Below, in pieces: positions 1 through 58,166 of a stretch of DNA of 58,166 nt; the stretch's first letter is position 1; every line of letters begins with the position of its first letter. Origin of the DNA: a virus; the IMG/VR virus record IMGVR_UViG_3300030101_000950, positions 1 to 58,166 of that record; one strand, 5' to 3'. The position numbers and the translations under genes were made by a program. The notes below the pieces were generated by a model. That model was not told where the DNA came from, did not search any database, and saw nothing but the letters and a program-made list of their open reading frames with translations.

Positions 1-99
1 ATTACGTCTGTTCAGTTTAGAGACATGAACGTCTGTCATTTGTATATTCATATTTCCTCCTAAGAAATATATTAAGTTAACTGTTTCTGCTTTCGCTTC
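1..99. repeat. 99-bp direct terminal repeat, left copy
   Basis: Bases 1-99 are identical to 58068-58166. A perfect repeat of this size at both contig ends is what a de Bruijn assembler leaves when it closes a circular or circularly permuted molecule, so I read it as an assembly overlap rather than a biological repeat. It contains the start of the small gene upstream of moxR and part of a hammerhead ribozyme. A true short terminal repeat is possible but less likely. Confidence 0.95.
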
Positions 100-131
100 A
101 TTCAGACTAGGCACACACCTAGTGACAGTTA
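78..131 (-). ncRNA. Type III hammerhead ribozyme 1, leader of the moxR operon
   Basis: On the - strand the RNA folds as a hammerhead open at stem III. Stem III is UAACUGU (131-125) with ACAGUUA (84-78). The cleavage triplet is GUC, cutting after C124. Stem I is ACUAGG/CCUAGU with loop UGUGUG. The first core segment (105-98) reads CUGAAUGA, one A more than the consensus CUGAUGA. A very short stem II (GC/GC, GAAA loop, flanked by an A-A mismatch) follows, then GAAA (87-84). Its 3' end is 27 nt from the ATG of the 41-residue gene that precedes moxR. The fold is seen directly; activity with the extra A and the short stem II is uncertain. Confidence 0.75.
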
Positions 132-134
132 GAA

Positions 135-171
135 ATTTGAAAGGGATAACAAAACGCTATCCCCTTCAAAT
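135..171 (-). terminator. Strong hairpin directly upstream of hammerhead 1
   Basis: A 14-bp stem (135-148 with 158-171) has a 9-nt loop. The one imperfect pair is A-C on the + strand but a G-U wobble on the - strand, which points to a - strand RNA. It sits 3 nt before the hammerhead. It could be a terminator or an attenuator, although the U-run after it is short (UUUCU). Confidence 0.55.
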
Positions 172-218
172 AGTTTGGTTAGGAATTACTGTCGCAAAGA
201 AAATTATTTAGGGTCTGT

Positions 219-456
219 TTATTTAACATCAAGACTCGGTCTTGTTGGAGCAATTGCTGTCACTTTGCTTTCAAGACCTACCGGTTTCGTATCTGTTTCA
301 ATACTCCATATACCGGTTAGGTAAGGGTGTTTGAGGTACGGCTAAAATTGTTCCACCAATCTATCATCACGACCTGACCTAGTTTTTGGGTTATAAAGAA
401 TACTAGGACGACCTTCACGGAGTCTGTACAAATAGACTACCGATAAAAAATTAAAA
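219..456 (-). pseudogene. Degraded or recoded coding remnant
   Basis: One - strand frame reads like real protein (for example YRLREGRPSILYNPKTRSGR, then IETDTKPVGLESKVTA) and ends at a TAA (219-221), but an amber codon at 342-344 interrupts it. No start codon lies at a useful distance from the GAGGAGG at 474-480. Protein-like sequence upstream lies in a different frame. I read this as a gene broken by a frameshift and a stop, or as assembly error near the contig end. No function can be assigned. Confidence 0.35.
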
Positions 457-549
457 CTACTTCTGTGTGAACACCTCCTCGAAAATTATGACGAGTTTGA
501 GCCTCAAGTCCTTGCTTGATTTTTGGGTACTGAAAAACGTCATTGCCAT
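457..549 (-). CDS. Possible 30-residue leaderless peptide
   Basis: The frame begins MAMTFFSTQK and ends at a TAG. An extended -10 element lies exactly 6 nt before its ATG, so any transcript from it would start at or next to the A of the ATG. The same geometry is seen at the genes starting at 48709 and 51828. There is no recognisable domain. It may be the surviving N-terminus of the broken gene beside it. Confidence 0.3.
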   Translation of the reverse strand: MAMTFFSTQKSSKDLRLKLVIIFEEVFTQK

Positions 550-555
550 AAGTGG

Positions 556-564
556 ATTATAGCA
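556..564 (-). promoter_or_regulatory. Extended -10 promoter, leftward
   Basis: On the - strand the sequence is TGC-TATAAT, an extended -10 of the host sigma-70 type. No good -35 is visible. It would drive the leftward unit through the hairpin, hammerhead 1 and moxR. Confidence 0.5.
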
Positions 565-611
565 AAACATACCCTTAAATGTACCTCTATTTAGCTATCA
601 GTCTGTGGTCA

Positions 612-645
612 TTACGTGGGAAAAGGTTTACCGGTAAAATGTTTT
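612..645 (+). promoter_or_regulatory. Palindrome TTTACCGGTAAA overlapping a -10 for terS
   Basis: The dyad at 627-638 is one of the genome-wide family TTTAC-YR-GTAAA. Its right half merges with TAAAAT (635-640), a -10-like hexamer 7 nt before the ATG at 648, with a weak TTACGT -35 at 612-617. If both are real, a factor bound to the palindrome would block or control the late promoter. Confidence 0.5.
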
Positions 646-647
646 GT

Positions 648-1151
648 ATGAGTGATGAGAAAAAACCAGACCTAAAAATAGTCGGCACGAAACCGAAACC
701 AGAAACAGACCTTACTCCTAAACAGAGAGCCTTCATTGAAGAGATAGTAAAAGGTAAAACAACTTACAAAGAAGCATACGCAAAAGTTTATGACGTGAAG
801 TTAAACAAGAACGGCTCCATTCCTAAATGGGTAAATGTAGAAGCGAGTAAGATGTTAGCTAACCCTAAGATTTCCCTAAGCATACAACGTGCTATCAGTA
901 AGCGAGAGGAGGGAGTAGTAGCTTCCTCTATCCGTACGAGGAGTTATGTTTTAGAAAGGCTCCATGCAGAGAGTAGAGGAGACAACGAGGACTCTACTCC
1001 GGCAAGTAGAGTTAGGTCTTTGGAACTACTAGGAAAAACTTCCGGTATGTTTACCGATACAGTCGAAGTAAAAGAACAGAGAGACTCCTCAACAATTGAG
1101 GCAGAGATACTCAGACTGTTAGAGAACGAAGTCGTAGACGACCACCACTAA
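648..1151 (+). CDS. terS: Terminase small subunit
   Basis: This DNA-recognition subunit of the packaging motor is 167 residues long. The N-terminal LTPKQRAFIEEIVKGKTTYK resembles the helix-turn-helix DNA-binding domain of small terminases, and helical oligomerisation and acidic C-terminal segments follow. It is the first gene of the rightward module and lies next to terL, which fits. I chose the ATG at 648 rather than upstream codons because protein-like sequence begins there (MSDEKKPDL). There is no Shine-Dalgarno, and a -10-like hexamer sits 7 nt upstream, so the mRNA may be leaderless. Confidence 0.8.
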   Translation: MSDEKKPDLKIVGTKPKPETDLTPKQRAFIEEIVKGKTTYKEAYAKVYDVKLNKNGSIPKWVNVEASKMLANPKISLSIQRAISKREEGVVASSIRTRSYVLERLHAESRGDNEDSTPASRVRSLELLGKTSGMFTDTVEVKEQRDSSTIEAEILRLLENEVVDDHH

Positions 1152-1604
1152 TAAGAGATTTCATTTCGCTATCATCATCTGAATTCCCAGATCATATTGA
1201 ATTAACCTGTACCCAGTAATTGGGAAAGATAGGTACCACTTGAGCAAAATCAAAGTGAGAAATCTAGGCGACCCACACCCCCATTGAGTAATTGGCAACT
1301 TGCTTGTCACTCTATACATAGTGATTCACTCATTCGATACCCAACTTTGGTAGACCCCCCCTATTATATAGCAAAGTGATAGCTTTTTTTGTTTGATATA
1401 TATAATCGAATGTGGATTAAGGGTAGGAGTCCCATACCCCCCATAGTATATTTTTTTTTAATAAGTTATTGCGTTGAATGTGAAGAGGGTATATTATGTT
1501 AAAGTCTAGCAGTAGATATACCTCCTATATAGTATATACCAAGTGGTATATATACCCATTAAGTTTTTTTAATAAGTAGATACTTACCTAGTAGATACTA
1601 TGGA
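1152..1604. other. Non-coding gap between terS and terL
   Basis: No credible gene is visible. The gap holds several runs of C (around 1271, 1356 and 1434), T tracts, a CCCAGTAATTGGG dyad (1212-1224), a GTATATACC/GGTATATA dyad (1532-1552) and two copies of AGTAGATACT (1575-1584 and 1590-1599). The last motif recurs before the primase-helicase gene. A packaging site or late control region is plausible. Confidence 0.6.
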
Positions 1605-1610
1605 TTGTTT

Positions 1611-3101
1611 ATGAATATATTAAATCAAGTGAAGAATTTAGACTCTGATAGTAAGTTAGAGCTTCTTGATTTGCTTGAGGAGTTAGAGTCTGCGAAGAAA
1701 CGTGAGCTATCTCAAAACAATTTTATGAATTTTGTTGGAGAGATGTGGTCAGCGTTTATTCATGGTAAACATCACGAGATAATGGCTGAAGCGTTCGAGA
1801 AGGTCGCTAGAGGCGATTTAAAGCGTTTAATTGTTAATATGCCTCCTAGACATACCAAGAGTGAGTTCGCCTCTTATTTGCTTCCTGCGTGGTTTCTAGG
1901 GCAATACCCTGATAAGAAGATAATTCAGACTGCCCATACTGCAGAGTTAGCTGTCGGTTTTGGTAGGAAGGTAAGAAACTTAGTTAACAGTAAAGACTAT
2001 AAAGCTATCTACCCTGATATCAGTTTGCAATCAGATAGTAAAGCTGCCGGACGTTGGAATACCAATAAGGGTGGCGAATACTTTGCGATAGGTGTTGGTG
2101 GTGCTGTAACCGGTAAAGGTGCTGACCTATTGATTATTGATGACCCACACTCTGAACAAGAAGGTGCGAGTGGCGATGTTAATGTTTTTAATCGTACCTA
2201 TGAGTGGTATACCTCAGGACCAAGACAACGTTTGCAACCGAATGGCTCTATCATTATGGTAATGACAAGATGGCATCAAAGGGATTTAACCGGTCAAGTT
2301 GTTGACGCAAGTATTAAACGTGGTGGTGCAGACCAATGGGAAGTAATAGAACTCCCTGCTATCTTGCCTTCAGGTAATCCTTTATGGGAAGAGTTTTGGT
2401 CGCTTGATGAATTAACTGCTTTGAAAGCAGAGCTACCTAATAGCAAATGGCAATCACAATACCAACAAGACCCTACCTCCGAAGAAGGTGCTTTGATAAA
2501 AAGGGAATGGTGGAATGTGTGGGAAGGTAGAAACCCACCGGATTGCGAGTTTATTATTCAGTCTTGGGATACAGCTTTTATGAAAAATCAAAGAGCTGAC
2601 TTCTCTGCCTGTACTACTTGGGGTGTTTTCTACAACGAAGATGATGAAGGTAAGTTTGTACCTAATCTTATTTTGTTAGACGCTTACCAAGAAAGACTAG
2701 AGTTTCCTGAGTTAAAACGAAAGGCTCAAGATAAATACAATGAATATAAACCTGATGCTTTTATAGTTGAGGCTAAGGCTGCAGGTATGCCTCTGATATT
2801 TGAGCTACGTGCCATAGGTATTCCGGTACAAGAATACACACCTAGCAGAGGTAACGATAAGATTTCAAGAGTAAATGCTGTTTCAGATTTATTCAGTTCT
2901 GGTGTAGTATGGTGTCCTGAAACAAGGTGGGGAGAAGAAGTGATAGAACAATTCGCAGGGTTTCCTAATATGGAACATGATGATTTAGTTGATAGCAGTA
3001 CACAAGCATTACTAAGATTTAGACAAGGTGGGTTTATTCCTTTAGAGAGTGACGAGGAAGATGAGCCTTTAGAACATAATAAAGTCGCAGACTATTACTG
3101 A
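1611..3101 (+). CDS. terL: Terminase large subunit
   Basis: This is the packaging ATPase and nuclease, about 496 residues. Visible motifs are the Walker A-like PPRHTKSE (about residues 78-85), Walker B LLIIDD (about 173-178), the TRWHQRDL coupling motif, and a C-terminal RNase H-like nuclease with QSWDTAF (D about 320) and EHDDLVDSS (about 455-463). The length is normal for the family. The start is taken as ATG 1611; an in-frame TTG at 1605 is possible. There is no clear Shine-Dalgarno. The gene is followed closely by the portal gene. Confidence 0.95.
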   Translation: MNILNQVKNLDSDSKLELLDLLEELESAKKRELSQNNFMNFVGEMWSAFIHGKHHEIMAEAFEKVARGDLKRLIVNMPPRHTKSEFASYLLPAWFLGQYPDKKIIQTAHTAELAVGFGRKVRNLVNSKDYKAIYPDISLQSDSKAAGRWNTNKGGEYFAIGVGGAVTGKGADLLIIDDPHSEQEGASGDVNVFNRTYEWYTSGPRQRLQPNGSIIMVMTRWHQRDLTGQVVDASIKRGGADQWEVIELPAILPSGNPLWEEFWSLDELTALKAELPNSKWQSQYQQDPTSEEGALIKREWWNVWEGRNPPDCEFIIQSWDTAFMKNQRADFSACTTWGVFYNEDDEGKFVPNLILLDAYQERLEFPELKRKAQDKYNEYKPDAFIVEAKAAGMPLIFELRAIGIPVQEYTPSRGNDKISRVNAVSDLFSSGVVWCPETRWGEEVIEQFAGFPNMEHDDLVDSSTQALLRFRQGGFIPLESDEEDEPLEHNKVADYY

Positions 3102-3109
3102 GGTACTAA

Positions 3110-5590
3110 GTGGCAATAGAAAGAAATACTCCGGCTACCCCTATCGAGGGTACGGACGAACTTCCAGAACAGGAAGAGTTATCAATCTCCATAGATAATC
3201 CTGACTCCGTGGCAATAGCTACGGAGGACGGAGGAATGATTATTGACTTTGACCCTGAGTCTGAAAATGTAATTCAATCTGGTTTTAATGCAAACCTCGC
3301 AGACTTGATGTCAGAAGATGACTTGAATGTCTTGGGTGGTGATTTGATTTCCCAATATCAAGCAGACAAAGACTCACGTTCTGATTGGGAAGAAACTTAT
3401 GTAAAAGGTTTAGACCAATTAGGTTTGAAGATAGAGGAAAGAACTACACCATGGGCAGGAGCTTGTGGAGTATTTCACCCTATGCTAAGTGAAGCAGTAA
3501 TAAGGTTTCAATCGCAATCTATTGCTGAGATGTTTCCGGCACAAGGACCTGTAAGAACAAAGATTGTTGGAAAGATAACAGAAGATAAAACCAAACAAGC
3601 AGGTCGAGTACAAGATTATCTGAACTTCTTGTTGACATATCAGATGTCAGAATACAGGACAGAAACAGAAAAGATGTTATTCTCTTTGCCACTTGCCGGC
3701 TCTGCTTTTAGAAAAGTTTATTATGACCCGAACTTAGAAAGACCTGCTTCTTTATTTGTTCCGGCTGAAGATGTAGTAGTTAATTATGGAGCAAGTGATT
3801 TAGAAACTTGTCAACGTGCAACTCATGTAATGCACAAGTCTACCAATGAAATTAGAAAGAGTCAGGTAGCAGGATTTTATCGTGACATAGATATACCTGA
3901 GCCGTCTGATAATCAATCTGATATACGCAAGAAGTATGACGAGATGACAGGCGAGAGCAATACTTACAACTTTGATGATAGGCATACTCTTTTAGAAATG
4001 CAGGTAGACCTTGATTTAGAAGGGTTTGAAGACATGGCTAATGGTGAAAAAACCGGAATAGCTTTACCTTATGTAGTCACAATAGATTTTCCAAGTGGAA
4101 CAATACTTAGTATTAGAAGAAACTATTACGAGAATGACCCTAAAAAACTAAGACGTATGCACTTCGTACACTATCAATACTTGCCGGGTCTAGGATTTTA
4201 TGGCTTTGGTTTAATACACATGGTAGGTGGTTTAGCTAAGTCAGCAACTTCAATACTAAGACAGTTGGTTGATGCCGGTACTTTATCTAACTTGCCGGGT
4301 GGTTTAAAAGCTAGAGGCTTAAGAGTTAAAGGAGATGATACTCCTATCATGCCCGGAGAGTTTAGAGATGTTGATGTCCCCGGTGGTGCAATTAGAGATA
4401 ACATTACTTTCTTACCATACAAAGAGCCTTCTCAAACGCTGTATCAATTACTACAAAATATAGTTGAAGAAGGTAGAAGGTTTGCAAGTATGAATGATAT
4501 GAAAGTATCTGACATGAATAATCAAGCTCCGGTTGGAACTACCTTAGCTTTGTTAGAAAGAAACATGAAAGTTATGTCAGCAGTACAAGCAAGACTTCAT
4601 GCTTCTATGAGAAAAGAGTTTGAAATTTTAGTTGGCATTGTAAAAGACTTTACTGAGCCTTCTTACCCATATGAGATGGACGAAGAAGAGTTTATAAAGG
4701 TAGAGGACTTTGATGAAAGAGTAGATGTACTACCGGTCTCTGACCCTAATGCTTCAACCATGGCACAAAGAATTATGCAGTATCAAGCTGCAATGCAGTT
4801 AGCTACTACAGCTCCACAGATTTATAATATGCCTGAGCTACACAGACAAATGCTCGAAACACTTGGCATAAGAAACGTAGAAGATATCATACCTGATACA
4901 GATGATATTAAACCTGTAGACCCTGTGACTGCAGTACAGAATTTAATTAATGGTCAACCGGTCAAAGCATTTCCGTTTCAAGACCATGACGCTCATATTG
5001 AAACTATTGTTGCAGCTCAACAAAATCCTGAGGTTGCTGCAAGTATTGAGCAAAGTCCTAATGCACAAAGCATTGTGGCTAATGCCTCAGCATATGTTAA
5101 TCAGCATTTAACTATGAAGTTTAGAAAACAAGTAGAAAGAGAAATGGGTATTGAGCTACCACCAGAGGGTCAGCCTATTCCACCAGATGTTGAGAAGCGT
5201 ATATCTGAGTTAGTAGCTGAAGCTGCACAAAGAGTTGCTATAACTTCACAAGCTAAAGAGCAACAAGAAAGAATTGCACAACAACAGCAAGACCCATTAC
5301 TGCAAATGAAAGATAGAGAGATTGCAATTAAAGAAGCTGATATGCAAAGAAAGATTGCAGAGAGTTCTGCAAGGCTACAACTTGATGCAGAGAAAGCAAT
5401 AAACAGAGATGAAATTGAAAGAGAAAGAATTCAATCTCAAGAACAAATAGCCGGAGCTAAAATAGGACAGCAAGTTGCTAGTGATTTGCTAGACGTTGAA
5501 GAAAGCAGAAAGTCTGAAGCAAGAGAGGATTTCCAAAAAGGTATTGACATAGCTAGACAAATAGTCGAAGATGTCAATAAGAATGAGTAA
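3110..5590 (+). CDS. Portal protein
   Basis: This forms the ring at the capsid vertex through which DNA enters and leaves. At 826 residues it is large, as in P22-like and many marine podoviral portals. Its AGACGVFHPMLSEAVIRFQS stretch and the region near MFPAQGPVRTKIVG are typical of these portals. The last 150 residues are Gln/Glu/Arg-rich and probably helical, like a portal barrel. It starts at GTG, 8 nt after terL stops, and overlaps the next gene by 8 nt. Confidence 0.9.
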   Translation: MAIERNTPATPIEGTDELPEQEELSISIDNPDSVAIATEDGGMIIDFDPESENVIQSGFNANLADLMSEDDLNVLGGDLISQYQADKDSRSDWEETYVKGLDQLGLKIEERTTPWAGACGVFHPMLSEAVIRFQSQSIAEMFPAQGPVRTKIVGKITEDKTKQAGRVQDYLNFLLTYQMSEYRTETEKMLFSLPLAGSAFRKVYYDPNLERPASLFVPAEDVVVNYGASDLETCQRATHVMHKSTNEIRKSQVAGFYRDIDIPEPSDNQSDIRKKYDEMTGESNTYNFDDRHTLLEMQVDLDLEGFEDMANGEKTGIALPYVVTIDFPSGTILSIRRNYYENDPKKLRRMHFVHYQYLPGLGFYGFGLIHMVGGLAKSATSILRQLVDAGTLSNLPGGLKARGLRVKGDDTPIMPGEFRDVDVPGGAIRDNITFLPYKEPSQTLYQLLQNIVEEGRRFASMNDMKVSDMNNQAPVGTTLALLERNMKVMSAVQARLHASMRKEFEILVGIVKDFTEPSYPYEMDEEEFIKVEDFDERVDVLPVSDPNASTMAQRIMQYQAAMQLATTAPQIYNMPELHRQMLETLGIRNVEDIIPDTDDIKPVDPVTAVQNLINGQPVKAFPFQDHDAHIETIVAAQQNPEVAASIEQSPNAQSIVANASAYVNQHLTMKFRKQVEREMGIELPPEGQPIPPDVEKRISELVAEAAQRVAITSQAKEQQERIAQQQQDPLLQMKDREIAIKEADMQRKIAESSARLQLDAEKAINRDEIERERIQSQEQIAGAKIGQQVASDLLDVEESRKSEAREDFQKGIDIARQIVEDVNKNE

Positions 5591-5789
5591 TGATGTCAAA
5601 GAGCAATCACTTTCACAGTTTTTAAAGAGAAGGCTAAATGATATCGTTAGGGAGCATGAACAACATATAGCAACAGGCAATCTAAAAGATTACCCTGACT
5701 ATAAAAGATTATGTGGAATTATCGAGGGGTTATCCCTCGCAGAGCGTGAGATGTCGGATTGGAAGAAAAGACATGAAGAACGTGAATAG
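5583..5789 (+). CDS. Small helical protein after portal
   Basis: A 68-residue, charged, probably all-helical protein (MSNDVKEQSLSQFLKRRLND). I take the ATG at 5583, which overlaps the portal stop. It is unrecognised. Its position suggests a head-assembly role. A 5-bp hairpin (5795-5809) separates it from the next gene. Confidence 0.75.
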   Translation: MSNDVKEQSLSQFLKRRLNDIVREHEQHIATGNLKDYPDYKRLCGIIEGLSLAEREMSDWKKRHEERE

Positions 5790-5818
5790 GTACTCGACTC
5801 CTAAAGTCGTGCAAATAT

Positions 5819-6223
5819 ATGAGTGAAGTAAAACTAGAAAATATCCCAGACCCAGAGAGTGTAAAAGCTCCACCCGTAAATGAAGATGTTAAGACACAGC
5901 TACCTGACCCTAAGGGTTGGAAGATATTAGTAGCTATGCCACAAGCAGATGAAAAGACGGAAGGTGGTATTATCAAAGCCTCACAAACAATCAAAGACGA
6001 AGAAGTATCTAATATATGTGGATATGTCTTAAAGATTGGACCTGAAGCTTATAAAGATAAACAAAGATTTCCTTCAGGACCTTGGTGTCAAAAAGGAGAT
6101 TGGGTAATCTTTAGAGCCTACTCAGGTACTCGTATGGTCATGTATGGACAAGAGTTTCGTTTAATTAATGACGATACTGTGGAAGCAGTCGTTGATGACC
6201 CAACAGGAGTAGTAAGAGCATGA
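5819..6223 (+). CDS. GroES-like co-chaperonin
   Basis: A 134-residue protein of the Cpn10 fold. An N-terminal extension of about 30 residues precedes PKGWKILVAMPQ, then a mobile-loop-like stretch EKTEGGIIKAS, then CGYVLKIGP and GDWVIFRAYSGTRM, which match the GroES barrel order. Phage versions such as T4 gp31 and the RB49 protein replace host GroES so that large capsid proteins can fold. Lying between the portal and the scaffold gene fits that role. No catalytic residues are expected. Confidence 0.8.
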   Translation: MSEVKLENIPDPESVKAPPVNEDVKTQLPDPKGWKILVAMPQADEKTEGGIIKASQTIKDEEVSNICGYVLKIGPEAYKDKQRFPSGPWCQKGDWVIFRAYSGTRMVMYGQEFRLINDDTVEAVVDDPTGVVRA

Positions 6224-7248
6224 GTAATACTGAAATCATAAATGAAGAGCCGATTATAGATAGTCAACCTACCACGTCTGAAGAAGAAAAATTCTTTGGC
6301 AAAACAATGGAAGTTGATAATACAGTTCCAGAAGATTTATCTGTTGAGATTATAGATGATGTTCCTGCAGAAGATAGACGACCTCCACGAGATGAAAGCG
6401 TTGCAGAAGTAGAAGTTGATGATGACACGCTAGATGCTGAGATAACCGATTACTCTAAGAGAGCCGGTGACAGAATTAATAAATTAAAATACGATTACCA
6501 TGAGGAGCGTAGAGCTAAAGAACAAGCTACTAGAGAGTCTCAAGAAGCAATACAAAGACTGTCTTCTCTTATTGACGAGAATAAAAAGCTACAAGCTTTA
6601 GTAGACCAAGGTGGAGAAGTATTAAACAAACAAGCAGCTAACAATGCTTTGTGGGCAAAACAAAATGCACAAGCAATGTATAAGACAGCTTATGAAGCAG
6701 GTGATGCAGACAAAATGGCTGAAGCTCAAGAACAACTTTCTAAAGCAGTTCTTGCAGAGCAAACAGCTAACAATATGTCTCAGCAAGTACAAACACAAAT
6801 ACTTAATGACTTGCCGGTTGAGGAAACACCTGAACAACAACCTCAACAAATAGATGAAGATTTACAAAGGTGGGCAGCTAAAAACCCATGGTTTATGGGT
6901 ACTGAGCCAATCCACAAAGAAATGTCATCATATGCTATGTATGTTGACAACGCATTAAGAACTAATGGCATAGACCCTGCTAAGGAAGCAGAGAAGTATT
7001 ATGCAGAAGTAGATAAAGAAATGCGTAATAAGTTCCCGAATTTTTTTGGTATTCAACAAACAGCTTCGGAAGAAGTAGTTGAAACAAAAGATAAACAACC
7101 TCAAACAGTTGTTGCCGGTGCCACGAGGAACACCGGAAACTCTAAACCCTCGCAAGTACGTCTGACCCAGACTCAAGTTAAGATAGCTCGACAACTTGGT
7201 ATAAGTCCGGAGCAGTATGCAAATCAATTATTAAAGGAGCAAGTATGA
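6220..7248 (+). CDS. Scaffolding protein
   Basis: A 342-residue, very acidic and Gln-rich protein. Residues about 85-190 are a long predicted coiled coil, there is a WAAKNPWFMG segment near 220, and the tail is basic. This architecture and its place just before the capsid genes are typical of podoviral scaffold proteins. Its ATG overlaps the groES-like stop, so translation is likely coupled. The sequence itself is not diagnostic. Confidence 0.75.
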   Translation: MSNTEIINEEPIIDSQPTTSEEEKFFGKTMEVDNTVPEDLSVEIIDDVPAEDRRPPRDESVAEVEVDDDTLDAEITDYSKRAGDRINKLKYDYHEERRAKEQATRESQEAIQRLSSLIDENKKLQALVDQGGEVLNKQAANNALWAKQNAQAMYKTAYEAGDADKMAEAQEQLSKAVLAEQTANNMSQQVQTQILNDLPVEETPEQQPQQIDEDLQRWAAKNPWFMGTEPIHKEMSSYAMYVDNALRTNGIDPAKEAEKYYAEVDKEMRNKFPNFFGIQQTASEEVVETKDKQPQTVVAGATRNTGNSKPSQVRLTQTQVKIARQLGISPEQYANQLLKEQV

Positions 7249-7769
7249 CAGAGCAAGATAACACATCAAATGAAAATGAAGTGGAGGAAAGTTCTGTGAA
7301 CTCCTCTGACCAAGAGCGTTCCCCTAGGGGATTAGATAGCCGAGAGGCTACCCAACGTTATCAGAATTGGGAAAACACAGCCAATCTACCTGACCCAGAC
7401 CCACAAGAAGGGTGGGTTTTCAGATGGGTAAGAACTTCCTTAGTTGGAAATTCAGACAACCCTAATGTATCTAAAAGTTTTCGAGATGGTTGGTCACCTT
7501 GTCGTTTAGAAGACCACCCAGAACTACAGATACATATGCAAGACCATAATTCAGAATGGGCAGCAAAAGGTAATATAGAAGTTGGTGGATTGCTATTATG
7601 CAAAATGCCTGAAGAACGAGCAAAAGCACGTGAAAAGCATTTTTCAGATATGGCACAACAACAGGTTGAAACTGTTGATAACACTTACTTCAAAGACCAA
7701 GATAGTAGAATGGCAACTAAACAAGTTTACGAACGCAAATCAAAAACGACTTTTGGTAAAGACTCATAG
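7245..7769 (+). CDS. Head-region protein of unknown function
   Basis: A 174-residue protein. The first 35 residues are acidic and disordered-looking; a compact middle follows with PQEGWVFRWVRTSLVG and GWSPCRLEDHPEL, then a charged tail. The start overlaps the scaffold stop (ATGA). The location suggests a head-assembly or decoration role. No family is recognised. Confidence 0.75.
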   Translation: MTEQDNTSNENEVEESSVNSSDQERSPRGLDSREATQRYQNWENTANLPDPDPQEGWVFRWVRTSLVGNSDNPNVSKSFRDGWSPCRLEDHPELQIHMQDHNSEWAAKGNIEVGGLLLCKMPEERAKAREKHFSDMAQQQVETVDNTYFKDQDSRMATKQVYERKSKTTFGKDS

Positions 7770-7777
7770 AGTCTTTT
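7758..7777 (+). terminator. Hairpin with U-run at the end of the scaffold block
   Basis: AAAGACTC-ATA-GAGTCTTTT is a perfect 8-bp stem that overlaps the stop codon of the preceding gene and runs into T-rich sequence. It is a likely intrinsic terminator or attenuator separating low-copy scaffold-block genes from the capsid genes. Confidence 0.55.
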
Positions 7778-7793
7778 AATTAATAATTTTTTT

Positions 7794-7809
7794 CTGCAAC
7801 TATTTGCAG
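7794..7809 (+). promoter_or_regulatory. 5' hairpin next to the ribosome-binding site
   Basis: CTGCAA-CTAT-TTGCAG sits immediately before the AGAGGAG Shine-Dalgarno of the gene at 7824. It could stabilise the 5' end of a capsid transcript. Confidence 0.4.
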
Positions 7810-7823
7810 AGGAGTAAATAATT

Positions 7824-8411
7824 ATGGCTTCAACAGCTTCACCTATGGGTGCAAGACCAATGGGGTCGTTAGTATCGTGTGCTTACAATGCAAAGATTAC
7901 TCACTATAAAATTAACAATGGCTTTGCTACTGATATTTTTTATGGTGACTTTGTTAAGTGGGCAGACAACAACCCAAACACTACAATCCAAAAGGATACA
8001 GGAACTACTTCCTTGACTCCTATTGGTGTATTCTTAGGTTGTTCATATACTGACCCCTCAACCGGTCAAACTACTTTTAATCAATATTATCCTGCTAATA
8101 CAGCAGCCGATGATATTATGGCATATGTTGCTTCTGACCCTTTTCTGATTATGCAAATGCAATCAGACGAGGCTTTAGACCAAGATGACTTAGGCAAGAA
8201 CGTAGCAGTTATACAAACTGCAGGGTCTACTTCTATTGGCACAAGCAAAAATGCAGTAGACGGGAGTACAGCTAACACTACCAATACACTACCTTTGAAG
8301 ATTATCGACTTTGTCGATGGTCCTGATAGTACAATTGGTGATGCAAAAACAGATGTACTTGTAATGTTTAACGTAGGACATCAGTTGCTTAATGCAACGG
8401 GTATCGGATAA
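7824..8411 (+). CDS. Putative capsid decoration protein
   Basis: A 195-residue, Gly/Thr/Asn-rich, probably beta-rich protein directly before the major capsid gene, with a strong AGAGGAG ribosome site. Decoration or stabilisation proteins commonly sit here and are highly expressed, which fits the hairpins on both sides of this two-gene block. No family was recognised from sequence alone. Confidence 0.65.
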   Translation: MASTASPMGARPMGSLVSCAYNAKITHYKINNGFATDIFYGDFVKWADNNPNTTIQKDTGTTSLTPIGVFLGCSYTDPSTGQTTFNQYYPANTAADDIMAYVASDPFLIMQMQSDEALDQDDLGKNVAVIQTAGSTSIGTSKNAVDGSTANTTNTLPLKIIDFVDGPDSTIGDAKTDVLVMFNVGHQLLNATGIG

Positions 8412-8423
8412 GGAGAATAAATT

Positions 8424-9335
8424 ATGGCTGCTATATCAAGAGCAAATGAGCTTAAACAGCTCCTACCGGGTCTTAACGCATTATTTGGCGAAGAGTACAA
8501 CAACTACGAAAATGAGCACGAAGATATCTACGTGACTGAAAACTCTGAAAGAAGTTTCGAGGAAGAGTTAAAGTTATCAGGTTTCGGAGCTGCTCCTGTA
8601 AAAGATGAGGGTGCTGCTATCAGTTATGACACAGCTCAAGAATCTTTTGTAGCTCGTTACACTCACGAAACTATTGCAATGGGATATGCTATAACTGAAG
8701 AAGCAATGGAGGATAACCTCTATGTTTCGCTTTCAGCTAGATACACTAAAGCCTTAGCTAGAGCTATGGCTTACACCAAACAAGTAAAAAGTGTTGTTCC
8801 TTTGAACAATGGTTTCACTTCGTTTAATGGTGGTGATGGTGTAACTTTATTTAGTACAGCACACCCATTAGTTAATGGTGGTACAAATAGTAATAGACCT
8901 GCCACAGGTGCTGATTTGAACGAAGTATCTTTAGAAGATGCAATTATTCAAATCGGTGGATACACAGACGAAAGAGGTCTGAAAATCGCTGCCAGAGCAA
9001 GAAAGTTAATCATACCTTCTGCTCTTCAGTTTGTAGCAACTAGACTGCTACAAAGTGACTACCGAGTAGGAACAGCAGATAATGACATTAACGCTATTAA
9101 AACTAATGGCGTTATTCCAGAAGGTTTTTCAGTTAATCATTATTTAACTGACCCTAATGCCTTCTTCATTACTACTGACATTCCTGACGGAATGAAGCAC
9201 TTTGTAAGAAGTCCAATGACTACAAGCATGGACGGGGATTTTGACACAGGAAACGTTAGATACAAGGCTAGAGAAAGATATTCCTTTGGAGTATCAGACC
9301 CTCTAGGTATCTTCGGCTCTCCGGGGTCAAGCTAA
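8424..9335 (+). CDS. Major capsid protein
   Basis: A 303-residue protein of probable HK97 fold, related in pattern to Mu gpT-type capsids. It has an N-arm, then ENSERSFEEELKLSGFGAAP and YTHETIAMGYAITEEAMEDN, a Gly-rich loop, the P-domain-like RKLIIPSALQFVATRLLQS, and a C-terminus with RYSFGVSDPLGIFG. An AGGAG ribosome site precedes it and a very strong terminator follows, as expected for the most abundant virion protein. Confidence 0.88.
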   Translation: MAAISRANELKQLLPGLNALFGEEYNNYENEHEDIYVTENSERSFEEELKLSGFGAAPVKDEGAAISYDTAQESFVARYTHETIAMGYAITEEAMEDNLYVSLSARYTKALARAMAYTKQVKSVVPLNNGFTSFNGGDGVTLFSTAHPLVNGGTNSNRPATGADLNEVSLEDAIIQIGGYTDERGLKIAARARKLIIPSALQFVATRLLQSDYRVGTADNDINAIKTNGVIPEGFSVNHYLTDPNAFFITTDIPDGMKHFVRSPMTTSMDGDFDTGNVRYKARERYSFGVSDPLGIFGSPGSS

Positions 9336-9342
9336 GAATTAA

Positions 9343-9367
9343 GGGAGGACTTCGGTCCTCCCTTTTT
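9343..9367 (+). terminator. Intrinsic terminator after the capsid gene
   Basis: GGGAGGAC-TTCG-GTCCTCCC followed by TTTTT is an 8-bp GC-rich stem with a stable UUCG tetraloop. It is the clearest terminator in the window. Confidence 0.95.
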
Positions 9368-9390
9368 CTACATCTAGGATTAATTAACTT

Positions 9391-9435
9391 CTCTATCAAC
9401 TGACCTAGCAGACAACCCAAGATGATAGAGTTTTT
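9391..9435 (+). promoter_or_regulatory. Second hairpin before the post-capsid genes
   Basis: CTCTATCA (9391-9398) pairs with TGATAGAG (9423-9430) around a 24-nt loop and is followed by TTTTT. It lies just before AAGGAGG at 9441-9447. It may be a backup terminator or a leader structure. Confidence 0.4.
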
Positions 9436-9452
9436 CCTTTAAGGAGGGAATA

Positions 9453-9908
9453 ATGGGAACTACAACATTCTCAGGACCTGTTAAAGCAGGGACTATCAAA
9501 GACACAACCGGAACTACTGTAGGTACTGATGTCGCTAATACCGGCTCAGTTGTTATGGCACAATCTGCAGTTGTAGATATTATTGGTGCAAGTCACTTAA
9601 ACCAAGTAATAGCTACTGTACCGGCTAATTCACAAATTATTGATGTCGTATTAAACGTTACTGTCGTTAATAACGATGGTGGTGCAGCTACTGTATCAGT
9701 TGGTACAGCAGCAGACGGAAATGCTTTTATTAATGCACAAAATGTAAAAGCACTTGCAACAACAAGAGGTACTTTAGATACTGAAGCTACTGATGTTGGA
9801 ACATCTGACATTCAAGTTCTAGCCGACTTTACCGGAGCAAATGGTGATGCAACCACCGGAGCTGCTACGGCAACAGTCTTATATATCCAAAACAACAATT
9901 TAAGTTAA
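9453..9908 (+). CDS. Putative beta-rich structural protein
   Basis: A 151-residue, Thr/Ala/Val/Gly-rich protein with few charged residues, patterned like a beta-sandwich (IIDVVLNVTVVNNDGGAATV). A strong AAGGAGG precedes it. The composition and location suggest a head or neck surface protein. The family is not recognised. Confidence 0.6.
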   Translation: MGTTTFSGPVKAGTIKDTTGTTVGTDVANTGSVVMAQSAVVDIIGASHLNQVIATVPANSQIIDVVLNVTVVNNDGGAATVSVGTAADGNAFINAQNVKALATTRGTLDTEATDVGTSDIQVLADFTGANGDATTGAATATVLYIQNNNLS

Positions 9909-9917
9909 AGGTAAATT

Positions 9918-10319
9918 ATGGCAGATGCAGTCACAAGCCAGACTATTATAGATGGCGACAGAAACTGTGTTATGAAATTTACCAATGTAAGTGATGGCAC
10001 GGGCGAAAGTGCTGTAGCTAAAGTAGATGTTTCTGCTTTATCTGCTAACTCTGCAGGGACAGCTTGTTCCGGAGTTAGAATAGTACGAGTAAGCCATGCC
10101 ATTGTTGGTATGTCTGTTCAATTATTTTTTAATGCTAACGCTAATGTTTTAATCATGGAGTTAGCTGAAAGTAGTAATGGACATATGGACTTTTCGGATT
10201 TTGGTGGTATTCCTAATAATGCAGGAACAGGAAAGAATGGTGACGTTCTTTTCACAACTAAGGGTGCTAGTAATGGGGATACCTATTCTGTTACTCTTGA
10301 AATGATAAAAACGTATTAA
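9918..10319 (+). CDS. Putative structural protein
   Basis: A 133-residue beta-rich protein beginning MADAVTSQTIIDGDRNCVMK. It has a similar size and style to the preceding gene and is separated from it by only 9 nt with an AAGG ribosome site. It is a likely virion component of unknown position. Confidence 0.6.
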   Translation: MADAVTSQTIIDGDRNCVMKFTNVSDGTGESAVAKVDVSALSANSAGTACSGVRIVRVSHAIVGMSVQLFFNANANVLIMELAESSNGHMDFSDFGGIPNNAGTGKNGDVLFTTKGASNGDTYSVTLEMIKTY

Positions 10320-10328
10320 GGAGTTAAT

Positions 10329-10628
10329 ATGGCAAGTAAGAAAGCAATAATTTCTACAAGTGGTTTTCCCCCACAGTATTTTGTTTTACAAGCAAATGAT
10401 GAAGGTATTTTTGAAGTTGTATTTGGACCTGACCCTGATTTAGTTGATGCTCAAAGAAAAGCAGATGAACTAAATGGTGTCAGAGCTAGAACAACAAAAG
10501 GTCACTATGTGGCTGATGACCCTTCAACACCTGATGTAAATGAAGCATATGTAGGTGGAAAAACACCAAAGAAAAAAACAACTAAGAAAAAACCCGTAGC
10601 TAAGAAAAAAGCTACTACAAAAAAGTGA
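10329..10628 (+). CDS. Small protein with a lysine-rich tail
   Basis: 99 residues. A compact N-terminal part (FPPQYFVLQANDEGIFEVVF) is followed from about residue 78 by a run of Lys/Thr/Pro resembling a histone H1 tail. It opens an island of seven basic genes. Nucleic-acid binding is inferred only from charge. Confidence 0.65.
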   Translation: MASKKAIISTSGFPPQYFVLQANDEGIFEVVFGPDPDLVDAQRKADELNGVRARTTKGHYVADDPSTPDVNEAYVGGKTPKKKTTKKKPVAKKKATTKK

Positions 10629-10635
10629 GGTAATT

Positions 10636-10791
10636 ATGCCCGGTGGAATGATGAAAAAGAAACAGCCACAAATGTATGGCGATGGTGGCAAGATGAAAAA
10701 ACAAACTGCACAAACCTATATGGGTGGTGGAGTTATGAAAAAGAAAGCACCTATGTCTGCAATGTTCCGTGGTGGTAAAACAGGCAAATAA
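10636..10791 (+). CDS. Met/Lys/Gly-rich 51-residue protein
   Basis: A short frame with three near-repeats of an MMKKK or MKKQ motif spaced by Gly-rich stretches (MYGDGGKMKKQ, YMGGGVMKKK). A GAGG precedes the ATG, and its TAA overlaps the next ATG. It is unrecognised. The regular spacing and coupled start support it as a real gene. Confidence 0.6.
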   Translation: MPGGMMKKKQPQMYGDGGKMKKQTAQTYMGGGVMKKKAPMSAMFRGGKTGK

Positions 10792-11084
10792 TGTCAGGAG
10801 CTAAGAAGGACTCTCGTTTAAAAAGAGCAGGAGTATCAGGTTATAACAAACCAAAGCGTACTCCTAGCCACCCTAAGAAGTCTCATATTGTTGTTGCCAA
10901 AGAAGGTAGCAAAGTAAAAACCATTAGGTTTGGACAGAAAGGTGCTAAGACTGCAGGTAAACCTAAAGCAGGAGAGTCTGCAAGAATGAAAGCAAAACGA
11001 AAATCCTTCAAAGCTCGTCATGCAAAGAATATTAAAAAAGGTAAGATGTCAGCAGCTTATTGGGCAGATAAGGTGAAGTGGTGA
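10791..11084 (+). CDS. Basic small protein
   Basis: 97 residues, about a third of them Lys/Arg. The C-terminus KSFKARHAKNIKKGKMSAAY is a pattern I associate with conserved lysine-rich proteins in marine phage genomes. Start and stop both overlap neighbours (TAATG, GTGA). The function is unknown; nucleic-acid binding or packaging with the genome is possible. Confidence 0.7.
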   Translation: MSGAKKDSRLKRAGVSGYNKPKRTPSHPKKSHIVVAKEGSKVKTIRFGQKGAKTAGKPKAGESARMKAKRKSFKARHAKNIKKGKMSAAYWADKVKW

Positions 11085-11269
11085 GTAGAGCAAAAAAATC
11101 AAAATCAAAAGTCAATGAGGCAGGAAACTATACTAAACCTACTATGCGTAAAAATTTATTCAACAGAATTAAAGCAGGTGGTAAAGGTGGTAAGCCGGGT
11201 CAATGGTCTGCACGTAAAGCTCAGATGTTAGCTAAACAATATAAAGCAAAAGGTGGTGGATATAAATGA
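11081..11269 (+). CDS. Basic small protein
   Basis: 62 residues from a GTG that overlaps the previous stop. It contains NYTKPTMRKNLFNRIKAGGK and ends KQYKAKGGGYK. Proteins of this style are widespread in marine phages without a known role. An alternative GTG lies one codon upstream. Confidence 0.7.
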   Translation: MSRAKKSKSKVNEAGNYTKPTMRKNLFNRIKAGGKGGKPGQWSARKAQMLAKQYKAKGGGYK

Positions 11270-11565
11270 ATAAGAAACTTAGAGAAGTACCTGATAGCAA
11301 TTCAGGATTAAAAAAACTTCCTTCTGATGTAAGAAATAAAATGGGCTACATGAAAGATGGAGGTCCAACTAAAAAAGCATCTTCAAAAAAAGTCTTAATA
11401 AAAGGAGCTGATGTTTCTGCTTTAACAAAGAGACAACAAGATACAATGAAGAAACATTCTAAACATCATACTAGTAAACATATGAAGTCTATGACTTCTA
11501 TGATGAAAAAAGGTAAGACTTTTTCTCAAGCACATAAAGAAGCACAAAAGAAAGTTGGGTCTTAA
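11266..11565 (+). CDS. Basic His/Met/Lys-rich protein
   Basis: 99 residues. The C-terminal half, LTKRQQDTMKKHSKHHTSKH followed by MKSMTSMMKKGKTFSQAHKE, is probably helical and strongly basic. The start overlaps the preceding stop (ATGA). The pattern recurs in many phages. The function is unknown. Confidence 0.7.
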   Translation: MNKKLREVPDSNSGLKKLPSDVRNKMGYMKDGGPTKKASSKKVLIKGADVSALTKRQQDTMKKHSKHHTSKHMKSMTSMMKKGKTFSQAHKEAQKKVGS

Positions 11566-11804
11566 TGCCTTTAAAAAAATCACAAAGGTCTTTAAAAAAT
11601 TGGACTAAACAAAAATGGAGAACAAAGTCTGGAAAACCTTCAGGCAAAACAGGAGAGCGTTATCTTCCTGAAAAAGCAATTAAAGCTTTATCTTCTTCAG
11701 AGTATGCAGCTACAACGAAAGCTAAAAGAAAAGGAACTAAAAAAGGCAAACAGTTTGTTAAACAACCAAAGAACATTGCAAAAAAAACAGCGAGGTACAG
11801 ATGA
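11565..11804 (+). CDS. Basic small protein
   Basis: 79 residues beginning MPLKKSQRSLKNWTKQKWRT, with SSSEYAATTKAKRKGTKKGK in the C-terminal half. This arrangement is conserved among phage and some host proteins of unknown function. It is coupled to both neighbours by start/stop overlaps. Confidence 0.7.
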   Translation: MPLKKSQRSLKNWTKQKWRTKSGKPSGKTGERYLPEKAIKALSSSEYAATTKAKRKGTKKGKQFVKQPKNIAKKTARYR

Positions 11805-11923
11805 CAATAGCTAGAACTAATATGCGTGAACAGATTGACAAGTCTGGTAAAAAAAAACAAAAAATAGTAACCCAAGAAAAACGAGGAGACATAACAGTTA
11901 TAAGAGTTAGATATGGCGACTAG
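11801..11923 (+). CDS. 40-residue basic protein
   Basis: The short frame MTIARTNMREQIDKSG continues through a KKKQK stretch and ends RVRYGD. It overlaps the previous stop by ATGA and the next gene by 11 nt, which closes the coding series without a gap. It is unrecognised. Confidence 0.5.
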   Translation: MTIARTNMREQIDKSGKKKQKIVTQEKRGDITVIRVRYGD

Positions 11924-12602
11924 TGGAACTTACGGATTTAATTTAGACATTACAGAACTTATGGAAGAGGCATTTGACCTCTGTGGTTTATCTATAATGT
12001 CAGGTGGAGACTACAACACAGCAAAACGTGCATTGGATTTAATTTTTTTGGAATGGCAAAACAAAGGACTTAATCTTTGGAAAGTAGAACAAGGCAGTAT
12101 AACTTTGACTGCAGGTACTAATATATATGATGCAGATAGTACAGCATTAGAAATAGTTGATGCTGTAGTAAGGACTGATGCAGGAGATGTATCAGAACAA
12201 TTTGACCAACGACTTACAAGAATAAGTAGAACTGAATACAATCATCAAGCTAAAAAACTTTTACAATCTAAGCCAACACAATACTATGTTGATAAAGGAT
12301 TAACATTAAAGATAGGGATTTGGGCAACACCTGACTCACAACAAACTTATACTTTAATATATGATTACATAAAAAGAATTGAAGATGCAGGAGTTAATGC
12401 AAGTATAAATCCAGATGTTCCTGCTAGATACTTACCATGTTTAACTTACGCTTTGGCATACAACATAGCTTGTAAGAATGACCAATCACAAAGTCGCATA
12501 CCTATGATAAAGCAAAGGTATGATGAATTATGGAAAGAAGTATCAGAAGCAGATAGAGAAAGAGCTGCTATAAGATTTGTACCTAATACTAATAGTTATT
12601 AA
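11913..12602 (+). CDS. Head-tail adaptor, P22 gp4-like
   Basis: A 229-residue protein with the pattern of P22 gp4-type tail accessory/adaptor proteins. It opens with a helix (ITELMEEAFDLCGL), then AKRALDLIFLEWQNKGLNLW, a beta segment ITLTAGTNIYDAD, and a late helix YLPCLTYALAYNIACKN. This family forms a ring under the portal that closes the packaged head and starts tail assembly. Confidence 0.75.
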   Translation: MATSGTYGFNLDITELMEEAFDLCGLSIMSGGDYNTAKRALDLIFLEWQNKGLNLWKVEQGSITLTAGTNIYDADSTALEIVDAVVRTDAGDVSEQFDQRLTRISRTEYNHQAKKLLQSKPTQYYVDKGLTLKIGIWATPDSQQTYTLIYDYIKRIEDAGVNASINPDVPARYLPCLTYALAYNIACKNDQSQSRIPMIKQRYDELWKEVSEADRERAAIRFVPNTNSY

Positions 12603-12604
12603 AC

Positions 12605-13375
12605 ATGGCATATGCAGCAGGTAAAAAAGCAATTGGTATCTGTGACAGATGTGGTTTCACTTATAAATTAAGAGATTTAAAATACGAAGTACAAGACCAA
12701 AAAAAAACAGGTAGTAGAATATGTCCGTCTTGTATAGACCCAGACCAACCTCAGTATAGAGTAGGAGAGGTTGATACTTCAGATAATATAGGTTTGTTTA
12801 ATCCTAGACCTGACTCAGGCGAAAAGACCTCAACAACTTATTTTGGATTTAATCCATTAAATAGCACGGGTATGGTAATAAGAGGAGGTATAGGCTTTAG
12901 TAGAATTACAACAACTAATGCACCTAGTCCTTCTCCTAGTCCTAGTCCTAGTCCTAGTCCTTCACCAAGTCCGGCTAATGTAACAGTTCAATTAACACAA
13001 AATTTATTAACAACAAGCTTAAATGCTGTTAGTACTTTAGCTGTAACAAACTATGTAGTTACAGTACAAGCTTATGGTGGAGGTAATCGTTATTATATTG
13101 ACTCTGTAAGACAGCCTACATTAACTTTAGAAGAAGGTAAGACTTATAGATTTGACCAAGGTAATGCTAGTAATGGAACTCACCCATTAAGATTTTCTAC
13201 AACTTCCGATGGAACTCATGGAGGAGGAAGTGAATATACAACAGGTGTGACAACAAATGGAACACCGGGTAATGCAGGAGCATATACTCAAATAACTGTA
13301 GCTGTTGGAGCACCTACTCTTTATTATTACTGTACCAATCATAGTGGTATGGGAGGACAAGCAAATACACCATGA
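12605..13375 (+). CDS. Zinc-ribbon protein with C-terminal cupredoxin-like domain
   Basis: 256 residues in three parts. An N-terminal zinc ribbon has C13, C16, C40 and C43. A Ser-Pro repeat linker lies at about 107-122. A C-terminal beta domain contains H193 in NGTHPLRF and C243, H246 and M249 in YYYCTNHSGMGG. His plus Cys-x2-His-x2-Met is the type 1 copper site arrangement of cupredoxins, with amicyanin spacing. It lies between head-tail adaptor genes, so it is a probable virion protein. The copper site is inferred from the motif, and a purely structural role is possible. Confidence 0.7.
   Translation: MAYAAGKKAIGICDRCGFTYKLRDLKYEVQDQKKTGSRICPSCIDPDQPQYRVGEVDTSDNIGLFNPRPDSGEKTSTTYFGFNPLNSTGMVIRGGIGFSRITTTNAPSPSPSPSPSPSPSPSPANVTVQLTQNLLTTSLNAVSTLAVTNYVVTVQAYGGGNRYYIDSVRQPTLTLEEGKTYRFDQGNASNGTHPLRFSTTSDGTHGGGSEYTTGVTTNGTPGNAGAYTQITVAVGAPTLYYYCTNHSGMGGQANTP
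12923..12970 (+). repeat. CCTAGT hexamer tandem repeat
   Basis: Perfect and near-perfect CCTAGT units encode the Ser-Pro linker of the surrounding gene. Four perfect units are contiguous at 12935-12958, flanked by variants (CCTTCT, CCTTCA). Gain or loss of units would keep the frame and change linker length. Confidence 0.9.
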
Positions 13376-14013
13376 CATATAGTGAATTAAAATCTTTAAT
13401 ACAAAATTATTTAGAAAATAACGAAACTTCGTTTGTTTCTAATCTTCCTGATATTATCAAACAAGCTGAAGAAAGAATTGTTAAATCTGTAAAACTTCCA
13501 AACTTTAGAAAAAATGTTACAGGTCAATTAAGTGCAGGTAATGAATATTTATCAACACCTTCAGACTTTTTAGATAATTTTTCTTTAGCTGTTTTAGATG
13601 GGCAATCTCAAAACTTTTTATATTTTCGTGATGTTAATTACATAAGAGAAGCATATCCAGATAGAACAGTAGCAGGAGCACCACAACATTATGCTCTTTA
13701 TGACAATGATAGTTTCATAGTTGCACCAACACCTAATTTAAATTTAACAGTTGAGTTACATTATTTTTATAAACCTGCTTCTATTACAGCAGGAGCAGAA
13801 GGTGGAACAACATGGCTATCAGAAAATGCAACTAATGCTTTGTTATATGGTTGTTTAATAGAAGGCTATGTTTATATGAAAGGAGCACAAGATATGTTAG
13901 CTGAGTATGAAAAAAGATATTTTCAAGCTATATCTAGATTAAAGAATTTAGGGGAAGCAGATAATACTATAGATACCTATGCCGAAGGTATGCTAAGACA
14001 GAAGAGGACATAA
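13372..14013 (+). CDS. Neck or tail adaptor protein
   Basis: 213 residues. It has an N-terminal helix pair (YSELKSLIQNYLENNE, DIIKQAEERIVKSV), the motif LPNFRKNVTGQLSAGNEYLS, a beta core, and LLYGCLIEGYVYMKG before a helical end. This resembles a conserved podoviral adaptor class near gp4-like genes. The start overlaps the upstream stop. The exact ring it forms is not certain. Confidence 0.65.
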   Translation: MTYSELKSLIQNYLENNETSFVSNLPDIIKQAEERIVKSVKLPNFRKNVTGQLSAGNEYLSTPSDFLDNFSLAVLDGQSQNFLYFRDVNYIREAYPDRTVAGAPQHYALYDNDSFIVAPTPNLNLTVELHYFYKPASITAGAEGGTTWLSENATNALLYGCLIEGYVYMKGAQDMLAEYEKRYFQAISRLKNLGEADNTIDTYAEGMLRQKRT

Positions 14014-14303
14014 TGTTTACAGTTGATATAGAAACAACTACAGGTACTGTTGGAGTACAGACAACAGAAAATAAAGGTTTAAGTCCTGAGTATTGGACAG
14101 ATAGAATTGTTGAAAGGTTAGTTTCAATAAGTGATACAGCAGACCCTATGGTTAAGGCACAAGCTGAAGCATTTAAGGACTCTATACAACAACTTATCCT
14201 GCACTATCTAAAACAAGCAGTAGCTAGTGATAGAAGTACAGTCGCAGGTTTATTAGAAAAACAAGGTCATAAAGATATGGCTGAAATTATAAGGAGGCTG
14301 TAA
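14013..14303 (+). CDS. Conserved small virion-region protein
   Basis: A 96-residue, mostly helical protein with GLSPEYWTDRIVERLVSISD at its centre. Start and stop are each coupled to neighbours. I associate this small gene with adaptor clusters of marine podoviruses. Its role is unknown. Confidence 0.65.
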   Translation: MFTVDIETTTGTVGVQTTENKGLSPEYWTDRIVERLVSISDTADPMVKAQAEAFKDSIQQLILHYLKQAVASDRSTVAGLLEKQGHKDMAEIIRRL

Positions 14304-14731
14304 TGGCAATTTCTCAAGCAATGTGTACTTCGTTTAAAGTTGAACTTATGACAGGTACGCACAATTTTACAAACAGTAGTGGTAATGCTTTTAAGTTAGC
14401 TTTGTACACAAGCTCGGCTACACTAGGTGCAGCTACAACTGCTTTCTCAGCAACTAATGAAGTTTCTGGTACAGGTTATTCTTCTGGTGGAGGAGCATTA
14501 ACAAATGTGACTCCAACTTCAAGTGGAACAACTGCATTTACTGACTTTGCTGATTTAACTTTTAGTAGTTCTACAATAACTGCTAATGGTGCTTTAATTT
14601 ATAACAGCACTAATAGTAATAAAGCTGTATGTGTATTAGCTTTTGGTGGAGATAAAAGTTCTACCAATGGTGACTTTACAATACAATTTCCAACACCTGA
14701 CGCTTCAAACGCAATTATTAGAATAGCTTAA
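14303..14731 (+). CDS. Putative tail or fibre structural protein
   Basis: 142 residues, Thr/Ser/Ala-rich and low in charge, with an expected beta fold: NAFKLALYTSSATLGAATTA early and GDFTIQFPTPDASNAIIRIA at the end. An AGGAGGC ribosome site precedes it. It sits before the first fibre gene and is a likely surface component. Confidence 0.6.
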   Translation: MAISQAMCTSFKVELMTGTHNFTNSSGNAFKLALYTSSATLGAATTAFSATNEVSGTGYSSGGGALTNVTPTSSGTTAFTDFADLTFSSSTITANGALIYNSTNSNKAVCVLAFGGDKSSTNGDFTIQFPTPDASNAIIRIA

Positions 14732-15846
14732 TGGCATTTGTTCTTAACGATAGAGTTAAAGAAACAACAACAACTGCAGGAACAGGCACAGTAAATCTAG
14801 CAGGTGCTGAAACAGGTTTCGAGTCATTTGTTGCAGGTATTGGTAATTCCAATACAACTTACTATGCTATCGTTCATCAAAGTCTAGACGAGTTTGAAGT
14901 TGGTTTAGGAACTATAACAGACGCAAGTCCAGACACTTTAGCGAGAACTACAGTCATTAGTAGTTCTAATTCTGACGCTGCAGTTAATTTTTCTGCAGGA
15001 ACTAAAGATGTATTTTGTACATTACCTGCAAGTAAAGCTGTAGTAGAAGATGGCTCAGACAATATAGCATTAGGTGCTGCACCGACTGTTAGTAATGCTT
15101 CTGGAGATTTTACTTTTGACGTTGTAGGAAACTTAAACTTAGACGCAGATGGTGGCTCTATTACTTTTAAAGATGATGGATTGCTTACAGCTACTCTTGC
15201 AAGAAGCGTGGGAAATTTTGAAGTCACAGTAAATCAAAGTGATGGCGATTTTGTACTTAAAGGTAATGATGGTGGGTCAGCTTTAACTGCTATTACTGTA
15301 GATATGTCTAATGGAGGTGAGGCAATATTTTATGGAGGTATTGATATAGCTGCAGGAACTGATATTGAATTAAATGATGGAACTTGGACAGGAGAAAAAG
15401 ATAGAAAAATACAAGCACATAGTGGTCATATCTATTATCAAAGTGCCTCTCATGTTTTTAGAAATGCAAGTGGCACTAATACAGCACAAGTTGATGGCTC
15501 TGGAAACTTTGTAGCTTTAGCAAATATTACAGCTTATGGCTCTCCTTCTGATATAAAACTTAAAGAAAATATAGAAGTTATAGATAATGCTTTAGATAAA
15601 GTAAAACAACTTAAAGGTATTACCTACACTTTAAAATCTGATGGCAACAGACTCACAGGACTAATAGCACAAGACTTAGAAAAAGTATTACCTGAAGCAG
15701 TTTATACTTCAGAAACAATACCTGATGAAATTAATGGCATAGAAGCAGAGGAACACTTAGCTATTCGTTATGGTAATACAGTAGGTTTGTTAGTAGAAGC
15801 TATCAAAGAACTAGAAGCAAGAATAAAAGAATTAGAGGATAAGTAA
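14731..15846 (+). CDS. Tail fibre with S74 chaperone domain
   Basis: 371 residues. A low-complexity beta-rich body ends in an intramolecular chaperone. The S74 signature is SPSDIKLKEN (S273, D274), then LKGITYTLKS, RLTGLIAQDLEKVLPEAV and LAIRYGNTVGLLVEAIKELE. In this family the C-terminal domain guides trimer folding and cleaves itself off at the conserved Ser. It is one of two S74 fibres here. Confidence 0.85.
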   Translation: MAFVLNDRVKETTTTAGTGTVNLAGAETGFESFVAGIGNSNTTYYAIVHQSLDEFEVGLGTITDASPDTLARTTVISSSNSDAAVNFSAGTKDVFCTLPASKAVVEDGSDNIALGAAPTVSNASGDFTFDVVGNLNLDADGGSITFKDDGLLTATLARSVGNFEVTVNQSDGDFVLKGNDGGSALTAITVDMSNGGEAIFYGGIDIAAGTDIELNDGTWTGEKDRKIQAHSGHIYYQSASHVFRNASGTNTAQVDGSGNFVALANITAYGSPSDIKLKENIEVIDNALDKVKQLKGITYTLKSDGNRLTGLIAQDLEKVLPEAVYTSETIPDEINGIEAEEHLAIRYGNTVGLLVEAIKELEARIKELEDK

Positions 15847-16652
15847 TGGCATTTCCTTCTAGTTCAGTTTCAATGTCACAGATGAATACAGAAAGAGGAT
15901 TGCCTTCAAGTACAAGCGTTTCTATAAATAATACTGAAGTTAAACAAATGGCTCATCAGTATACGCCCGGAACTACATCTGTAAATCTTGCACAATGGCG
16001 AAGTAAAAGTGGATTTAGTAATCAAGCAACTTTCACTATAGGATATGAACAGCAAACTACAGCATCAGGACCTGCTACACCTGCTAGTTCTAGTTATTAT
16101 TGGGGATATGGATATGTAGGTATCGCACCATTTCCGAGCACAGGAAACGATGCAAGTGAACTCGCAATGGGACGTATGCCTCTAATGTATCCCGGAGGTT
16201 TTGCTACACAATTATATAATGTTGCAGGTGGCACAAGAACTTCTAACCCATTATTAAGTTTATATCAATTACGTTGTAATTCTTCATCAATACCCGGAAG
16301 TTCTGCAGGACCATGGGGTCCTTCTACTTTATTTATGGAGTTTAGACACCAAGGTATTAATGGTGGTGGTACATATCCTACAACTTTTACTAATGCAGGT
16401 TGGACATCTATAAACATAACTAATCCTGCATATAATGTGACTTATAATAGGGCATCAGCAACATTTGGTAGTTATATGGGTCCTTTTGTAATTAGTGGAA
16501 CTCCTATTCCGGGAAGTGCTAGTTGTTCTTTTTCATGGACAGGTCAACCAGCATGGGCAAACAACGTAAATAATATGTATCCTTTTGGTCCAACACCTAG
16601 TGGTACTTTTCCTTCAACAGGTAGTACAACAAACACTATCACAATAACTTAA
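15846..16652 (+). CDS. Putative fibre or receptor-binding accessory protein
   Basis: 268 residues, rich in Ser/Gly/Thr/Pro/Tyr with very few charges. The N-terminus SVSMSQMNTERGLPSSTSVS resembles the attachment ends of small modular tail proteins in marine phages. It lies immediately after an S74 fibre gene. Host recognition is inferred from position. Confidence 0.55.
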   Translation: MAFPSSSVSMSQMNTERGLPSSTSVSINNTEVKQMAHQYTPGTTSVNLAQWRSKSGFSNQATFTIGYEQQTTASGPATPASSSYYWGYGYVGIAPFPSTGNDASELAMGRMPLMYPGGFATQLYNVAGGTRTSNPLLSLYQLRCNSSSIPGSSAGPWGPSTLFMEFRHQGINGGGTYPTTFTNAGWTSINITNPAYNVTYNRASATFGSYMGPFVISGTPIPGSASCSFSWTGQPAWANNVNNMYPFGPTPSGTFPSTGSTTNTITIT

Positions 16653-16673
16653 TGATATTGTTATAATAACAAA

Positions 16674-17582
16674 ATGGTAGCAAGTGTAAGAAAAGATATA
16701 GATGAATTTGGAAAAGAATTTTATCGTCTAAGGTTTGAAAGCACATACAGTCATCAAGAAATAAATTATGTTATTGAATGGAGTAAACAGGACTCGGCTT
16801 TGCTTGTTGATGAATTTGGAAACTTTGATAAAGAAGGAGCAGAAACTTTAGAACGTTGGCATAAAGAAGCTGAAGCATATAGACACGCTATAGGAAGAAA
16901 CGATTCTTTTTTATTCAGAACAGATATATATGATGAAGTATACGTCAATCAAAAACTTGTAAGAAAAGATTGGAATATTGCAACAGGAGATGGTCCGGCT
17001 CTTTTAGAAAAAGTAAAAGCTGCATTTCCTAAAGAAGAAGAAATATGGGAGTCTGGTGCTTTAAATGTTATAGGAACTTACTATGCTCCTGATGGTGCAC
17101 CTTTAAGACCTCCATACAAAAATACTAATTCTATTAGTATGTACCATGTACAAAGAGAGCCTAGTCCTTATCTTTTACAAAGTTATGGTATAGACCCTAG
17201 CACTCATACATGGTGTCCTTGGTACGGATTAAAATACGATTTAGAAACTAAAGAGCGTATGTTAAAGATTGTTTATTATGGAATAAAACAAACTGAAAAC
17301 ATACCTAGACCTGAAGGTTTGCCTGAAGATATAAACCCTTATTGGTATTTTTTTGCTGATATTTACCATGAAGATGGCAGTAAGTCTCAAGAAAGAGATA
17401 TATTTTTATTTGCGACTGAAGAAATATTTCGTCCTTGGTGTGAAAAATATGGACATACTTATCCCATACCTGATGAAAAACTAAAAGACGATATATGGTG
17501 TTATGGAATAGTTTATGACTTTGAAACACTAGAAGTAAAACAAGTTAAAGGTTATATAAGATATAGAATAGATGGAATATAA
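16674..17582 (+). CDS. Unknown protein in the fibre region
   Basis: 302 residues, Tyr/Trp/Glu/Lys-rich, soluble and probably alpha/beta. Two related segments (WYGLKYDLETKE near 183 and CYGIVYDFETLE near 280) suggest an internal repeat. The composition differs from the Ser/Thr-rich fibre proteins around it and matches the two oxygenase genes that follow, so it may act with them. It is unrecognised. Confidence 0.6.
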   Translation: MVASVRKDIDEFGKEFYRLRFESTYSHQEINYVIEWSKQDSALLVDEFGNFDKEGAETLERWHKEAEAYRHAIGRNDSFLFRTDIYDEVYVNQKLVRKDWNIATGDGPALLEKVKAAFPKEEEIWESGALNVIGTYYAPDGAPLRPPYKNTNSISMYHVQREPSPYLLQSYGIDPSTHTWCPWYGLKYDLETKERMLKIVYYGIKQTENIPRPEGLPEDINPYWYFFADIYHEDGSKSQERDIFLFATEEIFRPWCEKYGHTYPIPDEKLKDDIWCYGIVYDFETLEVKQVKGYIRYRIDGI

Positions 17583-18285
17583 TTTTTTAAAAGCAGTAGA
17601 AAAAGCTGATGATAAGTTTTTTGATACTATAGAAAAAGAAAAAATTAATTTTTTACAAAACAGATTTCAAGAGCAGGGATTTGTTTTAGTTAAAAACTTT
17701 TTATCTGAAGAAGTTGCAGACTTAGTTAACGAAAGCTTTGAAATACATTACGCTAAAGCAGAATATATAGAAAAATATTTTGAAAATACAATACCAATTA
17801 GTTTGACAAAACCCAATATAGCTTCTGCTCTTTATGGAAGGTTTGGAAAGATAGATAAAAAAATGGGATTTGCTAATAGAGATTTGCATAGTTATGCCTA
17901 TAGTGTTGGAGAGGCTTTGCTAAAAAAGAAAAAAGATTTTATAGAAAACATTTCACAACAAAAGTTAGATTATACAAATTCTTTTTGTAGAAAATATACT
18001 GAAGGAAGTAGTTTAGGAAAACATAAAGACAGACCTGCACTTCAAGTTTCTGCTACTATTTGTCTGGGTGGAGAAAAGTGGGAAATATTTATAAAAGATA
18101 AGTCAGATAATACACATAGCATAACTATGAGTGCAGGTGATGCAATAGTTTATTCAGGCACAGAGCTTGAACATTGGAGAGAAAAATTAGATAAAGGATA
18201 TGTTAATATGTGCTTTATACATTATTGCAAAAAAGACTCAGAATATAAATTAGACGGAAGAGAATTTATAGGACAGCCAAGATAA
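17572..18285 (+). CDS. 2-oxoglutarate/Fe(II)-dependent oxygenase
   Basis: 237 residues. A double-stranded beta-helix core shows the iron triad in order: H151 and D153 (GKHKDRP), distal H201 (EHWRE), with R203 and later residues available for 2-oxoglutarate. GDAIVYSGTELEHW and CLGGEKWEIFI are typical of the fold. Such enzymes hydroxylate protein, nucleic acid or small-molecule substrates; the substrate here is unknown. It overlaps the preceding gene by 11 nt and lies 12 nt before a second oxygenase. Confidence 0.8.
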   Translation: MEYNFLKAVEKADDKFFDTIEKEKINFLQNRFQEQGFVLVKNFLSEEVADLVNESFEIHYAKAEYIEKYFENTIPISLTKPNIASALYGRFGKIDKKMGFANRDLHSYAYSVGEALLKKKKDFIENISQQKLDYTNSFCRKYTEGSSLGKHKDRPALQVSATICLGGEKWEIFIKDKSDNTHSITMSAGDAIVYSGTELEHWREKLDKGYVNMCFIHYCKKDSEYKLDGREFIGQPR

Positions 18286-18297
18286 ACGGGGTTAAAT

Positions 18298-18897
18298 ATG
18301 TTTGGGAAAGTAGGAATGTTTCATGGAGAGCAAGGTTTGCCTCGTGATTTATGTGACGAATTGAATGAAGAAATAATGAATAAAGTTCCACCTACAGATG
18401 GAGAGATAGGAGCAGGAACAGATGGTATAAAAGAAACTAATACTAGAAATTCAATTTTACGTTGGGTCACACCAGAAACACCTCAACTCTGGGATAAAGC
18501 ACTTAACTTAATAATGCCTTATGTTGTAGGCACAAATAGAACAAACTTTGGTGTTGATATTTCCGGTGGGTGTAATGAAATACAGCATACAGAATATCAA
18601 GAAGGACAGCATTATACTTGGCATATGGATTCAGATTTTGCACCTTTAGAAGTTGTAAAGAGTCGTATAGCATATGATAGAAAGTTAAGTGTCACAATAC
18701 AACTTACGCACGAAGACAATTATGATGGAGGAGATTTAGAAATTTTTGAAAGAGAATTAAATTTACCAAAACATTTAGTAAGACAACAAGGTACTGTAAT
18801 TATATTTCCTTCTTTCATACAACATCGTGTGACACCTGTCACTTCGGGAATAAGACATTCATTGGTAACTTGGATAGAAGGTACGCCATGGAGATAA
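18298..18897 (+). CDS. 2-oxoglutarate/Fe(II) oxygenase, PKHD-type
   Basis: 199 residues of the prolyl-hydroxylase-like (PiuC-type) class. H109 and D111 (YTWHMDSD), distal H176 (QHRVTPV) and R186 (GIRHSLVTW) are in correct order, with DNYDGGDLEIF between. Phage PKHD-type enzymes are often near tail genes. Possible targets are fibre or host-surface proteins, which is inference. Confidence 0.88.
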   Translation: MFGKVGMFHGEQGLPRDLCDELNEEIMNKVPPTDGEIGAGTDGIKETNTRNSILRWVTPETPQLWDKALNLIMPYVVGTNRTNFGVDISGGCNEIQHTEYQEGQHYTWHMDSDFAPLEVVKSRIAYDRKLSVTIQLTHEDNYDGGDLEIFERELNLPKHLVRQQGTVIIFPSFIQHRVTPVTSGIRHSLVTWIEGTPWR

Positions 18898-18903
18898 TAA
18901 AAT

Positions 18904-19641
18904 ATGTTTGGAATAACAGCTTTTGCTCAATCGCCTTTTGCAGGTTTGGGCAGCATAACAGGAAACGCTTCTTTTGTACCGGTAGGCTTTGAACTAACCG
19001 GCTCTATTAATTCTGTCACACCTGTCATTACAGTAAATGTACCTGTAGTTAGTGGTTTTATTTTTGCAAATGTTGGTTTAGGAACAGTCACAATAAGTGG
19101 AGATGCCAACATTCACGAGTTTATTACAGGCGTACAAGGTGTTTCAGCTTTAGGAGTAATACAAAATACAGCAGGTGCAATTGTAAATGTAACAAACACT
19201 ATTGATACTGATACTGTTACAGGAACAACAGCAGTAGGAAATGCAGTTGTATTTGGTGGCTCAGTTCAAGGAGTTTCAAGTTCAGGTAAAACTGCAGCTT
19301 TAGGAGATGAAATAATTATTGGTGACTGTAACATTACAGCAGCACAAGTTGGAGATGTGACAGCTACAACTGCGTTAAGTTCTATAAGTTTACAAACTTT
19401 TAATGTATTACCTATGACAGGCTTAAGCAGTTCTGCTTCTTTAGGCACAGTAATAGTAATTCCTGAATGTAAAGTTTCTGTAAGCTCAGTAAGTGCAAGT
19501 GGAAGCTTAGGAGTTTTAAATATTTGGAGTTTAGTTAATGATGAACAAACACCAAACTATACACCCGTTAATGATAATCAGTCTGCAGGATATTCTGAAG
19601 TTAATACAACTCAAAATCCTAATTGGACTGACGTAGCATAA
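18904..19641 (+). CDS. Beta-rich tail protein with a C-terminal triplet repeat
   Basis: 245 residues, extremely rich in Val/Thr/Ser/Gly. The N-terminus MFGITAFAQSPFAGLG and the C-terminal triple motif (QTPNYTPV, QSAGYSEV, QNPNWTDV) are recognisable phage tail-protein features. The three repeats are 11 residues apart. It lies between the oxygenases and the second S74 fibre, so a tail spike or fibre base component is likely. Confidence 0.65.
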   Translation: MFGITAFAQSPFAGLGSITGNASFVPVGFELTGSINSVTPVITVNVPVVSGFIFANVGLGTVTISGDANIHEFITGVQGVSALGVIQNTAGAIVNVTNTIDTDTVTGTTAVGNAVVFGGSVQGVSSSGKTAALGDEIIIGDCNITAAQVGDVTATTALSSISLQTFNVLPMTGLSSSASLGTVIVIPECKVSVSSVSASGSLGVLNIWSLVNDEQTPNYTPVNDNQSAGYSEVNTTQNPNWTDVA

Positions 19642-19661
19642 TTTTTTAAAAGAGGAACAAT

Positions 19662-21029
19662 ATGGCAAGTACATATGATAACGATTTGCGTTTAAATGAA
19701 ATGGCAACCGGTGACCAAAGTGGTACATGGGGTGACACTACAAACTTAAATTTACGTTTGATAGCAGAAGCTTTTTCATATCAAACAGACGCAACATTTA
19801 CAACAGATGCAAATAAACAAGTAACCATAGCAAATGGAGCTTCTGATAAATATAGAGGTATGTATATCAAAGTAACATCAACAGTAAATGGTGGTCTTAC
19901 TGCTACAAAAGATTTAGAAATTTTACCTACAACTGTATCTAAAGTTTTGTTTGTAGAAAACTCAACAACAGGAGGACAATCTATTGTAGTCAAACAAGGC
20001 TCTGGAGCTTCTGTAACTATAGCTAACGGAACTTGTAAATTATTATTTTTAGATGGAGCAGGTGCAGGTGCTGCTGTTTATGATGGCTTAAATAATCTAG
20101 CTTTGAGTGGTGACCTAACTATAGAAGGTGACGATTTAAAAATGGGTACTAATACTAGTGGTCATATGTTAATTGCAGATGGCACTAACTTTAATCCTGT
20201 AGCTATGAGTGGAGACGCTACTATGACAAGTAATGGTGCGTTAACTATAGCTAATGACGCAGTTGAACAAGCTATGATTGCAGACGATGCAGTAGGTGCA
20301 GACCAATTAGCTTCAGACGCAGTTGTCAATGCTAGTGTAGATGCTAATGCTGCTATTGCTTTTAGTAAGATGGCAAACTTAACTACATCAAGAGCTTTAG
20401 TTTCAGATGGTAATGGAGATGTGACACCGGCAACAACAACATCTACAGAGATAGGTTATGTGAATGGAGTCACGTCAGCAATACAAACACAACTAAATAC
20501 AAAACTAGGCAATGCTACTAATACATGGTTTAGCTCTGCTGATGGAGTGAATAGATTTTATTTTGGAAACAATGGCTCTACTCTTATAAAAACAGCAACT
20601 GACCATCAATTTAGAAACGCCTCAGATGTAACAGTAGTTGAGTTTACTTCTACCGGAGTAGGAAGATTTGATAATGATGTTGTCGCTTACTACTCGTCAG
20701 ATGAAAACTTAAAAGAAAATATAAAAGAATTACAAAGTCCATTAGAAAAATTAAGTCGTATTAGAGGAGTGACTTTTGATTGGAATGATAAACAAGATAC
20801 TTATGAAGGTAGCGATATAGGTGTCATTGCACAAGAAGTACAAAGACAATTTCCTGAGCTTACTACTACTCGTTCTGATGGATATATGGCAGTAAAGTAT
20901 GAAAAGCTTACTGCTGTATTGATAGCAGCAGTCAATGAGTTAGCTGATGAAGTTCGTGGCAATAGAGAATTGATAAAAGCAATGGAAGCTATTTTAATTG
21001 CAGATAAAATACCTGAGCAAACTAACTAA
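19662..21029 (+). CDS. Tail fibre with S74 chaperone domain
   Basis: 455 residues. The N-terminus (YDNDLRLNEMATGDQSGTWG) is typical of fibre attachment regions in marine phages. The shaft is repetitive and Ala/Thr-rich. The S74 domain begins at S346-D347 (SDENLKENIKEL), followed by GVTFDWNDKQ, GVIAQEVQRQFPEL and AVKYEKLTAVLIAAVNELAD. Self-cleavage after trimer folding is expected. An AGAGGAAC ribosome site precedes it. Confidence 0.87.
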   Translation: MASTYDNDLRLNEMATGDQSGTWGDTTNLNLRLIAEAFSYQTDATFTTDANKQVTIANGASDKYRGMYIKVTSTVNGGLTATKDLEILPTTVSKVLFVENSTTGGQSIVVKQGSGASVTIANGTCKLLFLDGAGAGAAVYDGLNNLALSGDLTIEGDDLKMGTNTSGHMLIADGTNFNPVAMSGDATMTSNGALTIANDAVEQAMIADDAVGADQLASDAVVNASVDANAAIAFSKMANLTTSRALVSDGNGDVTPATTTSTEIGYVNGVTSAIQTQLNTKLGNATNTWFSSADGVNRFYFGNNGSTLIKTATDHQFRNASDVTVVEFTSTGVGRFDNDVVAYYSSDENLKENIKELQSPLEKLSRIRGVTFDWNDKQDTYEGSDIGVIAQEVQRQFPELTTTRSDGYMAVKYEKLTAVLIAAVNELADEVRGNRELIKAMEAILIADKIPEQTN

Positions 21030-21700
21030 TGCCATTACCTAGTTCCGGACAAATAACTTTAAATGAAATGCACGTTGAGGCTAATGGCTCTTCTGGGACA
21101 CAATCAAACGTAAACTCTGCACCAATACGTTCTTTAATAAATAAATCAGCAAGTGTACAGATGGCTTTTACAGAATGGTATGGAGCTTCTTCTGGACCTC
21201 CACCTGCAGTTGCTGCAACAGGAACAACTACACAAACACACACAATGACTTATGTTCCTTTTAATAATCCTTTTATTAATGTAGATGGTTATGTAAATGG
21301 ACCTGTGACTCTTACTCCTTCAGATATGGGTGGATTTAATCCTGCCGGAGTTCCTTATGGAAGCAGTCCTGCCGGCTCTTTATCTCCTTCTACATATACC
21401 GGTTGGTCAGGAGCTTATTTTTCCTCATCTATTTCATATCAAAAATCAGGTTTTGGTAATGCTCGTTTAGAAGTAACATTTAGTCAAAGAAGAACTAATA
21501 GTAATTGGAATACAATGAGACATACCCAAACAACTCTTGGACAACTAACAATTCCAAGAATAAGTATGACTTATGCAACATATTGGACGCCCGGACAACC
21601 TGCTACAACAGGTCAAACAAAGTATACATATACTGCAGCTCCTTCTGTCAATACAATTTATTTTAATAATAGTCAAACAAACTACGTACATTGGACATAG
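21029..21700 (+). CDS. Tail fibre accessory protein
   Basis: 223 residues. The first 50 residues carry the SSGQITLNEMHVEANGS and SASVQMAFTEWYGA pattern seen at the N-termini of many marine phage tail proteins, and a Ser/Thr/Tyr-rich variable region follows. The ATG overlaps the fibre gene stop. Receptor binding is inferred. Confidence 0.7.
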   Translation: MPLPSSGQITLNEMHVEANGSSGTQSNVNSAPIRSLINKSASVQMAFTEWYGASSGPPPAVAATGTTTQTHTMTYVPFNNPFINVDGYVNGPVTLTPSDMGGFNPAGVPYGSSPAGSLSPSTYTGWSGAYFSSSISYQKSGFGNARLEVTFSQRRTNSNWNTMRHTQTTLGQLTIPRISMTYATYWTPGQPATTGQTKYTYTAAPSVNTIYFNNSQTNYVHWT

Positions 21701-21701
21701 C

Positions 21702-21878
21702 ATGAAAGATGAAGCTTTAAATAAAATACATTCACACGAAAGAGAATGTACTATTAGATATGAGAATTTAGAAAAAAGATTAGAGGAAGGCTCTAAAAGA
21801 TTTGTACGTATTGAATTGCTTATATATGGTTTATATGCAGGTATGGCAGCAATAGAAATAACTTCGAGGTTAATATGA
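21702..21878 (+). CDS. Small coiled-coil membrane protein, holin candidate
   Basis: 58 residues. A charged helix (HSHERECTIRYENLEKRLEE) is followed by one hydrophobic segment (IELLIYGLYAGMAAIEI). The coiled coil plus C-terminal membrane helix resembles XhlA-type haemolysin/holin accessory proteins. I chose the ATG at 21702, just after the fibre stop. It opens the lysis region. Confidence 0.65.
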   Translation: MKDEALNKIHSHERECTIRYENLEKRLEEGSKRFVRIELLIYGLYAGMAAIEITSRLI

Positions 21879-22069
21879 AATTATTTTTAACAGAATTTAC
21901 ACATGATAAAAAAAGATACTCAGGACCTACTATAGTTGCTGAGAGTCTACAAATGGCAGAAGACTCTGCTGCAGACCTAGGTGTAGAAGTAGTAGGGGAA
22001 CTAGACAGTTTAGTTTCAGTAGTTTTAGAGTCACTATGGGAAGCTGACGAAGACAAAGTCTTGCATTGA
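21875..22069 (+). CDS. Small acidic protein of unknown function
   Basis: A 64-residue acidic soluble protein (MKLFLTEFTHDKKRYSGPTI). The start overlaps the previous stop (ATGA). The style is common in cyanophage and marine phage lysis regions, but no function is known to me. Confidence 0.65.
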   Translation: MKLFLTEFTHDKKRYSGPTIVAESLQMAEDSAADLGVEVVGELDSLVSVVLESLWEADEDKVLH

Positions 22070-22221
22070 ATAGCGAGTTAGTTTTTGTAATAGCTTTAAA
22101 TGTAATATTCTTAATAGGCTTATTAGGATTAAAATTTTATTTGAAAAGAAAAGCTGAAAGAAATATGAAAGCTTATCTAAGATATTTAAGACACAAGAGA
22201 AAATATAATGTACGAATATAA
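22066..22221 (+). CDS. Single-span basic membrane protein, holin-like
   Basis: A TTG start overlaps the preceding TGA and gives 51 residues. There is one hydrophobic helix (LVFVIALNVIFLIGLLGLKF) and then a strongly basic tail (KRKAERNMKAYLRYLRHKRK). The TTG and the absence of a Shine-Dalgarno leave some doubt, but coupling and the clean membrane topology support it. Confidence 0.5.
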   Translation: MNSELVFVIALNVIFLIGLLGLKFYLKRKAERNMKAYLRYLRHKRKYNVRI

Positions 22222-22630
22222 ATGCACAATAGATAGAGTAGTAGATGGAGATACTGTAGACGCTACTCTTGATTTAGGATTTTCTGTTTTATACAAAAGT
22301 AGAGTAAGGCTTTTTGGTATAGATACTCCTGAGTCTAGAACAAGAAATAAAGATGAAAAAGCTAGAGGTAAACTAGCTGCTAAATTTTTAAGTGATGCTA
22401 TAGATAAAGCAGATACTGTAGTTATACGTACAGAACTAAGAGACTCTAGAGGAAAGTTTGGCAGAGTTTTAGGCACAATTGTTTGTGATGGTATAGATAT
22501 AAATAATTCTATGATAGAAAATTTTATGGCAGCAAAATATTTTGGACAAAACAAAACTGCAATAGAAGCTGTACATCAATCTAATAGAACTAAACTTATT
22601 GAGTTAGGTTTGTTTGAGCCTGTTGAATAA
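22208..22630 (+). CDS. Thermonuclease-like nuclease (SNase family)
   Basis: 140 residues with the SNase pattern: VDGDTVDATLD, VRLFGIDTPES (Arg, Asp and Glu of the active site) and RDSRGKFGRVLG with the second catalytic Arg. No signal peptide is visible, so it acts in the cytoplasm, perhaps degrading host nucleic acid or acting on released DNA at lysis. The length matches the minimal domain. Confidence 0.88.
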   Translation: MYEYKCTIDRVVDGDTVDATLDLGFSVLYKSRVRLFGIDTPESRTRNKDEKARGKLAAKFLSDAIDKADTVVIRTELRDSRGKFGRVLGTIVCDGIDINNSMIENFMAAKYFGQNKTAIEAVHQSNRTKLIELGLFEPVE

Positions 22631-22980
22631 TGGACGATATTGTAAAGTTAATAACTGAGTTAGGATTTCCTGTTGCTGCAGCATTAGGACTAGGTGTATT
22701 TGTTTGGAAACTAATTAATAGAATTATAGATGGCATGGAATCTAAGATTGATGTTGTTGATGATAAAGTAAATGAACAATTAAAAGCTATGGAAGGTAGG
22801 CTAGATGCTAAATTAGAAGCACAACATGGAATATTGATTGCTTTGATAGACAGAGTTAGAAGTGTAGATAATGAAATTATTAGACAAGATACTTTACTTA
22901 AGACTATGTTAGGTGTACCTAATCTAGTACAGAACGATAAAATAGCAAAGGCAGATAGAGATGACCAAAGAAAAGATTAA
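22630..22980 (+). CDS. Membrane-anchored coiled-coil protein, holin candidate
   Basis: 116 residues. A hydrophobic N-terminal helix (FPVAAALGLGVFVWKLI) is followed by a long coiled coil with a heptad pattern. The arrangement recalls BhlA/UviB-type holins. It is coupled to the nuclease (TAATG) and lies just before the curli-like cassette. Confidence 0.6.
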   Translation: MDDIVKLITELGFPVAAALGLGVFVWKLINRIIDGMESKIDVVDDKVNEQLKAMEGRLDAKLEAQHGILIALIDRVRSVDNEIIRQDTLLKTMLGVPNLVQNDKIAKADRDDQRKD

Positions 22981-23503
22981 AAGAAAAAGAGGCAGACCTT
23001 CTAATGCAGAACTAGCTGCTAGAAAGAAAGCAAGAGATAAAGACGTAGCTTTAATTATTTGTATGTATGTAGGTTTATTTATGGTTATAGCTTTATGTGT
23101 AAATTTAGCATTAGCAGATGAAATGAATTTTAAATTTAAGTCGCCAAGTTTTTCAGGTATAAATACATCTCAACATTATTTGACAATAGAAAATCAAGAA
23201 CATACTAGATATAAAACATTGCAAGAAGAAATAGAGGCTTTAATAGAACAAGCAGAAAGAGATGAACAGAATACTACAACTGCAAGATTTATAAGAAACT
23301 TTGAAACAAGAGTTTATGCAAAACTATCTCAACAATTAGTTGATAAGTTGTTTGGAGAAACTGCACAAGATAACGGGACAATAGAACTTGAGGGGAATAC
23401 TATTGACTATAAGGTTGATGAAACCAATATAATTTTGACAGTTACTAATGAAGCTAACAAACAAACAGTTATTACTTTTCCTCTTAATAGTTTTACTTTC
23501 TAG
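22961..23503 (+). CDS. csgF: CsgF-like curli assembly protein
   Basis: 180 residues. After a membrane or signal segment (residues about 35-52, ending ALA), the mature part begins DEMNFKFKSPSFSG, matching the CsgF start that plugs the CsgG pore. A helix with LSQQLVDKLFG and a C-terminal beta portion with NTIDYKVDETNIILTV follow. Residues 1-28 are very basic, with an AT-hook-like KRKRGRPS. An internal ATG at 23063 would give a plain signal peptide. It directly precedes csgG, which strongly supports the call. Confidence 0.75.
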   Translation: MTKEKIKRKRGRPSNAELAARKKARDKDVALIICMYVGLFMVIALCVNLALADEMNFKFKSPSFSGINTSQHYLTIENQEHTRYKTLQEEIEALIEQAERDEQNTTTARFIRNFETRVYAKLSQQLVDKLFGETAQDNGTIELEGNTIDYKVDETNIILTVTNEANKQTVITFPLNSFTF

Positions 23504-24251
23504 CTGTACTGTCTTTTATGATGATGCTTTACAAAATCAAAAGATTTCAAAGTATGCTGAAAGAGTTGGAGTTATTAATAAAGAAATAGAGACTATTTTA
23601 CCGGCAGATAAAAAACCTATAGTAGCTATATACCCAACTTCTTTTACAGACCAAACAGGACAAAGAAGAAGTAATAGTAATTTTGCAACGTTTAGCACAG
23701 CAGTCACACAAGCACCATATGTGCTTTTGATAAAGACTTTAAAAGCTGTATCTAACGGAGAGTTTTTTGAAGTTGTAGAAAGAATAGGTTTAGATAATCT
23801 AACCAAAGAAAGACAACTAATAAGAAGTACCAGAGAAACATTTGATGACCCACAAAAATTAAAACCATTAGTTTTTGCAGGTCTTATAATGGAAGGAGCT
23901 ATAGTCGGCTATGAAACCAATACAAGAAGTGGAGGTCGTGGAGCTAGACTTTTAGGCATAGGGTTATCAAAACAATATAGACAAGATACTGTCACGCTGT
24001 CTTTAAGAACTGTATCTGTTTTGACCGGTAGAGTTCTTATAGAAGTCACAGTATCTAAAACGATATTAAGTGTTGGTACTAATCAAGACGCTTTTAGATT
24101 TATAGAAAATAAAACCGAATTGATTGAAATAGAAAATGGTGATGTAGAAAATGAAAGCGTAACGATAGCTGTACAAGCAGCCATTGAAGAAGCTATTTTG
24201 TCTACAATCAAAAAAGGAATTGAAAAACAATATTGGAGCTATAAAGAATGA
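23448..24251 (+). CDS. csgG: CsgG-like outer-membrane secretion lipoprotein
   Basis: 267 residues. A lipoprotein signal has lipobox LLSSC (C20). The CsgG core follows: VAIYPTSFTDQTGQRR, NFATFSTAVTQAPYVLLIKT, VVERIGLDNLTKERQLIR, LVFAGLIMEGAIVGYETNT and RGARLLGIGLSKQYRQDTVT. CsgG forms a nonameric ungated outer-membrane pore for curli subunits, and the length matches host proteins. It overlaps csgF by 56 nt. In a phage it could export the neighbouring curlin-like protein or perforate the outer membrane. Confidence 0.93.
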   Translation: MKLTNKQLLLFLLIVLLSSCTVFYDDALQNQKISKYAERVGVINKEIETILPADKKPIVAIYPTSFTDQTGQRRSNSNFATFSTAVTQAPYVLLIKTLKAVSNGEFFEVVERIGLDNLTKERQLIRSTRETFDDPQKLKPLVFAGLIMEGAIVGYETNTRSGGRGARLLGIGLSKQYRQDTVTLSLRTVSVLTGRVLIEVTVSKTILSVGTNQDAFRFIENKTELIEIENGDVENESVTIAVQAAIEEAILSTIKKGIEKQYWSYKE

Positions 24252-24955
24252 AAAAGTATTTACCAGTAATTATTTTTTTAAGTATAAATATTTTTGCTAC
24301 AGACAATGAAATATCTATAGACCAAGCAGGAGCTACGGCAAATATAGATATTGAGCAGCTTGGGTCTGGAAACTTAATCGGTGGTGCTACTGCTGTATCA
24401 GGTACTATGACACCATTAGATTTAGATGGTGCAACAATGACACTTGATGTAAACCAACTAGGTAATTCAAATATATTTAAAGGCGATATATATGCTGATA
24501 GTTATACAGGCTTTTTTGAATTTACCGGAGACTCTAATACATTTGCCATACAGACAGACCCTAATAATACTTATGGTGCAGACAGTTCTAATATAAATGT
24601 ACAAGTGTCTGGGTCATCAAATGCTTTTACTTTTAATCAAGCGACTAATGCACAAGCTTCTACATTAGATTTAGATTGGACAATAAATGGCTCTAACAAT
24701 TCAATTACATCTGCAATTGACCAAGACTTAGCTACAAACTATATGAACATAGATGGGTCTGATAATACTGTGACATTTGATGGTGACGGGTATCAAGGAG
24801 CATATTTTCATTTGACTCATACAGGAGGGTCAAGAACAATAAATGTTACACAACAAAGCACACTTGATAATGATTGGCTTAAGATTACTTCTAATGGCTC
24901 TAATGGTACTTTTTGTGTCAATCAAAACGACCAAGGCACTAGCACAAGCTGTTGA
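24248..24955 (+). CDS. Secreted curlin-repeat protein
   Basis: 235 residues with an N-terminal Sec signal (MKKYLPVIIFLSINIFA). The body carries curlin-like repeats with spaced Gln-x-Gly and Asn (IDQAGATANIDIEQLGSGN, DVNQLGNSN) and further Ser/Asn/Gly-rich strands. Two late cysteines are present (FCVNQ and the C-terminal Cys). It is the expected cargo of the CsgG pore. The repeats are looser than in CsgA/CsgB, so amyloid formation is inference. Confidence 0.7.
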   Translation: MKKYLPVIIFLSINIFATDNEISIDQAGATANIDIEQLGSGNLIGGATAVSGTMTPLDLDGATMTLDVNQLGNSNIFKGDIYADSYTGFFEFTGDSNTFAIQTDPNNTYGADSSNINVQVSGSSNAFTFNQATNAQASTLDLDWTINGSNNSITSAIDQDLATNYMNIDGSDNTVTFDGDGYQGAYFHLTHTGGSRTINVTQQSTLDNDWLKITSNGSNGTFCVNQNDQGTSTSC

Positions 24956-25988
24956 TATAGGAACTGTAGAACAAGTATCAGGATATGCCAGAATAGAACG
25001 TGACAAAGATTATGATGTAATTACAGACTTTGGCATACAGTCTTACGACAAAGCACAAACAGAAGCAGGTCGTATGGGTATTAGATTTATAGACGATACA
25101 AGTATTCGGATTACTGAACATTCAATGGTAGTCATAGATGAATTTGTATTTGATGCAAACCCAGATAATTCTAGATTAGCTTTAAATTTTGTAAAAGGTA
25201 CAGCAAGATTTACTTCAAGTCTTACTAATAAAATATCTAAAAAAAATATAAAGCTTACAACAAATAGTGCAGTAGTAGGAATTAGAGGAACAGACTTTAC
25301 AATAACAGTAGAGCCAGATACAGGAAAAAGTTTGTTTATATTATTACCTGACAAAGATGGCAACCCATCAGGTGAAATATCCGTGACAACAGCAATGGGT
25401 ACAGTAATACTTAATAAACCTTATCAGGCTACAACTACTAGAGTTTATGAAGCTCCACCAAGTAATCCGGTTATTTTAGATTTGTCTTTGGATTTTATAA
25501 ACAATATGTTATTGATTGCTCCACCCGAAGAAGATAAGGATATAGAAGAAAGTACTGAAAAAAAACAAGAGAATAATTTATTAGATTTTGATGAACTAGA
25601 TGTAGATTATTTAGCTGATGACTCGCTAGATAAAGACGAACTAGAATTTACAGAATTAGACTATGATGCTTTGAATGTAAATTTTTTAGAAGATTTGTTA
25701 GATATAATTACTGAACTTGATGTTTTGGATAATGAGAAAGAATTAACTCAAACAATATCAGCAGTAAATATAGAAGGCACTACTATAGGGCAAGACCAAA
25801 AAACACAAATAACTACAATAGTTTCTGGACAAGAAGTAAAATTAACAAGGTCAGTCGCTTCATCTACATCAATACAAATAGATAGTGGAGAAAGCTACTT
25901 AGTAGTTTTAGAACAAGATGGTGTCACTAATCAAGTTAAAGTAAATGGTGGTGGCTCTTCTGTAATTGTAATAAGGCAAAGTCAATGA
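24870..25988 (+). CDS. FecR-domain exported protein
   Basis: About 372 residues. A hydrophobic signal segment ends ALAQA; it is followed by a FecR-type beta domain (VDIGTVEQVSGYARIERD, SIRITEHSMVVIDEFVFD, TNSAVVGIRGTDFTITV). After it come a Pro/Glu-rich acidic region and a small C-terminal beta part. FecR-domain proteins act in the periplasm, often beside secretion or adhesin genes. In-frame ATGs at 24843, 24894 and 24903 are alternatives. It overlaps the curlin-like gene. Confidence 0.72.
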   Translation: MIGLRLLLMALMVLFVSIKTTKALAQAVDIGTVEQVSGYARIERDKDYDVITDFGIQSYDKAQTEAGRMGIRFIDDTSIRITEHSMVVIDEFVFDANPDNSRLALNFVKGTARFTSSLTNKISKKNIKLTTNSAVVGIRGTDFTITVEPDTGKSLFILLPDKDGNPSGEISVTTAMGTVILNKPYQATTTRVYEAPPSNPVILDLSLDFINNMLLIAPPEEDKDIEESTEKKQENNLLDFDELDVDYLADDSLDKDELEFTELDYDALNVNFLEDLLDIITELDVLDNEKELTQTISAVNIEGTTIGQDQKTQITTIVSGQEVKLTRSVASSTSIQIDSGESYLVVLEQDGVTNQVKVNGGGSSVIVIRQSQ

Positions 25989-26377
25989 GTAAAATTTTAT
26001 TAGGTGTAATAGCAGTTTTGATTTCTATATGTGGATTTTTGTATTGGCAAAATTCTTCTTTGCAATCTTTAAACAAAGCTTATGAGTTAAGAAATCAAGA
26101 ACAAAAAGAAGCTATTGAAAGTATGCAACAAGATTTTGAAATGCAAACAAGGGGATTAGTAGAACTACAATCCAGAAATCAAGAGATTCAACAAGAAATG
26201 AATAGGTATCTTGATATTTTTAAACGACATAATCTTAGCAAGTTAGCAGCAGCTAAACCGGGGTTAATAGAAAAGAGGGTGAACAATGGAACTAAAGAAG
26301 TATTTAATGGTATTGAAGCAGATAGTCGTATCATCGATAGTCTTGATGACGGCTTACAGTTGCAGTCTAATCCCTAA
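25985..26377 (+). CDS. Inner-membrane spanin (Rz-like)
   Basis: 130 residues. There is an N-terminal membrane anchor (ILLGVIAVLISICGFLYW) and then a Gln/Glu-rich coiled coil in the periplasm. Its 3' end overlaps a lipoprotein gene in another frame, the usual Rz/Rz1 arrangement. Spanins fuse inner and outer membranes at the last step of lysis in Gram-negative hosts. Confidence 0.72.
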   Translation: MSKILLGVIAVLISICGFLYWQNSSLQSLNKAYELRNQEQKEAIESMQQDFEMQTRGLVELQSRNQEIQQEMNRYLDIFKRHNLSKLAAAKPGLIEKRVNNGTKEVFNGIEADSRIIDSLDDGLQLQSNP

Positions 26378-26660
26378 ACAAGTAGATATAATTAGTAAAC
26401 CTTTAAAAAGAACAATAGCTCAACCGGTTATGCCGAGAGAGATAAATCTCAATGAGCCATATTGGTTTGTAGTTTCTGAACTTAATGTAGATGAATTTTT
26501 AGAAAGAGTTAAAAAAGAAGAAGGTCGAATAGTCTTTGTAGCTATGTCAATTCCTGACTATGAATTGATGTCTTACAATATGCAAGAACTAAAGAGGTAT
26601 ATAAATGAACTTAAAGAAGTGGTGGTCTACTATAGAAAAGTCACTACCTATGAGGAGTAA
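26286..26660 (+). CDS. Outer-membrane spanin-like lipoprotein
   Basis: 124 residues. The signal segment ends MTAYSC, a weak lipobox (C26), followed by SLIPKQ and a soluble part with YWFVVSELNVDEFLERV and YELMSYNMQELKRYINELK. It overlaps the Rz-like gene by 92 nt in another frame. It is longer than classical Rz1, but position and lipobox support an o-spanin. A general phage lipoprotein is the alternative. Confidence 0.6.
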   Translation: MELKKYLMVLKQIVVSSIVLMTAYSCSLIPKQVDIISKPLKRTIAQPVMPREINLNEPYWFVVSELNVDEFLERVKKEEGRIVFVAMSIPDYELMSYNMQELKRYINELKEVVVYYRKVTTYEE

Positions 26661-26664
26661 GAAA

Positions 26665-27108
26665 ATGAAAATATCTAAAGAGGGTATTGCCCTTATAAAA
26701 AAGTTTGAAGGCTTAAAACTTACAGCATATCAAGATAGTGTTGGAGTTTGGACTATAGGTTGGGGTCATACTAAAGAAGTATTTGAAGGCATGGAAATAT
26801 CTAAAGAAGAAGCAGAAGCATTTTTAGAAATAGAACTTGAAGAATTTGAAAGCTATGTAGAAGATTTAGTAGATGTAGAATTAGAACAATGTCAGTTTGA
26901 TGCACTAGTATGTTGGACATATAACTTAGGACCAACAAATTTATCTAGTTCTACAATGCTTAAAGTTTTAAATAAAGGTATGTATGAAGAAGTTCCATAT
27001 CAAATTAAAAGATGGAATAAAGCAGGAGGAGAAGTGCTTAACGGATTAGTAAGAAGGCGAGAAGCAGAAGCTCTTTTATTTCAAGGAGAGCAATGGCATG
27101 AGGTATAA
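26665..27108 (+). CDS. Endolysin, GH24 lysozyme
   Basis: 147 residues. The catalytic set matches T4 lysozyme spacing: E15 (KKFEG), D24 (AYQDSVG) and T30 (WTIGWGHT). The C-terminal WNKAGGEVLNGLVRRREAEA is typical. It cleaves the glycan strands of peptidoglycan. There is no signal peptide, so release depends on a holin. GAGGAG lies before ATG 26665, which decides the start. Confidence 0.93.
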   Translation: MKISKEGIALIKKFEGLKLTAYQDSVGVWTIGWGHTKEVFEGMEISKEEAEAFLEIELEEFESYVEDLVDVELEQCQFDALVCWTYNLGPTNLSSSTMLKVLNKGMYEEVPYQIKRWNKAGGEVLNGLVRRREAEALLFQGEQWHEV

Positions 27109-28962
27109 ATGGCATTAGTAAAGTTTCAATTTAAACCCGGAATAAATAAAGAGTCTACAGCCTATGCTGCAGAGGGTGGTTATGTTGACTCAGAAAAAAT
27201 AAGATTTAGAAAAGGCGTTCCTGAAAAAATTAATGGCTGGACAAAAAACAGTACAAATACTTTCATTGGAACTTGCAGAAAAATACATAACTATAGTGAT
27301 ACGGGTTTAACAAACTATACAATTCTTGGAACACATCAAAAGCTTTATGTAAAAGAAGGTAATGCTTACAATGATATTACTCCTTTACGTCAAACAACTG
27401 CTGCAGGAGATGTCACATTTGCAGCAACAGAAAACTCAAGCACTCTTACTGTAACAGATGCAAACCATGGAGCTAATCCGGGAGACTTTGTTACCTTTAG
27501 TGGTGCACAAAGTTTAGGTGGAAACATAACAGCAGCAGTTTTAAATAAAGAATATCAAATTCAAACAACACCGACTGCAAATACATATACGATTACAGCT
27601 ACAGTAACAGCTACTGCAAATGATGTAGGGCAGTCAGGTGGAAGTAATACTGTTGGTACATATCAAATAACCGGTGGTTTAGATACATTTGTTTCAGGCT
27701 CAGGTTGGGGGTCAGGTGCATGGGGTGCAGGTGGTTTTGGTAGTACAAATCCAATTGCATTAAACAGCCAATTAAGAATTTGGACAATAGATAATTTTGG
27801 AGAAGATACTTTAGCAGCACCTAGAGGTGGTCCACTTTATTTGTGGGACGAAAGCAATGGAACTACAACTCGTGCAGTTCTTGCTAGTTCTTTAGGGGGT
27901 GCTAGTGATATACCTACTGCAATACTACAAGTAATGATTTCTGATGTGGATAGGCATTGTGTTGCTTTTGGAGCTAACCCTATAGGCTCTGCTGTAGTAG
28001 ACCCATTATTTGTTAGATGGTCAGACTCTGAGTCTTTTTTAGATTGGACACCTAAAGCAACTAATAGTGCCGGTGGAGTAAAACTTTCTTCAGGTAGTCA
28101 GATTATTGGAGCCATACCTACTAGACAAGAAACTTTAGTATTTACCGATACAAGTGTAGTTTCTATGAGATTTGTTGGCTCACCTTTTTATTTCTCTTTT
28201 AATGAAGTTGCTACAGGTTTAGGCATGATTGGACCTAATGCAGGTATAGCTATAGGAACTGCAGTATATTTTATGGACGATGGTGCTTTCTATAAAGCTG
28301 AAGGTAGTGTAGGAAAACTGCCATGTACAGTTTTAGATTATGTATTTAGTGACTTTAATCTGTCACAAAAATATAAAGTTTTTGCAGCGAACAATTCTGC
28401 TTACAATGAAATAATTTGGTTTTATCCTTCTTCAGGTAGCAACGAAATAGATAGATATGTTTCTTATAATTATTTAGAAAATGCTTGGGCAGTTGGTACA
28501 ACGGCAGATGGTTATACGAGAACAGCTTGGTCACAAGCTCCTACATTAGATTTTCCTTTAGCTGCAGGTAAGTTAGACAACACAAATCTTAATTATTTAT
28601 ATAATCAAGAAGATGGCAATTTAGCTGATGGCTCTGGCTTTACATCATATGTAGAAACTGCAGATTTTGATTTAGACCCTGCCGGAGAACAGCTTATGTT
28701 TATTTCAAAAGTTATACCAGACTTAAAATTTTTAGAATCAAGCAGTACTAATGACACAGTAAGTTTTATTTTAAGAGGAAGAAAATATCCTTTAGAAGAT
28801 TTAGCTACTCTTTCAACTTCTAACGTAACTCCATCTACTACTTTTGTAAGTACACGAGGAAGGTCAAGACAAACTGCACTTAAAATACAATCTACATCAG
28901 GAGACTTTGGTTGGCGACTTGGTGATTTAAGATTAGATATAAGAGCTGACGGAGAAAAATAA
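27109..28962 (+). CDS. Tail nozzle/tube protein, P22 gp10 or T7 gp12-like
   Basis: 617 residues, beta-rich. The opening FKPGINKESTAYAAEGGYVD, then KIRFRKGVPEKINGWTK and later FLDWTPKATNSAGG and VVSMRFVGSPFYFSF, match the large beta-propeller tail proteins of podoviruses. It would form the lower tail tube below the adaptor. It starts directly after the lysozyme stop, which begins the tail/ejection block. Confidence 0.75.
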   Translation: MALVKFQFKPGINKESTAYAAEGGYVDSEKIRFRKGVPEKINGWTKNSTNTFIGTCRKIHNYSDTGLTNYTILGTHQKLYVKEGNAYNDITPLRQTTAAGDVTFAATENSSTLTVTDANHGANPGDFVTFSGAQSLGGNITAAVLNKEYQIQTTPTANTYTITATVTATANDVGQSGGSNTVGTYQITGGLDTFVSGSGWGSGAWGAGGFGSTNPIALNSQLRIWTIDNFGEDTLAAPRGGPLYLWDESNGTTTRAVLASSLGGASDIPTAILQVMISDVDRHCVAFGANPIGSAVVDPLFVRWSDSESFLDWTPKATNSAGGVKLSSGSQIIGAIPTRQETLVFTDTSVVSMRFVGSPFYFSFNEVATGLGMIGPNAGIAIGTAVYFMDDGAFYKAEGSVGKLPCTVLDYVFSDFNLSQKYKVFAANNSAYNEIIWFYPSSGSNEIDRYVSYNYLENAWAVGTTADGYTRTAWSQAPTLDFPLAAGKLDNTNLNYLYNQEDGNLADGSGFTSYVETADFDLDPAGEQLMFISKVIPDLKFLESSSTNDTVSFILRGRKYPLEDLATLSTSNVTPSTTFVSTRGRSRQTALKIQSTSGDFGWRLGDLRLDIRADGEK

Positions 28963-29168
28963 TGGCTAATAAATCTTCCATACCTTTACCTATACCAACA
29001 CCTGAATATGTAATGGATAATGAATTAATTACACGCAGAACTATTGAGCAAATAATTCAAGACATACATAGTGATATAGGTTTGATAGATGAATTGAAGT
29101 CAGCGATAGTTTCTAAGGCTATGCGAAGACATCAGTTTTTATTAATGGGGTCTAAAGGAAATGTCTGA
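28962..29168 (+). CDS. Small conserved tail-region protein
   Basis: A 68-residue helical protein (IPTPEYVMDNELITRRTIEQ). The start overlaps the nozzle stop and the end overlaps the next gene. The position between the nozzle and virion genes is conserved in podoviruses I recognise. The role is unknown. Confidence 0.6.
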   Translation: MANKSSIPLPIPTPEYVMDNELITRRTIEQIIQDIHSDIGLIDELKSAIVSKAMRRHQFLLMGSKGNV

Positions 29169-29496
29169 TAGTTTAAAAGTTCTAGGACAGTCAGCACCTA
29201 GTGCAACTACAGAAACAGATTTTTATACAGTACCTTCTCAAACACAAACAACTGTAAGTTCTATAGTAGTTTGTAATAGAGGTAGTACAGGAACTTATAG
29301 AATATCTGTGGCAGTAGCAGGAGCGACAACTGCTAATCCACAGTATTTATTTTATGACAAATCGGTGAACGCAAATACTTCCGATACTATTGTTATTGGC
29401 ATAACTCTTAATGAGGCTGATAAAATAAGAGTATACGCAAGTACAGCAGACTTTAGCTTTAATGCGTTTGGTTGTGAAACAACAGAGGAAAGATAA
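29161..29496 (+). CDS. Small beta-rich structural protein
   Basis: A 111-residue beta-sandwich-like protein (KVLGQSAPSATTETDFYTVP, GSTGTYRISVAVAGA). This type is common in marine phages as a virion component. It is coupled at both ends. Confidence 0.65.
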   Translation: MSDSLKVLGQSAPSATTETDFYTVPSQTQTTVSSIVVCNRGSTGTYRISVAVAGATTANPQYLFYDKSVNANTSDTIVIGITLNEADKIRVYASTADFSFNAFGCETTEER

Positions 29497-31214
29497 TGAC
29501 TATACAAAATCAAGTAAAGAGCATAGCTCAACAAGGAAGATATGGAGACAGTACATTAGTACATATGGCTCCATCTGAAGTTGCAGGGTTAGCACAAATG
29601 GGTCAGATGACAATTAATCCACAAACAGGATTGCCTGAAGCATTTGGTTTAAGGGACGCAATACCTATTGCTGCAAGTATTGTAGGTGGTGTGTTTGGTG
29701 GACCTGTAGGTGCAGGTCTTGGCTCAGGTCTTGCAACCGGAATACTAGAAGGTGATTTGAAAAAAGGTTTGATGGCAGGTCTTACAAGTTATGGCTTGGG
29801 TGCAATATTCCAAGGAGCCGGTGCTGCAGCTAAAGGAGCTCAGGCTGCTACAGGAGCAGTCACAGATGCTGCCGGTGCAGCAGTTCAAGATACTGTTCTG
29901 AAACAAGGATTTGAAGAAGTAACAGGAGAAGCACTTAAAACAGCAGCTCAAGACGCAGCAGCAAAGGTAATTGAAACAGGTGGAGATGTAGCAGCAAAAA
30001 CTTTAGCAGAAGAAACTTTCAAACAAGGAGCTGCTTCATTAACTAATCCTGCTGCAAACTTTGCAAGTGGAGCTAAAGATTTATTTGCTACTCCATTTGA
30101 AGGTGGAGCTAGAGCAGGATTTGATGCTATTGCAGCAGGAGCTTCCCAACCCGGAGCATACATTCCTCTTACTATTGGTGGTGGTGGATTAGCTATAACA
30201 CAAGCACAAGAAGCTTTTGAAAGAGATGTTCTTGCTAGAGATATGGCAGCAGAAGAAGAAAGAAGAATGAACTATCTTAATAATCCTGAGCCAATTTTAT
30301 ACTCAGCTATTGGTGGACTTACAGGATATAACGAAGGTGGAGAAGTAGTAAGGACTGCACCACAAAGAAAAACTGTACCGGTAAATCCAGAGTTCATGCC
30401 GGGAATAAATCCTGAAGCTTTGTATTTTGACCCAAGCACTCTTAACGTTCCTATAACTGAACAGATTGCAACAAACTTTAATCCTAACGATATTATTGAC
30501 CCATTCCAAAACCTAGGTGCTCCTACCGACTCTGCAATAAATCAAGGACCAGAAGTATCAAATAGAGAATTAGCTATGACACCTCAAACTTCTTTAGGTG
30601 GTTTTGGTGCTCCAATGAATACACCAATGCCGTCTCAGACTGTAGACCCATTTAAAGCATATACAGGTATTGCACCCCCTATGTTAGAACAAGTTGATAC
30701 AGCAGAAGCTTCATATAATTTTACTCCTGACATAAGTTCATCAGTAGCAAGTTTTGCAAATATGCCTGTTCTTGGCTCAATGCAATTTAATGAAGGTGGG
30801 ATTACTGACCTAGAGTTAATGAATAAAGTTAGAGATTACATTGAAGGTAGGTCAGAAGATGATAGCGTTGTAGCTGAGTTTATAGATAAATATGGAGCTG
30901 AAGCTTATAGTGCTTTTAGACAATCTGTACTTTTAGAAAACACACCTTCAGCAGAATTAGTAGAAGGTAAAATAGAAGGTAATAACTTAGGTGGTCAAGC
31001 TGATGATGTCATGGCTGATATGGGTGGTGAAACTGTAGCTGTATCACAAGGAGAATTTATTATACCTGCAGATGTAGTTTCTATTGCAGGTGGTGGAGAT
31101 ACTGACTCTGGTGCTGCTAAGTTTTATGACATGATGGACAAGATAAGACAAAAAGGAACAGGCACAACAAAACAAGTAAACCCAATAAACTTTAATGAGG
31201 TATTTCCTGTATGA
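29496..31214 (+). CDS. Internal virion / DNA ejection protein
   Basis: 572 residues. The N-terminal GRYGDSTLVHMAPSEVAGLA is typical of this class. It is followed by a Gly/Ala-rich hydrophobic region (about 54-100) able to insert in a membrane, long Ala-rich helices, and Gly-rich YNEGGEVV and FNEGGITDLE loops. It is the first of the ejection-protein set and probably forms part of the trans-envelope channel. Confidence 0.65.
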   Translation: MTIQNQVKSIAQQGRYGDSTLVHMAPSEVAGLAQMGQMTINPQTGLPEAFGLRDAIPIAASIVGGVFGGPVGAGLGSGLATGILEGDLKKGLMAGLTSYGLGAIFQGAGAAAKGAQAATGAVTDAAGAAVQDTVLKQGFEEVTGEALKTAAQDAAAKVIETGGDVAAKTLAEETFKQGAASLTNPAANFASGAKDLFATPFEGGARAGFDAIAAGASQPGAYIPLTIGGGGLAITQAQEAFERDVLARDMAAEEERRMNYLNNPEPILYSAIGGLTGYNEGGEVVRTAPQRKTVPVNPEFMPGINPEALYFDPSTLNVPITEQIATNFNPNDIIDPFQNLGAPTDSAINQGPEVSNRELAMTPQTSLGGFGAPMNTPMPSQTVDPFKAYTGIAPPMLEQVDTAEASYNFTPDISSSVASFANMPVLGSMQFNEGGITDLELMNKVRDYIEGRSEDDSVVAEFIDKYGAEAYSAFRQSVLLENTPSAELVEGKIEGNNLGGQADDVMADMGGETVAVSQGEFIIPADVVSIAGGGDTDSGAAKFYDMMDKIRQKGTGTTKQVNPINFNEVFPV

Positions 31215-31690
31215 CAAACGTAGCACTAAATCAAGAGCCTTCGGGTGAATATGATTTTTCTATAGTAAACAATGACCAACTTATATTAATTTGGGAAGGA
31301 GCTAAAAAGTATTTAGAAAAATCTTGTAAGCGTTCTAATGGTCGCATTAGACCAGAAGATATTTTTTATGATTGTTTAAATGGCAGTCATAGACTTTGGA
31401 TTGTCTATGATACAGGCTCATTTGATATACGTGGTATTGCAGTTACACAAAAAATAGTTTATCCAACAGGCAAGACTATGTTGAGCGTAGAGCATATAAC
31501 AGGTAATAACATGGAAGGTTGGGCACCAACTGTTCTTGATGCCTTAGAAGAAGTTGGCAAAAAAGATGGTTGTGATGGCATTGAAGGTATAGGTCGTGCA
31601 GGTTTTTGGAATTGGGTTAAAGATAGAGATTGGTCTAAATTAGCAATTTTCATTGAATATAATTTTGAGGTAGAAGATGAGAAGATTTAA
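31211..31690 (+). CDS. GNAT-like protein in the ejection block
   Basis: 159 residues. RIRPEDIFYDCLNGSHRLWI, an IVYPTGKTMLSVEHITG strand and CDGIEGIGRAGFWNWVKDRD suggest an N-acetyltransferase-like fold resembling T7 gp13-region and other podoviral proteins. The catalytic glutamate and acetyl-CoA loop are not obvious, so enzymatic activity is doubtful. It may be an assembly factor for internal proteins. Confidence 0.55.
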   Translation: MTNVALNQEPSGEYDFSIVNNDQLILIWEGAKKYLEKSCKRSNGRIRPEDIFYDCLNGSHRLWIVYDTGSFDIRGIAVTQKIVYPTGKTMLSVEHITGNNMEGWAPTVLDALEEVGKKDGCDGIEGIGRAGFWNWVKDRDWSKLAIFIEYNFEVEDEKI

Positions 31691-32714
31691 AGGTGGTGGT
31701 GGTACTCCTGCCAAACAAGAGATTGTACAAACTAAACTGCCCTCTTATGCAGAGCCTTATTTTACTAGGCTATTAGGTAGAGCTGAGGGAGAAAGTTTAC
31801 AAGGATACACTCCTTATGGAGGACAACGTATTGCAGAGTTTAGTGGTGATGAAGGATTAGCACAAGCTATGACAAGAGGATTTGCTACACAAGGAACACC
31901 TGATTTATATAATCAAGCTGCAGAAAATTTATCTGCAATGGACCCAACTGCTTTTCAAAGAGGAGACTCTATGTATGACAGAAGGTTTTCTGTTGACCCA
32001 TATCAAAGAGTATCTTTTGAAGAAGGTGTAAATAGATTTACTAATCCTTTTCAACAAGGTGTAACAGACATTGCTAAACGAGAGGCAAGAAGAGACTCAG
32101 AAATTTTAGCTAATCAAATAGAGTCTAAAGCTGCACAGTCTGGTGGATTAGGTGGATATCGAGAAGCAATTTTACAAGCTGAACGTGAGAGAGGACTAGG
32201 TCAAAGATTAGATGATATACAGCTTAAAGGTAGCAACTTAGCTTTCCAAAATGCCATGAAACAATTACAAGCAGAAAGGCAAACCGGTTTAGCAGAGCAA
32301 CAACTGTTTGAACAGCTAGGTTTAAAACAAGAAGAACTTGCACAAAAAGCAGCACTAGTTGACCAAGGTGCAGGAAAACTTGGTTTGCAACAACAACAAT
32401 TAATGACAGATGTTGGAAGCACAATACAAGATGACGCTCTAAGAAGAATAGCTGCTCTTGCACAAATAGGTGAACAAGAAAGAGCTATGCGACAAGCAGG
32501 TCTAGATATTGGCTATGATGATTTTACCCGTCAAAGAGATTACACTAGAGACCAACTTAATTATTTAAGTTCTATATTACAGGGTGTACCTATTAAACCT
32601 GACCAATCAGTTAGCACATATACACAACAACCCGGACTTTTCCAAACTGCACTTTCTGCAGGATTAGGTGGTCTTGGTTTGTATAGAGCTACACAAGGTG
32701 GAGGCAGAGCATAA
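31677..32714 (+). CDS. Internal virion protein, T7 gp14-like
   Basis: 345 residues. A Gly-rich start, then AREARRDSEILANQIESKAAQ-type helices, a Gln-rich coiled coil (about 180-280) and a C-terminal Gly/Ala hydrophobic stretch (ALSAGLGGLGLYRATQGG). The helical and terminal-hydrophobic layout resembles gp14 ejection proteins. It overlaps the previous gene by 14 nt. Confidence 0.65.
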   Translation: MRRFKGGGGTPAKQEIVQTKLPSYAEPYFTRLLGRAEGESLQGYTPYGGQRIAEFSGDEGLAQAMTRGFATQGTPDLYNQAAENLSAMDPTAFQRGDSMYDRRFSVDPYQRVSFEEGVNRFTNPFQQGVTDIAKREARRDSEILANQIESKAAQSGGLGGYREAILQAERERGLGQRLDDIQLKGSNLAFQNAMKQLQAERQTGLAEQQLFEQLGLKQEELAQKAALVDQGAGKLGLQQQQLMTDVGSTIQDDALRRIAALAQIGEQERAMRQAGLDIGYDDFTRQRDYTRDQLNYLSSILQGVPIKPDQSVSTYTQQPGLFQTALSAGLGGLGLYRATQGGGRA

Positions 32715-34126
32715 TGTCAAATTTAGTACAAGCAGCAGAAGAATTAGAGTACGTTCCTAAAGAAGAGTTAGTACGTATGATGGAACAAGGAGATATGAAA
32801 TATCCTCCTTACTTAGTATTATCTGAAATACAAAGAAGAACACAACTAGAGAACATGGTCATGCAACCTAAACCTAATACTACTGTCGCTCAAGAAGTAG
32901 TATCAGAGTTTGCACAACCACAAGGCTTGGCAGGTATGCCTCAAGGAATGTCAACAGATATTCCTCTCCCCCCCTCCTCCCAAACTGTATATGAGGATAG
33001 AGGAATACCTGCCTCCGGTTTAGCTGCCGGTGGCTACTTACGTGGTGGTAAAATGGAATACACCGGACCAACAATTTTTGATGAAGAAGGCAATGAACTC
33101 GATGGTTTAGAAGCATTAAGGCAGTCTGGTGGATTGAACAAATTTATTAAAGTTATTGGTATGAAAGAAGGTGGTTTACTAGGCTTCAATACAGGTGCTG
33201 ATACAACTTTTGCTTCTCAGTTTAGAAATGTTGTATCTCCGGTCACAGGATTTTTGAATTCAGAAGAAACAACACAGTTTGGAAGAATAATAAGTAATCC
33301 TGCTTTACGTCAAACATTCACTAATCTTTATAATATTGATTACTTAGGCAGACCCGGTGGATTGAATACAAGGGTATCACCAGAAAAACAAAGAAGAAGT
33401 TTTCTGAATACTCTTATATATAGTCCAGAGAACTTGAAAGGTAAAATTGAAGAGTACAACGAATTAAATAAAGATAAAAAAGATTTTACTCCTATAGATT
33501 TTGACGCACTAGGTATGCCTACTCCTCAAGCTCCTGTTAGTGGAGATGGAAGTGATAGTAGTATTTTTAAAGCTCCTCCTGTTAAAGAGGACCCTCCTAA
33601 AACAACAGAGGAAAAACAAAACATTACAGATATAGTTAAAGGTCAAATGGGTAAATTTGGTTTATCTTCTACTGCTTCGACTCCACCTTCTGAAGAACAA
33701 AGAAATAGAGAAAAACAAGCTTTAATTTTTTCTACACTAGCCAAGAATATTGGTAGTGCAACTAATCTATCAGGCATAGGTGAAGGATTTGCTGATGCAA
33801 CAGCTTTAGCAATTGGTAAATCTGCTGCTGATAGAAAAGAAGATGCCGAATTCTTAAAATCTAAACGTGCAGATGTTGTAAGCGAAATACAAATCATTTC
33901 TAGTCTGCAAGATATAGGAGCTAGAATAAGAAGCAATGATATAAAAGAACGACAAATAGCACAGGAAAATGCAAAGTTGCTTCTTGAATTATTGCAAGAC
34001 CCAACAATAAGTTTAGACCCAGAAAAAACTAAGCTATATTTAGGTCAATTAGAAAGTTATCTTTCATCAGGCAATGCAATGGCAAGTCCTAGTACCGGTA
34101 TTGCAGGAGTAAACTTTACTAAATAA
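32714..34126 (+). CDS. Internal virion protein
   Basis: 470 residues. The opening VPKEELVRMMEQGDMKYPPY and LVLSEIQRRTQ recurs in marine podoviral internal proteins. A Pro-rich and Gly-rich middle and an Ala/Ser-rich helical end follow. It sits between the gp14-like gene and the giant protein, and both boundaries overlap, so it is likely ejected with them. Confidence 0.6.
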   Translation: MSNLVQAAEELEYVPKEELVRMMEQGDMKYPPYLVLSEIQRRTQLENMVMQPKPNTTVAQEVVSEFAQPQGLAGMPQGMSTDIPLPPSSQTVYEDRGIPASGLAAGGYLRGGKMEYTGPTIFDEEGNELDGLEALRQSGGLNKFIKVIGMKEGGLLGFNTGADTTFASQFRNVVSPVTGFLNSEETTQFGRIISNPALRQTFTNLYNIDYLGRPGGLNTRVSPEKQRRSFLNTLIYSPENLKGKIEEYNELNKDKKDFTPIDFDALGMPTPQAPVSGDGSDSSIFKAPPVKEDPPKTTEEKQNITDIVKGQMGKFGLSSTASTPPSEEQRNREKQALIFSTLAKNIGSATNLSGIGEGFADATALAIGKSAADRKEDAEFLKSKRADVVSEIQIISSLQDIGARIRSNDIKERQIAQENAKLLLELLQDPTISLDPEKTKLYLGQLESYLSSGNAMASPSTGIAGVNFTK

Positions 34127-37100
34127 TGCAAAGATTTAATTTACCAGATGGCAAATATATAGAGATAGAAGATAATCCTTCTAGAGAATATGTCATTGGT
34201 TTACAAAACTTTTTGTCAGAACAATATCCTGATTACTATACTCCATATAAAGAAGAGGTAGACCCTACTATTGGTGGTAGGGTTAGTGAGTTTAGTAAAG
34301 GAGTTGCTAAAGGATTAGCCGGAGGATTTCTTGGAGGTGCAGAAGGATTAGTAAACTTCTTTGATAGTGGTAATGATAGTGCTATTGGTGATGGACTTAG
34401 AGGTATGCAAAGATACCTTAATGAAACTCTTCTTCCCACAGAAGAAGGCTATGAAGATTTGTACACTACTAAACTAGGACAAGGTCTTGGTAGTTTTGCT
34501 TCTTTCTTTGTTCCGGGATTTGGTGCAGCTAAAGTATTAAATACTACAGAAAAACTAAGAAAGCTAGGCAATCTAAGAGCAAAAGCAACTGAGCTTTCTG
34601 AGATACAAAAAATTGATAAAATGATAAGAGCTGTCCAAAGAGGACCTACGATTGCTAGTGCCTCATTAGCTGTGCCTTTGGGTATATCAGAACAAGGAGA
34701 CAGGATAGAACAAGCTAGACAGCTAGGAGAAGAGGTTAGTCCATTTCAAGAATTTGCTGCAGAAACTGCCGGTGGTGTTATAGGTCTTACAGAATTGTTT
34801 GCACCTGACCGACTTTTAAGAAAGATTACTAAAAGTGATGGCGAAGTTTTAGATGTAGCAGCACGTATTAGGTCAGCATTAGGCACAGGTACTGTAGAAG
34901 CTGTTCAAGAAACTATGGCAAGTATTGCACAAGATGCTGTAGCTCGTGGATTGTATAGTGACGAGATACCTATTGGGGACAGTATGTTTGATGACTTTAC
35001 TGTAGGTGGTGGTACAGGAGCAATAGCTGACTTATTAGTTAGAGGTTTTACAGGTAGACGACCTGTCGCTAATAAATATACTCTTGACTTAGAGAAACAA
35101 GCTGTTGAAGAAAGTGGCGAAAAAGAAATTTTTGAAGAAAGAAAACAAGATGATGAAGAGCTACAGGCTACAGGTCCTGCAATAATTCGTGAAGAAGATT
35201 TAGCTGTAGAATATGAAGAAACTATAGAGCCAGAAGAAAAAAAAGAATTACAAGTTATTGAGCAATTAAAACTTGAAGAGCAAACTGATGGAAGTGTATT
35301 AGTTATAGGTGAAGATACAGGAAAGATATATAGTACACACAAAGTTGAAGTTGCTGCCGGATTTGAAATAGATGCTCAGGGCAATCCACTTTTAGATGAA
35401 GAGGGACAGCGTGTTCAAAAATTTGACTTTGACCCTATAGCTACAATAAATGAAGCTGCACAATCTGCTGTAGAACAAGAAAAGAAAAATAGAACAAAAT
35501 TTGTAAATGATGCAATTGATAATGTATTAGATATTGCAGGTCTAAAAGAAAGTGGCTCTATAAAAAGTTTAGGCAAAAGAGTTTTATCGCCTTTGTTTAA
35601 TGTAATAGATGTTAGAACGCTGTCTGTAATGGACTCAAGGATAAGTGAGGCTAGACAAAAACAAGCTGCAAAATTAGAAAAATTAAATAAACAAGCTGAA
35701 AGACTAAAAGCTAAAAGATTAAAAGATAGAAGAGAAGGTAAAACAAGACTTACTAAAAGTGGTCAGCCAGACCAAAGATTTAAACAGCTAGATAGACCGG
35801 GTGAATTAGACAGTACGGAAGGAGCTTTAGATATATCTCCTTTGAAACAAATTACTGTTGACAAGCAAACAGACGAACAAAAAAGTTTGGTACAACTTTT
35901 GCAAGACAGAGCTGAACAAGTTGGATTGCCTCGTAAGAATTTTTACACTTATCAAGAAGCTAAAAAAATTCTAAAGCCTGATGACTTCAATCAATTGATG
36001 ATGGAAAAAGCGAACATCATCTTTAAGTATTCTGAAAAAGAAGGAGCATATTTACCAACCGGCAGAAGAAATGAAAGGAAAGGAGATAGGGTAGCGTCCG
36101 GATTAAATCCAAGAGGAGCCAGTATACAAAGATATAATTTTTCTCCTAATAGATTTGAAGATACAAGTAGACAAGCAATATATGAAGCATTAGAAAGTAG
36201 AAACCTTGAAGCAAAAATAAACAGCAAAGAGTTTCAATATTTTGCAGAACAACTTACAGGCGAAAAAAACTATAACAAGATGAACAAAGGACAGAAGATG
36301 GTCTTGTTAAGTCGTATATATAGTATGCCTAGGCTAGATGTAAAAACTAAATTACCTTTACTTACTCCTAGAACTTATACAGCACAACAAATGAATTCTT
36401 TTTACGAGCTGTTTGGTTTAGCTAGAGGTCAAGCTATAACTGAAAATGATATAAAAACATTTTTTGATAATCAAAATATTAAAAAGAGTCAACAAAATAT
36501 AAGACAGTTTAAAGAAGATTTAATAAATAGTGGCAGACTAAAAAAAGTAAAAGGCAAAACATTAGGCAACAGTCAATTTAAAACAGATGAAATGTCTAAG
36601 GCTTCTAGGAAAGAAGGAGAAACTGTAGAAGATTACAAAGCTAGAATATCTACTGTTTTAACTGCTGAACAAATAGCTAACCTTGGTATGACTGAAGAGC
36701 AATTCAATATACCTGCATTGCCTCCACCTATTACAAATGAGTCTATGCCTAATCTTGCAAAAGAATTGCAAGGTAGATTAAATAAATTAGGTCTTAAAGA
36801 CGTAGCAATTAGAATTACAAACTTTCTAGCTAGTTCACAAAATATAAAACGTGATGGCAATGGCAAACTTATCTATATTGCTGACCCAAATCGTACTGAG
36901 AATATGAGCTTGATTGATAAAGAAGCTGTTGGTCTATATGACAAAGCTTTGAATACTATTTTATTAAAGCTAGAAAGTATTGACCCTAATAATCAACTAT
37001 CTGAAGCAGAGTTAATAGACGTTTTGAGTGGCAGAATAGACCACGAAGCTATACACGCTATGATGCAATTGGATTTAATAACTGAAGATGAATTTTTAAA

Positions 37101-40100
37101 TCTTGTACGATACGCAAAAAAAGCTTTGTCTCAAGATATACAAAATGAAATGGCTAAATCATATGGACTAGGACAACCCGGTGGTATAACAGCTAGAGGT
37201 TTTGAGGAAGAACTTGTAGCAGAATTATTTCGATATTATAGAAATAACCCTAAAGGAGTTATTGGTAAACCAAGAAGTTTAATCCAAAGAATACTTAATT
37301 TTTTACAAGAGTTTTTATTTTCAATAAATGCTTCTGAGTTTGGCAGTCCTACAGTTTTATTAGAAAGGATTGCGTCAGGACAAATAGGCAGTAGAGAAAG
37401 AGGCGTGAAAAGAAACTTGCGAATGACAGCAAGTAATCAGTCTAGACTTTTACAACCTGCAGTTGAGTTAGAAGAACTTGAAGAAGGAGGGACTCAGGGT
37501 AGACCTACAGCACAAGATATTTTATCCGGACAAGATGTTGACCCACAAATGAGAGAGGTCTTGAGCGAAGATGAAATAAATCGTTCAGCTATATTTGAAG
37601 AGCTTGAGAATACTTTAGTTCAGAAAGGAGATATATCTTCTGCAGAAATGAGAGCGATATTTAAACAGTTTGCTCCACAGTCTAAAAAGTTTTTACCTAT
37701 ACCTTCATATAAAGAATTAAAGAAGAAGGTAGCTGAAGCTGCTCGTATGGGTTATGACCATTTATGGTATACAAGATGGGCACAGAAAGTTCCTTTGTTA
37801 ATTGGTGACGCAAACATGACAGAGTTTAGTGCTGTCTTTGGGATAACATCTGCACAACAAACTCCTGAAAAAAATTATCAAGATACTTTAAATACAATGA
37901 TAATTGCTAGGCAGATAGACCCTATTAAAAGTCCTAAAAGATTTATAAATGCTATAGCAAAAAAAAATGTTGGTATGAAAAATCCAACTCGACTAAAACA
38001 AATACAAGAGTTTTATAAGACAGGTTTATTTCAGAATAAAGATACAGGAGCTAAGACAGCTTTTTATGCTAATCAAATATTTGAAGCAAGTCAGGGTAGG
38101 TTTACTCCGTTTACAGTTAACGACATTCATATGAGAAGGCAGTTTGGAATGATAGACCCAAACAAACCAGAGAAAAATCAAGAGAGTCCTACTGCTATCG
38201 AGTATCAATTTCAAAATGATTTAATGAGGTTGTTAAGTACAGAAGTTTATAACGTCAATGGAGTACGTAAAAAATATCAAGAGCCATCAGAAATCCAAGC
38301 TATGTTGTGGGGATTACAAAGATATGAAGGAGGAACTAATCCTACTAACGAAGGTAGCTATGCCTCAGCAGAAGCAGCAGCACAAGAACAAATATCTGAA
38401 ATACAAGAAATGCAAAGAGAAGGTAAGTTTGATACTGCTACTCCATTAACAGATAGAATGATTAACTCGCCACAAAACATTGCATATCAAAATGTTAAAG
38501 GCACATATGGAAGTGTGACACAAAGAAACTATCAAGAAGCTATCGCAGAAATGTCACCTGTAATTGAAGTAGGTATCATGCCCGGTACTGAGATACGTGG
38601 TGTTTGGTCTGAGTCTAAATCTATTCCTTATAGAAAAAAAATAGAATATTTCAATACTGTTTTTCGTTCAATAACAGAAGGCAATCAATTAAAGTTTCTT
38701 AAATTTTTAAAGATACCTCACTCAATAACTCTTAATGCAGGAACATACAATGGTGGATATTTGACTCCGGGATTTAATTTATCTATGCCTAATGCAAGTG
38801 ACGCAACACTTAGAGGAGTTGCACAGTTTTTAACTGACGCTTTATATTTAGACTCTACTTTAATAACTACACCTACAGCACAAGGTGCTAAGAGACAAGC
38901 TGCTGTATTAACAAAGCCTAATAATGAAGGCTTTACTGTTGATGAAATAAAATCTATCCAAGAAAGAATACAAAGAAGCGACCCTAACGGAGATATAGGA
39001 GAGTTTGTCTTACAGTCATCAGGCAATGCTTTGACTTTCACAGACAAAAAACAATTCAATGGTGAGCCATATTCAAAAGAGATGTATCAAACATACATGA
39101 CTTTCTTAAATGATTTGTTTGCTAATTCAGGATATAATATAAATACTTATGGACAAAAATCAGAACTCGTCAGCTACGGACCAACAAGAGATGACAGAAC
39201 AGGAACAAGAGGAGGTATTGAAAACCTTAGGGATTACACCTCTACCTTCAACGCACCCGATATACGGAGAGCCCTCCTCAGTAATCTCTACCTCCCTGCC
39301 GTTAGAGCCTTCCAAGGTTTCCAAAAAGAACTAGGAGTTAGCGTTCCGACTCAAGGCAGAAGTAGAAATTTTGCCATGCCTTACTCGGCTTTTAATCCAC
39401 AAACTACTACTAATAAACCTACCAAAGATGAACTTGCAGACGCAGAGGCTGTAGCTTTTGCAAAGGCAGAAGCAGAAAATTATACAGCCGGAGCCGTGCC
39501 TTTAATAAATCCTAATGCTAGTGGACTAGCTATACGTACTGCACTAGAAGTAAGGAATGGATTAAAGCCTGAGAATATATTACCTGAGGACCCATACATG
39601 AGAGGCACAGGTACTATACCTTCACAGTATAAAAATGTTGTAGACAAAACAGGAGGCAGAAGCAAACCTGCATTAGGAGGTGGTTTTTATGACGCATTAG
39701 ATAGTGTCACAAATGCTGCAGAGTCTGTTCGTTCTTTTATAAATAGATTTAGACAAGAACTTATAGATAACAAACAAATGTTATTAACCGGTCAAAAGAT
39801 TTTAGCCGGTGACTCTAGTCAAGTGCTTGAATTAGAAAGACGTGCTTCTACCGGAGCAATTCAAGCTTTAAGATTTATAGATAATGCTAGAGGTGTTTTA
39901 TCTGCCATGATGAATCATGGACCTGTGACCTTAAAAGATGGTCTGACTTCCACACTTACAAACTCTGAATTAAATTTAATAAATATATTTGCTCCGATTT
40001 ATCAAAACTCTGCAGAGTACGGCATAGACTTTGAGTCTTTAGCCAAAGCTTATTTTATAGCTAGAAGAGGTAGAAGATTAGTAAAAGATAAAATTAAAGT

Positions 40101-42432
40101 TCAGCAAAAGGACGGAACAATTACAGAGGAAAGACTTATAGAGATACCTTTGTCTGACCAAGAAATACAAGATGGATTGCAAATAGGTCAGGAGTATAAA
40201 TGGATTGAAAAAGTATTTGACGACTATCAAAAGTTTAATGAGTACACAATAAACTATGGAGTAGATACCGGTATACTTCAGGAAGAAAGAAGTGACAATG
40301 AGTTTAGGGTTGCTCTGAATAAAGTTGGCTTTACTGATGTAGCTAAATCTGGAAACAGAGAGGCACTTCTTAAAGCAGTTGAAATATATAACTCACGTGC
40401 AAAAGAAGGAGAGCTTATAGAAACTAGAGGTACTGCACAAATCTGGAGAGAAAACGCAGACCACTTTCCTTTCTATAGAGAAATGGAAAATCAGAGTTTA
40501 GATATGGCTGCTCCACGTATAGGCTCTGGATTGCTTACAGGTAATCCATTGGGTATAGAACTTAAAGGTAGTAAGAAAGATATAGACATTCCTTTTTTAG
40601 ATGCCATATTAAGAAATCAACTTGCAATTCTTACAGCCGGAATGAAGAACGATGGCTTATCTAAACTAGCTAGAAACTTTGTATTGAGTGGTAGAGGTAG
40701 ATTTATTAGACCTGATGAAGTCAGAGGCAGAATAGGTAAAGAAGTTATACCTGTTCATGTAGAAGGGATAAGAAGATTTTTAGAAGTAGACGCAGAGCTT
40801 GGTCCATACCTTGAAGGTTTAAATAATTTAGGTGTGACTGATGATGGATTTTTATTAAAAGCTTTAGCAGTACCGGCTTCTATACTTCGTGAGACTGTCA
40901 CAAGAGACCCCGGATTTATGATGGTCAATATGTTCAGAGATACGTTATCAGCATTTGTCACAAGTGGTGCAAACTTTATACCTGTGTTGGATACAGCCAA
41001 AGGTTTTGCTTCTGACATGACTGAGCTAGAAAGGTTTGGTGTGTTAGGTGGATATGATTATTCAAATGACGCAATGAGTATTTCATCTTTTTTAAAGAAA
41101 CAATATAGACTGCAAGGCTTAGGTAAGAATGGGTCATATAATCCTGTTGACGCTACTGTAAAACTTTGGGATTGGTTAGGACAACAAACATATAAGTCAG
41201 ACGGAGCAACAAGAAAAGCTGTATATCTAAAAGTCTTGCAAGAAACCGGAGATGTAGCAGAGGCAGCTTATCAAGCCAAAGAAATAATTAACTTCTCAAG
41301 AAGAGGAGCCAATCCTATATTTAGAATTGTGACGACTGCCATACCTTTTATGAACGCAAGGATACAAGGTCTTGATGTTCTTTATAGGTCTGCCACAGGT
41401 CAATACTCAGCAAAAGAATTTGACGCTAGTATTCGTCAGGACCCTGAATTACAAAGCAGAGTCATCAAAAGTTTTGTAGCAAATGGAGCGTTGCTTACTT
41501 TTGCTACGGCTTTGTATTACTTAATGGTTGGAGATACAGATGAATACAGAGCAAGACGAAGAGAAGAGAGAGATAACAATTGGTTGATTTTCACAGGTAA
41601 AGACCTTCCTCCTCTCAAGCTTCCTATTCCTTTTGAGATTGGTGTCATGTTTAAAGTAATACCTGAAAGGACTATGGACTTAGTATCCGGACAAGCAAGT
41701 GTCGGAGAAACGGGAGAGTCTTTGGGCAGAGCATTTCTAGATACTGCAAAGTTCAACCCTCTTGACTTCCAAGTATTGAAACCATTCATGGAAGCTTTTG
41801 TTTACAATCGTAGTAGCTTTACCGGAAGTCCTATTGTGCCTCCATACATGGAGCAATCTATTGAGGACGGAAAACAATATAGAGAGACGACTAATGAGTT
41901 AGCTAAGATTGTTGGAGAGGCGTTCAACATAAGTCCAATGAAAATAGAGTATACGTTGAATGGATATTTAGGTACCCTCGGTGGCTATGGTCTGAGCCTC
42001 GTAGACACAGTTCTAAAGGGTCTTACCGGTAGAGACTACATAAGACCTAGGGTAGACCAATTACCCCTCTTAAAACGTTTCTTTGGCAGTCCTTTGGGTG
42101 GTGGTTTGCAACAACAGTATTACGAAATGAGAGAAGAGAGCAACAAAGTGATAGCAACTATGAACAAGCTTGTCAAAGAAGGCAGAGTAGACGAGTATCA
42201 AGCTTACGCAAATAACAACCAAGGATACTTACAAACAAGGGAACAAGTATTAAGAATAGACAGAGGCTTGAAGAGAATAGCAGACCAAGTAAAAGGAGTT
42301 TATCGTAGCGAAACCCTAGACCCTGAACAAAAAAGAGTAGCACTTAGAAGTCTAGAGGAGAGACGTAATCAACTGTTGCAGTATATTCCTGATATGAGAA
42401 GGCAACAAGAAACATATTTAGGATTGCAATAG
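34126..42432 (+). CDS. Giant multidomain internal virion protein, gp16-like
   Basis: 2,768 residues, the last gene of the rightward block. An N-terminal Gly-rich hydrophobic segment lies at about 45-75. A zinc-protease-like HEAIH motif sits at 973-977 (IDHEAIHAMM), with EEELVAEL about 45 residues on as a possible third ligand. Domains near 1220-1330 (FGITSAQQTPEKNYQDTLNT) and in the last 450 residues (IPFMNARIQGLDVLYRSATG) resemble large polyvalent-protein domains (LPD38-like at the end). It is probably ejected into the host, with enzymatic functions on entry. Confidence 0.75.
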   Translation: MQRFNLPDGKYIEIEDNPSREYVIGLQNFLSEQYPDYYTPYKEEVDPTIGGRVSEFSKGVAKGLAGGFLGGAEGLVNFFDSGNDSAIGDGLRGMQRYLNETLLPTEEGYEDLYTTKLGQGLGSFASFFVPGFGAAKVLNTTEKLRKLGNLRAKATELSEIQKIDKMIRAVQRGPTIASASLAVPLGISEQGDRIEQARQLGEEVSPFQEFAAETAGGVIGLTELFAPDRLLRKITKSDGEVLDVAARIRSALGTGTVEAVQETMASIAQDAVARGLYSDEIPIGDSMFDDFTVGGGTGAIADLLVRGFTGRRPVANKYTLDLEKQAVEESGEKEIFEERKQDDEELQATGPAIIREEDLAVEYEETIEPEEKKELQVIEQLKLEEQTDGSVLVIGEDTGKIYSTHKVEVAAGFEIDAQGNPLLDEEGQRVQKFDFDPIATINEAAQSAVEQEKKNRTKFVNDAIDNVLDIAGLKESGSIKSLGKRVLSPLFNVIDVRTLSVMDSRISEARQKQAAKLEKLNKQAERLKAKRLKDRREGKTRLTKSGQPDQRFKQLDRPGELDSTEGALDISPLKQITVDKQTDEQKSLVQLLQDRAEQVGLPRKNFYTYQEAKKILKPDDFNQLMMEKANIIFKYSEKEGAYLPTGRRNERKGDRVASGLNPRGASIQRYNFSPNRFEDTSRQAIYEALESRNLEAKINSKEFQYFAEQLTGEKNYNKMNKGQKMVLLSRIYSMPRLDVKTKLPLLTPRTYTAQQMNSFYELFGLARGQAITENDIKTFFDNQNIKKSQQNIRQFKEDLINSGRLKKVKGKTLGNSQFKTDEMSKASRKEGETVEDYKARISTVLTAEQIANLGMTEEQFNIPALPPPITNESMPNLAKELQGRLNKLGLKDVAIRITNFLASSQNIKRDGNGKLIYIADPNRTENMSLIDKEAVGLYDKALNTILLKLESIDPNNQLSEAELIDVLSGRIDHEAIHAMMQLDLITEDEFLNLVRYAKKALSQDIQNEMAKSYGLGQPGGITARGFEEELVAELFRYYRNNPKGVIGKPRSLIQRILNFLQEFLFSINASEFGSPTVLLERIASGQIGSRERGVKRNLRMTASNQSRLLQPAVELEELEEGGTQGRPTAQDILSGQDVDPQMREVLSEDEINRSAIFEELENTLVQKGDISSAEMRAIFKQFAPQSKKFLPIPSYKELKKKVAEAARMGYDHLWYTRWAQKVPLLIGDANMTEFSAVFGITSAQQTPEKNYQDTLNTMIIARQIDPIKSPKRFINAIAKKNVGMKNPTRLKQIQEFYKTGLFQNKDTGAKTAFYANQIFEASQGRFTPFTVNDIHMRRQFGMIDPNKPEKNQESPTAIEYQFQNDLMRLLSTEVYNVNGVRKKYQEPSEIQAMLWGLQRYEGGTNPTNEGSYASAEAAAQEQISEIQEMQREGKFDTATPLTDRMINSPQNIAYQNVKGTYGSVTQRNYQEAIAEMSPVIEVGIMPGTEIRGVWSESKSIPYRKKIEYFNTVFRSITEGNQLKFLKFLKIPHSITLNAGTYNGGYLTPGFNLSMPNASDATLRGVAQFLTDALYLDSTLITTPTAQGAKRQAAVLTKPNNEGFTVDEIKSIQERIQRSDPNGDIGEFVLQSSGNALTFTDKKQFNGEPYSKEMYQTYMTFLNDLFANSGYNINTYGQKSELVSYGPTRDDRTGTRGGIENLRDYTSTFNAPDIRRALLSNLYLPAVRAFQGFQKELGVSVPTQGRSRNFAMPYSAFNPQTTTNKPTKDELADAEAVAFAKAEAENYTAGAVPLINPNASGLAIRTALEVRNGLKPENILPEDPYMRGTGTIPSQYKNVVDKTGGRSKPALGGGFYDALDSVTNAAESVRSFINRFRQELIDNKQMLLTGQKILAGDSSQVLELERRASTGAIQALRFIDNARGVLSAMMNHGPVTLKDGLTSTLTNSELNLINIFAPIYQNSAEYGIDFESLAKAYFIARRGRRLVKDKIKVQQKDGTITEERLIEIPLSDQEIQDGLQIGQEYKWIEKVFDDYQKFNEYTINYGVDTGILQEERSDNEFRVALNKVGFTDVAKSGNREALLKAVEIYNSRAKEGELIETRGTAQIWRENADHFPFYREMENQSLDMAAPRIGSGLLTGNPLGIELKGSKKDIDIPFLDAILRNQLAILTAGMKNDGLSKLARNFVLSGRGRFIRPDEVRGRIGKEVIPVHVEGIRRFLEVDAELGPYLEGLNNLGVTDDGFLLKALAVPASILRETVTRDPGFMMVNMFRDTLSAFVTSGANFIPVLDTAKGFASDMTELERFGVLGGYDYSNDAMSISSFLKKQYRLQGLGKNGSYNPVDATVKLWDWLGQQTYKSDGATRKAVYLKVLQETGDVAEAAYQAKEIINFSRRGANPIFRIVTTAIPFMNARIQGLDVLYRSATGQYSAKEFDASIRQDPELQSRVIKSFVANGALLTFATALYYLMVGDTDEYRARRREERDNNWLIFTGKDLPPLKLPIPFEIGVMFKVIPERTMDLVSGQASVGETGESLGRAFLDTAKFNPLDFQVLKPFMEAFVYNRSSFTGSPIVPPYMEQSIEDGKQYRETTNELAKIVGEAFNISPMKIEYTLNGYLGTLGGYGLSLVDTVLKGLTGRDYIRPRVDQLPLLKRFFGSPLGGGLQQQYYEMREESNKVIATMNKLVKEGRVDEYQAYANNNQGYLQTREQVLRIDRGLKRIADQVKGVYRSETLDPEQKRVALRSLEERRNQLLQYIPDMRRQQETYLGLQ

Positions 42433-42555
42433 GTGATAGTCCGGGCTGTATCCATGATACAGACATAAAATATTTACCGGTAAATACTTTCTCTAGCTAG
42501 GGTCTGAAAGTTTTTTAGGACACAGCGTCCCACCTGCGAATCAAATTTTTTCAGG
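42433..42555. terminator. Convergent intergenic region with hairpin and palindrome
   Basis: The two convergent transcription blocks meet here. CTGTATC-CAT-GATACAG (42446-42462) is a symmetric hairpin without a U-run. The 30-bp palindrome family member TTTACCGGTAAA (42473-42484, full site 42466-42494) follows. A bidirectional stop for transcription is likely but not a classical terminator. Confidence 0.5.
42466..42494. repeat. Palindromic site, 42.47 kb
   Basis: The right half GTAAATACTTTCTCT matches the family consensus. The left half keeps AAAATATTTAC but lacks GAGA. The centre is CG. The site lies at the junction of convergent units. Confidence 0.7.
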
Positions 42556-42903
42556 CTAGTATATTTCAGCAACAACTAATCTTTCGATTAGCTTTTCTTC
42601 TTTGAATGGTTTAGTTCTGAAGAAGCCTTCATACTGTGGATACCTAACATGAAAGAGTCTAGCGTAGAAAGATATGTAATCATTGCTTATCTTGAAGTCC
42701 CCACCTTTTGTTTCGACCTCAGCGTTCCACCTTATACGATTGATGATTGCCCATTGAGAATAGTTCTTTCTCCCTGAGGCTATCGCTTGTAAGGTGTACT
42801 CTTCAAACTTCTCCCATACCTGAGGGTTTTTCTTATGCCATTCCCACCAAGCCTTCTTCCGTTCTTTCAACTCTTCTTGTAATTGTTCTACCAACATAGA
42901 CAT
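42556..42903 (-). CDS. Conserved phage protein of unknown function
   Basis: 115 residues. WEKFEEYTLQAIASGRKNYS, WAIINRIRWNAEVE and FHVRYPQYEGFFRTKPF are conserved in many phages beside recombination genes. It is probably helical and may bind DNA. It is the last gene of the leftward replication block and abuts the resolvase-like gene. Confidence 0.65.
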   Translation of the reverse strand: MSMLVEQLQEELKERKKAWWEWHKKNPQVWEKFEEYTLQAIASGRKNYSQWAIINRIRWNAEVETKGGDFKISNDYISFYARLFHVRYPQYEGFFRTKPFKEEKLIERLVVAEIY

Positions 42904-43256
42904 TACTCTTCCTCCTCCTCAACTAATATACCTATAAATCTAATAAACTTTTCAGCGTCAATAACCAACAAAGGTTTAGTCTTGTTTCTTTTGATTACAA
43001 CTATAGGCTCATAGCCTTTACAATTCTCCTCAGCTTGTTCGTAAGCTTTCCAAATGTTCAGAGCCTCTTGGTTTTTACACTCAATACTAAAGGGAAACTT
43101 CTCTCTTGATTGCTTACCCATTATCACATCTTCCCCTTGGCTTCCCATAGGTCTAGACTCTATATCCTCAGGGTCTAGTTTCAATATCTCTATCAACTTT
43201 TCTACAACCCACTTCTGTAGTTTCCTTCCTTTTGCTTTTGCAGATTGTGTTTTCAT
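42903..43256 (-). CDS. PD-(D/E)XK nuclease, Holliday-junction resolvase-like
   Basis: 117 residues. SRPMGSQGEDVIM and FSIECKNQEALNIW give the D..ExK active-site pattern with a following Gln/Glu helix, as in small phage and archaeal resolvase-like nucleases. It probably resolves branched DNA before packaging. The palindrome and a small hairpin precede it. Confidence 0.8.
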   Translation of the reverse strand: MKTQSAKAKGRKLQKWVVEKLIEILKLDPEDIESRPMGSQGEDVIMGKQSREKFPFSIECKNQEALNIWKAYEQAEENCKGYEPIVVIKRNKTKPLLVIDAEKFIRFIGILVEEEEE

Positions 43257-43299
43257 ACCTTAAAACTTACCATCATTTTTTTCCATCTCGTTTCGCTGC

Positions 43300-43330
43300 G
43301 AGAAAATATTTACTAGTAAAACCTTTTCTC
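43300..43330. repeat. Palindromic site, 43.3 kb
   Basis: GAGAAAATATTTAC-TA-GTAAAACCTTTTCTC. The left half is perfect; the right has a one-base longer arm. A small CTCG/CGAG hairpin borders it on the left. It lies between two - strand genes. Confidence 0.8.
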
Positions 43331-43637
43331 ATGGTAGTTCTCTTGGCTCTTTAAGTAAATGCTCTACCTGTTCGAGTAGTTCTTCTTCCGTGCCATAAGC
43401 CTCTTCAAATCTTTTCTTGTTGGGGTGTCTGCTTATTGGTCTTTTGTGACTGCCGTTTCTATGATGAATGTCACAGAGAGGTAATACTCTCATGTGATTT
43501 CTTTTTTCTTTTCCTACAATGTGATGTATCTCTGCCGGAACATACGGATAACCATTGTTATAACAGACGATACACCCAATGCCACGGACTAAGTCCATGT
43601 GTTCTTGCTCTTCTTTTGTGGGGGGTTTGCCTTTCAT
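43329..43637 (-). CDS. HNH endonuclease, Ref-like
   Basis: 102 residues. CIVCYNNG, AEIHHIVG, LPLCDIHHRNGSH and a C-terminal RFEEAYGTEEELLEQV match the zinc-bound HNH domain of Ref/DUF968-type phage proteins, which in P1 stimulate RecA-dependent recombination. The neighbouring exonuclease, annealing and resolvase genes agree. Confidence 0.82.
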   Translation of the reverse strand: MKGKPPTKEEQEHMDLVRGIGCIVCYNNGYPYVPAEIHHIVGKEKRNHMRVLPLCDIHHRNGSHKRPISRHPNKKRFEEAYGTEEELLEQVEHLLKEPRELP

Positions 43638-43679
43638 TAGGAAGGACTAGGTATGAAGATAGCAAAGTACCAATTAAGT

Positions 43680-44021
43680 CTATGCTCCATACCTAGCTTG
43701 TTCTCTTCTCTGAGAGACTTCTCTTGTTCGCCAAACCTCGTAGCCTATCTCTAAGCTTTTGAGTTTAACTCGTATTGCCTCAAGAGTTCCTTTGGCAACT
43801 CCAACTTTCAGCCTAGCTTTGTGTAAATCTTCTGAAGCTTCAGCATGAGTTTCTTGCCCTGAGTTTGTTTTGATACCCATATCAATGGCTCTGAGTTTTA
43901 AGGTTGCTTGTAGTTTCTTAACATCAGCCTCCTTCTCATGTACCTGATACATAGCTTGTTCAATTAACGGAGCAAGTTTTCTAATCTCATGTTGCCAATT
44001 CTCAATTAGTTCTTCTGACAT
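43680..44021 (-). CDS. Coiled-coil protein of unknown function
   Basis: 113 residues, almost entirely helical with heptad patterning, ending RLKVGVAKGTLEAIRVKLKS and GYEVWRTREVSQRR. It overlaps the next upstream gene by one base. It is common in phage replication blocks; the function is unknown. Confidence 0.65.
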   Translation of the reverse strand: MSEELIENWQHEIRKLAPLIEQAMYQVHEKEADVKKLQATLKLRAIDMGIKTNSGQETHAEASEDLHKARLKVGVAKGTLEAIRVKLKSLEIGYEVWRTREVSQRREQARYGA

Positions 44022-44248
44022 CAGCTATCTTCCTCCCTCTTATATGTATCAAAGACATTCAATACCTCTTTGGTTTTAGAAACTGAGAGTGCAGTTCTAT
44101 CTCCGTAGAGTTCATCAAACTTTGCTTCAGCCAAAGGTCGAGGGTCTATATTATCTTTCCACATATAACGTTCTCTACTCTGCATACGATACCAACGTTC
44201 AAAGTTCTCTTCGTATGTTTCATCATTAGACCAAACAAATTCTTCCAT
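44021..44248 (-). CDS. Small acidic protein
   Basis: 75 residues (MEEFVWSNDETYEENFERWY), rich in Glu, Trp and Tyr, probably helical. It is tightly packed in the operon. It is unrecognised. Confidence 0.6.
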   Translation of the reverse strand: MEEFVWSNDETYEENFERWYRMQSRERYMWKDNIDPRPLAEAKFDELYGDRTALSVSKTKEVLNVFDTYKREEDS

Positions 44249-44250
44249 AT

Positions 44251-44517
44251 CTATTTCTCAGCCTCCTCCAACTCACGTAAGTCAAAGTTCCCATTGACTC
44301 TGCCCAAGCCTACGATACTGCCAAGATAGATAGACATAAGAACATCAGGGTCTAAAACTTCTACACCCTTAACATCTAATGTGCCTTCTTCTACTGCCTT
44401 GTTCATCAATTCAATAATCCTAGCAAACTCTCGGAGCAAAGCGTTTCTATGGTCTACCCAATTAACAAGGACATTGTTATCAATCTCCATATCCACAAAA
44501 TTTACAATGTTATCCAT
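44251..44517 (-). CDS. Small helical protein
   Basis: 88 residues with HRNALLREFARIIELMNKAV and YLGSIVGLGRVNGNF. The stop of the SSB-like gene overlaps its start (TAATG-type). It is unrecognised. Confidence 0.6.
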   Translation of the reverse strand: MDNIVNFVDMEIDNNVLVNWVDHRNALLREFARIIELMNKAVEEGTLDVKGVEVLDPDVLMSIYLGSIVGLGRVNGNFDLRELEEAEK

Positions 44518-44843
44518 TAGAAAGGTACCTCAATATCATCTTCTCCATAAGGGTCAAAGCTAGAGACAGCTTTCTTTTCCGGCTGTGGCTCAGGCTTTGT
44601 CTCAGGCTTTGGTTGTGCTACGTCAACTCTTGCATACATATAAGGGTTGTCATTCTTACTTACCCTATCCCATAAAGCCACCCTAAGGATAGGCTCTTTA
44701 CCGGCTTTGATTTCTTCAACAAGTTCTTTCATCAAGTTCTTGTTGAGTTCTATCTTACCGGTATGGTCAGGTTGGTTTTGTGCTTTCTTAAAGCTGTTAG
44801 GATAGATTGCTCCGTCCGATTGTGGTTTATTTTCATTCGTCAT
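44517..44843 (-). CDS. SSB-like DNA-binding protein
   Basis: 108 residues. The central ILRVALWDRVSKNDNPYMYA recalls phage single-strand-binding-type folds. The C-terminus is Pro-rich and ends acidic, DDIEVPF, like the SSB tail that recruits replication and repair partners. Proximity to the Sak3-like annealing gene supports a role in recombination. The fold assignment is tentative. Confidence 0.6.
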   Translation of the reverse strand: MTNENKPQSDGAIYPNSFKKAQNQPDHTGKIELNKNLMKELVEEIKAGKEPILRVALWDRVSKNDNPYMYARVDVAQPKPETKPEPQPEKKAVSSFDPYGEDDIEVPF

Positions 44844-44853
44844 TTTTACCTCG

Positions 44854-45345
44854 CTATATTAGAAATGAATTACAATGAGGACAAACGTTATGCTCGTCCG
44901 TTAGTTCCGTCCAATCTTTTCCTTCGTAAAAGAAAAGAATGTTGTCTTCAAGATATCCGTACCTTGAAGGATTAAGTTTTATCTCAGGGGATAGATTGTC
45001 ATAGTATTGCCAACTGTCGTGTCCGTACTTGAGAATAGAGTAATTGCTTATGTGTTTCTTGAGAGTCAGCTTTTCTTGTATCTTGTCAAGCTCTTCTCTT
45101 TCGTTGTTAGTCAAAGTGTTCTTGTGATAGACAACTACCTTGACCATTTCCCACTTACAATCTGTATCGGTAGAGCCTACCGGTATGTCGACAATGCGAC
45201 AAGCGATAGGCAAATCTTCCTTGATACAAGTCTGTATGTGGTTAGCCTCATGTTCATCAAGCATAGACCAAAGTATCCAATTGGTATGACCCTCGGTCTT
45301 CATAACATATCTATCTATAGTAGCTTTCTTGATGTCGTCAATCAT
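44854..45345 (-). CDS. Unknown protein with C-terminal Cys-x2-Cys
   Basis: 163 residues. Its HDSWQYYDNL segment resembles GHNDWAFLDTYS in the gene at 46307 (FGHNDWAFLD, YGHDSWQYYD), which suggests the two are related. It ends CPHCNSFLI, a possible zinc knuckle. It overlaps the annealing-protein gene by 4 nt. The function is unknown. Confidence 0.6.
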   Translation of the reverse strand: MIDDIKKATIDRYVMKTEGHTNWILWSMLDEHEANHIQTCIKEDLPIACRIVDIPVGSTDTDCKWEMVKVVVYHKNTLTNNEREELDKIQEKLTLKKHISNYSILKYGHDSWQYYDNLSPEIKLNPSRYGYLEDNILFFYEGKDWTELTDEHNVCPHCNSFLI

Positions 45346-46115
45346 TGAGCGTTCCTTTCAACAGAGTCAGCCGGTAAAGTTTCTGCGTACTTTACAAACC
45401 TTTGGTCAAGTTCAACTTTCATCTCCGGAAACTTCTCGCCTAAGATACCTATGTCTTTTGCATTAGCCTTGTAGTAGTTAGTCAACTGTTGCTTGGTTTG
45501 ACATAGAGGGGAGTGCATAAACGTATCAACTCCTTCAAGAAAAACCTTCGCCCAATCTTCATCATACTCAACTTGATTTTCTGAGTCAGCAGAAGAAACT
45601 TCTTTACTAGGAATATTTTTCTCCTCATCACCACTAGCCTCAGTCTGCTCAGGCTCTTTTGCTTTAACGGGATTTTTCTTGCGTGTTTTTTCTGACACCT
45701 TATCTTTGTCCTCGTCAGGTAAGTCGTCACTTAATCCCATGTAAAGACCTATGCCTAATCCAAACATAGCCATGTTCTTAACAAGACATCTCATTCTGTT
45801 ATCAGATACTTGCCTAGAGTCAGGTGTTATTATTGGTTGATTTTTATAGTCCATGATTGGTAATGACATCATGCGAACACATTCGCCAATCCTAATTGAA
45901 GTACAAACTTCCATGGTGTTATCGTCCATTTTAATTGACGGCATGAATTCATACTCAGCCTCAGGATACTTCTCGCAAAGCAGAAACCATGCTCTGCTCC
46001 AACTGAGATAATCCAACTTCATCTTAGTCTCTTTGAATTCAGACACATCTACTTTCGATAATGTGTTCCATATTTCACGAAACTTCTCTGCTTTTATTTC
46101 TAATAAATTATCCAT
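45342..46115 (-). CDS. Sak3-like ssDNA annealing protein (DUF1071-type)
   Basis: 257 residues. The N-terminal 130 residues match the Rad52-superfamily Sak3 pattern: MKLDYLSWSRAWFLLCEKYP, VCTSIRIGECVRMMSLPIMD, and SDNRMRCLVKNMAMFGLGIG ending LYMG. A charged linker and helical end follow. It anneals complementary strands during phage recombination, paired with an exonuclease. GGAG before the second ATG (46115) decides that start over 46127. Confidence 0.82.
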   Translation of the reverse strand: MDNLLEIKAEKFREIWNTLSKVDVSEFKETKMKLDYLSWSRAWFLLCEKYPEAEYEFMPSIKMDDNTMEVCTSIRIGECVRMMSLPIMDYKNQPIITPDSRQVSDNRMRCLVKNMAMFGLGIGLYMGLSDDLPDEDKDKVSEKTRKKNPVKAKEPEQTEASGDEEKNIPSKEVSSADSENQVEYDEDWAKVFLEGVDTFMHSPLCQTKQQLTNYYKANAKDIGILGEKFPEMKVELDQRFVKYAETLPADSVERNAQ

Positions 46116-46133
46116 ATTTTTCTCCATTGATAA

Positions 46134-46304
46134 TTAAATCCAACATTTATATCCACTACACTTATCAGCTTGTATGCCGTGTGTAATAGACAATTCTTTT
46201 ATTTCTTGTTCGTCCACGTCAGGTAAGAAACCCCCACAGACATCACATAGTTTTTCCTCAGATACTTTCTCGTACTGAATATCAATCTTGTAATCTCTAC
46301 TCAT
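46134..46304 (-). CDS. 56-residue zinc-finger-like protein
   Basis: A short frame, MSRDYKIDIQYEKVSEEKLC onward, with two Cys pairs (CDVC at 20-23 and CSGYKC at 49-54), suggesting zinc binding. It fills the gap between two operon genes exactly. It is unrecognised. Confidence 0.6.
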   Translation of the reverse strand: MSRDYKIDIQYEKVSEEKLCDVCGGFLPDVDEQEIKELSITHGIQADKCSGYKCWI

Positions 46305-46306
46305 AC

Positions 46307-46666
46307 TTAGATTTCTCCGTCAGCAAACTCAGGTCTAGCTTCAAAGTAAACTACAATTGCTTGACCTTTGTAATCTACTATATCTGCAACATCTTCTAGA
46401 CCTACCTTCTCTTGGTCTGAATATGTATCCAAAAATGCCCAATCATTGTGTCCGAATTTTTCTACACACCACCTATCAATGTTTATAGTCACGTCTGAAG
46501 TATCATCAAGATACTCTATCTCGTCCCATACATCACTAACAGCGTTAGCAGTCTGTTGGTCGCAGTCTCCTATACATTCATCAAGTTTAGACATTGCTTT
46601 TTTTAAATCACGTACACCTAGTCTCAAGAATTCTATTTGGTTTTCTTTTGAATATACTTCCCTCAT
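46307..46666 (-). CDS. Unknown acidic protein
   Basis: 119 residues. Helical start, then WCVEKFGHNDWAFLDTYSDQ, a segment resembling part of the gene at 44854. Asp/Glu-rich. It overlaps its upstream neighbour by 4 nt. The function is unknown. Confidence 0.6.
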   Translation of the reverse strand: MREVYSKENQIEFLRLGVRDLKKAMSKLDECIGDCDQQTANAVSDVWDEIEYLDDTSDVTINIDRWCVEKFGHNDWAFLDTYSDQEKVGLEDVADIVDYKGQAIVVYFEARPEFADGEI

Positions 46667-46875
46667 TGAATTACCCCCTTGGCGAACAAAGATTTACTTC
46701 CAAAGATTGCTCTTCTTGAATACACAACTTTGTGACCGGACTCCTCAAGTCTTGCAACTTCTTTATCCATGTCTCTATCAAATTGAATATCGCCTTCGAC
46801 AATCTTCGACCATACAAATTGTTTAGAGCCGTCAGGCAATTCAATCTGTATCTTAAACATACTATAGTCTTTCAT
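46663..46875 (-). CDS. Small unknown protein
   Basis: 70 residues (MKDYSMFKIQIELPDGSKQF), probably a compact alpha/beta fold. A GGAGG lies 7 nt before the ATG. The start lies inside the end of the exonuclease gene. Confidence 0.6.
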   Translation of the reverse strand: MKDYSMFKIQIELPDGSKQFVWSKIVEGDIQFDRDMDKEVARLEESGHKVVYSRRAIFGSKSLFAKGVIQ

Positions 46876-47758
46876 TGGCTACCTCCTTTTGGTACTGTTC
46901 GCAAAATTGTGCCACATCACAGTAGTCTTTACACTTGATTGACTCTCCCTTTGCAAACTCTATAGTTAAGTTATTATCACTACTCTTAGCAATGTAATCA
47001 TCAGCCTTTGACTGAGTATCCAAAACTCTAAGTGCAGTCTTTCTACCCTTCTTCATTACTCTGAAAGAGTCCGGTCTTTTCCAACGTTCCTCCTCTGAGC
47101 ATAAAGGTAGTTCCCTATTTATTAGAAAGTCAGCCTCAGCTTCTTGATGTAGCTTGACTCTTTCTTCTATAAATTCTTTTTGTGTCTCGGTATCCCATAC
47201 CGGTATATCTATAACTGAGATAGGCGAGTCCGGATAATCACTACCCATTCTCTTCTTCTGACTCTTATTCCAATCTCTGTTTACTGTAATAATCTGTAGC
47301 TTATCTATGGTCTTGCCTATGTTGTGTTGATACAGCCAAGCATAGCAGTTCAATTGTGCCTCCCACGAGTCGTCTCCTTCCTTCTGAGCCTTCATAACTT
47401 TGTAGACGGACGTGACCTTATAATCTTTTAAAGTGTTCTCCTCAAGGCTAATAGAGTCCGTCTGACCGGATATAGTCCACCCCAATACAGAGGCATACAT
47501 TCTTTCCTCAATCATAGTATCTTCATAGCCTTCGTTTGCCCTCTCTAAGATAGAGTGTGTAGCCGTGCCTAATATCTTCCACACTTGGTCTACTGCGTCC
47601 ACAACTATACTGTCTTGATATTCAACTCCAAGTATTCTTGGACGAGGAGCAGACAATAATCCTGACACAGAAATAGTAGACTCTCCCTTCGAGTAAGTAT
47701 CATTACTTATGGCACGTATTATTTCTTTGGGTAGTTTGTTTTTGTTAGTAAGTTTCAT
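46862..47758 (-). CDS. RecB/Cas4-like PD-(D/E)XK exonuclease
   Basis: 298 residues. GTATHSILERA, then GWTISGQTDSISL with the metal-binding Asp, LKDYKVTS with the (D/E)xK, and SWEAQLNCYAWLYQ as motif QxxxY. Three C-terminal cysteines (KCKDYCDVAQFC) might hold part of an iron-sulphur cluster as in Cas4 or AddB, though a fourth N-terminal Cys is not clear. It probably supplies single strands to the annealing protein. The ATG at 47758 overlaps the stop of a small upstream gene. Confidence 0.78.
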   Translation of the reverse strand: MKLTNKNKLPKEIIRAISNDTYSKGESTISVSGLLSAPRPRILGVEYQDSIVVDAVDQVWKILGTATHSILERANEGYEDTMIEERMYASVLGWTISGQTDSISLEENTLKDYKVTSVYKVMKAQKEGDDSWEAQLNCYAWLYQHNIGKTIDKLQIITVNRDWNKSQKKRMGSDYPDSPISVIDIPVWDTETQKEFIEERVKLHQEAEADFLINRELPLCSEEERWKRPDSFRVMKKGRKTALRVLDTQSKADDYIAKSSDNNLTIEFAKGESIKCKDYCDVAQFCEQYQKEVANERL

Positions 47759-47838
47759 CTTGTGTATGAAATGATAATGACAATAGCGACAATCAAAGTC
47801 GTTCCCACAACTGCGTAATAATAATCTAGAAATCCCAA
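47755..47838 (-). CDS. 27-residue membrane microprotein
   Basis: A TTG start preceded by GAGGAGGAAAG encodes MGFLDYYYAVVGTTLIVAIV and a few more hydrophobic residues ending ISYTR. It is one clear membrane helix. It overlaps the gene before it by 13 nt and its TGA overlaps the exonuclease ATG (ATGA). The strong ribosome site and exact coupling support expression. The function is unknown. Confidence 0.5.
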   Translation of the reverse strand: MGFLDYYYAVVGTTLIVAIVIIISYTR

Positions 47839-48350
47839 AGCTTTCTTTCCTCCTCGTTGCCACAATGATATATGGCTCTACCAATTCTGCAAATCAATCC
47901 TTGAGCAGACAGAACAGTATGAGTATACATATTGTAAGACTCCTTCCTAAGTTCATAGACACTTATGTTGTTGTCCCTAAATCTATCAAGACATTGTTGA
48001 GCAACTAACTCAGCCTTTGCGTTCATAGGTCTTCTTGTAACTGTTGCTAAAAACCAATCAGCGTCTTTGTAGATAGAGGCAATGATGTCTAGTTCTGAGT
48101 ACTTGCAATGACCAATCCTTTTTAAAATCTCTCTTGGGTTGTGAGGTATAACTACTACCTCTTCTTGTGGTTTTTCTTCTACAACAATCGGTTTAGTGTT
48201 TCCAACAACAGCTAATTTTTTTCGTGTTGTCTGTTGTACTTCTTTGACACTAACTACCTTTTCTTTCAACTGACTTTTCAAGTCGTCTATCTCTAGCTTG
48301 AGAGATACAACGTAGCTTTGTAGTGCCTCTATTAATATCTTGTCTTTCAT
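47826..48350 (-). CDS. Unknown protein with N-terminal coiled coil
   Basis: 174 residues. A coiled coil (about 1-40), a Pro/Val/Glu linker, then a compact domain with HCKYSELDIIASIYKDADWF, AKAELVAQQCLDRF and CRIGRAIYHCGNEE. It overlaps the upstream gene by 4 nt. It is unrecognised. Confidence 0.6.
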   Translation of the reverse strand: MKDKILIEALQSYVVSLKLEIDDLKSQLKEKVVSVKEVQQTTRKKLAVVGNTKPIVVEEKPQEEVVVIPHNPREILKRIGHCKYSELDIIASIYKDADWFLATVTRRPMNAKAELVAQQCLDRFRDNNISVYELRKESYNMYTHTVLSAQGLICRIGRAIYHCGNEEERKLWDF

Positions 48351-48598
48351 TTAGTCCTCCATATTCCTACCCCTGAGTTATCTGAAAGTTTCATAACACT
48401 AAAATTAGTATCAAGTCTTTTAGCTTTGTATCTATCAACTGCGTTTCGCAAGATTTTTATTTCTACTGCTAGGTCTTTCTTTGATACCGGTATCTCAATG
48501 CTGTCTCCAACTTTCATATCTTCGAGAGGAAGGTTGTATTTAGAGGGTCTACCTTTGTTGCGTGGCAAGGGTATCCCCTTCTTGATTTCAAATTCCAT
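48347..48598 (-). CDS. Small conserved phage protein
   Basis: 83 residues: EIKKGIPLPRNKGRPSKYNL, then DMKVGDSIEIPVSK, a basic helix and a C-terminal strand ending GVGIWRTK. Proteins with this layout are widespread in phages and may bind nucleic acid. It is the first gene of the leftward block, with GAGGT 5 nt before the ATG. Confidence 0.65.
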   Translation of the reverse strand: MEFEIKKGIPLPRNKGRPSKYNLPLEDMKVGDSIEIPVSKKDLAVEIKILRNAVDRYKAKRLDTNFSVMKLSDNSGVGIWRTK

Positions 48599-48630
48599 AT
48601 AATACCTCGTGGTTTACTGTATATGATGTA

Positions 48631-48659
48631 ATTATGAGGGATAAAAAAAGTTTTTACAA
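48631..48659 (-). promoter_or_regulatory. Leftward sigma-70-like promoter
   Basis: TTGTAA (659-654) and CATAAT (636-631) are 17 nt apart on the - strand, giving a leader of about 25 nt with a ribosome site. The dyad TTTACAAGTGTAAA (48653-48666) overlaps the -35, so a regulator could act here. Confidence 0.6.
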
Positions 48660-48673
48660 GTGTAAATGAGGTA

Positions 48674-48702
48674 TTGAATTGTGTTTTTTGTTCGGCTACA
48701 AT
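48674..48702 (+). promoter_or_regulatory. Rightward sigma-70-like promoter, leaderless
   Basis: TTGAAT (48674-48679) and TACAAT (48697-48702) are 17 nt apart. The -10 ends 6 nt before ATG 48709, so transcription should begin at the start codon. Confidence 0.7.
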
Positions 48703-48708
48703 CGAGCC

Positions 48709-48960
48709 ATGGATTTTTCAAGGGCGTTAGATAAGAAAGTTTTACAACAAGCAGTCAGAGATATCGCAAGTAAAAATCCAAGAACATCTACCGAGGCAAA
48801 AGCCTACTTTCTTTCTCAGGATTTTGAGAAACTTTGCACAAGAAATTCTATAGACTCAGACACAGTTAAGTTAGCAGTCATTGAATTGAATGAGTACCCA
48901 ATCGTTTCAAAGAAAAAGTTAGCTAATAAAATTAGTAAGCTTATTGAGGTAGAGAAGTAG
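48709..48960 (+). CDS. Small helical protein, first gene of the replication operon
   Basis: 83 residues (MDFSRALDKKVLQQAVRDIA), probably all helical, with ELNEYPIVSKKKLANKISKL at the end. I take the ATG at 48709, which fits the leaderless promoter; there is no Shine-Dalgarno. A regulatory or replication accessory role is plausible but unproven. Confidence 0.65.
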   Translation: MDFSRALDKKVLQQAVRDIASKNPRTSTEAKAYFLSQDFEKLCTRNSIDSDTVKLAVIELNEYPIVSKKKLANKISKLIEVEK

Positions 48961-49031
48961 ATACTAGGTAGTATGTACTAAGTAATTTATTTAGGAAGTA
49001 TATACATTAGTAAGTATATACTAAGTATATA
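48956..49031. repeat. Iteron-like AT-rich repeats before the primase-helicase gene
   Basis: AGTAGATACT (48956-48965) is followed by AAGTATATAC at 48996-49005 and 49012-49021 and a partial copy at 49023-49030, with GTAGTATGTACTAAGTA between. Similar words occur before terL. It could be a replication origin or a binding array for a phage regulator. Confidence 0.55.
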
Positions 49032-49040
49032 GGAGGAAAA

Positions 49041-50804
49041 ATGATTAGCCAAGAATTAAATGAAAAATTAGACCGGCATACGTCAGGTCTGAGTCACGGA
49101 CAAAGAAAAATTTCATGTCCGAATTGCCAAGATAAGAGAACAAAAAACAAACATGACACACCATTGAGCGTAAAGATTGACGAATACAAAGTCGTTTACC
49201 ATTGTCATCATTGCAACATCAAGGGAGTTATAAACAGATACCAAAGTGCTATCAAAAAGGGAGGAGTTATGAAAGTAGTTAAGGCAGAAAAGCCACAGAA
49301 GAAAATAGTTTTAGCAGATAAGCAAGAAGAGAAAGCAAACAAGTGGTTGCTTGATAGAAAGATTAGTTTAGAAACAGCAGATAAATTTCGTGTAGCACGG
49401 GAAAAGAGAAAATATTTACCGGTAATAGGTTTCTCTTTCTACAATCCTGACGGAGAAGTTGAAGCTGTGAAGTTCAGGAAAGCCAATGGCGACAAGGATT
49501 TTTGGTGGGAGAACAATGCAAAAAGGTTTTGGGGAGAGCATGAATTCGATAGCAACAAAGAAACTATAGAGGATACAGTTGTTATTACCGAAGGGGAAAT
49601 GGACGTATTAGCTATAGCAGAAGCTTTCAAAGACTACAACATAGCTGTTTACTCTGTGCCAAATGGAAGTCCAAACAAGATTACTGAGGGCAAGGTTGAC
49701 CCAAGCGAGGACGGAAGGTTTGCTTATGTGTGGGAAGATAGAGATAAGTTCCTTGATGTGAAGAAAGTTATCTTAGCTACTGACCAAGACTCAGCCGGAG
49801 ATGTATTGACCCATGAGTTGAGCCGTAGGATAGGGAAAGCAAAGTGCTATCGCATGGATTACAAAGGATACAAGGACGCAAATGAATTGCTTATTGAGAC
49901 AGACGAGGAGACAGTACGTAAGCAAGTGATTAATGCAGAGCCAATACCTTTGCATGGTCTAAACGATATAAGTTTTTACACAGATGAATTCCAAAGTTTG
50001 TATGATGAAGGCAAACCTCAGGGCATAAACACCGGATATGAGTCTGTTGATAAGGTATTTAATCTACAAACCGGATTGCTTTATGTAGTGACCGGCTATG
50101 CCGGAGAAGGTAAGAGTGCTTTCATAGACCAATTAGTAGTCAATGCCGGTAAGAATTACAATTGGAAAACTTGTTATGCTAGTTTCGAGAAAAACCCTAG
50201 CTATCATTCGGTACAGTTAGCACAAATAATAACCGGTAAACCTTTCTTTAAAACCAATGGGCATGAGCGTATGAGTCAAGAAGAGAAGGACGAAGCAGAG
50301 GCATGGATAGGAGAGCACGTACTGTTCCAAGACTATTTAGACGGAGGGTTGCCAACGATTGAGAACGTGCTTGAGAAGTTTCATCATTCAATAATGAGAA
50401 ACTCAGTAAAGATTTGTGTGATTGACCCCTTTAATTTTATCCATACTGATAGGACTAATGGTCTAGAAACCCACATGATTTCAGATATGTTAAGCAAAGT
50501 GCAATTGTTTTGTAAGCAACATGACGTATTGTGTATCTTCATAGCACACCCACAGAAACCACAAGACAGAAGTAAAAAGAATGTCTGTAACCTCATGGAT
50601 ATATCAGGCAGTATCTCGTGGAGTACGAAGGCAGATGTAGGCTTGACAGTATACAGAGGGTCGGATAATGTAGAAGTCCATTGTACCAAAGCGAGGTGGA
50701 ATTGGAACGCACAGTTAGGCAAGGCAGACTTATCATTCAATCCAACCAATGGAAGATACTCTGAAACTCAAGAAGAAACTGACGACTACGATTGGGATTT
50801 CTAA
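49041..50804 (+). CDS. Primase-helicase, T7 gp4-like
   Basis: 587 residues. A zinc-binding domain (C26, C29, C55, C58) is followed by a TOPRIM primase with TEGEMD (E184) and TDQDSAGD (D248, D250), then a DnaB-type helicase with Walker A GYAGEGKS (352-359), Walker B CVIDPFNF (D462) and IAHPQKP. It unwinds DNA at the fork and makes primers. A strong AGGAGG precedes it. It is the only core replication enzyme in the genome. Confidence 0.95.
   Translation: MISQELNEKLDRHTSGLSHGQRKISCPNCQDKRTKNKHDTPLSVKIDEYKVVYHCHHCNIKGVINRYQSAIKKGGVMKVVKAEKPQKKIVLADKQEEKANKWLLDRKISLETADKFRVAREKRKYLPVIGFSFYNPDGEVEAVKFRKANGDKDFWWENNAKRFWGEHEFDSNKETIEDTVVITEGEMDVLAIAEAFKDYNIAVYSVPNGSPNKITEGKVDPSEDGRFAYVWEDRDKFLDVKKVILATDQDSAGDVLTHELSRRIGKAKCYRMDYKGYKDANELLIETDEETVRKQVINAEPIPLHGLNDISFYTDEFQSLYDEGKPQGINTGYESVDKVFNLQTGLLYVVTGYAGEGKSAFIDQLVVNAGKNYNWKTCYASFEKNPSYHSVQLAQIITGKPFFKTNGHERMSQEEKDEAEAWIGEHVLFQDYLDGGLPTIENVLEKFHHSIMRNSVKICVIDPFNFIHTDRTNGLETHMISDMLSKVQLFCKQHDVLCIFIAHPQKPQDRSKKNVCNLMDISGSISWSTKADVGLTVYRGSDNVEVHCTKARWNWNAQLGKADLSFNPTNGRYSETQEETDDYDWDF
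49406..49435. repeat. Palindromic site inside the primase-helicase gene
   Basis: The left half GAGAAAATATTTAC is perfect, the centre is CG, and the right half is GTAATAGGTTTCTC; the full 30-bp spacing is kept. It encodes residues about 122-131. Confidence 0.65.
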
Positions 50805-51306
50805 AGAGGAAGTCTACGTCAATGATGTAGGCAATCCTTACTTACACAAGAGACACAAAGTCCAAGTCCAAAAGATAGACAACTCTCGCATAGGTCAGGC
50901 GATTGTCTTTGACCAACACATGATAGACAAGCTTTATATCCAAGATTATCTGAACGAAAGACAACACATGGTGTGTGATAAATACCTTAATCTGTTGACC
51001 AAGTCAGGCTGTTTTGCGTCAGCTCCACCCTCCATGGAGAAAATATTTACTAGTAATTACTTTCTGCAAAGGGCAATGCCACGCTCTATTGTACTTTCTC
51101 CCCCTGTGAAACAACTTCAGGAGTTATGTGGAAATGAAAAAGAGAAAGCGTTCTATAAAATAATGACCGGTAATCCTAAAAGAATTACCGAGTCAGAATA
51201 TAATGTGATTGTTGATTGTGCCGAAGCTTTACTTCAACTGTGGTATGTCAACGAGACTAGTCCGGTTTCGTTATTTCAGAGAGCCTTTCTAAAGGAGACT
51301 TCATAG
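50749..51306 (+). CDS. Unknown protein after primase-helicase
   Basis: 185 residues, mixed alpha/beta (VYVNDVGNPYLHKRHKVQVQ, FDQHMIDKLYIQDYLNERQH). It overlaps the primase-helicase gene by 56 nt and the convergent ribbon-helix-helix gene by 50 nt. A replication accessory role is inferred from position. Confidence 0.65.
   Translation: MEDTLKLKKKLTTTIGISKEEVYVNDVGNPYLHKRHKVQVQKIDNSRIGQAIVFDQHMIDKLYIQDYLNERQHMVCDKYLNLLTKSGCFASAPPSMEKIFTSNYFLQRAMPRSIVLSPPVKQLQELCGNEKEKAFYKIMTGNPKRITESEYNVIVDCAEALLQLWYVNETSPVSLFQRAFLKETS
51037..51065. repeat. Palindromic site inside the gene after primase-helicase
   Basis: The left half GAGAAAATATTTAC is perfect, the centre is TA, and the right half is GTAATTACTTTCTG. 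The spacing of the 30-bp family is conserved. Confidence 0.65.
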
Positions 51307-51538
51307 AGTCAGTCATAGGTTGTGCAACTGTGTCAGGGTTGTACTCTTCTACTTCAAATTCTTCTTGTACTTCCTCAGGTTGATTGTCAGCCTCAGTCAA
51401 TACAATGCCTCGCCTTTCTGCTTCTTGATGTATTAGATGAATGACTTGCTTGTTCAAAGAACGAGAGTCCTTCTCTGCTATTTTGTTAGCAAGTTTCCAA
51501 GTGTCCTCACTACATCTTATAAAAATACTATTAGCCAT
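51257..51538 (-). CDS. Ribbon-helix-helix DNA-binding protein
   Basis: 93 residues. The N-terminal 45 match the Arc/MetJ ribbon-helix-helix fold: a strand (NSIFIRCSED), a helix (TWKLANKIAEKDSRS) and a helix (LNKQVIHLIHQEAERRG). The rest is acidic and disordered-looking. It is the clearest transcription-regulator candidate in the genome and could bind the 30-bp palindromes (inference). Its start overlaps the upstream gene stop. Confidence 0.75.
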   Translation of the reverse strand: MANSIFIRCSEDTWKLANKIAEKDSRSLNKQVIHLIHQEAERRGIVLTEADNQPEEVQEEFEVEEYNPDTVAQPMTDSMKSPLERLSEITKPD

Positions 51539-51828
51539 TAGGTATCCTCACTTGTAATTTTATCTTCTACTTCTGCTATCGCTATGCTTTCTTTACCCAA
51601 GGTATAGTATCCATTCTCGGCAAGAGAATTCATTGCGTTGTGATACGATTGCTCGTCATACCTAAGTAATGGCTCTACTAATAAAAGTTTAAATGCAAAC
51701 TTACTAGCCTCCTCATAGGTATCAAACGTCCACACTTTATATTTCCAATCCCCAAAACTTTTCTGAGAAGACTTAACAAAAGGCTCAGGGATAGTTAACT
51801 CAAAGGTGTGTCTGACAACTGCATACAT
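51538..51828 (-). CDS. Unknown small protein, cotranscribed with the regulator
   Basis: 96 residues (MYAVVRHTFELTIPEPFVKS), alpha/beta, with TYEEASKFAFKLLLVE. An extended -10 ends 6 nt before its ATG, so the mRNA is probably leaderless. It is unrecognised. Confidence 0.65.
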   Translation of the reverse strand: MYAVVRHTFELTIPEPFVKSSQKSFGDWKYKVWTFDTYEEASKFAFKLLLVEPLLRYDEQSYHNAMNSLAENGYYTLGKESIAIAEVEDKITSEDT

Positions 51829-51834
51829 CAGATG

Positions 51835-51843
51835 ATTATATCA
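51835..51843 (-). promoter_or_regulatory. Extended -10 promoter, leftward
   Basis: TGA-TATAAT on the - strand, with no clear -35, lies 6 nt before the ATG at 51828. A terminator just upstream isolates it. Confidence 0.6.
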
Positions 51844-51866
51844 TATAGATAGCAAGGGACTAGCAT

Positions 51867-51930
51867 AAAAAAAAGGAGACAGACTTAATAGATTACTTTG
51901 GAGAATTATCTATGGCTCAAGTCTGCCTCC
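51867..51930 (-). terminator. Long-stem terminator
   Basis: On the - strand a 12-bp stem (51930-51919 with 51886-51875, one G-U wobble) closes a 32-nt loop that has its own small stem, followed by eight U. It would end leftward readthrough before the regulator operon. Confidence 0.75.
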
Positions 51931-52290
51931 AATCTTATTAAACTTCAAAGACTTTTAGCCTAAGCCTTTGATTTCTTAGGAGGTTGTTCACGCTATGAAA
52001 AAAAACACGAACAATTACATACATTATATAGCATAGTGATATGACATGACAAGCATACGTCAGCCACTTAATAATTATTCGGAATAATACAATTAGTTTT
52101 TATAGCGTAATAATAACTATCTGCTGTAGATTTTTTTCCCAAAGAATGTTGTATTAAAACTCCAGATTTCACGTAGCGTGAAAAAATATTTACTAGTAAA
52201 TACTTTCTCATCAAGGGATTGTCATAAGAAAATGTCATCTCGCAGGATTTCAAACCTGAAAAATGTCATCATCTCTAGAAATTTTGAGCC
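51931..52290. other. Non-coding region between two terminators
   Basis: About 360 bases without a convincing gene. It contains a 9-bp hairpin near 51985-52017, a hairpin TTTCACG-TAG-CGTGAAA (52167-52183) next to a 30-bp palindrome (52181-52209), and two copies of AAAATGTCATC (around 52229 and 52257). It may encode a small RNA, since terminators lie on both sides. Confidence 0.5.
52181..52209. repeat. Palindromic site, 52.19 kb
   Basis: TTTACTAGTAAA at the centre (52189-52200); the right half GTAAATACTTTCTC is perfect and the left half AAAAAATATTTAC is near-perfect. Confidence 0.8.
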
Positions 52291-52337
52291 AAAAAAAAAC
52301 CGAGACTATGCAGTAAATTAATACCACATAGCCTCGG
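52291..52337 (-). terminator. Terminator of the DUF6011 operon
   Basis: An 11-bp stem CCGAGGCTATG/CATAGTCTCGG on the - strand (one G-U wobble) with nine U after it, starting 7 nt beyond the last stop codon. It is a classical intrinsic terminator. Confidence 0.9.
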
Positions 52338-52343
52338 CTAATT

Positions 52344-52913
52344 TTAAGCAGACTGTTTTATATTTTTTAATCTATATCTAATACCTTTCTCAAACTGCTC
52401 AGTCGGAGAATACATATTGCTATGATGTAAAAAATTATCTAGAACTTTCAAATCTTCTTCCGTTCCAAACTTGTCAATCCACTTTAGAAACAACTCACAA
52501 ATAGGAGAATGAGTTATTGTGAAGTGAGTATTGCTATAGCGAAACAACTCAATATCTTTTTTGTTCTTTTTATTATTCAAGAACTTGTGATACTTCTCGT
52601 CTATCTGTGCAATAGAAAGGTCAGGGTCATAACAACCGGCTTGTCTTAACATTGCGAAGTGACGAAAGACCATTCTGAAAGACATAGGTTTGTCGGAACG
52701 AGACGTGAACTTTGAAACCTCACTAGCGATTTCAAACTCTCCACTTCTGAAGTCGTCCTTGAACACAAAGTATTTTCCATAAGGCATTGACTCTGACCAC
52801 ATGACTTCACAAACCTGAGGAATTAACTCGGCAAAGCTTTCGCCATGGATAATACCGGCTCTGACATTCAACCCACTACGAGGGTAATACTTAAATCTAA
52901 GTAGTCTTTTCAT
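52344..52913 (-). CDS. Unknown protein
   Basis: 189 residues, Phe/Lys/Ser-rich, probably helical in the second half (DKYHKF-type helices, SPICELFLKWIDKFGTEEDL). It is the last gene of its operon and overlaps the gene before it by 17 nt. No family is recognised. Confidence 0.65.
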   Translation of the reverse strand: MKRLLRFKYYPRSGLNVRAGIIHGESFAELIPQVCEVMWSESMPYGKYFVFKDDFRSGEFEIASEVSKFTSRSDKPMSFRMVFRHFAMLRQAGCYDPDLSIAQIDEKYHKFLNNKKNKKDIELFRYSNTHFTITHSPICELFLKWIDKFGTEEDLKVLDNFLHHSNMYSPTEQFEKGIRYRLKNIKQSA

Positions 52914-53094
52914 GTTCCACCTCCTTTAATTTTTTTCTCCAAAGGTCGAACACATACCATGCCTCTTGCCTTGACAGTCCATAATCTTTCCTAAGAAAAG
53001 TAATACCATAAACCATATTCACAGTACCACTTTCTCTCAAGAGGTTTAACTCCTCAAACATCAAAGGCATATCGTCCTCTAAGTATCTACTCAT
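52897..53094 (-). CDS. Small helical protein
   Basis: 65 residues. YGITFLRKDYGLSRQEAWYV and FDLWRKKLKEVE could be a helix-turn-helix followed by a basic helix. It overlaps neighbours at both ends with a GGAG ribosome site. Its role is unknown. Confidence 0.6.
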   Translation of the reverse strand: MSRYLEDDMPLMFEELNLLRESGTVNMVYGITFLRKDYGLSRQEAWYVFDLWRKKLKEVEHEKTT

Positions 53095-53396
53095 GCTCCA
53101 CCTCCGGACTTTCTGTTGTCTTTGATAGCAACAACCAAGTCTGATAAATGGTCGGCTCCTTGTTGAAAGTCGTCAACGCTTTCCACGGACAACCTAAGAA
53201 TAGAGTCAAGATAATCTCGAATAGACTCAACCTCATCTAGACTTATAGCGTCTAGTCTTGTGACACTATCTACTCGAATAGACAATTGTCTGCTTGTCCT
53301 CTTAATCACATCAACTGCCAATAGCAAGTCGTTGACTATATCTTTCAGAACTATACGTTCATCTATATATAACATCTCTTCTTTAACTTCTGTCAT
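53091..53396 (-). CDS. Helical protein of unknown function
   Basis: 101 residues, charged and helical (VLKDIVNDLLLAVDVIKRTS, EVESIRDYLDSILRLSVESV). Start and stop are coupled to neighbours. It is unrecognised. Confidence 0.6.
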   Translation of the reverse strand: MTEVKEEMLYIDERIVLKDIVNDLLLAVDVIKRTSRQLSIRVDSVTRLDAISLDEVESIRDYLDSILRLSVESVDDFQQGADHLSDLVVAIKDNRKSGGGA

Positions 53397-54121
53397 GCTA
53401 CACCTCCTTGCATTTCAAATTGTTTTTTAGTCGGATACGTTAACTGATACTTCTTAGCACAATGCTTTCCATATCCGTACGCTTTCGAGATATCGTCAGA
53501 CAATCTCCTCTTGCAGAAAGAACATTGACCGGTCAACTGTCCGAACTCTCGGACAACTTTCTCAGGGTCAAGGGCAATTGCATTTAGAGTATTGACTGCT
53601 TCGTCTTTGATTGCTTGTTTCTCAAAGTCCAACTGAACATTAGAGTATCTAAAGTGAGGAAAGAACAATCCGTTCAAGTCCACTCTACCAAGATACTCTT
53701 TGCCATATTGAAAGTCAGGGTCACAACTGACGAGCAACTGCAACTGACCTTCAAACTTTGACTTGTCAGTAGCAATGTACATCTTCAGAAACCAATCAGC
53801 ATTTCCGGAACTACCTCCGGCAATTGGAACTGACATAGCAACTCTGATAGATGAAAAGTTAGGAACTCTGTTTAGGAACTCCAACACTTTGCTTATCTCA
53901 TTGACTTGAATAGTCTCTTTAGGTTTTGGAGGAGCAAGAACTTTGTCTCGTATCTTCGCAACCATAGTCCATTGTTTCTCGGACAAGTTACCCTTCATGT
54001 CTAATTGATGTCTGACACTTCTTAAAAAAGAAACGTCCCATTTTGTGTGGTCGTCATGCTTACAAACCTCTGTAAACATTCCTTCTTTGGCTAACCACAA
54101 CTGTAGTTTTAAATCTTCCAT
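53393..54121 (-). CDS. DUF6011-type zinc-motif protein
   Basis: 242 residues. The C-terminal TGQCSFCKRRLSDDISKAYG followed by YGKHCAKKY is the DUF6011-like zinc motif found in phage and plasmid proteins. The middle part (SIRVAMSVPIAGGSSGNADW, FLKMYIATDKSKF) is a separate beta-rich domain. It is the first gene downstream of hammerhead 2, with AGGAGGT before the ATG. Confidence 0.7.
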   Translation of the reverse strand: MEDLKLQLWLAKEGMFTEVCKHDDHTKWDVSFLRSVRHQLDMKGNLSEKQWTMVAKIRDKVLAPPKPKETIQVNEISKVLEFLNRVPNFSSIRVAMSVPIAGGSSGNADWFLKMYIATDKSKFEGQLQLLVSCDPDFQYGKEYLGRVDLNGLFFPHFRYSNVQLDFEKQAIKDEAVNTLNAIALDPEKVVREFGQLTGQCSFCKRRLSDDISKAYGYGKHCAKKYQLTYPTKKQFEMQGGVA

Positions 54122-54148
54122 AGTACCTCCTATAAAGATTAAGTTAAT

Positions 54149-54206
54149 AAACTGATTTCATACTTTTGTAATCATTCAGACCAAGCACACACTTGATTAT
54201 CAGTTT
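54149..54206 (-). ncRNA. Type III hammerhead ribozyme 2, leader of the DUF6011 operon
   Basis: Stem III is AAACUGAU (54206-54199) with AUCAGUUU (54156-54149). The triplet is AUA, with cleavage after A54198. Stem I is AUCAAG/CUUGGU with loop UGUGUG. The core is CUGAAUGA (54179-54172), with the same extra A as ribozyme 1. Stem II is UAC/GUA with loop AAAA and a U-U mismatch at its base, then GAAA (54159-54156). The 3' end is 27 nt from the ATG. Stem I differs from the other copies by compensating changes. Confidence 0.8.
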
Positions 54207-54243
54207 TTTTAGAGGTGAAAATTTGCGTCCCGTGACTAACATT

Positions 54244-54275
54244 AGAGAAAATATTTACTAGTAAATACTTTCTCT
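54244..54275. repeat. Palindromic site, 54.26 kb
   Basis: AGAGAAAATATTTAC-TA-GTAAATACTTTCTCT, the best-matching copy. It is flanked further out by an inverted CGTGAC pair. It lies between the end of the VWA gene and hammerhead 2. Confidence 0.9.
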
Positions 54276-54334
54276 ACAAGGGTCACGAAACACAAACTGT
54301 TACACATGGTGTAAAACTTTCGGGGAAAAGGTGT

Positions 54335-55789
54335 TCACTTAATGAACACCCTCTCGCCAAAAGGCATATCCTTTTTTGGATTAGAAAATCCATAGTAACC
54401 TTCAACAGTAAAGACATGAATAACCGGTAAGTTATCAGGCATTGGCTCGTCCAAGTCTTCCATTTCAAACTCGTCCTCTCCGTCCGAGAAGTGAATGAGC
54501 AAGTCGACCTCGTCTCTCTCTTCAAGCTTAGAAAGGAAAGCATTGAAACCGGCAACACCATAAGTACCACCGGAGCCATGACATGGGAACGTATCCTTGT
54601 CCGGCATACAGTCTCCTTGAGTCGTGTCGAACAAGTCGAAGTATTCTCCTTGCTCATTTCTAAAATGGTTAGAGGCATACCTTCCGACCCACAGTTTCTC
54701 AACTGCAAACTCCTCAAGCAACGTCATGGTTTCTGTAATGAATTCATCACGACACCATTCGGTACTGCCTGATACGTCATTGAGAATGACAACGTTTTTT
54801 ATTTCGTTCTCACGTTTCTTTGACGGCAAGATTAGTCCGGAGTGTTGATACTTTTTATTGAGTCGAGCGTAAGACCTCTTGTTGGATTTACGAGAGGTTA
54901 GTATCTCTCTCAAGTAATCATTCCATGCAACCTGAGGTCTTTTGATTTCTCCGGCTCTGCCTCCAAGGTAGTCAACGTTGCCTGAGTCTCCTTTCATTCC
55001 TTCAAGTTTATCTGCCATGAGAACTTGTTGGTCAAGTCTCGTTTGCTCCTCTCGAATTTCTTGAGGAGTGAGGTCTTGTCCGTCTTCGTCCTTCAAGTCA
55101 ATGACACCACCAACCGGCTGAGGCAAGTCGTCAAGATTGACTCCACCTTGTCCGGACATTTGTCCTTCGGCTTCGTCCTCGTCCTCGTCCTGACTTTCGC
55201 CCTGACCCTGACCCTGACCCTGACCTTCGCCCTCGCCTGACTCAGACTCGTCTTGCTCAGACTCGCCTTGCTCGTCTGACTCTTGACCTAGTCCTTTCTC
55301 AACCTGAGACTTTGCCTTCTCCAACTCCTCGTCATTCGCATACAAGAAGTCATAGATTGCATTAGCCGACCATGACTGATACTTCCTATCAAGTAGACCA
55401 CCTTCCGGTAAATCTAAATTCAAGTCATACACAATGTATGAATTGATTGCATAGTCAGTAGCAATGTTCCAAAGCTTAGGGTGTCTTTCAAGACCACCTT
55501 CACACCTTCGAATATGATGTCCCCAAACAACGTGAAGTGACTCGTGAATAAGTACTCCTTTTATTTGCTCGAACTTCATAGACAAAGTGAAATCCGGAGA
55601 GTAAATAATACTCTTGCCGTCCGTAGCCATTGTCCCAATGGACTCGTCCTCTATGAGGTCAAGTCCTAAGAGAATAGAAGTCATGCCGGTAGCTGAGTCC
55701 ATTAACTGTGACTTAGCTTTTGTTATGACTTGCTCTGCCGTTTGACCCATATACTCAGGTCGTCTTTGTGCAACGTTGTACTCACTCAT
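54335..55789 (-). CDS. Metallopeptidase-like/VWA-like protein (COG3864, DUF2201-type)
   Basis: 484 residues. The N-terminal domain has HESLH (82-86) in a zinc-protease pattern (VLIHESLHVVWGHHI). An acidic Gln/Gly/Glu repeat linker (about 175-220) follows, then a VWA-like domain with NDVSGST (about 335), a metal-ion-site DxSxS. Such proteins pair with MoxR AAA ATPases as chaperone-like remodelling complexes, and a MoxR gene is nearby. It overlaps the DUF3150-like gene by 8 nt; GGGAGG precedes the start. Confidence 0.85.
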   Translation of the reverse strand: MSEYNVAQRRPEYMGQTAEQVITKAKSQLMDSATGMTSILLGLDLIEDESIGTMATDGKSIIYSPDFTLSMKFEQIKGVLIHESLHVVWGHHIRRCEGGLERHPKLWNIATDYAINSYIVYDLNLDLPEGGLLDRKYQSWSANAIYDFLYANDEELEKAKSQVEKGLGQESDEQGESEQDESESGEGEGQGQGQGQGESQDEDEDEAEGQMSGQGGVNLDDLPQPVGGVIDLKDEDGQDLTPQEIREEQTRLDQQVLMADKLEGMKGDSGNVDYLGGRAGEIKRPQVAWNDYLREILTSRKSNKRSYARLNKKYQHSGLILPSKKRENEIKNVVILNDVSGSTEWCRDEFITETMTLLEEFAVEKLWVGRYASNHFRNEQGEYFDLFDTTQGDCMPDKDTFPCHGSGGTYGVAGFNAFLSKLEERDEVDLLIHFSDGEDEFEMEDLDEPMPDNLPVIHVFTVEGYYGFSNPKKDMPFGERVFIK

Positions 55790-56738
55790 TGTCGCCTCCC
55801 ATTAGTCCACCGAAGATAGAGTCGTTGAGACTTTTCTTCGCTGTAGTTATTTCTTCTTTCATAGACTCTCGGTTTTCAACTGCAAGGTCGTCCTTGCCTT
55901 TGAGAGACTCTATGCCGTTTGATACTTTGGTTAAGGTCGCAGTCACTTGAGATATCACACCGGACAATTTCTTACTGTTAAGAAGCTTGTCGTTGATACT
56001 CTGAGCGTCCTCAACTTTAGCCTTGAGGTTATCAAAGACTGCACGTTTAAAGAACGACCCTTTGTTGCCTTCCTTTTCCATTGCAACTAAGACATTGTCT
56101 AGAGCCTCAGTCAGTCCGGCTATTTGCTCTTTGGCAATCATGTTGTGAGTATCTTTGAAATTACTCGCAACTTGACTCTCAATCATTGAACGTTGCTCGG
56201 CTGACAATTGAACTCTAGCGTCATTAGAAAATGACACAGACTCGAAGGCTCCAAACTGTATTTCAAATTTGCACTTCGCTCTGAAAGTTTCTACATCATC
56301 ATAGTTATTGATGTCGAAAGCTTCGCCCAATTTCTTCTTGGCATTTTCAATATGCCAATCATAATTTGAACAAAACGAGTCAACTGCTTTTTCAAACATT
56401 GCCTTGTGTTGCTTGTAGAGTTTCTCTAACTGAGTCACTTTGTCGTTAGGAATAATTCTCCATTGTGAAGAGTTAGTATCTCCGTCCGACCAAGGATAAG
56501 ACAACGGCTTAAACACAGTCGTCTCAAACGCTACAAAGTATTTCCTAAAATAGGAATTGATTTTCTCCGGAAACAAATAATCCGAAGCTGTGTGCATAGA
56601 AGGGTCAGAGTCAAACAACTTTGCTAACTCCTTCTTGCTCCTAGGATTGACCTTTTGGTCAGAGGGTAAACCTCTGCGAAAGACCACCTTAACAAACGAG
56701 TCTGAAAAGACAGACTCTAACGTTTTATTTTTATTCAT
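55782..56738 (-). CDS. DUF3150-like protein of the MoxR-VWA set
   Basis: 318 residues. SSQWRIIPNDKVTQLEKLYK, a helical central part and a C-terminal coiled coil match the DUF3150 type found beside phage MoxR and VWA-like genes. GGAGG lies 6 nt before ATG 56738 and overlaps an earlier ATG (56750), so I take the later start. It is the first gene after hammerhead 3. It may be an adaptor or substrate of the complex. Confidence 0.7.
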   Translation of the reverse strand: MNKNKTLESVFSDSFVKVVFRRGLPSDQKVNPRSKKELAKLFDSDPSMHTASDYLFPEKINSYFRKYFVAFETTVFKPLSYPWSDGDTNSSQWRIIPNDKVTQLEKLYKQHKAMFEKAVDSFCSNYDWHIENAKKKLGEAFDINNYDDVETFRAKCKFEIQFGAFESVSFSNDARVQLSAEQRSMIESQVASNFKDTHNMIAKEQIAGLTEALDNVLVAMEKEGNKGSFFKRAVFDNLKAKVEDAQSINDKLLNSKKLSGVISQVTATLTKVSNGIESLKGKDDLAVENRESMKEEITTAKKSLNDSIFGGLMGGDNE

Positions 56739-56766
56739 ATATACCTCCATGAAATAAAAAATTTAA

Positions 56767-56824
56767 TAAACTGATTTCGTACTCTTGTACTCATCAGACC
56801 GAGTCACACTCGGTTATCAGTTTA
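56767..56824 (-). ncRNA. Type III hammerhead ribozyme 3, consensus core
   Basis: Stem III of 9 bp is UAAACUGAU (56824-56816) with AUCAGUUUA (56775-56767). The triplet is AUA, with cleavage after A56815. Stem I is ACCGAG/CUCGGU with loop UGUGA. The core is CUGAUGA (56797-56791). Stem II is GUAC/GUAC with loop AAGA, then GAAA (56778-56775). Every conserved core position is present, so self-cleavage is strongly expected. The 3' end is 28 nt from the start codon of the DUF3150-like gene, leaving the ribosome site free downstream. Confidence 0.93.
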
Positions 56825-56830
56825 TGGGAG

Positions 56831-56867
56831 CGAGAGAAAATACTTTACTAGTAAAATATTTCTCTCA
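56831..56867. repeat. Palindromic site, 56.85 kb
   Basis: The centre is TTTACTAGTAAA (56844-56855) with long GAGAGAAA/TTTCTCTC arms. It lies 7 nt before hammerhead 3 and just after the moxR stop. Confidence 0.88.
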
Positions 56868-56886
56868 CTACCAAACAAATCAAGAC

Positions 56887-57993
56887 CTACAGAATTAGGT
56901 TTTGATTATCCACACGGAATTGACCGAACGCCTTGCTCTTCTCCAACTCCGGTCTTGCTCCAACACAAGAGCGAACGAAGTAGATACCGAACTCAGCCGT
57001 TGGGAATTTCTCAACATACTTGAGAGCATTTTCCCAATAGGAAACTAAGTCCTTGTCCTTGCACTCAGACAAGACCTTAACGAGTCCACAGCAAGTCGCA
57101 TATTGAAGACCAACTCCTTCCGGAACTTCCACGTCCTCGCCACTCACAATGTCGTCAAGGGACGGGACATTTTGCATGAGGTTAACGAACGTTAAGAACT
57201 CAGACGTACTCTCTGAGCCGACACAACCACTCATTAACTTGCCGAAGATTATATTCGTTAAGTCATTCTCAAACTTACGAACTATCGGACTAGCCATTGC
57301 CCAAGTCCTTGAGGAACTCTGACTCTCTTTCAACTTAGGGTCAAAGTTATTTAAGAACTGAGGCTGGTAGTTTATGAACGAAGTCACGAGAGGGTGTACG
57401 TTATTCTTAGTCGCCCAAGCCAACCAAGAATTAGTGTCGCCTTCCACGTGCATTTCAATCACTCGGTCTAGCAAGTGAGAGAGAATAGAATTGGCTCCGG
57501 CTCTGTCCGTTTGCCTATTACCGGCTAAGACAATTTTGAAACCCTCGGCAATTTTAGTCTCGCCAATTATCCTCTCACGTACACCACGTCCGGCAATCTT
57601 TTGCATTTCCGGAGTAGCTTGTGCGAACTCGTCAAGGAACAGAACTCCATTACCTGATACCGGTAAGTTTTGTAACTGAGCAAGTTTTTGTACCGGCTCT
57701 CCTTCGACCATATCAACTATAGGAACACCTCGTGTGTCTTCCGGCTCCAAGTCTGCAATTCTCAAATCAATGAGAGAGAACTCGTCTTCACTCGGATTTA
57801 TTTTTCCGTAGACAAGCTTTCTACCATTAGCGAGAGTCTTCGCATATTGTTCGACAAGTGATGACTTACCGATACCAACTCCTCCAAGTAAACAAGGAAC
57901 TAATTCTGTTCCGTCTTCACTCTTCAAGTCTTTGATTTCCAACATAGTCTCAAGGACTTCTGAGGGAGTATATGTTTTATCTTTTGCACTCAT
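56887..57993 (-). CDS. moxR: MoxR-type AAA+ ATPase
   Basis: 368 residues. Walker A GGVGIGKSS (37-45), Walker B VLFLDEF (D121, E122), sensor 1 VLAGNRQTD (N159) and an arginine-rich HLLDRVIEM region match MoxR ATPases. They remodel or activate proteins with a VWA-domain partner, here the 54335-55789 gene. GGAGG precedes the ATG, which overlaps the stop of a 41-residue gene (TAATG). Confidence 0.92.
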   Translation of the reverse strand: MSAKDKTYTPSEVLETMLEIKDLKSEDGTELVPCLLGGVGIGKSSLVEQYAKTLANGRKLVYGKINPSEDEFSLIDLRIADLEPEDTRGVPIVDMVEGEPVQKLAQLQNLPVSGNGVLFLDEFAQATPEMQKIAGRGVRERIIGETKIAEGFKIVLAGNRQTDRAGANSILSHLLDRVIEMHVEGDTNSWLAWATKNNVHPLVTSFINYQPQFLNNFDPKLKESQSSSRTWAMASPIVRKFENDLTNIIFGKLMSGCVGSESTSEFLTFVNLMQNVPSLDDIVSGEDVEVPEGVGLQYATCCGLVKVLSECKDKDLVSYWENALKYVEKFPTAEFGIYFVRSCVGARPELEKSKAFGQFRVDNQNLIL

Positions 57994-58118
57994 TAGTACA
58001 CCTCCTTTTTTGTAACAACTTCTGCTTCGAACTTGTTAAGTTTAAATTTCGCAATAGGTCTTTTTCTATTACGTCTGTTCAGTTTAGAGACATGAACGTC
58101 TGTCATTTGTATATTCAT
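57993..58118 (-). CDS. 41-residue basic protein crossing the contig join
   Basis: The frame MNIQMTDVHVSKLNRRNRKR continues to KKEVY and stops on TAATG shared with moxR. AGGAGGAAAT precedes the ATG. Its 5' part is repeated at bases 1-51. It is the first gene after hammerhead 1. The function is unknown; the basic centre could bind nucleic acid. Confidence 0.65.
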   Translation of the reverse strand: MNIQMTDVHVSKLNRRNRKRPIAKFKLNKFEAEVVTKKEVY

Positions 58119-58166
58119 ATTTCCTCCTAAGAAATATATTAAGTTAACTGTTTCTGCTTTCGCTTC
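58068..58166. repeat. 99-bp direct terminal repeat, right copy
   Basis: Identical to bases 1-99. Removing one copy joins the small gene before moxR to its hammerhead leader. Confidence 0.95.

Follow-up and report, generated by a model that had tools for sequence, protein, structure and literature searches.

The locus analysed here raises the question of what two different 2-oxoglutarate (2OG) oxygenases, one of which belongs to a family named ferrochelatase, might do inside a tail-fibre gene cluster. The window, i.e. the whole stretch of DNA analysed, is the 58,166-base virus record IMGVR_UViG_3300030101_000950 of a marine phage. Since its portal protein is 41-44% identical to the portals of HTVC027P, HTVC023P, 023Pt_psg01 and DSL-LC04, the phage is probably an HTVC023P-type, pelagiphage-like podovirus, a kinship judged from the portal protein.

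The original prediction had placed two different, adjacent 2OG oxygenases with complete iron triads at 17572-18897, flanked by fibre genes and by an unknown protein encoded at 16674, and all of this is borne out. The two genes, oxyA and oxyB, are part of a tight co-directional tail-fibre run between two Peptidase_S74 fibre genes, S74a and S74b (Table 1; other genes are named by their first position). Specifically, 15846 and 16674 are separated by 21 nt, 16674 and OxyA overlap by 11 nt, and 12 nt and 6 nt, respectively, separate OxyA from OxyB and OxyB from 18904. For 16674, OxyA and OxyB (the trio) dN/dS is 0.16-0.25 relative to the related contigs L005 and L007, i.e. purifying, with 16674 at 0.18-0.24; values relative to L003 (0.24-0.56) are uninformative because dS is only 0.02-0.04. 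The ORFs of the trio are not products of chance.

Table 1. Genes of the fibre slot, with positions in the window.
Feature	Position	Strand	Basis and remarks
S74a, tail fibre whose C-terminal domain is the intramolecular chaperone Peptidase_S74	14731..15846	+	PF13884 4e-16; PHROG tail fibre families; first slot edge
15846, putative adhesin/fibre tip, 268 aa, fast-evolving, ahead of trio	15846..16652	+	role suggested by position and evolution only
16674, orphan protein, 302 aa	16674..17582	+	11 nt shared with OxyA start
OxyA, putative 2OG-Fe(II) oxygenase, 237 aa	17572..18285	+	phrog_2954 6e-33; triad; predicted fold
OxyB, putative PiuC/PKHD-like 2OG-Fe(II) oxygenase, 199 aa	18298..18897	+	PF13640 9e-16
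18904, structural-type protein	18904..19641	+	second slot edge; co-directional; no family in Pfam or PHROGs
S74b, second S74 tail-fibre gene	19662..21029	+	PF13884 1e-15; PHROG tail families

OxyA matches phrog_2954 and phrog_3531, to which PHROGs gives the name 'ferrochelatase', and in Pfam it has sub-cut-off 2OG matches only (PF13532, 21.2 bits, cut-off 31.2). At E 0.01, none of its 74 aligned homologues matches a Pfam family of ferrochelatases; such Pfam matches as they have, a small number, are to two 2OG families below cut-off, with two members each, and to three single-member families, apparently by chance. Every residue of the triad H151-x-D153 ... H201 is invariant in the 74 homologues. 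The AlphaFold model, built with 69 sequences, has a pLDDT of 90.3 and a pTM of 0.87, and its top Foldseek match is the Pseudomonas putida prolyl 4-hydroxylase 4iw3 (E 3e-10, 12% identity in the alignment); the best 50 of 1976 Foldseek matches are all 2OG/Fe enzymes. The same is true of the 50 matches listed by VIA-align (Z 16-19 over 163-192 residues), among which SnoN scores Z 19 and P4H and PHD2 near Z 17; one structure match, AviO1, we take to be a 2OG/Fe enzyme. A chelatase fold is absent among the structure matches listed, an absence that is no test by itself. OxyA thus has both the HxD...H iron triad of the 2OG-Fe(II) oxygenase superfamily and, in the predicted model, its double-stranded beta-helix fold. 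The homologue alignment contains no conserved Arg/Lys some 10 residues past the distal His, where the 2OG carboxylate binder would be; candidates for this role in the alignment are the invariant R140 and R203 and the near-invariant R230. AlkB enzymes have the motif spacing N-x-Y...H-x-D, and the OxyA motif R140-x-Y142...H151-x-D153 has an AlkB-like spacing. The sequence identifies OxyA as a putative 2OG-Fe(II) oxygenase with an intact metal triad and, because the AlphaFold model matches 2OG oxygenases, the name 'ferrochelatase' is most likely wrong for this family.

For OxyB, H109-x-D111 ... H176 and R186 are invariant in 11 of 11 homologues, as are the same columns in a wider set (66/66). It belongs to the superfamily by its Pfam domain (PF13640, 59 bits, cut-off 27), and its best PHROG is phrog_61. 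Profile matches in the PDB are to the PKHD hydroxylase 3dkq (8e-12), PiuC (1e-9) and prolyl 4-hydroxylases (1e-5; 2jig, presumably the Chlamydomonas enzyme, and others). OxyB aligns with the PiuC/YbiX PKHD hydroxylases over the catalytic half; unlike these it falls below the NCBIfam equivalog cut-offs (best 69.4 bits, cut-off 143) and lies in a phage operon with OxyA. The likeness to prolyl 4-hydroxylases, of the OxyA model to the P. putida enzyme with EF-Tu (4iw3) and of the OxyB profile to 2jig, is a distant one. OxyB is clearly, by sequence, a putative 2OG-Fe(II) oxygenase of PF13640 and different from OxyA.

Conservation of the trio, which had been proposed as a check, holds within the close clade: 16674, OxyA and OxyB are together in all seven close contigs that span the region, and three further contigs (L100, L471 and L474) stop within or next to the trio. 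The 15846 gene lies ahead of the trio in 7/7 contigs reaching that far, L100 included. Sequence identity dips across the slot; between the window and L007 it is 99% for 14303, 64-70% for S74a, 53-57% for 15846, 86% for 16674, 74-75% for OxyA, 68% for OxyB, 79-81% for 18904 and 88% for S74b. Over L003, L005 and L007, S74a is 60-70% identical to that of the window, and in L002 99.7%. The dN/dS values of 15846 (0.49-0.66), and the range spanned by 15846 and S74a (0.40-0.66), are above those of the enzymes. The 15846 protein has no Pfam or PHROG family and no match in phage records, and tblastn gave no match to it in the 29 slot loci described below, where a fast-evolving gene could escape. Every relative of 16674 found accompanies the pair, save that in L100, which lies at the end of its contig. 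The protein is unmatched in PHROGs and Pfam at E up to 1, in NCBIfam at E up to 0.1 and among 50,697 phage records; a sequence comparison with the PDB gave a single, non-significant match (E 0.24). Two identities for 16674 were rejected: for a prenyltransferase-like barrel, considered for its strand repeats, the AlphaFold model is of low confidence (pLDDT 45) and no fold matches at E <= 0.001, and for a third oxygenase there is no match to any of the 2OG queries, OxyA and OxyB included. The proteins encoded at 15846 and 21029 are alike at the start; they gave no significant alignment, and homology between them was rejected.

Homologues of 18904 adjoin S74-type fibres in relatives without oxygenases. 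We used the 18904 protein to fetch 29 other slot loci (L475-L503), some of them short or matching over only 16-22 residues, and 27 have no 2OG match; these fibres therefore do without the pair, whose association with this fibre backbone is specific to the clade. In each of the remaining two, L476 and L502, the slot contains a different 2OG-type gene, which in L476 adjoins an adhesin-like gene. The tail region of HTVC027P harbours three further 2OG-type genes, and the 2OG kinds searched for are absent from the stretches covered of HTVC023P (41.6 of 60.9 kb) and DSL-LC04 (50 of 61.5 kb). The oxygenase set thus looks like exchangeable, clade-specific cargo of a fibre hot spot.

Beyond this clade, an IMG/VR profile search gave 78 new distant OxyA loci in the best 80 of at least 600 stretches, and the counts in this paragraph for distant loci refer to that sample. 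OxyB is found upstream, on the same strand and within 3 kb, in 69 of the 71 loci with room for it (69/78 overall; seven end too early and two are without OxyB). Many of these loci are related to one another, so that they do not count as independent: their 78 OxyA proteins form 11 clusters at 60% identity and 22 at 70%, of which 8 and 18, respectively, have a paired member. In the distant pairs the best-scoring OxyB is upstream of OxyA without exception, a few loci having an extra, weaker OxyB-like gene downstream, and a third 2OG-type gene usually intervenes; of four such intervening genes, or query types standing for them, that were compared, three fit PF13759. Among genome contigs (GTDB scan) the pair is present in 16/20 loci; of the others, L103, L115 and L116 look cellular and L119 starts within OxyA. 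Twelve named phage records were viewed near an OxyA or OxyB match, and in nine both are close together or fused, counting S-SCSM1 through a weak OxyA match (5e-12) and S-RSM4 through a weak adjacent OxyB-like gene (5e-6; its strong OxyB is 3.8 kb off). In ACG-2014f a single 362-aa protein is OxyA fused to a PF13640 domain and adjoins NAD synthetase. The unpaired records are P-SSM7, Syn10 and Sf-FP1, the latter two having OxyA and no OxyB match within the stretch viewed. Among the loci examined, the order OxyA-then-OxyB is confined to the window clade; OxyB comes first in the 69 distant pairs and wherever a viewed record has the two as separate genes. Podo- and myophages alike carry the pair, and by its sequence distribution the pairing is old.

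The pair is also placed repeatedly next to adhesin and tail genes, as the gene order makes plain. In 46 of the 65 distant loci that extend 600 nt or more past OxyA (again from the best 80 of at least 600), a homologue of the window 27109-28962 protein is downstream, in 33 of them at most 200 nt away, and 19/65 are without it; in the window this gene sits approximately 8 kb further on from the pair. Its family, phrog_3287 ('virion structural protein' in PHROGs), accounts for 42 of 60 downstream proteins scanned. Upstream, a glycine-rich ORF is present in 40 of 68 viral and genome-contig loci with at least 2.5 kb before OxyA (the viral set being the best 80 of at least 600), and there is none downstream in the 98 loci examined, where downstream room varies. 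Four glycine-rich proteins were compared with Pfam: two match PF21722, one is barely under the cut-off and one is unmatched. The commonest upstream family is phrog_2295 (22/58), which includes one of the glycine-rich proteins tested. Glycine-rich domains occur at fibre tips, and we call these proteins adhesins for that reason; in the window no glycine-rich adhesin adjoins the pair. Elsewhere, the set is between fibre and neck genes in Mosig and immediately ahead of neck genes in S-RSM4 and Sf-FP1.

The converse search, with a DNA pattern for the adhesin proline motif N-T-P-x3-P-x-Q-G-N, gave 118 new loci, 59 with at least 2.5 kb downstream. A 2OG enzyme is within 3.5 kb in 43 of the 59, OxyB in 36 and both OxyA and OxyB in 21; when contigs common to the OxyA set (3/118 loci) are removed, 41/57 have a 2OG enzyme and 34 OxyB. 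Among glycine-rich controls, 2OG enzymes are nearby in 1/20 high-GC contigs vs 10/19 low-GC contigs. The enzymes are thus rare next to glycine-rich proteins of high GC, and the adhesin-oxygenase link is confounded with habitat or lineage.

Several candidate sites were tried and rejected. The proline motif as hydroxylation site was examined with glycine-rich control proteins scored for the looser P-x-Q-G-N (39 evaluated of 80 listed among 120; 36 too short, five without ORF): oxygenases are near 6/10 low-GC contigs with the motif vs 4/9 without, and near 0/3 and 1/17, respectively, of the high-GC contigs. With GC taken into account, the motif does not predict oxygenases. A test giving p = 0.006 had pooled biased and control scans and was set aside. 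The 12605-13375 protein has a linker of about (Pro-Ser)9, retained in close relatives, and OxyB bears a weak likeness to algal P4H, one structure of which, 3gze, contains a Ser-Pro peptide. As a general target such linkers were rejected, a 2OG match being present in only 4 of 74 viral contigs with Ser/Thr-Pro arrays (120 fetched, 32 without such an ORF and 14 short, leaving 74 of at least 6 kb); moreover, 023Pt_psg01 has the pair and no Ser/Thr-Pro array in the stretch covered. Collagen-like Gly-x-y runs are present in only two ORFs of the loci scanned, both proline-poor.

What, then, might the pair do? That it oxidises side chains of the phage's own adhesin or fibre is the best reading, and we give it about an even chance. 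The original prediction had proposed that fibre proteins or host-surface molecules may be modified; this is partly supported, being the reading that the gene neighbourhood favours most, since the pair usually lies beside adhesin and tail genes, and the 27 slot loci without a 2OG match count against it. Under the own-fibre reading, OxyA and OxyB would be made late in infection with the fibre genes and would consume host 2-oxoglutarate, O2 and iron while side chains of the nascent adhesin or fibre become hydroxylated or otherwise oxidised. In the window clade the most likely target would be the 15846 protein, the first candidate substrate because its gene travels with the trio, with 16674 as a helper or further enzyme; in other phages the targets would be the glycine-rich adhesins. 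The oxidation might tune receptor binding, stability or later decoration, and a decoration pathway would fit the genes for a tryptophan halogenase, a protein O-fucosyltransferase or a sulfotransferase that some loci have in the vicinity of the set. A more general form, in which at least two non-redundant 2OG oxygenases (OxyB, the variable middle enzyme and OxyA) modify the phage's own receptor-binding adhesin across aquatic phages, as a widespread and unrecognised system, is put forward tentatively, as possible rather than probable. Cyanophage exceptions and the many relatives without the set are what an own-fibre reading faces.

A host-surface target is less likely. The pair would alter lipopolysaccharide, exopolysaccharide or an outer-membrane protein, for example against progeny re-adsorption or superinfection, and the association with adhesins also fits because adhesin and receptor editing must match. 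Related enzymes in S-SCSM1 are near GDP-fucose and other sugar genes, and sulfotransferase-like neighbours occur in 2/58 upstream flanks; however, the window pair has no directly adjoining glycan genes, and in the best 80 of at least 600 stretches most distant flanks are virion genes or more 2OG enzymes, and we regard this explanation as unlikely.

A metabolic role has been proposed in print, and we consider it quite improbable. In this proposal the enzymes would draw down 2-oxoglutarate and so steer nitrogen or energy metabolism, as suggested for 2OG/NtcA in cyanophages (accessible text of PMC3037559), or act in iron or heme metabolism as a 'ferrochelatase' plus oxygenase, as suggested for iron regulation in pelagiphages (accessible text of PMC9599517). 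The heme idea depends on the ferrochelatase name, which is contradicted by the fold and triad of OxyA, and a drain would not obviously require several divergent enzymes next to adhesins.

AlkB- or TET/JBP-like nucleic-acid modification or repair, for which the R-x-Y...H-x-D spacing of OxyA and its weak PF13532 match, the sub-cut-off Tet_JBP match of the ACG-2014f fusion protein, the P-SSM7 OxyA adjoining dam in the replication region and uvsW near some cyanophage 2OG genes speak, is the least probable explanation, since most distant loci (best 80 of at least 600) adjoin tail and not replication genes and AlkB is absent among the 50 matches listed per structure comparison, a weak test that leaves an AlkB-like enzyme possible.

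The co-occurrence of both gene families is already published. In HTVC023P-type pelagiphages an oxygenase was adjacent whenever a phage encoded the ferrochelatase, which is read as inserting heme iron (accessible text of PMC9599517). The window pair has the same families (phrog_2954 and phrog_61) and the same adjacency, podovirus kinship being judged from the portal; unlike the pair as published, both partners are putative 2OG oxygenases beside adhesin/tail genes, and the window clade has a reversed order with an orphan gene in front. One time series found three gene categories to be enriched in marine viruses of seasonal occurrence; phrog2954 and phrog61, both treated as auxiliary metabolic genes, are two of them (accessible text of PMC11561400). 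The OxyA family is also T4-GC 615, to which P-RSM4 gene 049 belongs, and which a 2010 cyanomyovirus paper lists as 'Hyp. with ferrochetalase domain' (accessible text of PMC3037559). Among viral 2OG enzymes, the prolyl 4-hydroxylase of Chlorella virus PBCV-1 reportedly accepts viral peptides as substrates (cited in the accessible text of PMC9301287); it is likened here by description and not by sequence, and is of a eukaryotic virus. The accessible text of PMC12753301 gives no expression class for the HTVC027P 2OG gene, and that of PMC9602691 names no 2OG oxygenase among the S-SCSM1 virion proteins. In the open-access literature searched, we found no paper describing that a pair of this kind hydroxylates phage fibres. 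As far as searches of that literature show, three points are new: the correction of what OxyA is, the gene order adhesin-oxygenase-tail together with the converse search for it, and the rearrangement in the window clade, where an orphan gene is present.

Half of the pair bears the name of a heme enzyme, and this name is used in published pelagiphage ecology; with OxyA renamed, the heme readings lose their basis. Moreover, the adhesin-oxygenase-tail order makes the abundance of 2OG oxygenases in marine phages a directly testable question. Finally, if the pair does act on the phage's own adhesin, the hydroxylated residues may be glycosylated, sulfated or otherwise decorated, and host range would then vary at two levels, through changes in sequence and through post-translational chemistry.

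The region of the window that spans the fibre genes and the two oxygenase genes (14731-19641) forms a local peak of divergence relative to the close relative L007, identity being 91-99% for the preceding and 87-97% for the following genes, a profile such as a recombination hot spot would be expected to give.

Some neighbours of the oxygenase genes at other loci are listed below. Two proteins annotated as DNA endonuclease V may, judging from their residue patterns, be misnamed 2OG oxygenases too; weak similarity to PF13640 was found for the L009 protein (E 0.029) and none for that of L012.

Features of the window and of comparison loci
Feature	Locus	Position	Remarks
Sulfotransferase-like gene	L067	4122-4703	Upstream of oxygenase set; phrog_3347
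Putative sulfotransferase-like gene	L052	1361-2176	Upstream of oxygenase set; sequence reading only
'DNA endonuclease V'	L009	11471-11953	In oxygenase island; HxD...H by reading
'DNA endonuclease V'	L012	7675-8187	In oxygenase island; HxD...H by reading
Stand-alone OxyA relative	L103	8088-8801	Apparently cellular; titled Rickettsiales
Stand-alone OxyA relative	L115	7101-8417	Apparently cellular; titled Cellvibrionales
Stand-alone OxyA relative	L116	393-1094	Apparently cellular; titled Alphaproteobacteria
Structural-type protein	Window	12605-13375	Linker of about (Pro-Ser)9 and C-terminal domain
CsgG-like lipoprotein	Window	23448-24251	Sequence reading
Curlin-like repeat protein	Window	24248-24955	Sequence reading

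Elsewhere in the window, 5819-6223 is probably a GroES-like co-chaperone gene, given its synteny with genes so annotated in the phages HTVC023P, HTVC027P and DSL-LC04. The C-terminal domain of the Pro-Ser linker protein appears, by reading, to have cupredoxin-like spacing (H...YYC..H..M), and separate genes of phage 023Pt_psg01 match each half of this protein. By sequence reading, 22961-25988 holds a putative gene set resembling curli/type VIII secretion (T8SS); curli genes and T8SS are mentioned for this phage group in PMC9599517.

OxyB is absent beside the OxyA relatives of L103, L115 and L116, and these relatives suggest a possible cellular origin for the phage OxyA family.
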